From the NCBI GenBank assembly GCA_002862205.1, contig PKCN01000201.1, positions 1 through 46,716 of the forward strand: 46,716 bases of DNA. Direction: 5' to 3'. The DNA comes from Planctomycetaceae bacterium. Its GTDB lineage: Bacteria; Planctomycetota; Planctomycetia; Pirellulales; Pirellulaceae. Shown here piece by piece: positions 1-46,716 of this stretch. The notes beneath the pieces were generated by a model that saw nothing but the letters and a program-made list of their open reading frames with translations, was not told the DNA's origin and searched no databases. The translations under genes and the position numbers were made by a program. Each line of letters begins with the position of its first letter. Position 1 is the stretch's first letter.

Positions 1-70
1 GTGTGACTCAGACCCAGGTTACTCAGGCACGTGTGACTCAGACACAGGTTACTCAGACACGTGTGACTCA
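1..70. repeat. 30-bp tandem repeat at window edge (about 2.3 copies)
   Basis: Two full 30-base units (1-30 and 31-60) and a 10-base partial third (61-70) follow one another directly. Each begins gtgtgactcagac and contains caggttactcag. The two full units differ at two positions. There are no unique spacers between units, so this is a minisatellite and not a CRISPR. It sits just upstream of the gene at 131, and the array probably continues to the left of the window. Confidence 0.85.
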
Positions 71-130
71 AAAATGTGGATCAATATCAATTGATACGGA
101 TGGCTTGGATCAGGAAGGGGAGAAACAAGA

Positions 131-586
131 TTGGAAGATACATTGGAAAGTGCCGATGCGGGTAGTTCTGTGAAGCGTTTTGTGGTCCTGCAGCACGACG
201 TGGGTTCGCAACTCGATCGGACAACAGAGGTACACTTGGATTGGATGTTTGTGACGGGTGAAACGTTGTCCACGTGGTCGACGGAGGTGATAACCAGCTT
301 CGAAAATTCGTTCGAAAAGCCATGTTTAAAATTGGCGGAACACCGATTGATCTACCTTGATCATGAAGGTGAATTGGGTGGTGGTCGGGGTAGTGTGCGA
401 AGAATTCTTGCTGGTGAGTACACACCAGTGGCAAGCACATCACCCGAAGTGGCTTTCAAAGCAATGCTCTGCTGGCAGATCGATTCTGGTGTTCGACACG
501 CGGAGGTCGAAATCGGTCAAGCTTGTGCAGATAGTGGGTCGGAACGTGAGCCGTTTTTTTACTTGCGGTTTTCGTCAGGTCGATAG
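131..586 (+). CDS. Small protein resembling LigD 3'-phosphoesterase (DNA ligase N-terminal) domain
   Basis: The 151-residue product shows the layout of the LigD 3'-phosphoesterase fold. A strand KRFVVLQHD (H22) is followed by VHLDWMF (H35, D37), then LSTW near residue 48. Next comes HRLIYLDHEG (H71, H78) and a glycine turn GGGRGSV at 83-89, matching the family's DFEG...GxGxV region. In LigD this domain trims 3' ends at breaks; whether this stand-alone copy is catalytic is unknown. The TTG start at 131 is chosen because AGGGGAG lies about 8 bases upstream and an in-frame stop at 92 blocks any longer form. It overlaps the convergent gene at 559 by 28 bases. The family call rests on remembered motif spacing, so it is moderate. 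It does not lie with the ligase operon 28 kb away. Confidence 0.62.
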   Translation: MEDTLESADAGSSVKRFVVLQHDVGSQLDRTTEVHLDWMFVTGETLSTWSTEVITSFENSFEKPCLKLAEHRLIYLDHEGELGGGRGSVRRILAGEYTPVASTSPEVAFKAMLCWQIDSGVRHAEVEIGQACADSGSEREPFFYLRFSSGR

Positions 587-1308
587 GTAACGAACTGATA
601 GACCGGGCTTTGAGGTTCGTAACATTTTTTTGCTTTGTCTCCGGTATGGCCCGAGAGAATAATCGCGCCTTTGATCAATTGAATAGATTCAATGGTGACA
701 GGGCTGTGAGCGTAACCGGGATGTTCACTGGGAATTTGGACGAGGGCGGTCGGCCCGGATTCCGAGGGATCCCAGCGGATCTTGATACCGCCTTTGGCGG
801 CTTCGTGACTGACTCCATTCATGAACTGGCTCAGTGGAAGCGAAACGGCCCCAGCCTTCAATTTGCTGATATGGATAGCCAGCAGATTGGGTTCTTCGGT
901 GAGCTCGACTCGCAATTGGCAGGAAACGACAGTATCGAGTCGCGAATCGGCGTAGTGAGCTGCTGCCAACAAATGCTCCGGTCGTATGCTGATTCTCGGG
1001 TCTTTGGCACCCGCAGTTTGTAGTTGCTGGAATTTCAGGGGCAGTTGTTCGATGAGCCATGCATTGATGTCATCTTCACTGAAGATAGCTTCCCAGGATC
1101 CCAATTTGGCGACATCCTGTTGCAGTTTGGCGACATTCGCTTCCAGATTCAGGCTTCCTGCTTCAGTATCCGGCGGCCTTGTCTGCGTTGCTCGCGCGTA
1201 GAATTCTGGTACTACTCTGGTTTGTCGTAGTCCCCACCAGCCGGCGATCGAGGCAAGCAACAGAATCGCCAGTACAGTGATTCCAATTCGCTTGATCCAT
1301 CGGCCCAT
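559..1308 (-). CDS. Membrane-anchored protein of unknown function
   Basis: From ATG 1308 the protein is 249 residues. It opens with a basic MGRWIKRIG followed by a hydrophobic segment to about residue 25 (ITVLAILLLASIAGWWGL), which reads as a signal anchor with the rest outside the membrane. A possible helix around residues 50-75 precedes a mixed alpha/beta body. No catalytic motif or known domain was recognised. A longer form from GTG 1368 would overlap the upstream gene by 32 bases. ATG 1308 leaves a 28-base gap and places the hydrophobic segment at the N-terminus, so it is preferred. It follows the 1,238-residue exported protein gene on the same strand and is probably cotranscribed with it. 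Confidence 0.75.
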   Translation of the reverse strand: MGRWIKRIGITVLAILLLASIAGWWGLRQTRVVPEFYARATQTRPPDTEAGSLNLEANVAKLQQDVAKLGSWEAIFSEDDINAWLIEQLPLKFQQLQTAGAKDPRISIRPEHLLAAAHYADSRLDTVVSCQLRVELTEEPNLLAIHISKLKAGAVSLPLSQFMNGVSHEAAKGGIKIRWDPSESGPTALVQIPSEHPGYAHSPVTIESIQLIKGAIILSGHTGDKAKKCYEPQSPVYQFVTYRPDENRK

Positions 1309-1336
1309 GGCAGGTTCCAAATTTGGCGGCAGGTTT

Positions 1337-4300
1337 TCAGAAACGTAAAGGTCGGGGGATCCAGTCACGGATGCGTTCAGCGATACCCGGTGCTTCGTCT
1401 TTTTTTTCTACTTCTGCATCTGTTATTTTTTTTGTCTCAGTTACCTGCAGAGGTGCAAGCTTCAGTAAGTGTTGGGCCCATCCATTTTTCAACAAACGAC
1501 CAGCTGGCGCGAGGTTACTTTTTTGCAAACCCTGCACGGCTAAAAATGCTTCGCTTTGCAGCTCATCTCTTTCTCCGACAGTGGGAAACTGGTCATGCAG
1601 CCTGATGTCATCGATCCAGATCCGACCACTTGAAAGACTGTCAATGGTGAGCCGCAGGGATTGCATGTTTGCTGCATCAACATTGATGGCTTCCAGCCGT
1701 ACTTCCCGGCTTCCCCACTGCCCATTTCGGGGGACATCAAATTCATTGGAATAGCGAACAGGTTTTCCATTTTCGGTTGCTTCAAGTGATACTCTCATCC
1801 GGTGTGTACCGACATTTTCGCCAGTTTCAGCTCGACAGGCCAGCGAGACAGCGAGGCGTCCTGATTCGGGTGGAGTGATGGTTTCGCTGACCAGCCATGT
1901 TCGTGCGGTTGTGTTGGATTCCGTGGTGAGCAGAATCGAGTGTTTGCCTTCTAGTGGCTGCGTGTCATCGACACGGACACATCCTGCAGGATGTTGCGCA
2001 TGCAACCAACCTACCAGTCCCAAGCCACCCGCATTTTCGAATCCACCGTTGTTCAGGGCGTCGTAAGATTCAAAATCGAACAGAATGCCGATACGTTGAG
2101 CCACTAACGTGACTTTTTGCTTGATTTCAGCCAAGGCAACGGTTCCCCCACTGAGTCGGGTTTTACACGACAGGATTTCCACATCGGCCACTGGTTGGCT
2201 GGATCGAAGCAGAATCAATCTTCCTTCTGAAACTTGAACTCTTGTCGTGGTTGGACTCAACTGTTCGATTCGGATTTCGTTCGGATTTTCACCAATCGCT
2301 TTCCAGTCGACAGGCTGACTGGTTTCGATCTCAAGGTCATTTGCCCATGGCGTCAGGCAGAGACAGGCAAGGTGCAGGAATCCATCACTCTGGATACTTT
2401 TAACGCACACTTCATTTTGTGCCCTGCTTTGTACTTTCACCGTTCGCAGGCCTGTTCGAGGCAGCGTCTGAAACGTTTGCAGTAGTGTGTTGAGTTGTGG
2501 ACGCAACACGCGACCATTCATGGGTAGATTGATCACAATGCTGGCAGGATCACGCCGCTCAATCAGGTGGCATGTGTCCTCAAGAATCAGATCCCCGGTT
2601 TGAACGAGTGATGTGCCGGAGATTTGCAGTTTTGTGTTGAAGAAAATGGTTGCAGCTGATTCATTCTGATTGGACTGCAACGGAACTCGCAGGGCCTGAC
2701 GTATCAACAGGGGGGAATCGGCATAACCGTAGGAGCGTCCAAGGCCGATGAGCGAGTTCAGCTCCGGCTTGAAAACTTGTCTATCAGTGTCGAGCGAACT
2801 CGACTTGGCTGATTGCTTGTCAGACGATTCCAATTTCAGATGGAGCGCAATCTGTGGCTCAACACTTTGCAGTTCACGGTAATAACGATTGGTAGCTTTC
2901 AGTACCCAGTCTTCATAAGTTGGCCTGCCTTCGCCTTGCGACCAGGATCGTAATTGTCTGTTATCCACAGTCACATTGAGTGATTGGGCAAATGCCGCCA
3001 AGGTGGCCTTATCATCAAAGATTTGACGAAGGGGCTGCAGGTGGCTTTTTGAACCGCAGTTGAGCGTGATTCCAGCAAAATGCTCTGACTGTCTGCATTG
3101 AAATATCAGTTCCGCAAGCAGTTCCTGCAGGCTGTCCTGCACAAGTGGGTGTAGCAGGTTGTACTGGAGCGGGTTGCTCTGCTGAATTCTTGTCAATTGC
3201 GGAATCAGAGCTGGTCTCTGACGAATGGCTTGCTCCACCGGCAAAAGCAGGAAATCAGGATCAAGATACACATGAGCCTTGAGACCCTGGCCTGCCATCA
3301 GGGTCATGGTTGTGGCTAAACGGTTGACTTCGGAATTCTGCGAATCTGTTCTGGGCAGCAGGCTTCGTGTCTGGAACAGCGTTCTTCCACCCGCGTTGGC
3401 TGGCATCATGATCCCGTTCATCCCACTGGCTCGGGCAAGATCGCAGACCCGGTTCAAAGCGATCCACAGTTTGAACGCCTTGATGCTCTCGATGTCAAAA
3501 TCCTGCAGTCCATACCTTGATGACACATCTTTCGAGAGGGACTCGATCCAATCGATATCATCAAGTTGCAGGACGGTATTTCGATGTTGAGTTGATGCTG
3601 TCGGGTCATTCTCATTCGCAGTGGGAGGAGTGAGAAATTGTGGCCCGGCTTGAACCTCGATGGATTCGAGTTGTAAGACGTCTTCGCACAGGTTGGTCAG
3701 CCAGATCTGGTCGTCATTGGCCGGATAGTGCACGAACGTGTAGGTTCGCCACTGTTCCTTCAAATCAATGGTTTTTGTGTCGGACAGAATGAACTTGGTA
3801 CTGGGAGCATCGCGATCATAAAGTCCGCTCACTTCGATCTGGAGTCGGACGTTCTGAGTGGCCGGTAAACGCAGTTTGATTTTATGTGGGGTTCCGGGAC
3901 TCAGTACCGGCAGGCTGGCCTGAAATGGAGTTTCCATTGGCAGCAGTGACACAGTTTCATTGGCATGTTGAGTCTGTTCTAGCTTGATCTCGGGATCAGG
4001 CGAATTGACACCCGGTATGAAGCGAGTGGTTGTCTTGGGTAACCATTGACCTACAGACCAATTGGATTCCGATGGCTTGAGGGTTCCTGCTGTCTTCCAA
4101 GTGTCCGCTGGTGATGGGAGCTTGGCTCCTGATTTGGGCATCACAAAGAATGGCCGACCAGTCTTCAGCAGCGGTAATTCACGTCGTCGCAATCGGTCCC
4201 AAATACGATCATCGTCCTCAGCCAGATGACAGCGTATCTCGTAGACACCTGGAGTTTCAGGGACTGCTGCAGAAATTGGAATCACATCGCTATTGCCCTC

Positions 4301-5053
4301 GGCATTGATGCTTATTGATTCCCGATGTCGTGTAATTGTCTTCTGATTTGAAATCTGAATGATCGCATAGTGAAAAGTCATTACCGAGGAGGCTTGACTT
4401 TGCATCGCATTGACAGCGGCAGCTAGTTCCAGCGTGGCGCCCGGTTCATACACCGGAACGGTTGGCAGGCCTGTCAGCCGTAATTCATCAGTTTTAGCAC
4501 GTCCTAGTGACCAGTTCGGTTGTTGCCGGGCGGTGTCTGACGTGGTGACTGGCGTCTCGGATTTGAGCGTCTTTTTCTCGAGCAGTTCCGCCAGGCTCAT
4601 TTCACGCACTGGTTGCCCACTTCGGACACTCGCTGGGTTGCGAGGGTCATCCAGGGCTTCAAAGACAATTCGGGTTTTCGGTGTGCCCAGAACACGCAGG
4701 CGAATACGAACAGAATCAACCTGGGAACGAGGTTGAAAAGTAAGTTGAGTTGCATCTTGACTCAGTGTGAATGCTGCAACGGTCGCGTTTGATTCAGACA
4801 GATTTTCCAATTCTAGAATCATGCACTGACGGTTGATCGACTCATCAAGCAACCGCAGACGCAAGTGGCAGTATTGCGATTGCGGAACGGTCCATTCAAA
4901 ATCCAGAGCAAGATCGAGAGTCTGGTTCTGCGACGTTTGCAAGTTGGTCGCGGGATCACCTGAAACGATTTGACTTCCCGCCAGCATCAAAATAAGCCAG
5001 GGCAGGACAACGAATCGCAAACATGGGGTGGCGCATTTCCACCGCATCACCAT
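1337..5053 (-). CDS. Large exported protein, glycosidase-like barrel region plus C-terminal beta-sandwich
   Basis: The protein is 1,238 residues with a signal peptide (MVMRWK..., hydrophobic VVLPWLILMLAGS) at its start. The N-terminal half, to about residue 520, looks like successive beta-sandwich modules. Residues about 535-740 contain segments such as MNGIMMPANAGGR and LKAHVYLDPDFLLLP, which recall glycoside-hydrolase-like (family-10-type) barrels of exported planctomycete proteins. The likely acidic catalytic pair could not be identified. Residues about 1000-1150 (NNGGFENAGGLGLVGW to IWIDDIRLHD) look like a carbohydrate-binding-type jelly roll. In-frame starts exist at 5110, 5107, 5053 and 5047. 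5053 is chosen because it puts the signal sequence at the N-terminus. A role in envelope or polysaccharide handling is inference. Confidence 0.72.
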   Translation of the reverse strand: MVMRWKCATPCLRFVVLPWLILMLAGSQIVSGDPATNLQTSQNQTLDLALDFEWTVPQSQYCHLRLRLLDESINRQCMILELENLSESNATVAAFTLSQDATQLTFQPRSQVDSVRIRLRVLGTPKTRIVFEALDDPRNPASVRSGQPVREMSLAELLEKKTLKSETPVTTSDTARQQPNWSLGRAKTDELRLTGLPTVPVYEPGATLELAAAVNAMQSQASSVMTFHYAIIQISNQKTITRHRESISINAEGNSDVIPISAAVPETPGVYEIRCHLAEDDDRIWDRLRRRELPLLKTGRPFFVMPKSGAKLPSPADTWKTAGTLKPSESNWSVGQWLPKTTTRFIPGVNSPDPEIKLEQTQHANETVSLLPMETPFQASLPVLSPGTPHKIKLRLPATQNVRLQIEVSGLYDRDAPSTKFILSDTKTIDLKEQWRTYTFVHYPANDDQIWLTNLCEDVLQLESIEVQAGPQFLTPPTANENDPTASTQHRNTVLQLDDIDWIESLSKDVSSRYGLQDFDIESIKAFKLWIALNRVCDLARASGMNGIMMPANAGGRTLFQTRSLLPRTDSQNSEVNRLATTMTLMAGQGLKAHVYLDPDFLLLPVEQAIRQRPALIPQLTRIQQSNPLQYNLLHPLVQDSLQELLAELIFQCRQSEHFAGITLNCGSKSHLQPLRQIFDDKATLAAFAQSLNVTVDNRQLRSWSQGEGRPTYEDWVLKATNRYYRELQSVEPQIALHLKLESSDKQSAKSSSLDTDRQVFKPELNSLIGLGRSYGYADSPLLIRQALRVPLQSNQNESAATIFFNTKLQISGTSLVQTGDLILEDTCHLIERRDPASIVINLPMNGRVLRPQLNTLLQTFQTLPRTGLRTVKVQSRAQNEVCVKSIQSDGFLHLACLCLTPWANDLEIETSQPVDWKAIGENPNEIRIEQLSPTTTRVQVSEGRLILLRSSQPVADVEILSCKTRLSGGTVALAEIKQKVTLVAQRIGILFDFESYDALNNGGFENAGGLGLVGWLHAQHPAGCVRVDDTQPLEGKHSILLTTESNTTARTWLVSETITPPESGRLAVSLACRAETGENVGTHRMRVSLEATENGKPVRYSNEFDVPRNGQWGSREVRLEAINVDAANMQSLRLTIDSLSSGRIWIDDIRLHDQFPTVGERDELQSEAFLAVQGLQKSNLAPAGRLLKNGWAQHLLKLAPLQVTETKKITDAEVEKKDEAPGIAERIRDWIPRPLRF

Positions 5054-5255
5054 GGCAGGTGATTTTGTGAGTAGATCTCGGGGGCAAAGACGTTCGTGTC
5101 CAGCCATCAATGAAATTCGAATCAGTAAAAGTTGGCGCAGGCGAAAAGGAAGAGTGTCCCGTCATGACACCCGGTTGCATCCCGCACAGTAGCCAGACGG
5201 GCTTGATCAGGTAAAGACGGATTTACCTTTCTGAGATTCGGTTTCACATCACGTT

Positions 5256-6095
5256 TCACGTGGTTTGGTCATCGGCTTCATGTTCAGCGGTTTGCCAAGG
5301 ATTTTTCCAACTGCTCCAACTCGCCAGATAAGCTACATAAGCCTCGCAGGTCCCAGCTCTTTCTTCGATCCACTGTTTTGCTGCCTGGACAAGTTCGATC
5401 TCGTCTTGCAGGGTGATTTTCCCTGTCAGAACCTGCGTTCGAAGGAAGACAAAATAGGTGTCCAGCACATCACAGCGGCAGTAGTCACTGATCGCCATTT
5501 TGTGCCCCGCATCCCACTGTTCCTGGACTTTGTCTCCAGTGAGCCCCATCTTGCCTGGTTTTCCGAGTAATTGGGCGACGAGATTCAGTCCGCCATTGCA
5601 CCGGGCGGCCCCATGATTGGTGAGCACGTCCTGCAGGTCGAGGTGGGCAGTGGAGTTGAACCGGTTCCGGGGTGATTTGTAGCCATCAGATTTAAACCAT
5701 GCTGGTAACGAGATTCCAAATCGGAAAGCCGCCAGTTCCATCAGCGGGATATCAAAAGACCGTCCATTGAATGTGACCCACTGCGGGTTTTTATACGCTT
5801 CCCACCCTCTCCAGAAATTTTCAGTGATGACGTGCGGTCGAAATTCGGGTTCGTCAATGGAAACAATGTCCAACAACTGCAGGTTTGTTCCCACCTTTGC
5901 GATCACGACTGCAATCGGTATTTGAAAGGTGTGGGGTATGAAGGTCGTCCCACGCTGCTCCATCAATTCGTCCTGATACGTCGCGATTGCTTCGCGATCT
6001 GTCAGATTTTGGTCGGGATACCGGACCTTGGAAATCAGATCTCCATCAGCAATGCTCTCGACGTCAAATACGAGGTGTGCGACTTTCTCGCTCAT
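5256..6095 (-). CDS. Predicted 3'-5' exonuclease, PolB-like (DEDD superfamily)
   Basis: The 279-residue product carries the three DEDD exonuclease motifs in order. Exo I is VFDVESIAD near residue 10 (D and E metal ligands), Exo II is VTFNGRSFDIPLM near residue 107, and Exo III is YCRCDVLDTY near residue 207 (Y-x3-D arrangement). This matches the stand-alone 'predicted 3'-5' exonuclease related to PolB' family, thought to process single-stranded nucleic acid ends in the cytoplasm. ATG 6095 is chosen because the protein then begins MSEKVAHLVFDVES, directly at the first catalytic strand. An upstream in-frame start at 6215 would add 40 residues with no domain content. It is divergent from pepT, with 126 bases between the starts. 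Confidence 0.85.
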   Translation of the reverse strand: MSEKVAHLVFDVESIADGDLISKVRYPDQNLTDREAIATYQDELMEQRGTTFIPHTFQIPIAVVIAKVGTNLQLLDIVSIDEPEFRPHVITENFWRGWEAYKNPQWVTFNGRSFDIPLMELAAFRFGISLPAWFKSDGYKSPRNRFNSTAHLDLQDVLTNHGAARCNGGLNLVAQLLGKPGKMGLTGDKVQEQWDAGHKMAISDYCRCDVLDTYFVFLRTQVLTGKITLQDEIELVQAAKQWIEERAGTCEAYVAYLASWSSWKNPWQTAEHEADDQTT

Positions 6096-6221
6096 CTTCT
6101 GCTTGCCCGTTGATGTGTTAAAAACAGTTTCTGACCCAGCGACACAATGTACAACGTATCGGGTCTGTGTTCTAACGGAGCCGATCCAACCGTCCTCTTT
6201 TCCCGTTTTCTGCATATCATC

Positions 6222-7487
6222 ATGACAGCCACCAGTTCAGATCGCGTACAGATCAACCGAGAAAGACTTCTTCAACGATTTTTGTCCTATGTCCAAGTGG
6301 GAACCGCTGCCGATCCGGGCAGTGATGGTTATCCAAGTTCATCCGGCCAATGGGATTTAGGCAAGTTGTTGCAGAAAGAATTGCGGGAACTGACCATTGA
6401 AGACGCCCATCAAGATGAGCATGCTTTGGTCTTGGGAACTGTGCCGGCTAGCAATGGAGAGCAGGGACCTACCGTTGCGTTGGTTGCCCATCTCGATACG
6501 TCTCCCGAGGCACCGGGTGATCACGTCAAGCCACAAGTGATCCGGTCTTATGCTGGCGGTGATATTGAATTGACTTCCGGTAACGTGATCGATGTAGCAT
6601 CCTGCCCTGCCCTTGAGTGCATGGTTGGCATGACGTTGGTCACCACTGATGGGACGACTTTATTGGGTGGTGATGATAAGGCTGGTGTTGCCATCATCAT
6701 GGAGTTGGTAGCGACCTTGATCGAGAACCCCCATCTGGTGCATGGGCCGGTCAAAGTTCTATTCACGTGTGATGAAGAGATCGGACGGGGTACCGACAAA
6801 ATCGATTTGGAAAGACTCAATGCGACGGTTGCCTATACACTCGACGGTGGTGGGGCAGCGGTCATTGATGAGGAAACCTTTTCAGCAGATGCCGCAATTG
6901 TGCGCTTTGAAGGACATAATATTCACCCTTCGATTGCCAAGGACCGGATGGTGAATGCTGTCAGAGGGGCTGCCGATTTTGTGGCCAAACTGCCTCGAGA
7001 TAACTGTTCGCCTGAGACCACCGATCAACGCGAGGGCTTCATTCACCCGTACACGATTGAAGGTGGTGTTGGAGAAGCGACTGTTGAGCTGATTTTGCGT
7101 TCTTTTGAAACAGAGGATTTAAAAACTTATGCCGATCAACTGCAGGCCACCGCAGATGTTATCGTGCAGGCGATGCCGGGTTTGAAAGCGAACGTGGAAA
7201 TCGTGCGGCAATATCGGAATCTGCGAGATGGTTTGAACGACCTTCCCGAAGCAGTGACACTCGCCCAGCAGGCATTTGAAAATCTTGGTATTGAATACCG
7301 CAGCGAAAGCATTCGTGGTGGGACCGATGGCAGTCAATTGACTGAGAAGGGACTACCGACGCCCAATCTTTCCAGTGGCCAACACAACATCCACGCTGTA
7401 ACCGAGTTTGCCTGTTTGGATGAAATGACAGCAGCAGTGGAGCATCTGGTCGAGTTGATGTCGCTGTGGAGCCAATACAGAAGTTGA
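6222..7487 (+). CDS. pepT: Peptidase T (tripeptide aminopeptidase, M20 family)
   Basis: This cytoplasmic zinc aminopeptidase releases N-terminal residues from tripeptides. The 421-residue product is close to the usual 408-415. Metal-site motifs are in place: AHLDTSPEAPGD (H90, D92), LLGGDDKAGVA (D151), TCDEEIGRGTD (E185/E186), AYTLDGG (D208) and the C-terminal GQHNIH. The dimerisation-domain motif GHNIHPSIAKDRMVNA and the IRGGTDGSQL segment are also typical of PepT. ATG 6222 gives the standard N-terminus, whereas an upstream in-frame start at 6147 adds 25 unrelated residues. It stands alone on the plus strand between a divergent exonuclease gene and a convergent metallophosphoesterase gene. 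Confidence 0.95.
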   Translation: MTATSSDRVQINRERLLQRFLSYVQVGTAADPGSDGYPSSSGQWDLGKLLQKELRELTIEDAHQDEHALVLGTVPASNGEQGPTVALVAHLDTSPEAPGDHVKPQVIRSYAGGDIELTSGNVIDVASCPALECMVGMTLVTTDGTTLLGGDDKAGVAIIMELVATLIENPHLVHGPVKVLFTCDEEIGRGTDKIDLERLNATVAYTLDGGGAAVIDEETFSADAAIVRFEGHNIHPSIAKDRMVNAVRGAADFVAKLPRDNCSPETTDQREGFIHPYTIEGGVGEATVELILRSFETEDLKTYADQLQATADVIVQAMPGLKANVEIVRQYRNLRDGLNDLPEAVTLAQQAFENLGIEYRSESIRGGTDGSQLTEKGLPTPNLSSGQHNIHAVTEFACLDEMTAAVEHLVELMSLWSQYRS

Positions 7488-7497
7488 GTTGGATGCT

Positions 7498-7519
7498 CAC
7501 GCTGGTTGCGATTAGCGTG
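7498..7519. terminator. Candidate bidirectional hairpin between convergent genes
   Basis: A perfect 6-base inverted repeat CACGCT/AGCGTG with a 10-base loop lies 11 bases after the pepT stop, in the 76-base gap before the end of the convergent metallophosphoesterase gene. No T-run follows on either strand, so intrinsic termination is uncertain. Confidence 0.35.
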
Positions 7520-7563
7520 CTGGTCATGGGGTCTGTGGAGAAGCGAGTCACGTTTGTGATGCT

Positions 7564-8400
7564 TCAATCCGAGTGCCTCAGTCGGGTGATGTCGAGTGTT
7601 TCAGAAGCCACTGAAATGGTTGCCTCGATATCGGGTTGTCCATAGATGGCCGCTCCCGTGTGCACTCGCAGGTTGGCTGCCATTCGAGCGACTCCAGCGT
7701 GGTGGGTGTGGCCGCATAGTACAGTCACCTGGCATCCGGGTCTCTGTTGACTGAATTCCATGAGTGCATTGCCAACTTGTCCTGCCACGAAAAATGGTGC
7801 CCAATTGTCGTCTGTCGTTTTGCCCTCGTACCAGCAGGCCTCCCGAAATGGAGGTGCGTGGGTCAACACGAGTGCCTGCTGGGCATCAGAAGGCAGTTGT
7901 TCCAATTTGGCTTGCAAGCGTTCTGCGGCTGCACTGCCGATTCTTTGAAGCTGGTGTTTGCGGTTGGCTTTGCCGGCTACTTTGAAATCGCCGATGCGTT
8001 CAAAGTCATTCAGTTGAATGGTTGATGTTTCGTAGTTGCCGACTGTCCCATCGGCCCAACCGTCTTCGCCCAAAAGATAGGTTCCTGTTGACACCTGAAG
8101 TGGCGAAAGATTTGTCAGATAATGCAGTTGGGGAGAGTCACGACATGCATGAATTACAGTCTGCCGCGTTGTCTGGAAGGTGCTTTCGTAGAAGTCATGA
8201 TTGCCCAATACAAAGTAAAGGGGCAACCCGCAGCTGCTGACAATACGTCGTAGCTGTCGAACAACATCGTCACCTTCAGAAATATCGCCAGTGATCACCA
8301 AGCCATCAGCGTGCAGCAAGGTGATCTTCTGAATCCACTGTTCCCACGCTGGTGTGGGAACAGAATTCAGATGCAGGTCGGTTGTCCAAACCAGACGCAC
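7564..8400 (-). CDS. Metallophosphoesterase (calcineurin-like)
   Basis: The 278-residue protein has the full calcineurin-like metal-site series: TTDLH (D8, H10), GDISEGDD (D39), GNHD (N67, H68, D69), LTHAPP, and GHTHHAG. No signal peptide is present, so a cytoplasmic phosphoesterase or phosphodiesterase is expected. The substrate cannot be predicted. The GTG start lies only 3 bases after the metK stop, with no clear Shine-Dalgarno site, so it is probably translated by reinitiation after metK. The linkage with S-adenosylmethionine synthesis is positional only. Its 3' end faces pepT. Confidence 0.87.
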   Translation of the reverse strand: MRLVWTTDLHLNSVPTPAWEQWIQKITLLHADGLVITGDISEGDDVVRQLRRIVSSCGLPLYFVLGNHDFYESTFQTTRQTVIHACRDSPQLHYLTNLSPLQVSTGTYLLGEDGWADGTVGNYETSTIQLNDFERIGDFKVAGKANRKHQLQRIGSAAAERLQAKLEQLPSDAQQALVLTHAPPFREACWYEGKTTDDNWAPFFVAGQVGNALMEFSQQRPGCQVTVLCGHTHHAGVARMAANLRVHTGAAIYGQPDIEATISVASETLDITRLRHSD

Positions 8401-8403
8401 AAC

Positions 8404-9585
8404 CTAGGCCGTTGCTGACAGTCCGGCTGCCGCTGCCAATGCTTCGGCCTTGTCAGTCTGTTCCCAAGTGAAACCATCACCTTCGCGACCGAAGTGACCG
8501 CCAGCAGTTGTTTGGCGGAATACGGGGCGTCGCAGTTCGAGGTGCTCGATGATTCCTCTGGGTGTCAGCGGGAAGTGTTCGCGAACCAATTCGCACAAGC
8601 GGACATCATCAATCTTGCCCGTTCCTTCAGAATCGACATGGACACTGACTGGCTCACTGACACCAATCGCATAGGCGAGTTGTACTTCGCACCGTTCGGC
8701 CAAGCCAGCTGCCACGATGTTCTTGGCAACGTAGCGAGCCATGTAAGCCGCGGAGCGATCAACTTTGGTCGAATCCTTGCCGCTGAATGCACCACCACCA
8801 TGACGGCCCCACCCGCCATAGGTGTCGACAATGATTTTTCGACCTGTCAAGCCACAGTCACCATGGGGGCCACCGACGACAAACTTGCCAGTCGGATTGA
8901 TATGATAATTGATATCACCTTTGTCCAGTTCGGCAGGTAGGGAAGGTTTGATTACCTGCTCGGTGATGAACGTCTTGATCTCGTCGTTGGACACATCAGG
9001 GCTGTGCTGTGCGCTGACAACCACTGTGTCGATGCGAACAGGAGTATTGCCTTCGTACTCGACTGTGACTTGACTTTTGTTGTCAGGACGCAGCCAATCC
9101 ACTTCCTTGTTGAACCGTGCCTCAGTGATTCGATTGATGATTCGATGGGAAAGAGCAATCGGTAGTGGCATCAATTCCGGAGTATCTTTGCACGCATAGC
9201 CGAACATCAGTCCTTGATCACCAGCACCAATTTCTTTTCCCGCCGCATCGTCAGAATCAACACCTTGAGCAATGTCAGGGCTTTGTGTGTCGAGCGAAAC
9301 CATCACGGCACAGGTGTCACCGCAGATTCCCATTTGATCGTCGGTGTATCCGACTTCGTTGATGACTTCACGCACGACATCGGAGTAGCTGACTCGGGCG
9401 TTGGTCGAGATTTCACCAGCGATGACTGCCATGCCAGTGGTTACCATCGTTTCGCATGCCACGCGACTGTTGGGATCCTGTTCCAGCAGTGCGTCAAGAA
9501 TTCCATCGGAAATGCGATCCGCCAATTTGTCAGGATGGCCCATGCTGACGGATTCACTAGTAAACAGATATCGAGCGTTGCTCAC
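8404..9585 (-). CDS. metK: S-adenosylmethionine synthase
   Basis: The enzyme makes S-adenosylmethionine from methionine and ATP in the cytoplasm. The signatures are unmistakable: [21 protein letters not shown] at the N-terminus, [12 protein letters not shown] in the middle, and [19 protein letters not shown] for the phosphate-binding region. The length (393 residues) fits the bacterial family. GTG 9585 is preferred over TTG 9600. It gives the family-like start [12 protein letters not shown] and is preceded at about 8 bases by GGAGAA, while TTG 9600 lacks a good ribosome site. No known SAM riboswitch was recognised upstream. It is the first gene of a two-gene unit with a metallophosphoesterase, and is divergent from the VWA gene at 9748. 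Confidence 0.97.
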
Positions 9586-9747
9586 GACGGGATTCTCCAA
9601 GCTCTGCCACCACGGGGGTGGAATTGGTTTCTGAAATTTGTACGGTCATAAATTAGTTGGCAAATGGCCTCCTGAGAAGCGTCCTCATTGAATTGTTTAC
9701 TGACAACAGCGCACTTTTCGAGGAAATGGGGTAGAACAAAGGGTGCC

Positions 9748-10815
9748 ATGGAACCGCTTGAAACCTCACCGACACCCACCATGAACGCTGAATTAGCGGA
9801 AATGGTCCCTCCTGAACGGACAGGATCTGCCTTGCTGATGTCGGTCATCCTGCATGTCATCCTCTTCACCGCTTTGGGCCTGGTTTGGTCGCAAACGCCT
9901 CGAGGGACGGACGCCATGAAAGATCGACCCGTGGGTATCGCGTTGGTCCACCGTCTGCCAGACCGCGATCGGTATCAGGAAATCAAGGAGGTTGTTGAAC
10001 CACAAAAGGATGTCACCAACGAGATGGCAACAAGCTCAGCGGCCTCTTCGGCAGCGCCACCTGCTGAACTGTCCCTGCCTCTGGATTTGCCCGGCGTACT
10101 CGAATCGATGCAGTCGACTCCCAAGCCAGTTTCCGGCGATGGTTTGGCTGGGCAGACTGACTTGTCGGGAGACGCATTTTCGACGGGGACAGGGGTTCAG
10201 AGTGCGAAAGACTCGGCCGAGGCCACCACCATGGTGTTTGGAGTATCCGGCAGTGGTTCACGGTTTGTCTATGTGTTTGATCGCTCGGATAGCATGAATG
10301 GTTTTGGGGGCAAGCCGTTAAGGGCTGCCAAGTCTGAATTGATCCGCAGCCTCAGAACACTCACGGATCGACAAAGTTTCCAGTTGATTTTCTACAACGA
10401 GAAACCCAAGGCCTTTCGACTCAGTGGGGTGCCTGATCAATTGTTTTCCGGCGAGAAATCCTATGTCGCTCTTGCAGAGAATTACATTCGCTCGATTTCC
10501 GCATTTGGTGGCACCGAGCATGAGTCCGCTTTGAAGATGGCCTTACGGATGTCACCCGATGTCGTGTTTTTTTTGACGGATGCCCGAATACCCCGCTTGT
10601 CGGGCAGTGAACTGCGAGAGATCAAAAATCTCGCAGATGCTAGTGGAGCAACCATTCACACCATCGAGTTTGGTGCAGAAGCAGCGGCGCCGGTTGATAC
10701 GTTTCTGCGAGATCTAGCCATGCAGAATCGAGGGCAGTATCAATATGTGGATATTCGCAGGTTAGGCACCGTTGCTCCCAATTCTGAAACTGAACCGGTT
10801 CCGGATGCGCCATGA
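9748..10815 (+). CDS. Membrane-anchored von Willebrand factor A domain protein
   Basis: The 355-residue product has a cytoplasmic N-terminus, one membrane segment at about residues 29-47 (LLMSVILHVILFTALGLVW), and a long Ala/Ser/Pro-rich linker to about 165. A VWA domain follows, with an intact metal-ion-dependent adhesion site: DRSDS at 178-182, the threonine in FGGTEHES, and the aspartate in FFLTDA. The topology places the VWA domain outside the membrane, where it could bind a protein partner in a metal-dependent way. ATG 9748 follows AAAGGGTG; an upstream frame from 9688 adds 20 residues without domain content. Its stop overlaps the start of the next gene (ATGA), so the two products probably act together. 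Confidence 0.82.
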   Translation: MEPLETSPTPTMNAELAEMVPPERTGSALLMSVILHVILFTALGLVWSQTPRGTDAMKDRPVGIALVHRLPDRDRYQEIKEVVEPQKDVTNEMATSSAASSAAPPAELSLPLDLPGVLESMQSTPKPVSGDGLAGQTDLSGDAFSTGTGVQSAKDSAEATTMVFGVSGSGSRFVYVFDRSDSMNGFGGKPLRAAKSELIRSLRTLTDRQSFQLIFYNEKPKAFRLSGVPDQLFSGEKSYVALAENYIRSISAFGGTEHESALKMALRMSPDVVFFLTDARIPRLSGSELREIKNLADASGATIHTIEFGAEAAAPVDTFLRDLAMQNRGQYQYVDIRRLGTVAPNSETEPVPDAP

Positions 10816-11813
10816 TTTCAATCAAGAAGAATGTGAAGTTTAGGCAAGAGTTTTCGGGCGTGTTTTTGTTTGTGATACCACAACATTTGTGTTGCAGGTC
10901 TCAGGCAATTTTTTTGCTTTGCGTGGCTTTCCTGTTGATTACTTTTGATGAGTTGGGGGCCGCCGATCGCATTTGGTTGGAACCGGCACCACGCACGGTA
11001 GCGGAGGGAGATTGGTTTCCGCGCAACATCGAGGTTTTGTCTGGACGTGTTGTCGCTTTGGATGCGGAACAGTTTCGCGTGGTACGTGACGGGCAGGTTG
11101 CGGAAACCGTGACTTCGGCAGCACGCGTGCTATGGATAGAACCAGATCAGGTTTCTGATCTCGAAAGAGAGATGATCAATCGCTTCAAACAGGGAGACTA
11201 CGCGGAGTCTCTCTCCGGCTTGCCGGATGCACTAAAAAATCGTCCGCCGGTCTGGCGCCAACAATGGCTTACGATGCTGTCAGCAAACAGCGCCTGGAAG
11301 GTTGGCAGACCCACGATCGCTCTGGAACTGGTAGGGCAATTGGATCGTCGACCGCTGCCAGCGATGGTACTCGCCTGGCTTCCCATTGCATGGGAAAATC
11401 GTGCCCAACCTGCGGCGGTGGTGCAGTCCGCGAAACAAAGGGTACAGGATTCGTCTGCCGCGGTACGGTTGGTGGCAGCAAGTTGGTTGCTGTCGTCAGC
11501 AGATCGTAATCAGGGCCTGCAAATCATCAATGAGTTGGTAGAAGATCCCGGCACATCCAAAGCGATTTCCCAGCTCGCCAAAATATTGTCATGGCGAGTG
11601 ATTCCTCCACCTCAGGTTGGGTCGTTACGCACTACTTGGGAGAAGCAAATTGATGCTTTACCGCTGGCGGTTCAGACAGGACCAACCCGTTTGCTGATGG
11701 ATAAATTGCGAGCCTCGGGGCGGGCAGAGGAAGCCAAACGCTTGCAGTTGTCATTGGAATTGACCCCGGTTTATGGACTCAAACAGGTGGTTCCTGTGCG
11801 GGCCAATCAGTGA
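10812..11813 (+). CDS. Exported protein of unknown function, coupled to the VWA gene
   Basis: The 333-residue product has a hydrophobic stretch at about residues 32-46 (AIFLLCVAFLLITFD), ending near GAADRIW and consistent with a late signal sequence or membrane anchor. Residues about 50-115 form a beta-rich module (RNIEVLSGRVVALDAEQFRVVRDGQ). The rest is helical and repeat-like (SLSGLPDALKNRPP..., TIALELVGQLDRRPLPAMVLAWLP), resembling TPR-type solenoids without clear consensus. It overlaps the VWA gene by 4 bases (ATGA), which indicates translational coupling and likely a shared envelope complex. No enzymatic motif was seen. Confidence 0.78.
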   Translation: MISIKKNVKFRQEFSGVFLFVIPQHLCCRSQAIFLLCVAFLLITFDELGAADRIWLEPAPRTVAEGDWFPRNIEVLSGRVVALDAEQFRVVRDGQVAETVTSAARVLWIEPDQVSDLEREMINRFKQGDYAESLSGLPDALKNRPPVWRQQWLTMLSANSAWKVGRPTIALELVGQLDRRPLPAMVLAWLPIAWENRAQPAAVVQSAKQRVQDSSAAVRLVAASWLLSSADRNQGLQIINELVEDPGTSKAISQLAKILSWRVIPPPQVGSLRTTWEKQIDALPLAVQTGPTRLLMDKLRASGRAEEAKRLQLSLELTPVYGLKQVVPVRANQ

Positions 11814-12014
11814 AGGATGCCGACGTGATGTGCTGCCCAAACCGACTCATGGGTGGCGTGCCGCACGTGACTGGTTTCGTGACCAGGCATGTTCTTTGCG
11901 ACCTGACGCGTTCTGTTTGGCACCATCAGATGCTCGATCGCGTGAGCCCGATGGTCGGTCCGTGAGCTGCACGGATCTTCGGGGTCGTGTTTGCGATTTT
12001 GTGTCGCGGGCGTG

Positions 12015-13148
12015 TCAGTTGTACAACGAGGGTCGACCCACCGGAGTGGTTGGCCGAGGCGCTTCCCAGACGCGAAATTCGGCCCAGACGGGAAGGTGAT
12101 CCGAAACCTGCAAAGCCTGATCACGGTTGAGCCCCAGATTGCGTTCCAAGTCATAGACTCCCCATCGACCGGTGTATTCCTGAGTCGCCTGCTCCTCAAA
12201 CAGGATGTTGTCATAAGCTTTATTTTTCCGCGTGTTGGTCGTTACACCGGTGACTGTCCAACGCATGCCCGGGATCTTTCCAAGTCTCCCCAACTGCTTT
12301 TCACTTGCATTCAGATCACCCAGCAGAATGACATCATCTTCGTCAGCCCGGGCTTGTTGCATGACCCGGAAAACATCGGCTAGAGCATCTACCTCTTCCG
12401 GGACTTCATCCGGATCGGTGTGGATATTGACCATCCAAAACGTAAATGCCTGACTTGGGGATTGAGTTCTTGCCCGGAATCGGGTGACGAACGGTTCCCG
12501 ATGCAATAGGTCATTGGGATCATTGACGGTGCCTACTGATGATGGATCATGTTCCACAGTGTTGGTGTTGAAGACATAAGTGTATTGTTCCTTACTGTTG
12601 CTTCGACCCAATCTGGGACCAATCACGAAATTGTATCGACTGCCATTGGCATTGACGGTGGCCACCAGATCAGGAATCACATTGTCCGCCTTGGCACGAA
12701 CCTCCTGTATCGCTACGAGATCGAATTGCCGAATGACATGTGCCAACTTTTCTTTCATGCCGGGCTTCGAGATTTTTGATTGCCCAAGCACCTGAATATT
12801 GAAGCTTGCGATCAATAGATTCCCGTTGCTCTGTCTGCCCGCAGCAACATTTGCACTGACCGTACCTTGTTGTTGGCCGTTCGCGGGTTGTCGCGCCGAA
12901 GCGAGTTGGCCGCTCACCGTCGATGCCCCATAGCTGCCAGGTGGTTGGGTGCTCAGCAGGCTGTTGGCCGAATTGTTTAGAAGTGTACCGCTGTCGGCCG
13001 CAACGCTTTCGCCCTTGGCGGTCAGCTTGGCGATCATGGGGCCAACAATTGGGATGTTGGGTTTCAGATAGCCAGTGATTCCACCACCCGAAATGCCGCT
13101 GAAGACCAGCCACATGAGCAACGAAAATTTGGATTTCCTGCGAGCCAT
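12015..13148 (-). CDS. Endonuclease/exonuclease/phosphatase (DNase I-like) family protein, exported or membrane-anchored
   Basis: The 377-residue protein has an N-terminal hydrophobic segment (residues 9-27) and a Ser/Gln/Gly-rich linker to about 108. An EEP domain follows with its catalytic residues visible: SFNIQV (N117), AIQEV (E149), NIHTD (H243), LLGDLNAS (D278, N280) and VSDHLPV (D350, H351). Family members cleave nucleic acids or phospho-substrates. The anchor implies action outside the cytoplasmic membrane, so nucleic-acid scavenging is plausible but inferred. It lies 45 bases downstream of the HEAT-repeat gene on the same strand and is likely cotranscribed. Its 3' end faces the convergent gene ending at 11813, with 201 bases between in which no strong terminator was seen. 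Confidence 0.88.
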   Translation of the reverse strand: MARRKSKFSLLMWLVFSGISGGGITGYLKPNIPIVGPMIAKLTAKGESVAADSGTLLNNSANSLLSTQPPGSYGASTVSGQLASARQPANGQQQGTVSANVAAGRQSNGNLLIASFNIQVLGQSKISKPGMKEKLAHVIRQFDLVAIQEVRAKADNVIPDLVATVNANGSRYNFVIGPRLGRSNSKEQYTYVFNTNTVEHDPSSVGTVNDPNDLLHREPFVTRFRARTQSPSQAFTFWMVNIHTDPDEVPEEVDALADVFRVMQQARADEDDVILLGDLNASEKQLGRLGKIPGMRWTVTGVTTNTRKNKAYDNILFEEQATQEYTGRWGVYDLERNLGLNRDQALQVSDHLPVWAEFRVWEAPRPTTPVGRPSLYN

Positions 13149-13193
13149 GCCAGGCCTCCATGCCCGTGATAGCGTTCTGCAATTTGACTTTTT

Positions 13194-13721
13194 TTACGCT
13201 TCTATCTGCTGCAATGCTTTCGTCGCTAAACGCGACAGTCTTGCCGCTTGTGAGGTCGCAGCGTTCTGCAATGCCAGCCTCGCTTGGGAGCAATCAGCGT
13301 GCATGCGACCAAGGCTCCATGCTGCTTTTTCCCGCAATGCCAAATCAGGGGATTGCTCCAACAGATCTGCAATGACAACCTGATGCTCAGCGGCATCCTC
13401 GCCTGCGCGACCTAATAAAGTGACTGCCCAATAGGCCGTCAGTGGTGCTTCGGATTGTGCCAGACTGGCGAGTGCGTCGATTGCCGAAGCAGGAGGTGGG
13501 CCCAGTTCTTCGAGTGCTGCTACCGCCCAGTGACTGATCTCTGCAGTATCACCACAGGCTGCAGTATCACCACAGGCTGCCGTGAGTTCACTCGCTGCGT
13601 AAGCAGCATCAGTTCCCTGTTGTGCAAGATATTCGGCGGCTTGGGCACGTTCACGTGGAGTTCCGCGCCTCAGTTGGTGAAGCGTTGAAGCGGCATTCAT
13701 CAGCGGGGGCTCATTCAACAT
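13194..13721 (-). CDS. HEAT-repeat protein
   Basis: From ATG 13721 the product is 175 residues, made of helical pairs typical of HEAT/PBS-lyase repeats (ERAQAAEYLAQQG, HWAVAALEELGPP, AYWAVTLLGRAGEDA, REKAAWSLGRM). Such solenoids usually bind protein partners. ATG 13721 overlaps the stop of the upstream frame (ATGTTGA). The same frame stays open to TTG 13829, which would add 36 Ser/Asn-rich residues; codon use in that stretch looks coding, so the gene may originally have been longer. An 18-base in-frame duplication lies at 13543-13578. The EEP gene follows 45 bases downstream. Confidence 0.75.
   Translation of the reverse strand: MLNEPPLMNAASTLHQLRRGTPRERAQAAEYLAQQGTDAAYAASELTAACGDTAACGDTAEISHWAVAALEELGPPPASAIDALASLAQSEAPLTAYWAVTLLGRAGEDAAEHQVVIADLLEQSPDLALREKAAWSLGRMHADCSQARLALQNAATSQAARLSRLATKALQQIEA
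13543..13578. repeat. Perfect 18-bp in-frame direct duplication
   Basis: Two identical adjacent copies of gcagtatcaccacaggct occupy 13543-13560 and 13561-13578 inside the HEAT-repeat gene. They add six residues (ACGDTA read twice) between two helices without breaking the frame. Perfect identity suggests a recent slippage event. Confidence 0.9.
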
Positions 13722-14058
13722 TTTGCTGTCATTGGGCGTTTTGCTCTCATTGAGCTCGGAAGCACTGAAATTTTGGCCAGATCGAGAGACATTGGATTGG
13801 TAAATAGTGGAATCTGGGATTTGCAACAAGATCCACCCACGGCAAATCCATCATTCGGACTGACTTTGATGAGTCCCTCACTGGGGATCTTTTGAGATTC
13901 AAGCAGGCCGGGAGCCAACTCATTGATTGCGTCAGCCTGCAGGGGGGGGCAAGGCCGCCAGAGGAGCCTTCTTCGATATTCGCGGCCGTTAATGCCTGTG
14001 GAATCTCCGCTTTGGCAATGACCGGTGTCGTGATTTCCACTGTCATGGTTGGAATCAC
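13715..14058 (-). pseudogene. Probable frameshifted reading frame upstream of the HEAT-repeat gene
   Basis: Two overlapping frames look coding in succession. From GTG 14058 one frame reads MIPTMTVEITTPVIAKAEIP and continues to GSSGGLAP at an 8-base C tract (minus strand; 13942-13949). After the tract that frame becomes Trp/Cys-rich and implausible, while the -1 frame continues as LQADAINELAPGLLESQK and onward to a stop at 13715. One extra C would join them. A second -1 step near 13826 would connect this frame to the extended N-terminus of the HEAT protein. Possible explanations are a decaying gene, homopolymer sequencing error or slippage. No family was recognised and no signal peptide was seen. 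Confidence 0.45.
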
Positions 14059-14291
14059 GTCTGGACTGATTTGGCCCCAACGTCTGATCTGCTAATCTGA
14101 CTCGCTTTCGGTCAAAGTCTTTCATCGTGTCGTTACGAGATGTCACCTTGAGGGCGATGAACTGGCATGGCGCAATCGTTTTCTGTTGGATCGTGTTCGT
14201 CGTGCTGATGGGGCGGTGTGGCTTCAGGGGTTTTGCTGCCAGCCTTGGATGGTTGCCAAAACCTGTACCGTATTCTTTTCAGGATTTTTCG

Positions 14292-14630
14292 ATGACGACG
14301 ATCTTTTCAAAAATCATTGCAGGTGAGATTCCTGCTGATGTTTTGTACGAGGATGACTTGTGCCTTGCATTTCGTGATATCAATCCGAGGGCACCTATCC
14401 ACTTTCTTGTGATCCCCAAAAAAGAAATCGTTTCACTGGCTGATCTGTCAGATGAAGATGAAGCGATTGTGGGACGCTGTGTGCTGGTTGCATCCAAGGT
14501 TGCGGAGGCTGAGGGTTTGAGTGGAGGTTATCGTCTCGTAGCGAATACACGCGAGGATGGTGGTCAGGAAGTGATGCATTTACATTTTCATATTCTGGGT
14601 GGTCGTAAACTCGACTGGCCACCGGGTTGA
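14292..14630 (+). CDS. HIT family protein (histidine triad nucleotide hydrolase, HinT-like)
   Basis: The 112-residue protein matches HinT-type purine nucleoside phosphoramidase in length and motifs. It starts MTTIFSKIIAGEIPADVLYEDD, continues with AFRDINPRAPIHFLVIPKK, and ends with the histidine triad HLHFHILGG. Family members hydrolyse nucleoside phosphoramidates such as aminoacyl-AMP in the cytoplasm. ATG 14292 is chosen because AGGA lies about 8 bases upstream and it gives the family N-terminus. The frame is open back to 14127 and includes a hydrophobic stretch, which is judged fortuitous. bioF follows about 50 bases downstream. Confidence 0.93.
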   Translation: MTTIFSKIIAGEIPADVLYEDDLCLAFRDINPRAPIHFLVIPKKEIVSLADLSDEDEAIVGRCVLVASKVAEAEGLSGGYRLVANTREDGGQEVMHLHFHILGGRKLDWPPG

Positions 14631-14679
14631 GTGACCTTGCAGTTCCTTTCATCCACTTCGTGTTATGTCCCGGTGTTTG

Positions 14680-15864
14680 ATGACCAACTTTGATTATTTA
14701 ACGCAACGCCAACAAAGCCTGCAAGAACATCAGCGTTTCCGAACGTTGATTCCGCGCGAGCTTGACGGGGTCCATCTGATTGAACCTGATGGACGGCGCT
14801 TACTGAATTTTGGGTCAAATGATTATCTCGGTTTAGCCATGCAGATGCGTGGTCATGACGGGAATCATGATGAGCAACCGTTGGTTGATGGTGATCTGGA
14901 TTTACGGACAACCGGCGGTAGTGCTGCCAGTGCATTATTGTCGGGTTGGACGAACCAACACCAGTGTTTGAGCGAGCAGATTGCTGAACTTGAGGAGACG
15001 GAAGCTGCTGTACTGTTTCCCTCTGGCTTTGCTGCGTGCAGTGGCGCAATCAGTGCATTAGCTGAGGCTGGAGATTTGATTTTGAGTGACGAGCTGAATC
15101 ATGCATCGTTAATCGATGGATGCCGACTGTCACGCGCGGATTGTGTGGTTTATCCGCATGGAGATTGGCGAAAGGTTGATCTTATCCTGCAGCAAAGACG
15201 CCAGCAGTATGATCGTGTTTGGATTGTGACAAATACTGTATTTGGGATGGACGGCCGCATCGCCCCTGTTGATCGTTTGCAGGTGATTGCTCAAAGGCAT
15301 GATGCCAGTGTGATTGCGGATGAAGCGCACGGTACAGGCGTGTTTGGAAACGACGGATCCGGTGTTTGCGATACATTCGGCGTGAAGGATCAGATAGCAA
15401 TCCGGATTGGCACATTGAGCAAGGCAATTGGCAGTCAGGGGGGGTTTGTGGCGGCGCCCCGCGTCGTCGTGGATCATTTGATTAATCATTGTCGACCTCT
15501 GATTTACAGCACCTCACTGACGCCAGCGGCAGTCACTGCGGCAGCGGCTGGAATCCGTGATATCCTTAGTCGACCTGGACGCCGAGAAAGAGTCCAGAAG
15601 CTGGCTCGCTATGTGCGGTCGGAACTTTCGATCGAGGCAGCGAGCGATTTGGAAGCGTCGGTACCAATCATTCCGGTGGTCATGGGCACGGACTCACGGG
15701 TGATCGAAGTTTCATCGCAGTTGGCAAAAAGCGGTTTTTACGTGCCAGCGATTCGGCCGCCGACCGTACCTGAGGGAACGGCCAGGTTGAGGATTTCGCT
15801 TTCGGCTGCTCATCGAAGTGAGATGATTGACGAGTTACTGACGGCGATTCGGGGACTCATGTAA
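14680..15864 (+). CDS. bioF: 8-amino-7-oxononanoate synthase (biotin biosynthesis)
   Basis: This PLP-dependent enzyme condenses pimeloyl-ACP or -CoA with alanine in biotin synthesis. The 394-residue product carries the family features: FGSNDYLGL at 44-52, RTTGGSAASALLSG, DELNHASLIDG, ADEAHGTGVFG (D214, H217), the PLP lysine in GTLSKAIGSQGG (K248), and RPPTVPEGTARLRISLS near the C-terminus. Glycine C-acetyltransferase is a close relative, but the RPPTVPEGTARLRI segment favours BioF. No other biotin gene is in the window. ATG 14680 or 14665 could be the start; neither has a strong ribosome site. Confidence 0.9.
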   Translation: MTNFDYLTQRQQSLQEHQRFRTLIPRELDGVHLIEPDGRRLLNFGSNDYLGLAMQMRGHDGNHDEQPLVDGDLDLRTTGGSAASALLSGWTNQHQCLSEQIAELEETEAAVLFPSGFAACSGAISALAEAGDLILSDELNHASLIDGCRLSRADCVVYPHGDWRKVDLILQQRRQQYDRVWIVTNTVFGMDGRIAPVDRLQVIAQRHDASVIADEAHGTGVFGNDGSGVCDTFGVKDQIAIRIGTLSKAIGSQGGFVAAPRVVVDHLINHCRPLIYSTSLTPAAVTAAAAGIRDILSRPGRRERVQKLARYVRSELSIEAASDLEASVPIIPVVMGTDSRVIEVSSQLAKSGFYVPAIRPPTVPEGTARLRISLSAAHRSEMIDELLTAIRGLM

Positions 15865-15958
15865 TCCGTACCGCACTTGTCGTAATACTTCGCATGTTGT
15901 GGTTTTTGCTTCGCAATGACGTATTTTCCGCGGATAATGGTGCTCAAATCAATTTCTC

Positions 15959-15996
15959 AATGATGCACAATTTCCACTAATAAGTGGTGCATTATT
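15959..15996. other. Long bulged hairpin upstream of the 2,102-residue protein gene
   Basis: The 281-base region between bioF and the next gene contains an inverted repeat with two stem blocks. The outer block AATGATGCA (15959-15967) pairs with TGCATTATT (15988-15996) with one G-U pair. The inner block CCACT pairs with AGTGG around a four-base AATA loop, and a six-base bulge lies on the 5' side. No T-run follows, so an RNA regulatory element or protein-binding site is as likely as a bioF terminator. Nothing else was identified between 15865 and 16145. Confidence 0.45.
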
Positions 15997-16145
15997 TCGT
16001 CGGCGGGCTGACGATTTTGTGACAGGTTTCCGTGGAGATGGACCTATCATCTGTTCGCGGAGCATCGCTGCATCTTGCGTGCATCGCTGCATATCACGTG
16101 TTCTTTCGTTCAATTTCCTGATTGCTCTTAGCGGAAATCATCGAC

Positions 16146-19100
16146 ATGTTCCAGTTTCCCCACGCCTCTTTTCGGTCCTCATTCATTCCGCTGCTGGTGT
16201 TTTTGCTGATTGGAGTGCAAACGGCCAATGCCGAACCGGTGAGCTGGATGGAGCGTTACGCTCTTTCTCAGGATCGTGAAGCGATGCTGGCAGAATTGAT
16301 TCCAGGCAGCGAGGACTATTACTTTTATCACTGTCTGTTCTATCAGACGACGGGCAAGTTGGAACGCAGTGAGGCTATGCTCGCAGAATGGCTGGCATCG
16401 AATAACGGCAAAGAATCATCGGCCATCATCGCGATGACCGATCGTCAACGTCTGTTGACTTACGAGGCCTCGCCAAAACGGTCCGTTGACTATCTTGTCC
16501 GACGTCTCGGCATTCAACTCAACCATGCTCCTCCTGCGACCCGCACTGACCGCCGTTTTCCGAGTGAATTGGATAAGGCCACTTTGTCGGTGGATCGATT
16601 ACTCAAAGAGGCTTTGCAGAGGCGGGATGTGATCAAGGTGACTGGATTACGTTCTCTTGGAGATCGTTTTCTTCAAAACAGGACTGCTGGTTTGAGTCTC
16701 ACTTTGCGTGAGTTTCTGGGACGCGTGAATGGAGCTTACATCAATAGTCTCGGTGAACTGGTGGTCATGGAAATCAAGAGCCACCCGGCCAACAAGCAGG
16801 TTTTCGGCGATCTCAAGGCACACCAATACCTGACTCTGAAAGAGTTGGAGAAACTTGCCAGAGAAGTCCCCAAGGTAGCAACGGACGAAAAATTTGTTTC
16901 AGCCATGTTGCGACGCTTGCGTCCGACAGGTGACCAGGATGCGGTTCAGCAATTGAACGTAAAGACTGATTATCTGGTGCGAGTCGAGTCTTATGTCCGG
17001 CGATTGCCAAAAAGTTATGCTGGGATGCAGGCTTCAGCAATGTACCGATTGCTTCAAGTGAATTTGCAGAATGGTGTGCACGATCGGGATTTGTTTGAAC
17101 GGTACTTGAAACTGCCGCGCCTCAGCCCCTTGGTGCATGACGATCTTGTTCGAAATGCCGGTCCCAAGGCGCGTTTGTCGGATGATTTTACTGATCGAGC
17201 TCTCTTGCCACCTGTTGGTAATGAAGAGCCATTGGTGCGGATCTATCTGCAGCATTTTCTGAAAAACGCGGCTGATACCGATGCATTCAAAAAATATCTC
17301 AAGCCCGATTATCTACGCCGAGTATTTGCAGAAACCAAGTTGTTGGGTGGAATCGGTGCCGAAGAGCAGTGGTACAAGATGCTCGATGCAACGCAACGAA
17401 AAGAGGTACGTGATCGCGTCGAGTTGCGGCTGTCTGCGGAAAATCCAGCGCACTTTGGAGATGCCGACAAGACGCAGTTGAAGGTGGACATCAAAAATGT
17501 CCCGGAACTCGTGGTCCGCATGTATCAAATCAACACGCCTGCGTATTATCGTCATCATTCAAAATTGGTGAACACTGACATTGATTTGGATGGTTTGATT
17601 GCGACCCACGAACAGAAAATCAAGTTCAATCAACCTGCAGTGATTCGACATAGGGAAAACATCGATCTGCCGGAAATCACTGGTCGAGGGGTATGGGTTG
17701 TTGATCTGGTTGGCAAAGGTCTGCGTGCACGGGCATTGATCAGGCGTGGCAGAATTGGGCACGTGCAATCATCTGATGCTAACGGGATGGTCTTTACGAT
17801 CATTGATGAGAAAAGAAATCCCATTCCAACGGCATCCATGTGGGTCGGTTCACAGGAATTCATGGCAGATGAAAAGGGTCGCATTACGCTGCCACCCGTG
17901 CTTGATCAGGGGGCCAAAACAGCCGTCATTAGCGATGGATTCATTGCCGCACCCGTGCAGTTTTCGCATCTGCAGGAACAGTACCAATTGAACGCGGGTT
18001 TTCATCTGGATCGTTCATTGCTGCAGAGCGGTGGTGAAACCGAGTTGGTCATTCGTCCACGGTTGATGTTGGGGAATGGTCCAATCGCGCCCGAGACTTT
18101 GAAGGATGTCGTCGTGCAGATTGCCGCACGAGATCTTGATGGTATTGTCATCAATCATGAAGTTGCCGATCTTGAGCTCACGCAGAATCGGGATCTTGTC
18201 GTTCCCCTTCGTGTACCGCTACGGTTGTCAAATCTTGAGGTCACGTTGCGAGGCTCAATCCAGAAAATTGCGGATGGGCAACAACAGGCATTGAGTGTAT
18301 CGCGTAGCTGGGATGTCTCCGGCATACGACAAACCCGTCTTACCTACGACTCATTTCTCACGCGTGATGGTGATGACTATGTGATTGAAGTACGTGGGCT
18401 TAACGGTGAGGCGGTCTCAGGCGCGAGTATCACCGCTGAGTTGACGACCAATATTCGTAACAGCACCGTTAAACAGACATTTCAAACAGATGATCAGGGA
18501 CATGTCGGTCTGGGAACTCTCAAGGGTGTTGATTCGATTAGCTATTCGGTGTCGGGGGGACTGACACATCAACGGGATTTGAATCGGAATGGTGTAAATT
18601 GGGCAGATGAGATCCACACAACCGTGGATCACGAAATCGTCCTTGCTTTACCTGAATCGTTAAAAGATGCAGCTGATCGGTATCGATTGATTGAAGTGCT
18701 CGGTGGTGCCTATGGTGCTGATCGCACCGGTCGGCTGGTGGCGAAGAATGGGCTGCTTCGCATTGGGAAAATCCCCGCTGGTGACTATCACCTGATTGAT
18801 CTGGCAACCGCTCGAATTGTGGATGTTACTGTGGTGCAGGGGTCCGTGATTGATTCGGTGGCGGTGGGTGAAATTCGGCATCAGCAGATGTCGTTGAAGC
18901 AACCCCTTGGGATCGCTTCGGTTTCCCAGCTTCCTGATGGTCTGCGAATTCAATTGGCGGGCAATACGGATCTGGCCCATGTTCACTTGTATGCTTCCCG
19001 GTATGTCGAGAGTGACGTACCTCTGGGTGATTTGAAACTGCCGAATCAGAATTTGTCAGGTCGACGTGTTTATCTGCCACCTTCTGGCTACGTCAGCAAT

Positions 19101-22100
19101 CTGCGTTTGGGTGATGAATATCAGTATGTACTTCAACGCAGGTATGCCCACAAATATTCCGGTGTAATGCTGCCTCAGCCAGGGGTCCTGTTGAATCCAT
19201 GGGAGACGGAGGAAACTTCCAATACGAGTCAGCAGGCAAAGCGATCAGAGAAAATGCCAGCATCGAACCGAGCCATGGATAGCATGTCGCGACTTGCAGA
19301 CAAAGCAAAGCAGGTCGACCGTGGGCAGAGTTTGGGTTCGGATTACGATTTTCTCGTTGATGCCGGTTTCGTTCTGTCAAACCTGATTCCCGATGACGAT
19401 GGTGTGATCTTTGTAGCAAACGAGTTGCTGCAGGACTTCCCGATTCTGCAGGTCATCGCCTGTAACCCGGCTGTCATCGTGCAGAGAACGATTCCTCGAA
19501 AATCCAAGCCTGCTGAATTGCTTGACTTGCGATTGGCTGACTCGCTTGACGCTGAGATTCCATACACATTCAAACGTGGAGTTCTGGTTGCTGGTCCAGA
19601 TCAGCCACTCGATCTCGCCAGTCTTGGCTCGGCTCAGCTGCAGGTTTATGGATCGGTGGCCCAATTGATGAACCTTTACAAGACTCTGGTTCCTGACCCT
19701 CGATTGAGAGAGTTTGATGAACTGGCGGTGTGGCACACCCTTGCCAGATCTGGCAAGCTGCAAGCCTATTCGCGATTGGCCAGCCATGAGTTGCATCTTT
19801 TTCTATGGTTTCATGATCGTGGTTTCTTTGACCAAGTGGTCAAGCCTTTGATTGCAAATAAGAAAGAGAAGCAGTTTATCGACCATTGGCTACTGGATAG
19901 TGACCTGTCGGCTTACTCACGGTTGTGGAATTTCAACCAATTGAACGCAGCTGAACGGGCATTGTTTGCCATGCGTCACCCGGAAATCCGCAAAACGGTA
20001 AGGCGGCAACTGCAGGAAATTGTGGCGACTCAGGAAGAGAATCATGAGTTGGTTCGCCGTGGTATTGAAAGCGCCCTGACATCCAGGGATCTGAGTGATT
20101 TGCGGGATGCTGCGTCTGTTGAATTCAGTGAAGATCAAGCTGAGATGGATATGGAGATGGGGGGGATCCTGGGAGGAGGTGGTTTTGGTGGACGTGCTTC
20201 CAAAAGTCAAAAAGCCAAATCGAGTTTTCAGAACCGCAGCAATTCAGAAGAGCTTGAGAATGACAAACGTACAAGCAAGCTTTACCGAGGTCGTTCAGTG
20301 AACAGTTCTTTTGGAGATGCGGCATCGTTTTTCAGAAATCTGGACACGACCAAGCAGTGGGCTGAGGGGCAGTGGGACCATGTCCGTACTGTCGGAGGGA
20401 TCAGTCCGAAGGACTTGATTGCGGTAGGCCCTTTTTGGAGTGATCTCGCCGGGATGGAACTCGACGATTTAACGGTGTCGGATCATCTGCTGAGGCCAGT
20501 GAGCAGTCGCCATGACGCCTTGGTCGCACTCGCCTTGTGTGGACTGCCTCTCTCTGCCGGGGATGTCAGTTTGCCTGGAGATCGGAAGCAGGCCTATCAA
20601 CCCGAGCATGCGGTTGCTGTCGTCACCAAGCAACTCCAGCGTCTTGATGTGGATGGCGACGCCAAAAAAATCCTGCTTGGTCAGCGCTTTGAACGGATCA
20701 GTGCATCAGCGGGGAAACCAACGTCCGGTGATCCCGAAGAATTCCTTGTTGGCGTTGGTTATCAAGGACACATCGTTGTCTCCAACCCCAACATGGAAGA
20801 ACGAACGGTGGAGGTGTTCTGGCAAGTCCCTGAGGGTAGTTTGCCGCTTGGGAAAAATCGTTTTACCGATAGTCAGACCATTGATTTGGAACCGTTCGGT
20901 GTGCAGGCGATTTACTATCAATTCTATTTTCCTGAGGCAGGTAAATTCACGCACTATCCGGCAACAGTAGGCGTTGACTCCAAACTGTTGGCACGAGGAG
21001 AAGGCAGAGCGTTCAACGTCGTCATTGAGTACAGCAAAGATACCGAGATCACTTGGGAGAATATTGTTACCAAAGGTGATCCAGCGGCAATCGGAGAATT
21101 TTTGGCTGAGGCAAACTTGCGAGAAATAGATTGGTCTCTGATTGCCTATCGCATGAAAGATGCTGCTGTTTACGAACTGGTGACCAGCGTTCTTGCCGCA
21201 GAAAAAATAGCAGAACCAGTCCTGTGGGCTTATGGTTTTGCTCATCAGGATGTAGCAGCGATGCGGGCTTACTTATCAACGCGTGAGGATTTGTGTACTC
21301 GTGTTGGACCGGTTTTCAATAGCACACTGTTGCAGGTTGATCCGGTTGAAAGACGGATGTTGGAGTTGCTTGAGTATTCACCACTGGTTCGGGCCCGTAT
21401 TCACCGGTTGGGCGAATTGAATCAGATACTGAATCCTACCTTCCGAGTTCAATATGAGCAGTTTGCCCGCATGCTTGGTTTTTCACACCAAATTGATGAT
21501 GAGGAAAAATTGGTCTTGGCCTATTACCTCTTGGTCCAGAATCGGATCACGGAGGCAATTGAGACCTTTGGTCAAGTGGAGCCTGCAGAGATAGACACAC
21601 GTTTGCAGTACGACTACATGTCAGCGTATTTGGCGATGCATCAGGGTCAGTACAACGAAGCGGAGGAAGTTGCCAGTCGACATGCAGAGAATCCGGTGCC
21701 ACGTTGGCAAAGTCGATTTTCGCAGTTGGCCACACAGTTGAAGCAGCGGAGGTTGTTAGCCCGTACACAAAAGCTGGTTGGTGCTGAACAAGCTCCGGCG
21801 CGGGAACCACTTGTGGAGGGTACAGGTGATTTGCTGATCATGGATCGTGAAATGCAGCAGGCAAATGCTGCTGAACAGCAACCAGAAGTTGTGCTTCGCG
21901 TGGAAGGCAACCAATTGAGGATAGATCATCGGATGTCCAAACGTGTGGAGGTCAATTTCTATGGTGTCGATCTGGAACTGCTCTTCAGCAAAGCACCATT
22001 TGTAAGAAGCGATCTGCAACGTATGGCCATGGTTGAACCAGCCCACACTGAGAACCTGAAATTTGATTCAGCGAACGGCGTGGGCCAACTGATACTTGAT

Positions 22101-22454
22101 GAGAACCAACAAAGGCAGACGCTCTTGATTGAAGCGGTGTCTGGTGCATCGCGTTCCACCGCACTTTACTACGGTGGAGATCTGACGACGTATGTTTCAG
22201 ACGGATTTGGTCAGTTGCAAACCACGGACTCAGAGTCGCATCGTCCGATTCCAGCGACCTATGTCAAGGTTTACGCCAAGTATCCCAATGGTCAGGTCAA
22301 GTTTTATAAAGATGGCTATACGGACGCTCGAGGTCGCTTTGACTATGCCAGCGTTAGCGCGGCCGATGCACAAGGAGCAAGTCGGTTTGCAATTCTTGTC
22401 CTCAGTGAGGAAAAAGGGGCAACTTTGCATGATGTCGCTGCACCGAATCAGTGA
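16146..22454 (+). CDS. Very large exported alpha-2-macroglobulin-like protein
   Basis: The 2,102-residue product begins with a clear signal peptide (MFQFPHASF..., IPLLVFLLIGVQTANA, cleavage before EPVSW). A helical region (residues about 20-440) precedes beta-rich modules. The segment VRMYQINTPAYYRHHSKL (near 451), followed by GVWVVDLVGKGLRARALIRRG (near 515) and repeated VxVxDxxxxPIPxAxV-type strands, resembles macroglobulin (MG) domains. Around 1326-1352 lies an acidic then glycine-rich segment (EMDMEMGGILGGGGFGGR). The C-terminus (VKVYAKYPNGQVKFYKDGYT) looks like a carboxypeptidase-regulatory-type sandwich. No CxEQ thioester motif was seen. A surface or periplasmic role is inferred. ATG 16146 places the signal peptide at the start and is preceded by GCGGAAA. 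Confidence 0.72.
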   Translation: MFQFPHASFRSSFIPLLVFLLIGVQTANAEPVSWMERYALSQDREAMLAELIPGSEDYYFYHCLFYQTTGKLERSEAMLAEWLASNNGKESSAIIAMTDRQRLLTYEASPKRSVDYLVRRLGIQLNHAPPATRTDRRFPSELDKATLSVDRLLKEALQRRDVIKVTGLRSLGDRFLQNRTAGLSLTLREFLGRVNGAYINSLGELVVMEIKSHPANKQVFGDLKAHQYLTLKELEKLAREVPKVATDEKFVSAMLRRLRPTGDQDAVQQLNVKTDYLVRVESYVRRLPKSYAGMQASAMYRLLQVNLQNGVHDRDLFERYLKLPRLSPLVHDDLVRNAGPKARLSDDFTDRALLPPVGNEEPLVRIYLQHFLKNAADTDAFKKYLKPDYLRRVFAETKLLGGIGAEEQWYKMLDATQRKEVRDRVELRLSAENPAHFGDADKTQLKVDIKNVPELVVRMYQINTPAYYRHHSKLVNTDIDLDGLIATHEQKIKFNQPAVIRHRENIDLPEITGRGVWVVDLVGKGLRARALIRRGRIGHVQSSDANGMVFTIIDEKRNPIPTASMWVGSQEFMADEKGRITLPPVLDQGAKTAVISDGFIAAPVQFSHLQEQYQLNAGFHLDRSLLQSGGETELVIRPRLMLGNGPIAPETLKDVVVQIAARDLDGIVINHEVADLELTQNRDLVVPLRVPLRLSNLEVTLRGSIQKIADGQQQALSVSRSWDVSGIRQTRLTYDSFLTRDGDDYVIEVRGLNGEAVSGASITAELTTNIRNSTVKQTFQTDDQGHVGLGTLKGVDSISYSVSGGLTHQRDLNRNGVNWADEIHTTVDHEIVLALPESLKDAADRYRLIEVLGGAYGADRTGRLVAKNGLLRIGKIPAGDYHLIDLATARIVDVTVVQGSVIDSVAVGEIRHQQMSLKQPLGIASVSQLPDGLRIQLAGNTDLAHVHLYASRYVESDVPLGDLKLPNQNLSGRRVYLPPSGYVSNLRLGDEYQYVLQRRYAHKYSGVMLPQPGVLLNPWETEETSNTSQQAKRSEKMPASNRAMDSMSRLADKAKQVDRGQSLGSDYDFLVDAGFVLSNLIPDDDGVIFVANELLQDFPILQVIACNPAVIVQRTIPRKSKPAELLDLRLADSLDAEIPYTFKRGVLVAGPDQPLDLASLGSAQLQVYGSVAQLMNLYKTLVPDPRLREFDELAVWHTLARSGKLQAYSRLASHELHLFLWFHDRGFFDQVVKPLIANKKEKQFIDHWLLDSDLSAYSRLWNFNQLNAAERALFAMRHPEIRKTVRRQLQEIVATQEENHELVRRGIESALTSRDLSDLRDAASVEFSEDQAEMDMEMGGILGGGGFGGRASKSQKAKSSFQNRSNSEELENDKRTSKLYRGRSVNSSFGDAASFFRNLDTTKQWAEGQWDHVRTVGGISPKDLIAVGPFWSDLAGMELDDLTVSDHLLRPVSSRHDALVALALCGLPLSAGDVSLPGDRKQAYQPEHAVAVVTKQLQRLDVDGDAKKILLGQRFERISASAGKPTSGDPEEFLVGVGYQGHIVVSNPNMEERTVEVFWQVPEGSLPLGKNRFTDSQTIDLEPFGVQAIYYQFYFPEAGKFTHYPATVGVDSKLLARGEGRAFNVVIEYSKDTEITWENIVTKGDPAAIGEFLAEANLREIDWSLIAYRMKDAAVYELVTSVLAAEKIAEPVLWAYGFAHQDVAAMRAYLSTREDLCTRVGPVFNSTLLQVDPVERRMLELLEYSPLVRARIHRLGELNQILNPTFRVQYEQFARMLGFSHQIDDEEKLVLAYYLLVQNRITEAIETFGQVEPAEIDTRLQYDYMSAYLAMHQGQYNEAEEVASRHAENPVPRWQSRFSQLATQLKQRRLLARTQKLVGAEQAPAREPLVEGTGDLLIMDREMQQANAAEQQPEVVLRVEGNQLRIDHRMSKRVEVNFYGVDLELLFSKAPFVRSDLQRMAMVEPAHTENLKFDSANGVGQLILDENQQRQTLLIEAVSGASRSTALYYGGDLTTYVSDGFGQLQTTDSESHRPIPATYVKVYAKYPNGQVKFYKDGYTDARGRFDYASVSAADAQGASRFAILVLSEEKGATLHDVAAPNQ

Positions 22455-22564
22455 TTGAAGATGGCCGGGTATTATTTTCCTGCTGCTGGGACCCGATTTT
22501 GCTGGGGTCGATCGTATCGCATCCAAGGAGAAACGTCGGGTTGCCCCTGCTTCACGTGAAATCG

Positions 22565-22592
22565 TTTGTGTTTGATGTCATTTTGGTATGAT
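22565..22592 (+). promoter_or_regulatory. Candidate sigma-70-type promoter upstream of the 374-residue protein gene
   Basis: In the 231-base gap after the large protein gene, TATGAT (22587-22592) matches the -10 consensus at five of six positions. A weak -35-like TTTGTG lies 16 bases upstream. It is about 94 bases before the next start codon. Planctomycete promoters are poorly defined, so this is only a candidate. Confidence 0.28.
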
Positions 22593-22685
22593 CGTTCTCT
22601 ATCGTTGGCAGAGCAGGTGCTTTGAGACTGCAGCAAATCTGCCATCACGGCTGGGTTATCAGACTTGTTTACCAGAGAGCGTGTA

Positions 22686-23810
22686 ATGAAGACTTTTATC
22701 ATTCTTGGCCTCGGATTACTGATAACGACGCTGACTACGATTTCTGCCAAGGCTCAGCAAACCTTTGATCTGGTTGAGCCTACAGGAGAGGTCACAGCGA
22801 TCGCGAAAATCGAATCCGGTCAAATATTGGTTCGTAGTCTGGCGGGGCAGCGGGCGTCTTTCAGTCGTGATCCTTCGTTGGATTCACTTGGTGGTGAGTT
22901 CATCGGTTACTACAGTCCCAAGATGAACCGGGCTCTCCGGTTTCCCCGTTCAGGTTCTGGTGTGATGCAAACGGCGGGTCTGGGAGACCCACGGCCACGT
23001 TTCATCAATACTCGGCGAACGGTACGCTTGCGGCGCGGACAGGTGGTACCACCTTGGACCTTTGGGGCCCCCATTTTCTTTCCGGGTCAGTTGTTTCCCG
23101 GCCATCCAGGTCACTTGTTCCCGGGCCATCCGGGTCATGTTGCGCATCATTTGCAGCCATGGCAGTGGTATGGGTTACCGTTCGATCCTGTGGTGCGTGG
23201 TTACACGGCCTGGTGGCGACGTCCACAAGCCATTTTGGTGGATGCGGTGGTTGTTCCTGATCCACCGTTACCACCGGCTCGACTGAAGCTGGTGAATGAC
23301 GGTCGCCGGGAGGTTCAAGTTGAGGTTCGCGACCTTCAGAATTCCACGAGAACCCGGCAGATGCGGATTCAACCTCGTTCGTCTACCGATATCGAATTGA
23401 TTCGTGATACAGGGGGTAAACGGATTGAGCAATTTCGAGTCATGACACGGTACGGATACGCGGGGAGTCGCGAAATCGTGACGGAGTATGAACCGGCGGT
23501 TCGATACGAACTTGTGGTCCATGAATGGGCCATGCAGTCGGTTGCCATTGATCGTACTGGTAAGAGTCCCAACGTGATCGAGGATATTAACTTTCAAGGG
23601 CGAGGGATCGGTCGTTTTTTTCTGCCGCCAGGTCCATTGCTTCAATCGGGTGTGATCGGAGTCCATAGTGCTGCCGAGAGGCAAAAGAATAGTGGGACGG
23701 TGCCACCCCTCATCCCTCCAGAAGACTTGCCAAAGCGTGGTGGTCGAACGTTGGAAGATGCGGTCCTCGAGGCACAGCGAGCGGCACAACGTCGAGCGTC
23801 TGGGAATTAA
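22686..23810 (+). CDS. Secreted protein of unknown function with PGHPGH repeats
   Basis: The 374-residue product has a typical signal peptide (MKTFIILGLGLLITTLTTISAKAQQ). A basic middle region contains a proline/glycine/histidine-rich segment with two tandem LFPGHPGH octapeptides (encoded at 23091-23138), then a Trp-rich stretch (HLQPWQWYGLP, GYTAWWRRPQ). The C-terminal half (RLKLVNDGRREVQVEVRDLQ to YELVVHEWAMQSVAIDRTG) looks like a beta-sandwich. Histidine clusters of this kind can bind metals, but that is inference. No family was recognised. ATG 22686 follows AGAGAG. The gene is convergent with the 658-residue gene, 76 bases away. Confidence 0.75.
   Translation: MKTFIILGLGLLITTLTTISAKAQQTFDLVEPTGEVTAIAKIESGQILVRSLAGQRASFSRDPSLDSLGGEFIGYYSPKMNRALRFPRSGSGVMQTAGLGDPRPRFINTRRTVRLRRGQVVPPWTFGAPIFFPGQLFPGHPGHLFPGHPGHVAHHLQPWQWYGLPFDPVVRGYTAWWRRPQAILVDAVVVPDPPLPPARLKLVNDGRREVQVEVRDLQNSTRTRQMRIQPRSSTDIELIRDTGGKRIEQFRVMTRYGYAGSREIVTEYEPAVRYELVVHEWAMQSVAIDRTGKSPNVIEDINFQGRGIGRFFLPPGPLLQSGVIGVHSAAERQKNSGTVPPLIPPEDLPKRGGRTLEDAVLEAQRAAQRRASGN
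23091..23138 (+). repeat. Two diverged 24-bp repeats encoding LFPGHPGH
   Basis: Units 23091-23114 and 23115-23138 encode the same octapeptide twice, but with several third-position differences. The duplication is therefore old and the peptide appears to have been held by selection. Confidence 0.8.
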
Positions 23811-23886
23811 TGGCAACGCCTCAATTTGTCATGTGATTTTGGCAGATTCCAGTGCGTTGCGAGGGAGAGGCATCATCGGCCGTGGG

Positions 23887-25863
23887 CTATATTTTTCGGA
23901 TGAATTCTTCGGCATAGCTCCGCACTTCACTACCGTTGAGGACATGGACGGTACGTAATTGTTGGACTTGTTCATCACTGAACGAATTCAGTGGCACATG
24001 AACCAGGTGTTTGCGGTATCTTCTTGCCAGTTTTCGAAAGCCATTTCCGGGTGGCAGGGCGGAAAGCACAGCGATTTGTTTTCCTCGGGAATGGATACAG
24101 GCGGCAGCCAACAGGCGTTCTTCAAGGGTCTCGGTGTAATCCAACCTTGAATCGGTCCAAACATCCGGGATGACGACGGGTGGGTAAAGAAACAAGGCCC
24201 CACCATAAACACTCAACCCGATTCCGGGGCCGACCATTTCGTCTTCGTAGTTTGTCGCATACAGGGAGAGGGTCGACTCATTTTTGTGTTCAGCAAACCA
24301 TGTGGTGCGCCAGGGATAATCACGCGGATCCGAGGGCGAGTCGAACAACATCACACAGGCATCAAGTGTTCCGCGACTCGGGGGTACGACTTTGACGTAG
24401 ATCTGCTTCTCGTACCAGTGTCGGAGAGTGTCGCGGATATCAATGCCATCTTTCACACTGGTCGTGAATTTCTCTGTTTTGGCAAGATCGTTACCCATGA
24501 TTGATCGTGCACGTTCGAAGACTCGTGTTCTGAAATTCTCAATGCGATCATCTTCTGGTGGATAGCTGCATTGGCTGTAAGGATTCCATCGGTACTTCCA
24601 TTGATCTGCTTCTGTCTTGCTGGGCCGTCGCTTGAGTTCAAGAGTGCACCATGTCATGGGTGGCCCGGGCAGGCGATTGACAAGTGATACGATTTCTCCA
24701 TCGGGTAATCGGGCCTGATCGATTCCCAAAGTGACTTCTTCAAGTTCAGTGTGGTTTTCCTCTGCTTCGGAGTACCTGTAGTCATTTGCGAGTTCCGCGA
24801 CGTGGAGAGCGAATTGGTCGCCCAGGATTTGCTTGGCCGCCGTCACAATGGTGATTAAATCCGGCGTCATGCGTCGATGAATCAGAGATAGATTGCGAAT
24901 GTACTGCAAACACTTTGACAGATGCAGAGGCGTGACACGTCTGGCCCGGTTTCCTAGATCGCGACGATAAGCTTCGCGTGCTGCAATCAGCAGTTCCTTG
25001 ACCCCGTCGATTTGCAGATCATCGTCTTCTTCCAGTTCTGATCTGGCCCGTTCATATAAACCGGTGATGTAGGGTAACTCGCCAAACAGAAACATCAGTG
25101 TGCGGTTCTTGACGGCGTAACGCACAGGATCCTGCACATCATCGTCATCTGGTAGTTCCAGCGATGCGGTGACTTCACTTTTGGGATGTGTATCTGAACC
25201 AGTGCCCAATTGTGAGTAAGCATCTCGAATCCATGGCCAATGCAGCACGCTTGTGACGAGCAGGATTCGCTGGTAGCGTTTTTCCAATTGGTGAAGACGC
25301 CACGCCATGTGCACCATGCGTTGGCGTGTTTGCTGATCCGATGGGGGAACGATGGTGGGTAGGACAGCCGCCGCGAATTTTTCCGGTGCCACGTGACGGA
25401 CCGCGAAGGGATCCGGCATGGTTGTGGCATAAGGAAGAAACGGATCTGTTTCCAAGTCGATGTATTCCCGTGGGATATGTTCACCCATCGCGGCGCGAAT
25501 CGACATGATGACACTTTGGCATGGATCCACCGGGATGTAACTGCACGTGGCAGAATCCATCTCCTCGATTTCCGCTTCTTCGGAATCCCACTCGTTGAGC
25601 TGCCAATTTTCTGGTTCACCCGTAAAACGGGTGGCAGGCGGCTGGATCACGATGGAGGGGCGTGGTAGCTCCAGAACAGCGGTCTCAACGGCGGTCTGAA
25701 ACGATGCCGGTAACGGGACCGCGATGCAGTCAAAAGAATGTTCCAGCATCCAACGCCGCACTGTGACTGCGAATTGACCGCTACCGTGAATGACCGGCAG
25801 AAGCGCGATTTTCTCCCCTATTTTCAGCAATTCAGGGATTTTATTGTCGTCATTTGAAGTCAT
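23887..25863 (-). CDS. Uncharacterised 658-residue cytoplasmic protein
   Basis: No domain was firmly recognised. The protein has no signal peptide or membrane segment. It starts with a Rossmann-like pattern (IALLPVIHGSGQFAVTVRRWMLEHSFDCIAVPLPASFQ), with alternating strands and helices to about 240. An acidic linker follows (ELPDDDDVQD), then a helical middle (KELLIAAREAYRRDLGNRARRVTPLHLSKCLQYIRNL). The C-terminal alpha/beta part contains WFAEHKNESTLSLYATNYEDE and a final ERLLAAACIHSRGKQIAVLSALPPG. The opening 'who did this, block it' layout loosely recalls the Tiki/EreA-like or DUF5682-type families, but no catalytic residues could be matched. ATG 25863 is supported by AAGGGTG 7 bases upstream. 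It appears to be a single-gene unit. Confidence 0.7.
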   Translation of the reverse strand: MTSNDDNKIPELLKIGEKIALLPVIHGSGQFAVTVRRWMLEHSFDCIAVPLPASFQTAVETAVLELPRPSIVIQPPATRFTGEPENWQLNEWDSEEAEIEEMDSATCSYIPVDPCQSVIMSIRAAMGEHIPREYIDLETDPFLPYATTMPDPFAVRHVAPEKFAAAVLPTIVPPSDQQTRQRMVHMAWRLHQLEKRYQRILLVTSVLHWPWIRDAYSQLGTGSDTHPKSEVTASLELPDDDDVQDPVRYAVKNRTLMFLFGELPYITGLYERARSELEEDDDLQIDGVKELLIAAREAYRRDLGNRARRVTPLHLSKCLQYIRNLSLIHRRMTPDLITIVTAAKQILGDQFALHVAELANDYRYSEAEENHTELEEVTLGIDQARLPDGEIVSLVNRLPGPPMTWCTLELKRRPSKTEADQWKYRWNPYSQCSYPPEDDRIENFRTRVFERARSIMGNDLAKTEKFTTSVKDGIDIRDTLRHWYEKQIYVKVVPPSRGTLDACVMLFDSPSDPRDYPWRTTWFAEHKNESTLSLYATNYEDEMVGPGIGLSVYGGALFLYPPVVIPDVWTDSRLDYTETLEERLLAAACIHSRGKQIAVLSALPPGNGFRKLARRYRKHLVHVPLNSFSDEQVQQLRTVHVLNGSEVRSYAEEFIRKI

Positions 25864-26359
25864 TGAGATTCACCCTTTACAAGGATGACCTTCCTATCAA
25901 TAATCGTCGAGTCTGGTTTAGCCACATACATTGCTTTGATGACCTTCGGAATGATTGTTCCAAGCATCGGGTGGGCACCCAGATCTCATCTATACCCAAT
26001 ATTATATTAGCGGCCATTCTATTGCGAACGCAGGCGTCAATCGATGTCTGCGTTCTCTCATTGATAGATGATTTTTTTACGAAGCATGTTGTTTTCGGAC
26101 GTTTGCCGGTGGCGAGCACAGGAGATTCGTCCCATTGCGGCGGTTTTCATGGCGACTACTGCCCGTTGATCTTGGCTGACATGTTGGGCAACCAGTGGAT
26201 TTCAAGGGGCTTGTGAGTCGATGAATCCAAGCTTCACAAAGCACTTGGATTGAATCGCCAGAGTTTAACCTTTGTTGCGCTGATTTCACGAGTCAGCTGG
26301 ATGAAATCCCGCTCGATCGCATCGAATTGGGAACATGAGCGACCATCAGGCTGGTAGCC
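25864..26359. other. 496-base intergenic region with an inverted repeat
   Basis: No convincing gene lies here; the short open frames have unlikely composition. The clearest structure is a perfect 8-base inverted repeat, AATCCAAG (26224-26231) and CTTGGATT (26244-26251), with a 12-base loop. It is flanked by further pairing CGAT/ATCG (26219-26222 and 26254-26257) across a small mismatch. It lies about 100 bases after the stop of the minus-strand hydrolase gene. It could be that gene's terminator (without a T-run) or an operator. The region near 25990-26010 is AT-rich and may hold the promoter of the 658-residue gene. Confidence 0.5.
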
Positions 26360-27370
26360 CTAGTGCGACTTAAGAAAGCTGACAACGAGTTGTTGCACCT
26401 TCGGGTTTTTCATCAATGTGCTGTGCACGACCGGTACGGTGACGAATGATTCCCGGCCCTCCAAGTGCGTTTCTTCCACTTGCACCACAAAATCGCTGGC
26501 TTCACCCAACAGTGGGTTGCGTACTTTTTTCTGACTCAAATCGCCTGCGATGATCGCGAAGGGAAAATCTGGAATCGCAAGGTTTCCGGCTATTTGCTGC
26601 CAATTGGGTCCGAGTTCCAGAGCTCCCTTCCCCGCCACAAGTCCAAAGACTTTGGTGGAGGCGAGCCGCCGAGCGATCGCGGCGCCTTGGTTGGGAGGTC
26701 CCAGCATCACCATGCAACGGTATCGTTTGAGCAGTCCTTTGGGATCGCCCTCTTCCTTCAAATCCGCCAGCAGGTGACGAACAACAATGTTTCCCATGCT
26801 GTGAGCCACGAATGAAATCTTGGCGTCATCAGGTAAACCCGTGAGCACTTCGTTGAGAGCAGCGGCATGATCCCCAATTGTATTTCTTGTGCTGGCGTAT
26901 GAAAAACGCAGGACGGTTCCACAGCCTGAGTCCTGCAATACCTTTTGCATTGACCGCATCGATTGGTGCGAACGCATCAGTCCATGTAACAGAATCACGT
27001 ACTCTTTGCTTTCGGGCTCCTCGATTTGGTCACCCAGCAGCTCAGCCAAAGCCTTCTCACACTGCTCTCTGGTCCCCCAAGCGCGGCGGACGTCAGTGCC
27101 ATCCAGAAGCCGCCAATGATCAGTCATCCAATTCGATTGAAGACGGTAACCATGCGTATGTTGGTGATCTGTCCAGAATTGCGTACCCCCATACGTTTTG
27201 AATGGAACATTGAAGGGTGCAGATGACTCAGCAGATGGTTTTTCATTCAACGGAGTTGCCTCCTTGGTGAGGCCGTCCTGATCAAGTTCTTGGGCATCAA
27301 CGGCAGGACACTGTGTGGCCAGATGAGCAACGAACAGACCGACAAAAAGAACAATGAGACTGTAATGCAT
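26360..27370 (-). CDS. Exported alpha/beta hydrolase (lipase-like)
   Basis: The 336-residue product has a signal peptide (MHYSLIVLFVGLFVAHLATQCPAVDAQ). An alpha/beta hydrolase core shows the oxyanion motif VILLHGLMRS (H129, G130), the nucleophile elbow FVAHSMGN (S191), and a likely catalytic histidine in VPVVHSTLM near the C-terminus. MVMLGPPNQGA follows the elbow, as in PGAP1/triacylglycerol lipase-type proteins. It probably hydrolyses an ester outside the cytoplasm, but the substrate is unknown. It is separated by 224 bases from the upstream DnaQ-BRCT gene and likely has its own promoter. Confidence 0.87.
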   Translation of the reverse strand: MHYSLIVLFVGLFVAHLATQCPAVDAQELDQDGLTKEATPLNEKPSAESSAPFNVPFKTYGGTQFWTDHQHTHGYRLQSNWMTDHWRLLDGTDVRRAWGTREQCEKALAELLGDQIEEPESKEYVILLHGLMRSHQSMRSMQKVLQDSGCGTVLRFSYASTRNTIGDHAAALNEVLTGLPDDAKISFVAHSMGNIVVRHLLADLKEEGDPKGLLKRYRCMVMLGPPNQGAAIARRLASTKVFGLVAGKGALELGPNWQQIAGNLAIPDFPFAIIAGDLSQKKVRNPLLGEASDFVVQVEETHLEGRESFVTVPVVHSTLMKNPKVQQLVVSFLKSH

Positions 27371-27435
27371 GGAACAGAAGCCAGTGGTGTGATGTTCGTG
27401 CTAGGCCAGAGCGGTTTCAGCACTGGTCTGGTTTT

Positions 27436-27457
27436 CAAGGCCGGGTTTCAAGCCTTG
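27436..27457. other. Inverted repeat between the DnaQ-BRCT gene and the hydrolase gene
   Basis: CAAGGC (27436-27441) and GCCTTG (27452-27457) form a perfect 6-base stem with a 10-base loop, in the 224-base gap upstream of the exported hydrolase. It may end transcription from the DnaQ-BRCT gene or act on the hydrolase promoter. No T-run is adjacent. Confidence 0.3.
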
Positions 27458-27594
27458 ACTGGCTCAAATCAGAGCCCATTGCGGTCAAACGATCACGGCT
27501 GATTATCAGTGATTTGGACAATTGTGTGGGTATCAAGTGACCGAGCGATTCCTGGTGACCATGAAAAACGTGCTATTTTCACTAAAACCATCTC

Positions 27595-28638
27595 TCATCC
27601 GCGGGACATCACAAGATTCAAAAATTCCTCTTCGTTGACGACTTGGACAGCACTATTTTTATCACCATTGGCTTGCATACCGCGAGTGTCATCAACAAGG
27701 TTATTCCTTGCAGAAGTATTTTTGGTCACTCCCATGACGAGATAATCGGTCTGCTGGTCGACATTTGCCTGCCAGGTGCCACCGAGTCGTGTGGTCAGAT
27801 TTTCGGCATCACTTTCGCTCATGCAGCGTAATTTTCCGACGAGAGCAATCCGTTTCCCGTGGAGTGGGCGTACAAATTCACCACGAACGAGAATTCGTTG
27901 CAGGTCGATCTCGCATTCCAGTTCGGCCGCAATTGGGACACTTTTCCCACGATCGGCCAATTGATTTGGAAACAGAAAAGGTAATCCCGATGTCCCATTT
28001 TGTGACGTTGGTTTGGAACCGTTGCGAGTCGATCGTTTTCCTGATTTTCCTGAAGGCCCTTGATAGCCCCATGAGCCAGCTTTCCCCCGTTTCAGTTTCA
28101 GACTTTTTTCAAGATGATCCAGCGAAGTAGCTTCACGATCGATACCAGCCGCGATCAAAATCTTGGCACAGGCGATTGAATCTTCTAACGCGTCATGGTG
28201 CTGAAAGCGAATACCAAGCCAGTTGGAAAGCGGTTTCAAGCCGTAACGGCGGTGGTGAGGCCATGTGCGGCGGGCAATTGCCCGAGTGCAGGTAAAGTGT
28301 AATTCGGGGATCGATTGGCCATGGGTGCGTAAGCAGGCCAGTAACACTTTGATGTCAAAGCTGGCGTTGTGTGCTACCAGACAGTCGTCACCAAGTTTAT
28401 CGCAGATGTCAGACCAGATCTCACCGAACGTTGGTTCTTCACGAACTTGAGCTGGTGTGATGCCATGAATCCGAATATTGCTTTTGCTGAAATGAAGGGG
28501 TTGAGGGCGAATCATCCACATGAATTGGTCTACCAACTGACCGTTACGGACAACGACAGCTCCCAATTGGCAGGCGCTATCGGGTTGGTGGCTCGCTGTT
28601 TCGAAGTCGATGGCGGTGAAATCTGCAGCAAAATCCAT
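27595..28638 (-). CDS. DnaQ-type 3'-5' exonuclease with C-terminal BRCT domain
   Basis: The 347-residue protein has an N-terminal DEDDh exonuclease domain: TAIDFETA (D11, E13), VAHNASFD (D95) and HHDALED (H148 and D153 in the H-x4-D pattern). A basic, Ser/Gly-rich linker (KRGKAGSWGYQGPSGKSGKRS) leads to a BRCT domain at about 255-345 (LHGKRIALVGKLRCMSESDAENLTTRLGGTW...DYLVMG). This layout is known for DNA polymerase III epsilon-like exonucleases that act in repair. ATG 28638 gives MDFAADFTAIDFET, which fits the family; ATG 28650 is an alternative. It lies 222 bases after the ligase-associated repair operon on the same strand, so read-through and a shared function are possible. Confidence 0.88.
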   Translation of the reverse strand: MDFAADFTAIDFETASHQPDSACQLGAVVVRNGQLVDQFMWMIRPQPLHFSKSNIRIHGITPAQVREEPTFGEIWSDICDKLGDDCLVAHNASFDIKVLLACLRTHGQSIPELHFTCTRAIARRTWPHHRRYGLKPLSNWLGIRFQHHDALEDSIACAKILIAAGIDREATSLDHLEKSLKLKRGKAGSWGYQGPSGKSGKRSTRNGSKPTSQNGTSGLPFLFPNQLADRGKSVPIAAELECEIDLQRILVRGEFVRPLHGKRIALVGKLRCMSESDAENLTTRLGGTWQANVDQQTDYLVMGVTKNTSARNNLVDDTRGMQANGDKNSAVQVVNEEEFLNLVMSRG

Positions 28639-28860
28639 GATCCTGATCATCGACCTTGATTCGATGATCACTCCTCTTTCTGACTGGTTCGAGTCTCACT
28701 CGCCTCATGGTACGGACTTCCTGCCAACTGTTCAATTAACAGGTCACAGCTGAGCACGCTTGTATTTATTCAAATTTGCAGGTGTCAGCACCCGAAGGCC
28801 GAGATCGCGATGACGCGGGGCACGACATTGCCATTGGCAAATCGTACCGGATTGTGAAGC

Positions 28861-29559
28861 TCACGAGGAAGCACGTTTTGATTTGGGGGATTTGCGGCGT
28901 GGGTAGGAAATGACATTTCCGTCTGCGACCACCCAAACACCATCGTCTCGTGTTGGCCGAATCGTACTGCATCCGGTAAAGTCACCGATCGCTGGCAGAA
29001 TCAAGCGTTTTTTGTGCCACCAGAAGCACGGCAATCTGCCTGGTTGGTCGATCACCGACTTCAAGTGCACAGCCGGGTGAAGGTGACCACATAGCATCAG
29101 TGCAGCGCCACTTGGAAAGTTGTCTGGTTCGTGGCCAACCGCCAGCCCGTCAGCGAATTCACCTGCGGGAATGATTTCAATTTCCCAATCGGTGGGCAAA
29201 GTTCCCAAGGGTCGATCGTGGTTGCCGGGTACCAGTTTGATTTGCAGTGTCGGGTGGTGTTGGCGGAATGCCTGTAGTTGTTCACAAGTCGTTTTCGAAA
29301 GTGAAGACTTTGCGTGAAACATATCGCCAAGGATCACGAGGGTTTTGGGATCGGTCCGCTCTACCATGGTGCCGATGGATCTCAATGTCCCGGTCGTTGA
29401 TCCCTCGGGCACGGGGACATGATGAAATCGAAATGTTGCTTCTTTGCCAAAATGGGTATCAGCAACGAAAAGTGTATGTTGCTGATTCCAGTAAATACCT
29501 TTTTCAGGTAGGAGTTCCAGTTCGTAATTCAAGAGACTAATTTTCACAGCACCATTCAC
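28861..29559 (-). CDS. pdeM: Ligase-associated DNA damage response metallophosphoesterase (PdeM-like)
   Basis: The 232-residue product has the calcineurin-like metal ligands in order: FVADTHFGKEATFR (D34, H36), ILGDMFHAK (D79), PGNHDRPLG (N113, H114, D115), AVGHEPD (H143) and CGHLHPAVH (H159, H161). The VADTHFGKEATFR opening and the genomic position match the family of small phosphoesterases encoded beside ligase-associated helicases. A phosphoesterase acting on damaged or unligatable DNA ends is the natural inference, though the true substrate is not known to me. The GTG start overlaps the helicase stop by four bases (GTGA). It is the last gene of the operon. Confidence 0.9.
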   Translation of the reverse strand: MNGAVKISLLNYELELLPEKGIYWNQQHTLFVADTHFGKEATFRFHHVPVPEGSTTGTLRSIGTMVERTDPKTLVILGDMFHAKSSLSKTTCEQLQAFRQHHPTLQIKLVPGNHDRPLGTLPTDWEIEIIPAGEFADGLAVGHEPDNFPSGAALMLCGHLHPAVHLKSVIDQPGRLPCFWWHKKRLILPAIGDFTGCSTIRPTRDDGVWVVADGNVISYPRRKSPKSKRASS

Positions 29560-32087
29560 TTTTCGGTTTCTGCAGCGGCTGCTTCGAGCTGCATTTGCAT
29601 TCGGGCAATCCGGTCAGCGAGCGTTTCGCTACTGACGCGTTCGCGTAATTTGTCGACCAGCAATGGAAACGCCAGCGGCGTGACCCGGGGTGGTTCTTTG
29701 ATCATGATTTGGCTTTGGTTGATGCGTTCCATCGCTGAGTGCATTCGGGTTGCTTCGAGTTGCTGGTCAAGCACTTCTCGGCGGCTTTGTTCGAGCAACA
29801 GGTTATCGGGATCGTATTGACAGAAAACATCGAAAAAGAGGTTGCTGCTTGCTTGCAGTTGTCTGGCATTCTTGCGAGCACCTGGCAGCCCCTGTTGGAT
29901 CAGTCCCGCGATCCGGGCGACTTGTCTGAATTGTCTCTTGGCCATCTCGGTGCAATTCATGCTTTCAAGAATATCAGCCATCAGATCGTCCGTTGAAAAC
30001 CAGGACCTGGCAGTGTCAGGATCAATCTCTGTCTTTTCGGGTGATTGCAGCACCACGCCATAGTCATTGCACGCCATCGAGAAAGTCGTCTTGCGGTCTC
30101 GGGATATGCGATACGCGATCAAGGCTGCCAGGCCTTCATGGACAAGGCGTCCTTCAAAGGGAAACAGGAAAATCTGGAAACCTGTACGGGTTTTGATTTG
30201 TTCAATCAGCAGTTGGTTTGCCTGTGGAATGATGCTCCATTTTTGTTGAATATCCAGCAGGCCCTTGAGCGCTTTCATTTCACGACCGGTGAGCTTTTGT
30301 TGCGATGCTTCGTGCAGTTTGTGACGGAGTGCTTCGCTCAGTTCACTCGATAACGGCATGCGACCGCCCATCCATCGTGGAACCGTATCGGGGGTTCCCT
30401 TGGATCGCTTTACGTAGGCAACGTTATCACGGACACACACCATCTCGACGAGTCTGCCTGCGAATAGAAATTTCTCTCCGGGTTTTAGTTTTGATAAAAA
30501 TGACTCTTCTGCCGTGCCCAGCGTTTTCCCTTTCATGTATTTCACATGCATCGCCGCATCTGAGACAATGGTGCCGATGTTCATGCGATGGCTGGTTTGA
30601 ATTCGCCGTTGTGTGAGGTGATAAAAATCACCAGTCCGCTCAACTCGCTTGAATTCGGGATAAGCGTCGAGAGAACTACCGCCACGGACGACAAAATCCA
30701 GTACCCACTGCCACTCGATGTCTGTCAGTGATTCATAAGCCTGAGTGGTGCGGACCTCTCGCAACAATTCATCTGAATGAAAGCCACCCCCAATTGCGAT
30801 AGTGACCAGATGTTGAGCAAGCACATCGAGTGGTTTCCTTAGTAGCGGCCGTGCCTCCAGGTGTCCCGCACGAATCGCGTCCTGAGCAGCGGCCAATTCC
30901 ATCAATTCGATCGCATTGGTGGGCACAAACGCGAGCTGACTGGTTGCCTCTGGTTGGTGGCCACTACGACCAGCTCGTTGTAGCAGTCGCGCTGCACCTT
31001 TGGGACTGCCGATCTGAATGACCAAATCGACGGCGGTGTAATCCACGCCCAGATCGAGACTGCTGGTGCAAACAACAGCACGCAGAGCTCCTTCTCGAAG
31101 GCCCTTCTCAACCCATTGCCTGACGCTTGTATCGAGCGATCCATGATGCAAAGCAATTCGACCAGCCCAGTCAGGCCGTTGTTTCAGCAACTGTTGATAC
31201 CAGATTTCGGTTTGTGATCGTGTGTTGGCAAAGACCAGAGTGCTATTGACCGATTCAATTTTCTCAGCGACCTGAGGCACCATCCGTATTCCGATGTGGC
31301 CAGACCATGGAAACGACTCCATGCGTTCTGGAATGATCGACTCAAGATGCAGGCGCTTTTTGCGGTAGCCTTCAATGATCCGTACAGAATCGGTCCCTAC
31401 AGCATTGTCGTTATCTGAATTGGCTGGTTCAACGCCCACCAGAGCCTGCTTGGCTTGTTCCAAATTTCCCAGCGTTGCGGATAAACCCCAGATCCGAAGT
31501 TTTGGATTCAGTTTTTTCAATCGTGACAGGGCCAGTTCTGTCTGGATACCACGTTTTGTGCCCAATAGTTCATGCCACTCATCGACAATCACGCCTTCCA
31601 GTTGCTTGAATTGCTCGAGCAGTTTCTCATGCGTGAGCATGAGTGAGAGGCTTTCAGGAGTGGTGATCAGGGCTGTGGGCAGGCGTTTCAATTGGCGCGC
31701 TTTCGCACTCGCTTTGCTATCTCCTGTTCTTGATTCAAGTTTCCAGGGTAAGCCGATGTGGTCGAGTGGTTGTCGCAAGGATGCTTCGGTGTCTCCCGCT
31801 AATGCTCGCAGTGGAGTAATCCACAGAACGCGCAATCCGGGTGGGCGTTTGGGTTGCCACTTTTGTCGATCCCGATTTTCGCTCAGCCATTTGAGGATGG
31901 GACCCATCCAGACAGCGAGAGTTTTTCCGGTACCGGTTGCGGAGTGAACCAAACCACTCGATCCATCACGATAGGCTCGCCACGTGGATCGCTGGAATCG
32001 AAACGGCTTCCAACCGATCGACTGGAAAAAACGATCAACTGTTTTTGAGGGGGTCTCAGGTTTGGCTTGCTGAACGGTATCCATCAT
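29556..32087 (-). CDS. Ligase-associated DEXH-box helicase (Lhr-like)
   Basis: The 843-residue superfamily 2 helicase has a Q-motif-like FRFQRSTW, Walker A SATGTGKT (49-56), the DEXH box VDEWHELLG (169-172), motif III GLSATLGN, and C-terminal motifs including LDLGVDYTAVD and QRAGRSGHQ. The VDEWHELLGTKRG sequence and the long C-terminal region (winged-helix and DUF-type domains) are those of the bacterial Lhr-like, ligase-associated group. Lhr-type enzymes unwind DNA or RNA:DNA hybrids with 3'-5' polarity. ATG 32087 overlaps the ligase stop by four bases (ATGATG/TGA), implying coupled translation. It sits between ligase and pdeM, as is usual for this gene set. Confidence 0.94.
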   Translation of the reverse strand: MMDTVQQAKPETPSKTVDRFFQSIGWKPFRFQRSTWRAYRDGSSGLVHSATGTGKTLAVWMGPILKWLSENRDRQKWQPKRPPGLRVLWITPLRALAGDTEASLRQPLDHIGLPWKLESRTGDSKASAKARQLKRLPTALITTPESLSLMLTHEKLLEQFKQLEGVIVDEWHELLGTKRGIQTELALSRLKKLNPKLRIWGLSATLGNLEQAKQALVGVEPANSDNDNAVGTDSVRIIEGYRKKRLHLESIIPERMESFPWSGHIGIRMVPQVAEKIESVNSTLVFANTRSQTEIWYQQLLKQRPDWAGRIALHHGSLDTSVRQWVEKGLREGALRAVVCTSSLDLGVDYTAVDLVIQIGSPKGAARLLQRAGRSGHQPEATSQLAFVPTNAIELMELAAAQDAIRAGHLEARPLLRKPLDVLAQHLVTIAIGGGFHSDELLREVRTTQAYESLTDIEWQWVLDFVVRGGSSLDAYPEFKRVERTGDFYHLTQRRIQTSHRMNIGTIVSDAAMHVKYMKGKTLGTAEESFLSKLKPGEKFLFAGRLVEMVCVRDNVAYVKRSKGTPDTVPRWMGGRMPLSSELSEALRHKLHEASQQKLTGREMKALKGLLDIQQKWSIIPQANQLLIEQIKTRTGFQIFLFPFEGRLVHEGLAALIAYRISRDRKTTFSMACNDYGVVLQSPEKTEIDPDTARSWFSTDDLMADILESMNCTEMAKRQFRQVARIAGLIQQGLPGARKNARQLQASSNLFFDVFCQYDPDNLLLEQSRREVLDQQLEATRMHSAMERINQSQIMIKEPPRVTPLAFPLLVDKLRERVSSETLADRIARMQMQLEAAAAETEK

Positions 32088-33700
32088 GGGGTATCACCGG
32101 AAGATGATTTCGGCAGCAGGTCCAGAACGTCATCAAGAGTGTTTGCGTCTTTTGCTCCTTTGTCGTGTCTCCAACGGGTGATGCGGGGAAAACGTGTTGC
32201 GATGCCACTCTTGTGCCGCGTGCTCGCTTGAAGTCCCTCGAAAGCGAGTTCCATCACCAGTTCCGGCTGCACGCTTCGAACTGGTCCAAACGCTTCTGTC
32301 GTGTTTTGCCGAACAAATCGATCAACCTTGCGGAGTTCGGAGTTACTGAGGCCACTGTAGGCTTTTGCGAACGGTACAAGTTGATCTCCTTTCCAAACGG
32401 CAAACGTGTAGTCACTGAACAGATTGGATCGTTTTCCATGACCTTTTTGCGCATAAATGAGAACGGCATCGATGGTGTAGGGTTCCACTTTCCACTTCCA
32501 CCATGTGCCGCGGACCCTTCCCACGTCATAGGCAGCATCGACACGTTTCAGCATCAGGCCTTCGGAGTGACGTTCCCGACTTTGTGTTCTTGTTTTGGCC
32601 CAGTCTTCCCAACACTCTGCAGGGATCAGGTCTGTGATTTTCAGTTGAGGGTGTTGCACTTGTGACATCAACTGCTGAAGTCTGTTCCGGCGTTCCTGCC
32701 ATGGAAGAGGTCGTAGGTCTTTTTCGTCCTGTTCGAGTAGGTCAAAAGCATGAAATACAACTGGCACCTCAAGCAACAGTTTGCGGCCAATGTTCTTTCG
32801 ATTGATCCGGCGCTGCAACTGTGCGAAGGGTAGCACGATTCCGTCAGCTTGGGTGGCCAGGATCTCGCCATCGAGCACAGTTCCTGAAGGCAAGAGGGCT
32901 GCAGCAGCTTCGACTTCAGGCCAACGATTCTCCATCAGTTCTTCGCCACGTGACCAGACAAAGGTTTGTGAGTTCCGACGGATCAATTGACCACGTATTC
33001 CGTCCCACTTCCATTCGGCAGCGAAGTCGGAAAAGTTTCCCAATTCATTTGGATTGCTGTCACGGTCGATCGCGTGCGCGAGACAGAATGGATAGGGTTG
33101 GCTGGCAACGGCATCCCCAATATCAGGGTTGGATAATCGCAGGAACGATTCTGGTGTGGGAGTCCAGGTTCCCATCAGGCGGTGGGCGATCACTTCAGCA
33201 GAAATACCGCTGTGTTCAGCCAGAGCACGGGTGACCAGTCGCTTGCTCACACCCACTCGGAAAGCACCTGTGATCAGTTTTAGGATGACAAACCTGACGT
33301 GGGCGGGATTTTGACGCCAGATGTCGGTCACGATCTTGCGTTGTGCTTCTTCATCCATGCCGCGAAGGACTTGCAAACGATCTTCGACCCATTCGCGCAA
33401 GGATCCAGTGGTTTCCAATTGCTGTTCCGGAACAACCAGTGATATTGTCTCGGCCAGATCTCCGACCGAGCTGTACGATTCTTCGAATAGCCAAGGTGGT
33501 ATGTCAGCTTCTTCAGCAGCCCATTGGCGTAACAGTTTGGTTGGAACGAGGCGTCTGAGTTTTTGACCGGACAGGAAGTGGATCGCCCACGCGGCATCAG
33601 CGGCGTCAGCCCGGCCAAAATAATCGACCATCGCCGAGATTTTGGCATTCGTCCGTGTCGTAGAATCCAGCAACTGATAAAGCTCAGCGAATAGCTTCAT
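32084..33700 (-). CDS. ATP-dependent DNA ligase (cisplatin/ligase-associated type)
   Basis: The 538-residue protein has an N-terminal DNA-binding domain (about 1-200) and a nucleotidyltransferase core. The AMP-accepting lysine is in EWKWDGIRG (K231). Further motifs are VLDGEILA (motif III), EGLMLKR (motif IV) and TWWKWKVEP (motif V), followed by an OB-fold region. It seals nicks using ATP, unlike the replicative NAD-dependent LigA. ATG 33700 is preferred over 33766: it overlaps the nuclease stop by four bases (ATGA), is preceded by GGAG at about 8 bases, and gives the usual MKLFAELYQLLD start. It is the central gene of the repair operon. Confidence 0.95.
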   Translation of the reverse strand: MKLFAELYQLLDSTTRTNAKISAMVDYFGRADAADAAWAIHFLSGQKLRRLVPTKLLRQWAAEEADIPPWLFEESYSSVGDLAETISLVVPEQQLETTGSLREWVEDRLQVLRGMDEEAQRKIVTDIWRQNPAHVRFVILKLITGAFRVGVSKRLVTRALAEHSGISAEVIAHRLMGTWTPTPESFLRLSNPDIGDAVASQPYPFCLAHAIDRDSNPNELGNFSDFAAEWKWDGIRGQLIRRNSQTFVWSRGEELMENRWPEVEAAAALLPSGTVLDGEILATQADGIVLPFAQLQRRINRKNIGRKLLLEVPVVFHAFDLLEQDEKDLRPLPWQERRNRLQQLMSQVQHPQLKITDLIPAECWEDWAKTRTQSRERHSEGLMLKRVDAAYDVGRVRGTWWKWKVEPYTIDAVLIYAQKGHGKRSNLFSDYTFAVWKGDQLVPFAKAYSGLSNSELRKVDRFVRQNTTEAFGPVRSVQPELVMELAFEGLQASTRHKSGIATRFPRITRWRHDKGAKDANTLDDVLDLLPKSSSGDTP

Positions 33701-34734
33701 TCTGATTGCTCCTCGCCATTGGTATCTGCTTCGCGGTCCTCTTGGTCGGATGCGGATCGTTGCCAACGGTCAAGCGAAATCGCGTTACGCCCCTTGTCTT
33801 TTAAATAGCGTGCAACAACAGCAGTGTAGCCATGGGTGACCCACACGGTTTCAGGATCACAGGCATCGACAGCAGCAAGTAAAGATGGCCAGTCAACATG
33901 ATCGCTTAGTACGAATCCCCGGTCGAAGGACCGTCGCCGCCTTGGGCCACGGATTGCCATCCAGCCGCTCGCCATGGCTGTGCTGGTCTTGCCGAAACGT
34001 TTCAGCCACGGGGTACCGTGGGCGCTGGGAACTGCCACTACCATAGCACCAGCCCAACGTTGTGATTTTTCAGCCTTGGCAGTATGCATGGTGGGCGGCA
34101 AATGGACTCCCGTTTGACGATAGGCTTCGTTGCCTTTCTCAACCGCGCCATGGCAGTAAATGGGGCCAATCTCGGGATCAAGTCCGGCGATGATTCGTTG
34201 ACTCTTGCCTACGGCATAGCCGTAAAGAACACTGCACTGTTCTCGCTCGCGATTATCCCGCCACCATTGATTGATTGCTGCAAAGACTGATTGTTGGTCT
34301 GGCCAACGATAGACGGGTAATCCGAAGGTCGATTCAGTGACCAGAAGATGGCAACGTAACGGCTGCCAGCTTTGGCACGTTGCGTCACTTCCCAGTTTGT
34401 AATCGCCGGTAACGACTTCAACCCGTCCCCGATATTCAAGCCTGACCTGTGCGGAGCCGAGCATATGGCCCGCCGGGTGAAAACTGACTGCGACACCACC
34501 GATACTGATTGTTTGACCGTAATCAGCAAATTGGAATTCGGCTTCGGGGCTCATCCGCATTCGCAGTAGATGCTCACTCGGGCTGGCAGCAAGGTACCGT
34601 CGACTGCCCCAGCGGGCGTGGTCAGTATGTGCATGGGTTACCACAGCACGATCCACCGGGCGATGTGGGTCAATGTGGAAATCACCCTGAGGACAGTAGA
34701 AACCCCGATTTGTTTGCTGCAGCAGTTCGCTCAC
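33697..34734 (-). CDS. Ligase-associated metallo-beta-lactamase-fold exonuclease
   Basis: The 345-residue protein has the metallo-beta-lactamase signature THAHTDHARWGS (H34, H36, D38, H39), then FHPAGHMLGSAQV, VTGDYKLG, and late motifs SAHGTPW and VLSDHVDW. These are typical of the 'mRNA 3'-end processing factor-like' or Snm1-related nucleases found with ligase and helicase. GTG 34734 is chosen over ATG 34752 because GAGG lies 7 bases upstream and the start overlaps the UdgX stop by four bases (GTGA), like its neighbours. The role is probably processing of DNA ends or crosslinks before ligation, which is inference. Confidence 0.9.
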   Translation of the reverse strand: MSELLQQTNRGFYCPQGDFHIDPHRPVDRAVVTHAHTDHARWGSRRYLAASPSEHLLRMRMSPEAEFQFADYGQTISIGGVAVSFHPAGHMLGSAQVRLEYRGRVEVVTGDYKLGSDATCQSWQPLRCHLLVTESTFGLPVYRWPDQQSVFAAINQWWRDNREREQCSVLYGYAVGKSQRIIAGLDPEIGPIYCHGAVEKGNEAYRQTGVHLPPTMHTAKAEKSQRWAGAMVVAVPSAHGTPWLKRFGKTSTAMASGWMAIRGPRRRRSFDRGFVLSDHVDWPSLLAAVDACDPETVWVTHGYTAVVARYLKDKGRNAISLDRWQRSASDQEDREADTNGEEQSE

Positions 34735-36167
34735 TGGACAACCTCGGCACATCGTTTGAGATCCGTTACCAGTTGGTTCACCATCTCACGTTTCCGGTTC
34801 TCGTCAGGCATTCGCAGGATGGCCGCGGGATGCCATGTGGCAATGGTCTGTTCGCTCCACTGGGTTTTTTGGATATGACCTCTCTGTTGGCTGAGACGGA
34901 AGTCTCGTCCCAGCAATGCCTGAGCTGCTGTGGCACCCAGACAGATTACTGTCTGGGGCTTCAACGCCGCGATTTCTGATTCCAACCATGGTCGGCAGGC
35001 GTAGATTTCCCGTGAGTCTGGTTTTTTGTGCAGCCGCCGTTTGCCACGTCGCTCGAACTTGAAGTGCTTGACCACATTCGTGAGATACACCGCTTGTCTG
35101 TCGATACCTGCGTCACGTAGTGATGCGTTGAGGAGTTCTCCGGCAGGTCCAACAAAGGGTTCGCCAGCGATGTCTTCCCGCTCTCCCGGTTGTTCGCCTA
35201 CCAAAACCATCCGCGCATCCTCAGGTCCGACACCGAATACGGATTGAGTCGCATCGTGGCACAGGTCACACGCTTGGCATCCAACAACGGCCTGTCGTAA
35301 CGATTCAAGATCCTGTTGGGCCGGAAGATAGTGCATTCCCGTTTCTGAAAAACCTTCGTGGTTTTTGATCATTTCCGTGACTCGTGCGGGAGCATCACGA
35401 ATCAAGTCATCGATCAGTGTGGCTTCGGGCAACGTGGGCCAGTGTCTTACCGGCATCTCACGTTTCATCATGTCCACCTTGATCCGCGCCGGATTGAAAA
35501 TGGATGCGTAGTAGGTCTTCCACAACCCCTCCAAAGCATCTGCATTTGGCGCTTCACTTGCCGGCAGTCCGGGCCCATAGGTCAACTGATGTTGATCCCA
35601 ATGGGCCGATTCATGGGAAGTCAAAATGGTCCATGACATGCCCTTGAATCTGCGTTGAAAGAATGGCGCAGCCAACCGCATGATGAAGTGGTCTGGTCGA
35701 TGCCACGCGATGTAGGATTCCGACTGATCATCGGTTTCGATTTTCCGAAAACGCACAAAAGCTTTCATCTTGTGTACATCACGGGTTACTGCTTTTCTCA
35801 TTCGCTGAAGCAGAAGAACATCATCATCCGTTGTCATTTCAAGCAAACGCCGCTCACCATGTACCAATCGCCACAGAGTTTGGTAAAGCAGTTGCCAACG
35901 AGTGGGGCTGCGATGACAGGCGACTTGACGTGCTAGTTCAAGAAATGGTGATGGCACCGTGAATCGGGACTGCGTATCTTGAACCGAAGCATTTGGGCGC
36001 TCATCCTGCGCCGTTTCGCCTGTTTTTTTCTGATGAGGTTGATCAAAGAGCCCGGGTTGGTTGTCCTCGGGTGACCAATGAACGTCTGCGGGAGAGATTT
36101 CATTGGACAAGAGGGCACGGGCTTCCGCCCGCCAATCGTCAAAACAGGTCACATGGATGAATCGCAT
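34731..36167 (-). CDS. udgX: DUF4130-UdgX fusion, uracil-DNA-binding glycosylase-like protein
   Basis: The 478-residue protein has two parts. Residues 1 to about 270 match DUF4130, a domain encoded beside a radical SAM partner. Residues about 285-478 form a family-4-like uracil-DNA glycosylase. It has CQAC (C297, C300) and C391 as iron-sulfur ligands, GEQPGEREDIAGEPFVGPAG (325-343), TNVVKHFKF (H368 where family 4 usually has a cysteine), and WHPAAILR. The diagnostic UdgX loop is present as KRRLH (376-380). In mycobacterial UdgX the matching histidine attaches covalently to the abasic sugar after uracil removal, and H380 is the equivalent. It starts 6 bases after the radical SAM stop. Confidence 0.92.
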   Translation of the reverse strand: MRFIHVTCFDDWRAEARALLSNEISPADVHWSPEDNQPGLFDQPHQKKTGETAQDERPNASVQDTQSRFTVPSPFLELARQVACHRSPTRWQLLYQTLWRLVHGERRLLEMTTDDDVLLLQRMRKAVTRDVHKMKAFVRFRKIETDDQSESYIAWHRPDHFIMRLAAPFFQRRFKGMSWTILTSHESAHWDQHQLTYGPGLPASEAPNADALEGLWKTYYASIFNPARIKVDMMKREMPVRHWPTLPEATLIDDLIRDAPARVTEMIKNHEGFSETGMHYLPAQQDLESLRQAVVGCQACDLCHDATQSVFGVGPEDARMVLVGEQPGEREDIAGEPFVGPAGELLNASLRDAGIDRQAVYLTNVVKHFKFERRGKRRLHKKPDSREIYACRPWLESEIAALKPQTVICLGATAAQALLGRDFRLSQQRGHIQKTQWSEQTIATWHPAAILRMPDENRKREMVNQLVTDLKRCAEVVQ

Positions 36168-36173
36168 GACCGA

Positions 36174-37427
36174 TCAAACCTCACCCGAAGTTGCCGATTG
36201 CATGGCATCAAATAACATCAATTGTTGCGTTGCTGGCCGGGTTTTCTGAACAAGATCCAGCATGTCAAGATTTCTCAACGCCGGGTTGTGATCACTGGTG
36301 AGGACAAAGTACTTGGCACGATTCCAAGCGACCTTCAGTTTTTTAAGATCGCAGGTCTGGATGTGCTTGTGCCTTCGAATGTTCAAGAGTCGCTTCACAC
36401 TCCTCGCTCCGATGCCGGGAATCCTGAGCAACTGCTCGCGGCAGGCGGAATTGACATCGATGGGAAAGCTATGTCGATTGGCAAGAGCCCAGGCAAGTTT
36501 TGGATCAACGTCGAGGGAGAGGTTTTGATCGGCTTCGGTAACCAACTCTGACGCTTCAAATCCATAGAACCTCAGCAGCCAATCTGCTTGATACAAGCGA
36601 TGCTCTCGAACGAGTGGTGGTGATTGTCCCGGCAGGCGGGCATCGGCGTGTGGAATTGGGCTGTAGGCAGAGTAATACACACGACGCAGTTTCTGTCCCT
36701 CATAAAGTTCAGATGCCGTTTGCAAAATGGTACTGTCGGGCGTGGCTGTTGCTCCCACAATCATTTGAGTGCTTTGACCGGCAGGAGCGAAGCGTGGGCT
36801 CTTGAACCCACGCTTACTGTCCTCCCGGGATTCACTGATCTTTTCTGATATCCCTTGCATCGCGTTGACGATGATCGGTTTCTTTTTCTCGGGTGCCAGT
36901 TGGACGAGATCGTTTTCTGTTGGCAATTCAATATTGACGCTTAGACGATCCGCCCACTGCCCGGCTTCCCCGATCAGGTCCTCGTTCGCATTGGGAATGG
37001 TTTTCAGATGGATATACCCACCGTATTGATGCTCAGTTCGAAGAACTCTTGCCACTTCGGTGAGTTGTTCCATTGTGTAGTCTGGGTTCTGGATAATTCC
37101 AGAGCTCAAAAATAAGCCTTCGATGTAGTTCCGCTTGTAAAAATCCAGCGTCAGCGAGACGACTTCGGGGACGGTGAAACGTGCACGGGGTGTGTCGCTG
37201 GAGATGCGATTGACACAGTATTGACAATCGTAAATGCAGAAATTGGTGAGTAGGATTTTCAGCAATGAAATGCAGCGACCGTCGGGGGTGTAGCTATGGC
37301 AAATCCCCATCCCTTCGGTACTGCCAATCGTGCTGCCGGTCCGGGTTGTCTTGGAGCCACTACTGGCGCAGGAAGCATCATACTTCGCAGCATCTGCCAG
37401 AATGGCTAATTTGTCTTGGACATCCAT
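36174..37427 (-). CDS. Putative DNA modification/repair radical SAM protein with helix-hairpin-helix
   Basis: The 417-residue protein has the radical SAM cluster motif CIYDCQYC (C64, C68, C71). A TIM-barrel-type core follows, with segments FLSSGIIQNPDYTMEQ, GYIHLKTIPN and SVNIELPTEND. A C-terminal helix-hairpin-helix (LLRIPGIGARSVKRLL at 333-348) gives DNA binding. This matches the family always paired with DUF4130. The [4Fe-4S]/SAM site and HhH together suggest radical chemistry on a DNA base; spore photoproduct lyase is a precedent, but the substrate here is unknown. ATG 37427 gives MDVQDKLAILADAAKYDAS, the usual N-terminus. It is the first gene of the six-gene operon, so the promoter should lie in 37428-37600. 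Confidence 0.92.
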   Translation of the reverse strand: MDVQDKLAILADAAKYDASCASSGSKTTRTGSTIGSTEGMGICHSYTPDGRCISLLKILLTNFCIYDCQYCVNRISSDTPRARFTVPEVVSLTLDFYKRNYIEGLFLSSGIIQNPDYTMEQLTEVARVLRTEHQYGGYIHLKTIPNANEDLIGEAGQWADRLSVNIELPTENDLVQLAPEKKKPIIVNAMQGISEKISESREDSKRGFKSPRFAPAGQSTQMIVGATATPDSTILQTASELYEGQKLRRVYYSAYSPIPHADARLPGQSPPLVREHRLYQADWLLRFYGFEASELVTEADQNLSLDVDPKLAWALANRHSFPIDVNSACREQLLRIPGIGARSVKRLLNIRRHKHIQTCDLKKLKVAWNRAKYFVLTSDHNPALRNLDMLDLVQKTRPATQQLMLFDAMQSATSGEV

Positions 37428-37885
37428 GAACAGAACCCAACATGGAAAACGGTGAATGAGGTCGACCAGCTTGACCCGCCTGACGCGATCGTATTGCGAC
37501 GAAGGGGACTAATCATTCCCCACCGGGGTGCCCATCCGCTTTTTCAGATCCATGCTGGTTTTCGGCCTTTGAGGTTGAAATTCGGGTGGTTCGCAGATGT
37601 TCACTGGATACCATGCAAGTACTGATCCAACACTAGTTTAGAAGTGTGTCCACTCCCGGCGATGGCGGCATGATGTGGGGGCAACAAGTTACCCGGGCCA
37701 GGGCAAGGGGTTGCATTGGGTAAACATCAATGGTGGCGCAAAAATCGTAGTTTTCCGCAACGGTCTGGTTGTGGTTGAACCGACTACAATGTCTCTTGGT
37801 CTGGTCATATTTTGATAGCCACGCATGCTCCTCTGGGGTCGTCGCGATTTTTGTTTGTCATAGTTAGTTGAGAGGATCTTCATTG
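37428..37885. other. 458-base divergent intergenic region
   Basis: This space separates the start of the minus-strand repair operon from the plus-strand PQQ-propeller gene and should contain both promoters. The only structures seen are short: CCCC-ACC-GGGG near 37517-37527 and GGTT...AACC near 37768-37782. No LexA-type or other recognised damage-response operator was identified. Short open frames here have no convincing protein character. Confidence 0.4.
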
Positions 37886-40800
37886 ATGACCCCAAAATGG
37901 GTACCCGTTTTTGCTGCTTTGCTGTTTCCTCTGTCATTGATGAAATCGGATGTCACTGCAGAAGATTGGCCAATGTGGCGTTGCAATGCTCAGCGCACGG
38001 CAGCCACGAACGGTACTGTGCCGGACGAGCTGGATGTGCTGTGGCAAAAAGATCTGCAGGCAAGGAATCAGGCATGGGATGATCCACTGAATCTTGATTT
38101 GATGAGTTACGACCGCGTTTTTGAACCAGTGGTGGTTGGGAAGCGGTTGTTCTTGAGTTTCAATGATCGTGACAAGGTGTCAGCTTTTGATACTGATACT
38201 GGTGCAGAGCAGTGGTCAGCTTTTGCAGATGCACCGGTGCGGTTACCGCCTGTTGGTACTTCGGATGCTATTTTCTTTTGCAGTGACGATGGGTTCTTGT
38301 ATTGTGTTGATGCCGCAACAGGAAAGCTGCGTTGGAAATTCGATGGGGCGCCCAATCGGCAGCAAGCGATTGGTAATCAACGTTTAACTTCGGCTTGGCC
38401 TGCTCGTGGGGGACCGGTAGTTCGCGATGGGCAGGTTTATTTTGCAGCCAGTATCTGGCCGTTCATGGGAACTTTTCTGTACGCGATCGATGCAGACAGT
38501 GGAGAAGTTTCGTGGGTCAATGACAGCACGGGTTCCCAGTACATCAAGCAGCCTCACAATACACCATCATTTGCAGGTGTGGCACCGCAGGGTGCATTGG
38601 TGGCGACGGAGGATTTGTTGTTGGTACCGGGTGGGCGTTCGGTGCCTGCTGTTTTCAATCGGAGTGACGGCAGTTTTCGATATTTTGAAATCAATGCTGG
38701 CGGTAAGGGGAATGGGGGCTCTTTCGTGTCAGCAGACGAAAAGCATTTCTATGTCCATACTCGCGAGAAGGGAACTCGTGCGTTTCGCCTGACGACTGGA
38801 GTGAAAACCTCTTTCACTCCTACTGAACCCGTCCTGCACCAAGGCCAGATTTATTCAGCCGAGGCCGACAAGGAAAAATCGGTGATTCGTGCCTATGATC
38901 AAAAGCACAAACGCCTCTGGGAAATCGAAGCAGATGGAACTGGTGACTTGATTCTGGTGGGGAATCACTTGGTGGCTGCTGGAAAAAAAGAGATTTCGAT
39001 CATCGCATTACCGGTGGACTCAAAAACACCAAAAGTCATCACCAGAATTGCAACGGACGATCCGGTGCAGCGGTTGGTGGCTGCGGATGACAAAATTTTT
39101 GCAGTCACTGCAGGCGGAAAAATTACCGCCTACGGCCAGCAAAACAACAATGAAGACCGGCAACCTGTGGTGAGTGTTTCGCAAGTCTCTCCTGAAGCGG
39201 TACCGAAGCAGCCAGTGGTCCACGATGAAGTGATTGATGAACTGTTGGCTCTTGGGGACCCAGCTGGTTACGCATTCTGGTTCGGTGACAGCGAGAGTCC
39301 ACAATTGGCGGAGCTCATCAGGAAATCACCATTCGAGCAACTCGCAATCATGGATGACGATTTGGCGGTTGTTGAACGACAACGGTTGGTTTTGGATCAA
39401 CAGCAACGTTACGGGAAGATTACGGTGCATGTTGGAGATCCCAAGCAGACGATGTTACCGAGTCATGTGGGAAATATGGTGTTTCTGGAACATGACGCTT
39501 CGCATGCATTTGATCCCTCGGCTGTACAGCAGCTTTACAAATCGGTGCGTCCTTACGGCGGCGTCTTGCACATTCTGGCAACGCTTGAGCGTGATCAGAT
39601 TGCAGCTGAGGTTGAGGAATTGGATCTTGAGCAGGCCAAGGTGCAAATTCATTCTCACGGTGTATCAGTCACTCGAGTGGGTGCACTGCCGGGGGCGGCT
39701 GATTGGACGCACCAATATGGCGACGTCGCGAATTCAATCAAGTCGGACGATCGCCGAGTGAAATTGCCCTTGGGAGTGCTGTGGTTCGGTGGTAGCAGCA
39801 ATATGGATGTACTGCCACGACATGGACATGGGCCACCGGAGCAGGTGATTGGAGGTCGGTTGTACATCCAGGGAATGAATAGCCTGAGTGCCCGCGATGT
39901 TTACACCGGACGAGTGCTGTGGAAACGGGAGTTCAAGGATCTGGGAACAGACGATGTCTATTACGACAGCACCTATGACAACACTCCACTGGACACCAAG
40001 TACAACCAGGTGCACATCCCCGGTGCAAATGGACGAGGAACGAATTACGTCGTGACTGAGGATCGTGTCTATATCGTTGAGGGATCTGTCTGTCATGTGC
40101 TGGACAGCGCGACTGGCGATGATCTCAACGTTATCAAACTTCCCTCATCCGGTGAGTCAGCAGATCCACAGTGGGGATACATTGGCATTTATAAAGATGT
40201 GCTGCTTGCAGGTTTCGATTTTGCTTCGTACGGGGAAAGGCTTGAGTTGTCGTTTGAGTCAGATGAAAAGCTGAAAAAAAATCGGGAAGGTTTTGGCTCC
40301 AAAAGTCTGGATCGAGCGGCCAGCAGGGGACTGATCGCCTTTGATCGTCACCGTGGTGATGTGCTCTGGAAAATTGATGCCAGGAGTAGTTTTTGGCACA
40401 ACGGGATCGTTGCTGGCGGTGACCAAATCTATTGCCTTGACAGGAATCCGGCACCGGTAGAGGAAGCACTGAAGCGACGTGGGAAACTGGATGCTTCCCG
40501 TAATCGAATTCTGGCAGTGGATTACCTGAGTGGAAAAATCAAGTGGGAAGTCGATGAGGATGTATTTGGCTCGTGGCTTGGTTATTCAGAGAAACACGAT
40601 CTGCTGTTACAAGCAGGTGCTGCAGCGAGTGATCGGCTGTCAAGCGAAGTGGGTCAGGGAATGGCCGTACACTCGACTACGGATGGTTCGGTCCGATGGA
40701 AAAAATCGTCTCTGAAGTACACTGGGCCCTGCATTCTTCACAATGATCTGATCATCACCAATACAAATTCGTATGCTGAATCCGCTGGTGCTTTTTATCT

Positions 40801-42220
40801 GCTTGATGGTAGTCAAAAGATGATTCCCAATCCCATCACCGGTCAGATGCAACCATGGAAGATCACGAGGGCTTACGGCTGCAACAACATTGTCGCCAGC
40901 GAAAACCTTTTGACGTTTCGATCTGGAGCAGCAGGGTATTACGATTTGCAGACCAACGCGGGTACAGGGAATCTTGGTGGCTTCAAGTCAGGGTGCACCT
41001 CCAATCTGGTTGTTGCAAACGGTGTGTTGAATGCGCCGGATTACACGCGAACCTGTAGCTGTGCCTACCAAAACCAGACATCATTGGCTTTGGTGCATAT
41101 GCCTGAAGTTGAGTTGTGGAGCGTCAATACCGCAGCATCCGTCAAGACGCATGGTGAACGGATTGATCGGGTGGGTATCAATCTGGGTGCAGCTGGTGAT
41201 CGGCGTGATACCACAGGTTTGCTGTGGCTGGAGTATCCGGCTACCGCTGGACCTTCACCACCGCTGAAAATTACATGGAATGACAACGTGGATGTATTCA
41301 CCCACCATGCTTCAGTCGCGGCCTCATCGGAACACCCATGGGTCATGTCCTCAGGACTGGACGGCATCATGAGTTTGAAAATAGCCATGCAGCTCAGAGA
41401 TGAGTACTCACTGCAGAAGGGAATCCCTGTGGAGCATGTCAATGACGATGCCATTGAAAATGCAAGTGGAGCGGTTGACCTGGTCAGCGAAGATTTTGAA
41501 TTCAGCAAGGCATCAGGGAATCAACTGTTGGGCCTTCGGTTCAACGACATTCGTCTGCATCGTGACAGTGTGATCCGCGATGCATACCTTGAGTTTGCAA
41601 GTGCCAAACCCAGCGAGAATTCAGCAGAGTTGACCATTTCGGTCGAGGACAGCGGAAATGCAAAAGGCTTTGCCAAGGCAGAGCGAAACTTGTCATCACG
41701 GAACCTTTCAAAAGAATCCGTGTCTTGGAATCCCAAGTCGTGGGCAGGACAGGACCAGAAGTGGATGACGCATCGTACACCCGATCTTGCTTCCCTGATC
41801 CATTCGATCATTGAGCGAAAAGACTGGAAACCGGGCAATTCGATCGCCTTTTTGTTGTCTGTCGACGGCGACCGCAAGTTGGCAGCCTATTCCAAGTCAG
41901 GTCAGAATCACGCCAGATTGATCATCGAGGCAGAGGCGAAAGTTGAAGATGCCCCTGCCAGCGAACCATACCGTCTGCGTCTCTTTTTTGGCGGCCCGGA
42001 AATCGAAGTCGGTGATCGGAGGGTATTTGACGTCTTTGTGCAGAACAAGTTGGTGCTCTCGGATGTTACAATCGACTCTTCCACCGATGGGGCACAGAGT
42101 TGTGTTCATGTCCTGAATGACATCCAGATTGGTGAAGAATTGGATGTCCGCTTCCAGGCCAAACAGGGAAAACCATTGCTTTCCGGTCTGGAGTTGATTC
42201 GACAGAACCCCGACGAATGA
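37886..42220 (+). CDS. Exported double PQQ-type beta-propeller with a methyltransferase-like middle domain
   Basis: The 1,444-residue product has a signal peptide (MTPKWVPVFAALLFPLSLM). Residues about 30-430 form a PQQ-type propeller with blades such as AFDTDTGAEQW, CVDAATGKLRWKF and AIDADSGEVSWV. Residues about 448-590 follow the strand/helix order of a class I methyltransferase (AIMDDDLAVVERQRLVL, VHVGDPKQTMLP, NMVFLEHD, YKSVRPYGGVLHIL), although the glycine loop is poor. A second propeller spans about 600-1170, including a CxC-containing stretch (TRTCSCAYQ). The C-terminus has a DNRLRE-like sandwich (about 1198-1355) and a malectin-like sandwich (LRLFFGGPEIEVGDRRVFDV). A quinone-dependent dehydrogenase activity is possible but not shown. 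ATG 37886 is preceded by GAGAGGA. Confidence 0.85.
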   Translation: MTPKWVPVFAALLFPLSLMKSDVTAEDWPMWRCNAQRTAATNGTVPDELDVLWQKDLQARNQAWDDPLNLDLMSYDRVFEPVVVGKRLFLSFNDRDKVSAFDTDTGAEQWSAFADAPVRLPPVGTSDAIFFCSDDGFLYCVDAATGKLRWKFDGAPNRQQAIGNQRLTSAWPARGGPVVRDGQVYFAASIWPFMGTFLYAIDADSGEVSWVNDSTGSQYIKQPHNTPSFAGVAPQGALVATEDLLLVPGGRSVPAVFNRSDGSFRYFEINAGGKGNGGSFVSADEKHFYVHTREKGTRAFRLTTGVKTSFTPTEPVLHQGQIYSAEADKEKSVIRAYDQKHKRLWEIEADGTGDLILVGNHLVAAGKKEISIIALPVDSKTPKVITRIATDDPVQRLVAADDKIFAVTAGGKITAYGQQNNNEDRQPVVSVSQVSPEAVPKQPVVHDEVIDELLALGDPAGYAFWFGDSESPQLAELIRKSPFEQLAIMDDDLAVVERQRLVLDQQQRYGKITVHVGDPKQTMLPSHVGNMVFLEHDASHAFDPSAVQQLYKSVRPYGGVLHILATLERDQIAAEVEELDLEQAKVQIHSHGVSVTRVGALPGAADWTHQYGDVANSIKSDDRRVKLPLGVLWFGGSSNMDVLPRHGHGPPEQVIGGRLYIQGMNSLSARDVYTGRVLWKREFKDLGTDDVYYDSTYDNTPLDTKYNQVHIPGANGRGTNYVVTEDRVYIVEGSVCHVLDSATGDDLNVIKLPSSGESADPQWGYIGIYKDVLLAGFDFASYGERLELSFESDEKLKKNREGFGSKSLDRAASRGLIAFDRHRGDVLWKIDARSSFWHNGIVAGGDQIYCLDRNPAPVEEALKRRGKLDASRNRILAVDYLSGKIKWEVDEDVFGSWLGYSEKHDLLLQAGAAASDRLSSEVGQGMAVHSTTDGSVRWKKSSLKYTGPCILHNDLIITNTNSYAESAGAFYLLDGSQKMIPNPITGQMQPWKITRAYGCNNIVASENLLTFRSGAAGYYDLQTNAGTGNLGGFKSGCTSNLVVANGVLNAPDYTRTCSCAYQNQTSLALVHMPEVELWSVNTAASVKTHGERIDRVGINLGAAGDRRDTTGLLWLEYPATAGPSPPLKITWNDNVDVFTHHASVAASSEHPWVMSSGLDGIMSLKIAMQLRDEYSLQKGIPVEHVNDDAIENASGAVDLVSEDFEFSKASGNQLLGLRFNDIRLHRDSVIRDAYLEFASAKPSENSAELTISVEDSGNAKGFAKAERNLSSRNLSKESVSWNPKSWAGQDQKWMTHRTPDLASLIHSIIERKDWKPGNSIAFLLSVDGDRKLAAYSKSGQNHARLIIEAEAKVEDAPASEPYRLRLFFGGPEIEVGDRRVFDVFVQNKLVLSDVTIDSSTDGAQSCVHVLNDIQIGEELDVRFQAKQGKPLLSGLELIRQNPDE

Positions 42221-42267
42221 AAATAAGCCGGTGCCCTGCCCTGAGATTTTCCTACCCAGAAGTTGCC

Positions 42268-43251
42268 ATGAAAAATACCAAAACTGTCGTGCTCGCCTGG
42301 ACCGTGTGTACGTTAGTGGCTTCGGTTGCACTCGCCTGCAATGTCCCCGTGTTTCGGTACGCGCTGGAGCGATGGTCGGCTGATCCCTATGAACTGGTGG
42401 TCTTGCATGAAGGAGCATTGAGTGCGAAAGACCTTGCCCGGGTCAATGTGCTGAAGAACTCGGATGCGCTGTCCAAAACACCTGCGAATTTCAATGTGCG
42501 AATGATCAAAATCAGCGACGTGAAGGATAAGGTGCTGCAGGAGATCTGGCAGAAACGTAGTACTGGAAATGAGCCACTTCTAGTCACGCTCTATCCAAGA
42601 AATGCACAGGAGGTTCCGGATCGCGTTGTAAGTGCGCATCCCTTGAGCGGACCGACAACGCAACGAGTGATTGATTCACCAGTGCGTCAGCAATTGATAA
42701 AGCGGTTGCTGTCCGGTGATTCCGCCGTGTGGGTTTTTGTCCCATGCGGAGACAAGGCTCAAGATGACGCCGCGTTGGAGCGTTTGAGTGTTGAGGTGAA
42801 GAAAAATCAGCAGTCGCTGAAATTGCCTCCGCAGGATGAACTGGAAGAAGATGACCTGTTCCAGCCTGAGAATCCGATTGAACTTCGACTCGGTTTTTCA
42901 ATCATTACTCTCGACCGAAATGACCCCAATGAGTCATTCTTTCTGGAAATGTTGATGGGCAGTGAACCTGACCTCGAGTCACTCGATGAACCCATGGCAT
43001 TTCCTGTGATCGGAAGGGGCCGAGTGCTTTACGCATTGGTTGGAAAAGGGATTTTTCGCGACACAGTCGCCATGGCATCGCGATTTGTGGTGGGGCCCTG
43101 CTCGTGTCAGGTGAAAGAACAAAACCCCGGTTTTGATTTGTTGCTTGCAGTCGACTGGGATGAAAAGCTCGGAGGTGCCGCGATCAGCGAACCCGCCAAG
43201 GAGCCGATCAAGGGACCTATCCTGATCGACATTCCAACTGGTAAGAAGTGA
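42268..43251 (+). CDS. Exported protein of unknown function, possible lipoprotein
   Basis: From ATG 42268 the 327-residue product has a signal sequence (MKNTKTVVLAWTVCTLVASVALA) followed directly by CNVPVFRYALERW. A cysteine at the cleavage site suggests a lipoprotein, though the ALAC lipobox is not ideal. The CNVPVFRYALERW opening recurs in planctomycete exported proteins as I remember them, but I know no function. An acidic patch (LEEDDLFQPEN) lies in the middle, and a CSC motif (GPCSCQVKEQNPGFD) near the C-terminus may bind a metal. The frame is also open from ATG 42217, which overlaps the stop of the propeller gene (ATGA). Translation may therefore be coupled, with the longer start adding 17 residues. 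Confidence 0.78.
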   Translation: MKNTKTVVLAWTVCTLVASVALACNVPVFRYALERWSADPYELVVLHEGALSAKDLARVNVLKNSDALSKTPANFNVRMIKISDVKDKVLQEIWQKRSTGNEPLLVTLYPRNAQEVPDRVVSAHPLSGPTTQRVIDSPVRQQLIKRLLSGDSAVWVFVPCGDKAQDDAALERLSVEVKKNQQSLKLPPQDELEEDDLFQPENPIELRLGFSIITLDRNDPNESFFLEMLMGSEPDLESLDEPMAFPVIGRGRVLYALVGKGIFRDTVAMASRFVVGPCSCQVKEQNPGFDLLLAVDWDEKLGGAAISEPAKEPIKGPILIDIPTGKK

Positions 43252-43256
43252 GATAC

Positions 43257-43323
43257 TCCTGATTCATTCAGGAAAGGACTACTTGGTCCTGTGCCGTGTT
43301 TTTTCCGGACACAAAGTCCCCGG
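43257..43323 (+). terminator. Cluster of three hairpins after the 327-residue protein gene
   Basis: Three consecutive stems begin 5 bases after the stop. They are TCCTGA/TCAGGA (43257-43273, 5-base loop), AGGAC/GTCCT (43275-43290, 6-base loop), and CCGGAC pairing with GTCC..GG (43305-43323). A run of six T (43299-43304) lies between the second and third. The second stem plus T-run resembles an intrinsic terminator with an unusually long gap of 8 bases. Confidence 0.55.
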
Positions 43324-43335
43324 CATCGTCCGCAA

Positions 43336-43402
43336 CTTGATGTCGTTGTGCTTGATGTCGTTGTGCTTGATGTCGTTGTGCTTGATGTCGTTGTGCTTGA
43401 TG
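43336..43402 (+). repeat. 15-bp tandem repeat (4.5 perfect copies) upstream of the cytochrome/cupredoxin gene
   Basis: Four identical copies of cttgatgtcgttgtg occupy 43336-43395, followed by a partial unit to 43402, only 20 bases before the start codon at 43423. The units are perfect, so copy number probably varies. The array lies in the leader of the next gene, in frame with it, but a TAG and a TAA separate them. Confidence 0.92.
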
Positions 43403-43422
43403 AAATGTAGAGATAAATAGTA

Positions 43423-46400
43423 ATGGCTCCTCAGGTTCCGCTCATGAGACACCGTCCAGTTCTAGCGATTGTCGTTATCCTGCTTGCTTTTCCACTCTCA
43501 CCGGGGCGTTCGACGTTTGCAGAGGAGATTCCCTATGACTCTGAACTTGTGCAAACTCTTGTAGCAGAGTCGCTGGAAAAAGGTAATCCTGGCCGCGGCG
43601 CCGTGATCTATTCTGCCCCGACCAGTGCATGTCTGTCCTGTCACAAAGTGGGTGCACACGGGGGTGCAGTGGGTCCTGATTTGAGTGAACTGGGTAAAAA
43701 ACAGAAGCTTGAGCACATTGTCGAATCGCTGTTGTGGCCTCAGCGTGTGGTTGCAGATGAATACAAGTCCATTGCGGTTCTCAATTTGGATGGTCAGATT
43801 TTTCGTGGATATCGAATCAGTGAGAGTGATTCTGCGCTGATGCTCCGCGACAGCGCGACAGGAAAATCAGTTTCGATCAGCAAAGATGAGATTGAGTTGA
43901 TACGGCCAGTGGGCTCACTGATGCCCGTCGGTCTGATGGCGACGCTGTCATTGCAGGAAAAGCATGACCTGATTTCATTTTTAGCCGATCTTGGGAAGCA
44001 TGAGGAAATCAGCGCGGCTGGGATTGATTCACTGCTATCGCATTCGCATGGCCATCACCCTGCATCATTTGCGATGTCCCGTGAACCGCTTGAGCCGGAA
44101 CGTTCGCCCAGTTGGCAGGCCGACGTCAATCGTGATCGTCTGTATGACTTTTATCGCAAACAGGCACGACACTTTCGTGACATCACACCACGTCCCCAGC
44201 TGCTGGCAGAGTTTCCGGGGCTCGATGGTGGCGAGGATGGGCATTGGGGTAACCAGTCTGAACCGACTTGGGCAGATGGTCGCTGGAATGAAACCGACCT
44301 TGGAAACCTTCTGTGTGGTGTGTTCAGAGGTCCCGGCATTCAGGTGACGCGGGGCATGTGTTTGCAGGTGGGTCGGGGTGAACAACGAATCTCAGCGTGT
44401 TTCGATCCTGACACAATGACCTATCCAAGGGTTTGGTCAGGTGGGTTTGTTGAATTTTCAACGGTACGGCATGGGTTCATGCAGGGCTTGCGGCAGGTGG
44501 GCAAAACAGTGGCAGGCGATCCTGTTGACCGTGAATTTTTGACAAACGCTAAAACCAAGAAGTACCTCGGTCTTTATCGTTACGGTGACCGGGTGATTTT
44601 TTCATATCTTGTTGATGGTGTGGAATATCTTGACGCGCCGCAAATCGTAGATGGAAAATTCGTGAGTGTAGTGGCGCCTCGTGAGAAGCACCCTGATCGA
44701 GATCACATGCGGGGTGGTGAGGCCCAGTGGCCACAGAGGATTGTCGTCAAGGGTGAACTTGGAACGACCGCACCTTACGCGGTCGATAAGATACCGTTAC
44801 CCGCTGATAATCCCTGGAAGGCATTGATGTACGGGAGCGGGCACGATTTCCTGTCTGATGGCTCCGCTGTCCTGTGCACGATGCAAGGTGATGTCTGGCG
44901 AGCCACGGGGTTGGATGATGGTCTTCAGGAAATCAGCTGGCGGCGGATCGCTTCCGGGTTGTTTCAGCCGCTTGGAATTGTGGTACATGATGATCAGATT
45001 TTCGTCATCGGACGGGATCAGTTGACACGTCTGCGCGATTGGAACGGGGACGGTGAAATGGATCATTACGAGTGTTTCAGCCGCGCCTTGGAAACCTCAC
45101 GCTCTGGTCACGACTTCACCTGTGATTTGTGGCGGGATGCAGCAGGACGCTTCTACACTGCCTCAGGTAAACAGGGCGTGATGCGAATTGCTGCGGATGG
45201 GCAGTCTGCTGAGATCGTTGCCAATGGCCTCAGGAACTCGGATGGTCTGGGATTGTCACCAGATGGACTTGTGACCATTCCAAGCAGTGAAGGCGACTGG
45301 ATGCCCGCGTCGATGATCGCAGCCATTCGGCCTGACGGACCGATTTTGAATCGACTGCCGGGACACTCCCCCGATGGTCGCAGTGTTCCGTTTTTTGGTC
45401 GTCCTGGAGGCGATCTGCAGCAACCTCCAGAGATCCCCATGTTGTACTTGCCACGTGGTTTGGATAATTCCAGCGGAGGGCAGGTTCATGTGGACAGTGA
45501 CCGTTGGGGACCTGTCCAAGGGCAGATGGTGCATCTTTCGTTTGGGGCAGGTCGTGCGTTTCTGTTGCTGCGTGACGAGTTTGATGGCTGGATTCAAGGT
45601 GCGGTGGTTCCCATCGCTGGTGAATTTGCTTCCGGGGCTCACCGCGGGAAATTCAATCCAAGGGATGGACAGTTGTATGTTTCCGGTATGGCTGGCTGGG
45701 GGACTTACACGACCGACGACGGTTGTTTCCAAAGAGTCCGTTACAGCGGCAACAAGCCCCAGTTGCCAGTCGGGTTTCATGTCCATGAAAATGGTATTCG
45801 CGTTGATTTCTCGCAGCCAGTGAAACAGCAAAAGATTGCTGACCCCGATGCCCATTTTGTTCAGGTCTGGAACTATCGATACAGCGGAGCCTATGGTTCG
45901 CCTGAATACTCATCACGTCAGTTGGGATTGCGTGGCCATGACGTTCTCGATGTGAAATCTGTCAGCGTTTTACCAGGTGACAAAAGCCTGTTTCTTGAGA
46001 TCCCGAACCTTCAGCCAGTTAACCAACTTCATCTATTGGTGACCACGGATGATGAACAGGAGCATGACCTGTTCATGTCCATTAATCATCTGGACGAAGC
46101 TTTTCGTGACTTTCCGTCCTACCAAACAACCGAGAAGATTGTACTGCCACATCCCATGTTGGCTGATCTGGCAAGGCCGGTTGTCTCCAAACGGAATCCG
46201 TTCAACAAAGCAATTGCTGATGCGAAGCCGTTGACGTTGAAAGCAGCCAAGAATTTGATGTTTGATCAACCGGAGATCCGCTTGCCTGCGGGTCAGGCGG
46301 TCAAGCTGATATTTCAAAATCCGGATTCCGTGCCCCACAATTGGGCTCTGTTGAAACCTGGGAGCCTTCAAAAAGTTGGTGAACAGTGCAATCGTTTGAT

Positions 46401-46593
46401 CTCGGATCCTCAGGCGGCGGCCCAACAATACATCCCCTCATCGAGTGATATTTTGGCGTACACCAACGTGGTGGAACCTTACGCCGAACATACGATCTAC
46501 TTTGAGGTGCCAAATGAACCGGGGCGGTACCCCTATTTATGTACCTTTCCGGGACATTGGATGGTGATGAACGGGGTGTTGGTGGTTGAGTGA
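43423..46593 (+). CDS. Exported cytochrome c / beta-propeller / azurin-like cupredoxin fusion
   Basis: The 1,056-residue product has a signal peptide (VLAIVVILLAFPLSPG). A cytochrome c domain follows, with heme motif CLSCH (C70, C73, H74), GPDLSELG, and a likely methionine axial ligand in GSLMPVGLMATL. Residues about 230-440 may be a DUF6797-type module. About 450-830 read as a sorbosone-dehydrogenase-like propeller (VVHDDQIFVIGRDQLTRLRDWNGDGEMD, GLRNSDGLGLSPDG). The C-terminus (about 955-1056) is a type 1 copper domain: PHNW (H972) and YLCTFPGHWMVMNG (C1040, H1045, M1049), with azurin spacing. Electron flow from a propeller-bound substrate to heme and copper in the periplasm is inferred. An alternative start is ATG 43444. 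Confidence 0.92.
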   Translation: MAPQVPLMRHRPVLAIVVILLAFPLSPGRSTFAEEIPYDSELVQTLVAESLEKGNPGRGAVIYSAPTSACLSCHKVGAHGGAVGPDLSELGKKQKLEHIVESLLWPQRVVADEYKSIAVLNLDGQIFRGYRISESDSALMLRDSATGKSVSISKDEIELIRPVGSLMPVGLMATLSLQEKHDLISFLADLGKHEEISAAGIDSLLSHSHGHHPASFAMSREPLEPERSPSWQADVNRDRLYDFYRKQARHFRDITPRPQLLAEFPGLDGGEDGHWGNQSEPTWADGRWNETDLGNLLCGVFRGPGIQVTRGMCLQVGRGEQRISACFDPDTMTYPRVWSGGFVEFSTVRHGFMQGLRQVGKTVAGDPVDREFLTNAKTKKYLGLYRYGDRVIFSYLVDGVEYLDAPQIVDGKFVSVVAPREKHPDRDHMRGGEAQWPQRIVVKGELGTTAPYAVDKIPLPADNPWKALMYGSGHDFLSDGSAVLCTMQGDVWRATGLDDGLQEISWRRIASGLFQPLGIVVHDDQIFVIGRDQLTRLRDWNGDGEMDHYECFSRALETSRSGHDFTCDLWRDAAGRFYTASGKQGVMRIAADGQSAEIVANGLRNSDGLGLSPDGLVTIPSSEGDWMPASMIAAIRPDGPILNRLPGHSPDGRSVPFFGRPGGDLQQPPEIPMLYLPRGLDNSSGGQVHVDSDRWGPVQGQMVHLSFGAGRAFLLLRDEFDGWIQGAVVPIAGEFASGAHRGKFNPRDGQLYVSGMAGWGTYTTDDGCFQRVRYSGNKPQLPVGFHVHENGIRVDFSQPVKQQKIADPDAHFVQVWNYRYSGAYGSPEYSSRQLGLRGHDVLDVKSVSVLPGDKSLFLEIPNLQPVNQLHLLVTTDDEQEHDLFMSINHLDEAFRDFPSYQTTEKIVLPHPMLADLARPVVSKRNPFNKAIADAKPLTLKAAKNLMFDQPEIRLPAGQAVKLIFQNPDSVPHNWALLKPGSLQKVGEQCNRLISDPQAAAQQYIPSSSDILAYTNVVEPYAEHTIYFEVPNEPGRYPYLCTFPGHWMVMNGVLVVE

Positions 46594-46609
46594 ATCGGTT
46601 GGTGGTTGA
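46578..46609. repeat. 12-base direct repeat across the stop codon of the cupredoxin gene
   Basis: gttggtggttga occurs at 46578-46589 and again at 46598-46609, a 20-base period. The first copy encodes the last residues before the stop and the second lies just after it. This looks like a small duplication at the gene end. Confidence 0.7.
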
Positions 46610-46665
46610 TGGTGGGATGAATACCGCCAGCCCTCGCTGAACTGTCCGGATCGAGGATTCCCGTC

Positions 46666-46716
46666 CGGCTGGATCATCCCCGAGCGGCTGGATCATCCCC
46701 GAGCGGCTGGATCATC
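46666..46716. repeat. 19-bp tandem repeat running off the window edge
   Basis: Two full perfect units of cggctggatcatccccgag (46666-46684 and 46685-46703) and a 13-base third unit reach the last base of the window. No unique spacers separate them. The array starts 72 bases after the cupredoxin gene stop and probably continues beyond the window. Confidence 0.88.

What the first reader, a model, noticed from the sequence alone, without database searches (positions are those of the whole stretch)
28861..37427. Six-gene DNA-repair operon with chained 4-base overlaps: radical SAM, DUF4130-UdgX, MBL nuclease, ATP ligase, Lhr-like helicase, PdeM
Seen: once starts are corrected, four consecutive junctions are 4-base stop/start overlaps (36167 gene to 34734 GTGA, 33700 ATGA, 32087 ATGA, 29559 GTGA), and the radical SAM gene lies 6 bases upstream of UdgX. 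Known: ligase, helicase, nuclease and phosphoesterase form the 'ligase-associated' set, and radical SAM plus DUF4130 form another pair. Inference: here the two sets are fused into one translational unit. That suggests a single pathway in which a radical enzyme or UdgX recognises a lesion, the nuclease and phosphoesterase clean the ends, the helicase opens DNA, and the ligase seals. The pathway as a whole appears biochemically undescribed.
Basis: partly seen in the sequence, partly recalled or inferred. Interest (0 to 1): 0.78.

Follow-up and report, generated by a model that had tools for sequence, protein, structure and literature searches.

The report
Conserved six-gene DNA repair operon
In a group of planctomycete bacteria, two separate sets of DNA-repair genes (one that seems to find and capture damaged bases, one that seems to cut out and reseal DNA) have been joined into a single six-gene unit, which suggests they do one job together and makes that idea testable.

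Summary
Six genes (37427-28861, minus strand) match, above curated cut-offs, a radical SAM protein (rSAM), DUF4130-UdgX, and the ligase-associated Exo, Lig, Lhr-Core and PdeM. Four junctions are 4-base overlaps, one a 6-base gap. The order recurs in 14 other genomes of the family; the 15 span six genera. Gene trees fit one joining event. The window's flanking genes recur only in its sister species, other flanks in at most 4 of 14 loci, so the six genes are the conserved unit. The overlap chain is less conserved: only Exo>Lig is general (13 of 15). The sets are often apart but co-occur: ligase in 27 of 39 rSAM genomes against 19 of 120 others in the family sample, 18 of 20 against 61 of 198 in the class sample, 10 of 14 against 48 of 208 in Alphaproteobacteria. 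Linkage in other arrangements recurs. Both sets are known. Not found in the papers searched: the fusion, and a sliding-clamp-binding-type motif conserved in the rSAM tail (QLMLF here). One shared pathway is plausible but unproven.

The parts
36174..37427 (-). Radical SAM protein (417 aa), TIGR03916 rSAM_link_UDG; CX3CX2C at C64/C68/C71; helix-hairpin-helix match below cut-off at aa 307-348; beta-clamp-binding-type motif QLMLF at aa 402-406 (36224-36210) in a low-confidence tail
34731..36167 (-). DUF4130-UdgX fusion (478 aa), TIGR03915 + TIGR03914; UdgX motifs GEQPG, KRRLH (His380 = M. smegmatis H109 by motif), HPAAILR; linker peptide QPGLF at aa 37-41
33697..34734 (-). Exo: ligase-associated exonuclease family TIGR04122 (345 aa); HxHxDH present; GTG start overlaps the UdgX stop by 4 bases
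32084..33700 (-). Lig: ATP-dependent DNA ligase (538 aa), TIGR04120 / NF006701; KWDG motif; 4-base overlap with Exo
29556..32087 (-). Lhr-Core helicase (843 aa), TIGR04121 with Pfam WH_Lhr and DEAD_assoc; Walker A and DEWH box; 4-base overlap with Lig
28861..29559 (-). PdeM: ligase-associated calcineurin-like phosphoesterase (232 aa), TIGR04123; GDxxH, GNHD, GHxHP motifs; 4-base overlap with Lhr-Core
37428..37867 (.). Intergenic region between the operon and the divergent PQQ-propeller gene; the operon promoter presumably lies here. No sigma-70-like site was reported in it, and no motif shared with relatives was seen by eye in the 150 bases before the start

Best explanation
A six-gene repair operon, formed probably once within this family (taken to be Pirellulaceae) by joining two known modules: a lesion-handling module (rSAM, DUF4130-UdgX) and a strand-processing module (Exo, Lig, Lhr-Core, PdeM). 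Proposed mechanism: (1) the radical SAM enzyme is tethered to the replication sliding clamp by its C-terminal QLxLF motif and, with DUF4130, acts on a damaged pyrimidine (substrate unknown); (2) UdgX excises uracil or a uracil-like base and stays covalently bound to the abasic site through His380, shielding it; (3) Lhr-Core opens the DNA around the capped site, PdeM nicks single-stranded DNA and Exo degrades the strand carrying the adduct; (4) after gap filling by a host polymerase, Lig seals. Shown by sequence: gene identity, order, conservation, co-occurrence, catalytic motifs, clamp-type motif. Inferred: every biochemical step in this organism, the order of steps, and that the modules act on one lesion.
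For: Identity of all six. Collinear block in 15 of 159 genomes of the family, six genera; the window's flanking genes recur only in the sister species and other flanking ORFs in at most 4 of 14 loci. rSAM and Lig trees each put the 15 fused loci in one clade (support 90/85 and 83/81), fitting one fusion and joint descent. Linkage in other arrangements: divergent in G487 (all six), G281 (all six), G229 (no PdeM seen), G210 and G341 (Exo and Lig only); same strand with the modules in reverse order in G171; within 9.4 kb on a Phaeobacter plasmid. Expected linkage within 10 kb among genomes with both, under random placement, is 0.07 of 27 (observed 16) and 0.05 of 18 (observed 7). Co-occurrence, Fisher: family 27/39 v 19/120, p=1e-9; class 18/20 v 61/198, p=2.8e-7; phylum 5/6 v 5/141, p=2.7e-6 (5/12 v 5/135, p=3e-4 if six strong but below-cut-off rSAM matches are counted); one-sided, Alphaproteobacteria 10/14 v 48/208, p=3e-4; Gammaproteobacteria 3/3 v 3/181 (2/2 without the chosen centre, p=6e-4). 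The rSAM tail holds a clamp-motif-like peptide in 41 of 44 representatives at 70% identity by a wide pattern (shuffle maximum 8) and 29 of 44 by a strict one (shuffle maximum 3); published definition from PMC11139829 (passages read). The UdgX His380 position is His in 97 of 101. Precedents for an Lhr helicase working with a pyrimidine glycosylase: E. [quoted passage not shown] M. smegmatis lhr-nei2 operon, Nei2 a 5-hydroxyuracil glycosylase needed for psoralen resistance (PMC11323726, abstract and passages).
Against: 12 of 39 rSAM-bearing genomes of the family lack the ligase, so the rSAM-UdgX module does not need the other. Outside the fused clade most genomes with both have them apart. UdgX has lost the Gln of motif A and the His380 position in G154 and G236, and His380 in G171, while DUF4130 is kept; G171 is one of the linked cases, so the capture step cannot be the general reason for linkage. 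G463 and G396 each pair an rSAM and a ligase from different clades, so the modules can be exchanged separately. Co-occurrence tests ignore phylogeny and genome size. The wide clamp pattern is loose: it also occurs in residues 1-370 of 35 of 130 rSAM (strict: 1 of 130). The linker peptide of DUF4130 has Gln first in only 37 of 101. No expression, binding or activity data.
Confidence: 0.42

Rival explanations
1. Co-regulation only: two independent repair systems that are needed under the same stress were placed under one promoter. They share expression, not substrates.
For: Both modules live alone in many genomes; the overlap chain is mostly not conserved; the collinear fusion was seen in one clade only.
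Against: Repeated linkage in different arrangements and the tendency of rSAM carriers to be ligase carriers (18/20, 27/39, 10/14, 3/3) are more than shared expression needs, although co-selection for the same stress could give this.
Confidence: 0.38
2. Historical accident or repair island: the genes were brought together once (perhaps by horizontal transfer) and have stayed together by inertia; co-occurrence reflects large aerobic genomes that collect accessory repair genes.
For: One fusion event can explain all collinear cases; rSAM-UdgX without ligase (G360, G414, G439) and a genome with the two sets about 60 kb apart (G479) look like later loss and splitting.
Against: Flanks differ while the six genes stay in order; other linkages sit elsewhere on the trees; catalytic motifs of Exo, Lig, Lhr-Core and PdeM are intact in 15 of 15.
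Confidence: 0.15
3. Direct-reversal reading: the radical SAM enzyme is a SplB-like photoproduct lyase and the operon is a UV/crosslink response in which UdgX and the ligase set handle leftovers. [quoted passage not shown]
For: Published annotation (PMC3765255, passage); radical SAM match just below the Pfam cut-off and a CX3CX2C motif.
Against: Closest folds listed were HydE, MiaB, PFL-activating enzyme and viperin with TMq at most 0.41; no spore photoproduct lyase appeared among the 50 rows shown of 71 with E <= 0.001; no solved structure matched the rSAM by sequence below E 0.1.
Confidence: 0.05

Closest known systems
Ligase-associated repair cluster of Pseudomonas putida (MPE, Lig, Exo, Lhr-Core; Ejaz and Shuman)
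   Same: Four matching protein families in one run of genes; PMC10140301 (passage) describes a LigB/Lhr/phosphodiesterase/MBL operon whose biological role is not known. That PdeM corresponds to MPE is recalled, not tested; the primary papers are not held
   Different: Here it follows rSAM and DUF4130-UdgX in the same run; none of the passages read mention that
rSAM - DUF4130 - UdgX gene pair (TIGR03914/03915/03916; PMC3765255 legend)
   Same: Same pair in the same order; 78 of 80 named rSAM loci from several phyla had a DUF4130-UdgX match, 60 of them over at least 380 aa
   Different: Elsewhere usually without the ligase set nearby: of 80 loci only N. pilleata (L151) and a Planctomycetaceae MAG (L153, Lhr-Core only) had a strong match to a ligase-set gene in the locus; weaker matches in L191 and L200
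M. smegmatis UdgX
   Same: Domain aligns at 46-48% identity, TMt about 0.9; GEQPG, R-loop KRRLH with the crosslinking His, HPA motif
   Different: Fused to an N-terminal DUF4130 domain for which no solved relative was found by sequence
E. coli Lhr and mycobacterial Lhr-Nei2
   Same: Lhr helicase core coupled to an enzyme acting on uracil or 5-hydroxyuracil (PMC10953399, PMC11323726; abstracts and passages)
   Different: There the glycosylase is in the same protein or is Nei2; here Lhr is core-only and the candidate partner is UdgX, three genes upstream

Membership tests
Ligase-associated four-gene repair cluster | Four families TIGR04120, 04121, 04122, 04123 above curated cut-off | tested here: met
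Ligase-associated four-gene repair cluster | Genes contiguous on one strand | tested here: met
Ligase-associated four-gene repair cluster | Catalytic motifs (KxDG; Walker A and DExH; HxHxDH; GDxxH, GNHD, GHxHP; motif meanings recalled) | tested here: met
   15 of 15 collinear clusters, window included
Ligase-associated four-gene repair cluster | Helicase, nuclease and ligase activities | not testable with these tools
   needs purified proteins
rSAM-DUF4130-UdgX pair | TIGR03916 next to TIGR03915+TIGR03914 | tested here: met
UdgX | Motif A GEQPG, R-loop KRRIH with His, motif B HP(S) (definition from PMC10359453 abstract) | tested here: met
   window GEQPG, KRRLH, HPAAILR (Ala for Ser in motif B):
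UdgX | Covalent bond to the abasic site after uracil excision | not testable with these tools
   biochemical
Beta-clamp client proteins | Clamp-binding motif Q-aliphatic-x-[L/M]-[F/L] or its six-residue form, often in a disordered segment (definition from PMC11139829) | tested here: met
   window QLMLF 402-406, model confidence below 50 at 401-415; definition met in 86 of 130 tails (phi = LIVM), shuffle maximum 8
Beta-clamp client proteins | Binding to the clamp | not testable with these tools
   needs binding assay
Spore photoproduct lyase (SplB) | Closest fold/sequence relative is SPL | tested here: inconclusive
   SPL not among the 50 rows shown; no sequence match below E 0.1
Anti-phage defence system | Members of a PADLOC system | tested here: not met
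   no hit for five proteins; the helicase hits 39 models, the shown ones mostly helicases of several systems, no complete system

The most novel reading that the evidence does not exclude
A clamp-coupled capture-and-excise pathway: the covalent UdgX-DNA adduct is a programmed intermediate, made at the replication clamp after a radical SAM/DUF4130 reaction on a damaged pyrimidine, and the long-orphan ligase-associated set exists, at least in these bacteria, to cut out that protein-capped strand and reseal it. This would give a first substrate to two gene sets whose biological roles are unknown.
Probability: 0.2. Interest if true: 0.85.

Novelty: new variant of a known kind. Interest (0 to 1): 0.57.

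Why it matters
The physiological role of UdgX (PMC10359453, passage) and of the bacterial LigB-Lhr cluster (PMC10140301, passage) are each described as unknown, and DUF4130 was found in one paper only. A conserved fusion of the two sets, their co-occurrence in several classes, and a sliding-clamp-type motif on the radical SAM enzyme give a concrete, testable link. Caulobacter vibrioides, a control genome, matched TIGR03916 and TIGR04120 over the cut-off, so a standard laboratory organism may allow the genetics.

Tried and rejected
Anti-phage defence: no PADLOC match except helicase models. A seventh gene: the DnaQ/BRCT exonuclease 189 bases downstream (27595-28671) matched, among the loci held, only the sister species G263, so it was left out. 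A shared promoter or LexA-type box: the 150 bases upstream of rSAM in 19 loci, read by eye, showed nothing shared; promoter and terminator scans found no more than shuffles. Repair genes in the gaps of the loosely linked loci: the large ORFs there looked unrelated to repair by eye (a sulfatase-like, a trehalose-hydrolase-like and others; not searched). DUF4130 fold: the 50 Foldseek rows shown were UdgX and other uracil-glycosylase-fold matches and the second aligner was not available, so its fold stays unassigned. A first R-loop count (KRRxH) suggested that 3 of 15 fused loci had lost the loop; alignment showed K-x-R-L-H with the His kept in 15 of 15. Loss of Exo at N. pilleata: no Exo found in L151 or around its second ligase in L358; Exo elsewhere in that genome was not searched.

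Full report
WHAT IS THERE. The six ORFs are at the coordinates given, all on the minus strand. NCBIfam assigns all six above curated cut-offs: rSAM_link_UDG, SAM_7_link_chp plus UDG_fam_dom, Xnuc_lig_assoc, DNA_lig_bact, DEXH_lig_assoc, P_estr_lig_assc. Pfam agrees for four, has Radical_SAM just below its cut-off, and finds nothing for Exo. The rSAM stop and UdgX start are 6 bases apart and the next four junctions are 4-base overlaps. The Exo GTG start is supported by an ATG at the same overlap in the sister species. The window is the whole of one contig in a 7.77 Mb, 451-contig assembly.

IS IT MORE THAN CHANCE. In 159 genomes of the same family, 39 hold the rSAM (38 over the cut-off) and 46 the ligase (45 over); 27 hold both; in 16 of these 27 the two are within 10 kb. 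All 16 were read. Fifteen, the window included, have the order rSAM, UdgX, Exo, Lig, Lhr-Core, PdeM on one strand, in six genera; one (G487) has all six with the modules divergent. In G449 the rSAM is split between two frames. ORFs of 150 aa or more flanking 14 of the blocks are shared by at most 4 loci, and the window's own three flanking genes were found only in the sister species G263. So the unit that has been kept is these six genes. Overlap lengths are not conserved except Exo>Lig (13 of 15), so the full chain of overlaps is special to the window and G472.

HISTORY. In the rSAM tree (56 rows, midpoint root) the 15 fused loci fall in one clade of 20 (90/85), with G396, G360, G479 and Stieleria, where the sets are not joined or could not be seen joined (contig end), and N. 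pilleata, which has five of the six genes. In the ligase tree (45 rows) they fall in one clade of 18 (83/81) with G463 and G479 unlinked and N. pilleata. Support is moderate. The simplest reading is one fusion, followed by losses and at least one split. G463 has a fused-type ligase but an rSAM from another clade, and G396 the reverse, so modules have also been exchanged or replaced separately. Other linkages (G487; G210 and G341; G281 and G229; G171) lie elsewhere on the trees.

CO-OCCURRENCE. Class sample: 20 of 218 genomes have rSAM; 18 of these have the ligase over its cut-off, against 61 of 198 others (p=2.8e-7). Family: 27 of 39 against 19 of 120 (p=1e-9). Phylum sample with Exo instead, both over the cut-off: 5 of 6 against 5 of 141 (p=2.7e-6); six more genomes have strong rSAM matches below the cut-off (E 1e-44 to 1e-96) and no Exo over the cut-off, and with them it is 5 of 12 against 5 of 135 (p=3e-4). 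Alphaproteobacteria: 10 of 14 against 48 of 208 (one-sided p=3e-4; 10 of 13 without the chosen centre, p=1e-4). Gammaproteobacteria: 3 of 3 against 3 of 181; the centre had been chosen as having the genes, without it 2 of 2 (one-sided p=6e-4). Among 50 named rSAM genomes, chosen by me from 80, 41 have the ligase over its cut-off, with no background for that set. The tests treat genomes as independent and do not correct for genome size; the samples of phylum, class and family share genomes and must not be added. Within 10 kb: 7 of 18 in the class sample, 16 of 27 in the family, 1 of 5 in the phylum sample, 0 of 10 in Alpha- and 0 of 3 in Gammaproteobacteria (sets on different contigs of drafts count as apart). 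On plasmids, 58 Phaeobacter records match rSAM and 58 match Exo; in the one read (NC_018291) lig-exo and rSAM-udgX lie within 9.4 kb with other genes between. A Comamonas plasmid has the four ligase-set genes without rSAM in the 20 kb read.

A NEW FEATURE: CLAMP MOTIF. The C-terminal tail of rSAM carries a peptide of the sliding-clamp-binding type. A strict pattern Q[LMIV]x[LM]F is in 78 of 130 tails (shuffles: mean 0.5, maximum 2); a wider pattern in 125 (shuffles: mean 6.9, maximum 13). With one row per 70% identity cluster: 29 and 41 of 44 (shuffle maxima 3 and 8). As a control, in residues 1-370 the strict pattern occurs in 1 of 130 and the wide one in 35, so the wide one is loose. The definition printed in PMC11139829 (passages read) is met in 86 of 130 with phi as L, I, V or M, and in 96 with Ala allowed (shuffle maxima 8 and 10); the tails of the other five proteins meet it in 0-2 sequences each. 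Some tails end in QMALW or QLGFGF-like forms that the printed definition does not cover. In the window it is QLMLF at 402-406, in a stretch modelled with confidence below 50. DUF4130 carries a weaker, similar peptide next to a low-confidence linker: Leu in 101 of 101, Phe in 89 of 101, Gln first in 37 of 101 but in 13 of 15 fused loci. Binding is not shown.

ACTIVE SITES. Window UdgX keeps GEQPG, KRRLH and HPAAILR; the position of H109 is His in 97 of 101 aligned UdgX and in 15 of 15 fused loci. The four rows without it are L131 (G171), L142 and L154 (one genome, G154, a Paludisphaera soli record) and L144 (G236); G155 has a changed motif A and was too short for the alignment. Their DUF4130 is kept, so DUF4130 can act without capture. 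Of ten DUF4130 positions looked at, Asp114, His132, Arg139, Tyr219, Arg228, Trp243 and Glu248 are the same in 101 of 101, as expected of an active or nucleic-acid-binding site. No solved relative of DUF4130 or of the rSAM was found by sequence. The rSAM model matches general radical SAM folds (HydE, MiaB, PFL-activating enzyme, viperin; TMq at most 0.41).

LITERATURE. The four-gene LigB/Lhr/phosphodiesterase/MBL operon is known, with unknown role (PMC10140301, passage citing Ejaz and Shuman 2018; that paper is not held). UdgX makes a covalent bond to the abasic site and its precise physiological role 'remains largely unknown' (PMC10359453, abstract and passages). E. [quoted passage not shown] Mycobacterial lhr-nei2 is an operon; deleting lhr or nei2 sensitises to psoralen-UVA and Nei2 is a 5-hydroxyuracil glycosylase, not a uracil glycosylase (PMC11323726, abstract and passages). 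DUF4130 appears in one paper of the library (PMC3765255, passages). No paper held both UdgX and radical SAM, the four words for the ligase set together, or clamp-binding motif and radical SAM. The library holds only open-licence papers, so absence there is weak evidence of novelty.

MECHANISM AND VERDICT. I think most likely that the two modules serve one process: capture of a uracil-like lesion near the replication clamp, then excision and resealing by the ligase-associated enzymes. The parallel with E. coli Lhr and Lhr-Nei2 makes a link between Lhr helicases and damaged pyrimidines the best-founded part. The closest rival, co-regulation without shared substrates, cannot be excluded. Observation confirmed; interpretation partly supported; a new variant of a known kind.

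Noticed in passing
window 36210-36224 (rSAM aa 402-406) and rSAM tails of relatives, L060-L327: Conserved sliding-clamp-binding-type peptide at the C-terminus of TIGR03916 radical SAM proteins of several phyla; not found in the papers searched.
   Followed up: yes
window 36045-36059 (DUF4130-UdgX aa 37-41): Weaker clamp-like peptide xxxLF in the linker of DUF4130; the Gln-first form is concentrated in the fused loci (13 of 15).
   Followed up: partly
window 29556-32087 (Lhr-Core, about aa 639): An internal QIFLF in the helicase fits the strict clamp pattern; 6 of 37 Lhr-Core sequences have such a match. Probably part of the fold.
   Followed up: no
window 27595-28671, minus strand: RNase T/DnaQ-family exonuclease with a BRCT domain 189 bases downstream of PdeM; found there only in the sister species. 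E. coli lhr is reported co-transcribed with RNase T (PMC8301817 passage).
   Followed up: partly
L131, L142, L144, L145 (G171, G154, G236, G155): UdgX motifs decayed (motif A changed in all four, crosslinking His lost in the three that could be aligned) while the fused DUF4130 domain and rSAM are kept.
   Followed up: partly
L151 and L358 (Neorhodopirellula pilleata): Five of the six genes in order with Exo missing, and a second ligase copy elsewhere without Exo nearby.
   Followed up: partly
L301 (G449): Radical SAM gene split between two reading frames inside an otherwise complete six-gene cluster; frameshift or assembly error.
   Followed up: no
window 8404-9600 and 7564-8400: ORFs that look by eye like S-adenosylmethionine synthetase and, beside it, another calcineurin-type phosphoesterase, about 27 kb from the radical SAM gene; probably unrelated.
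   Followed up: no
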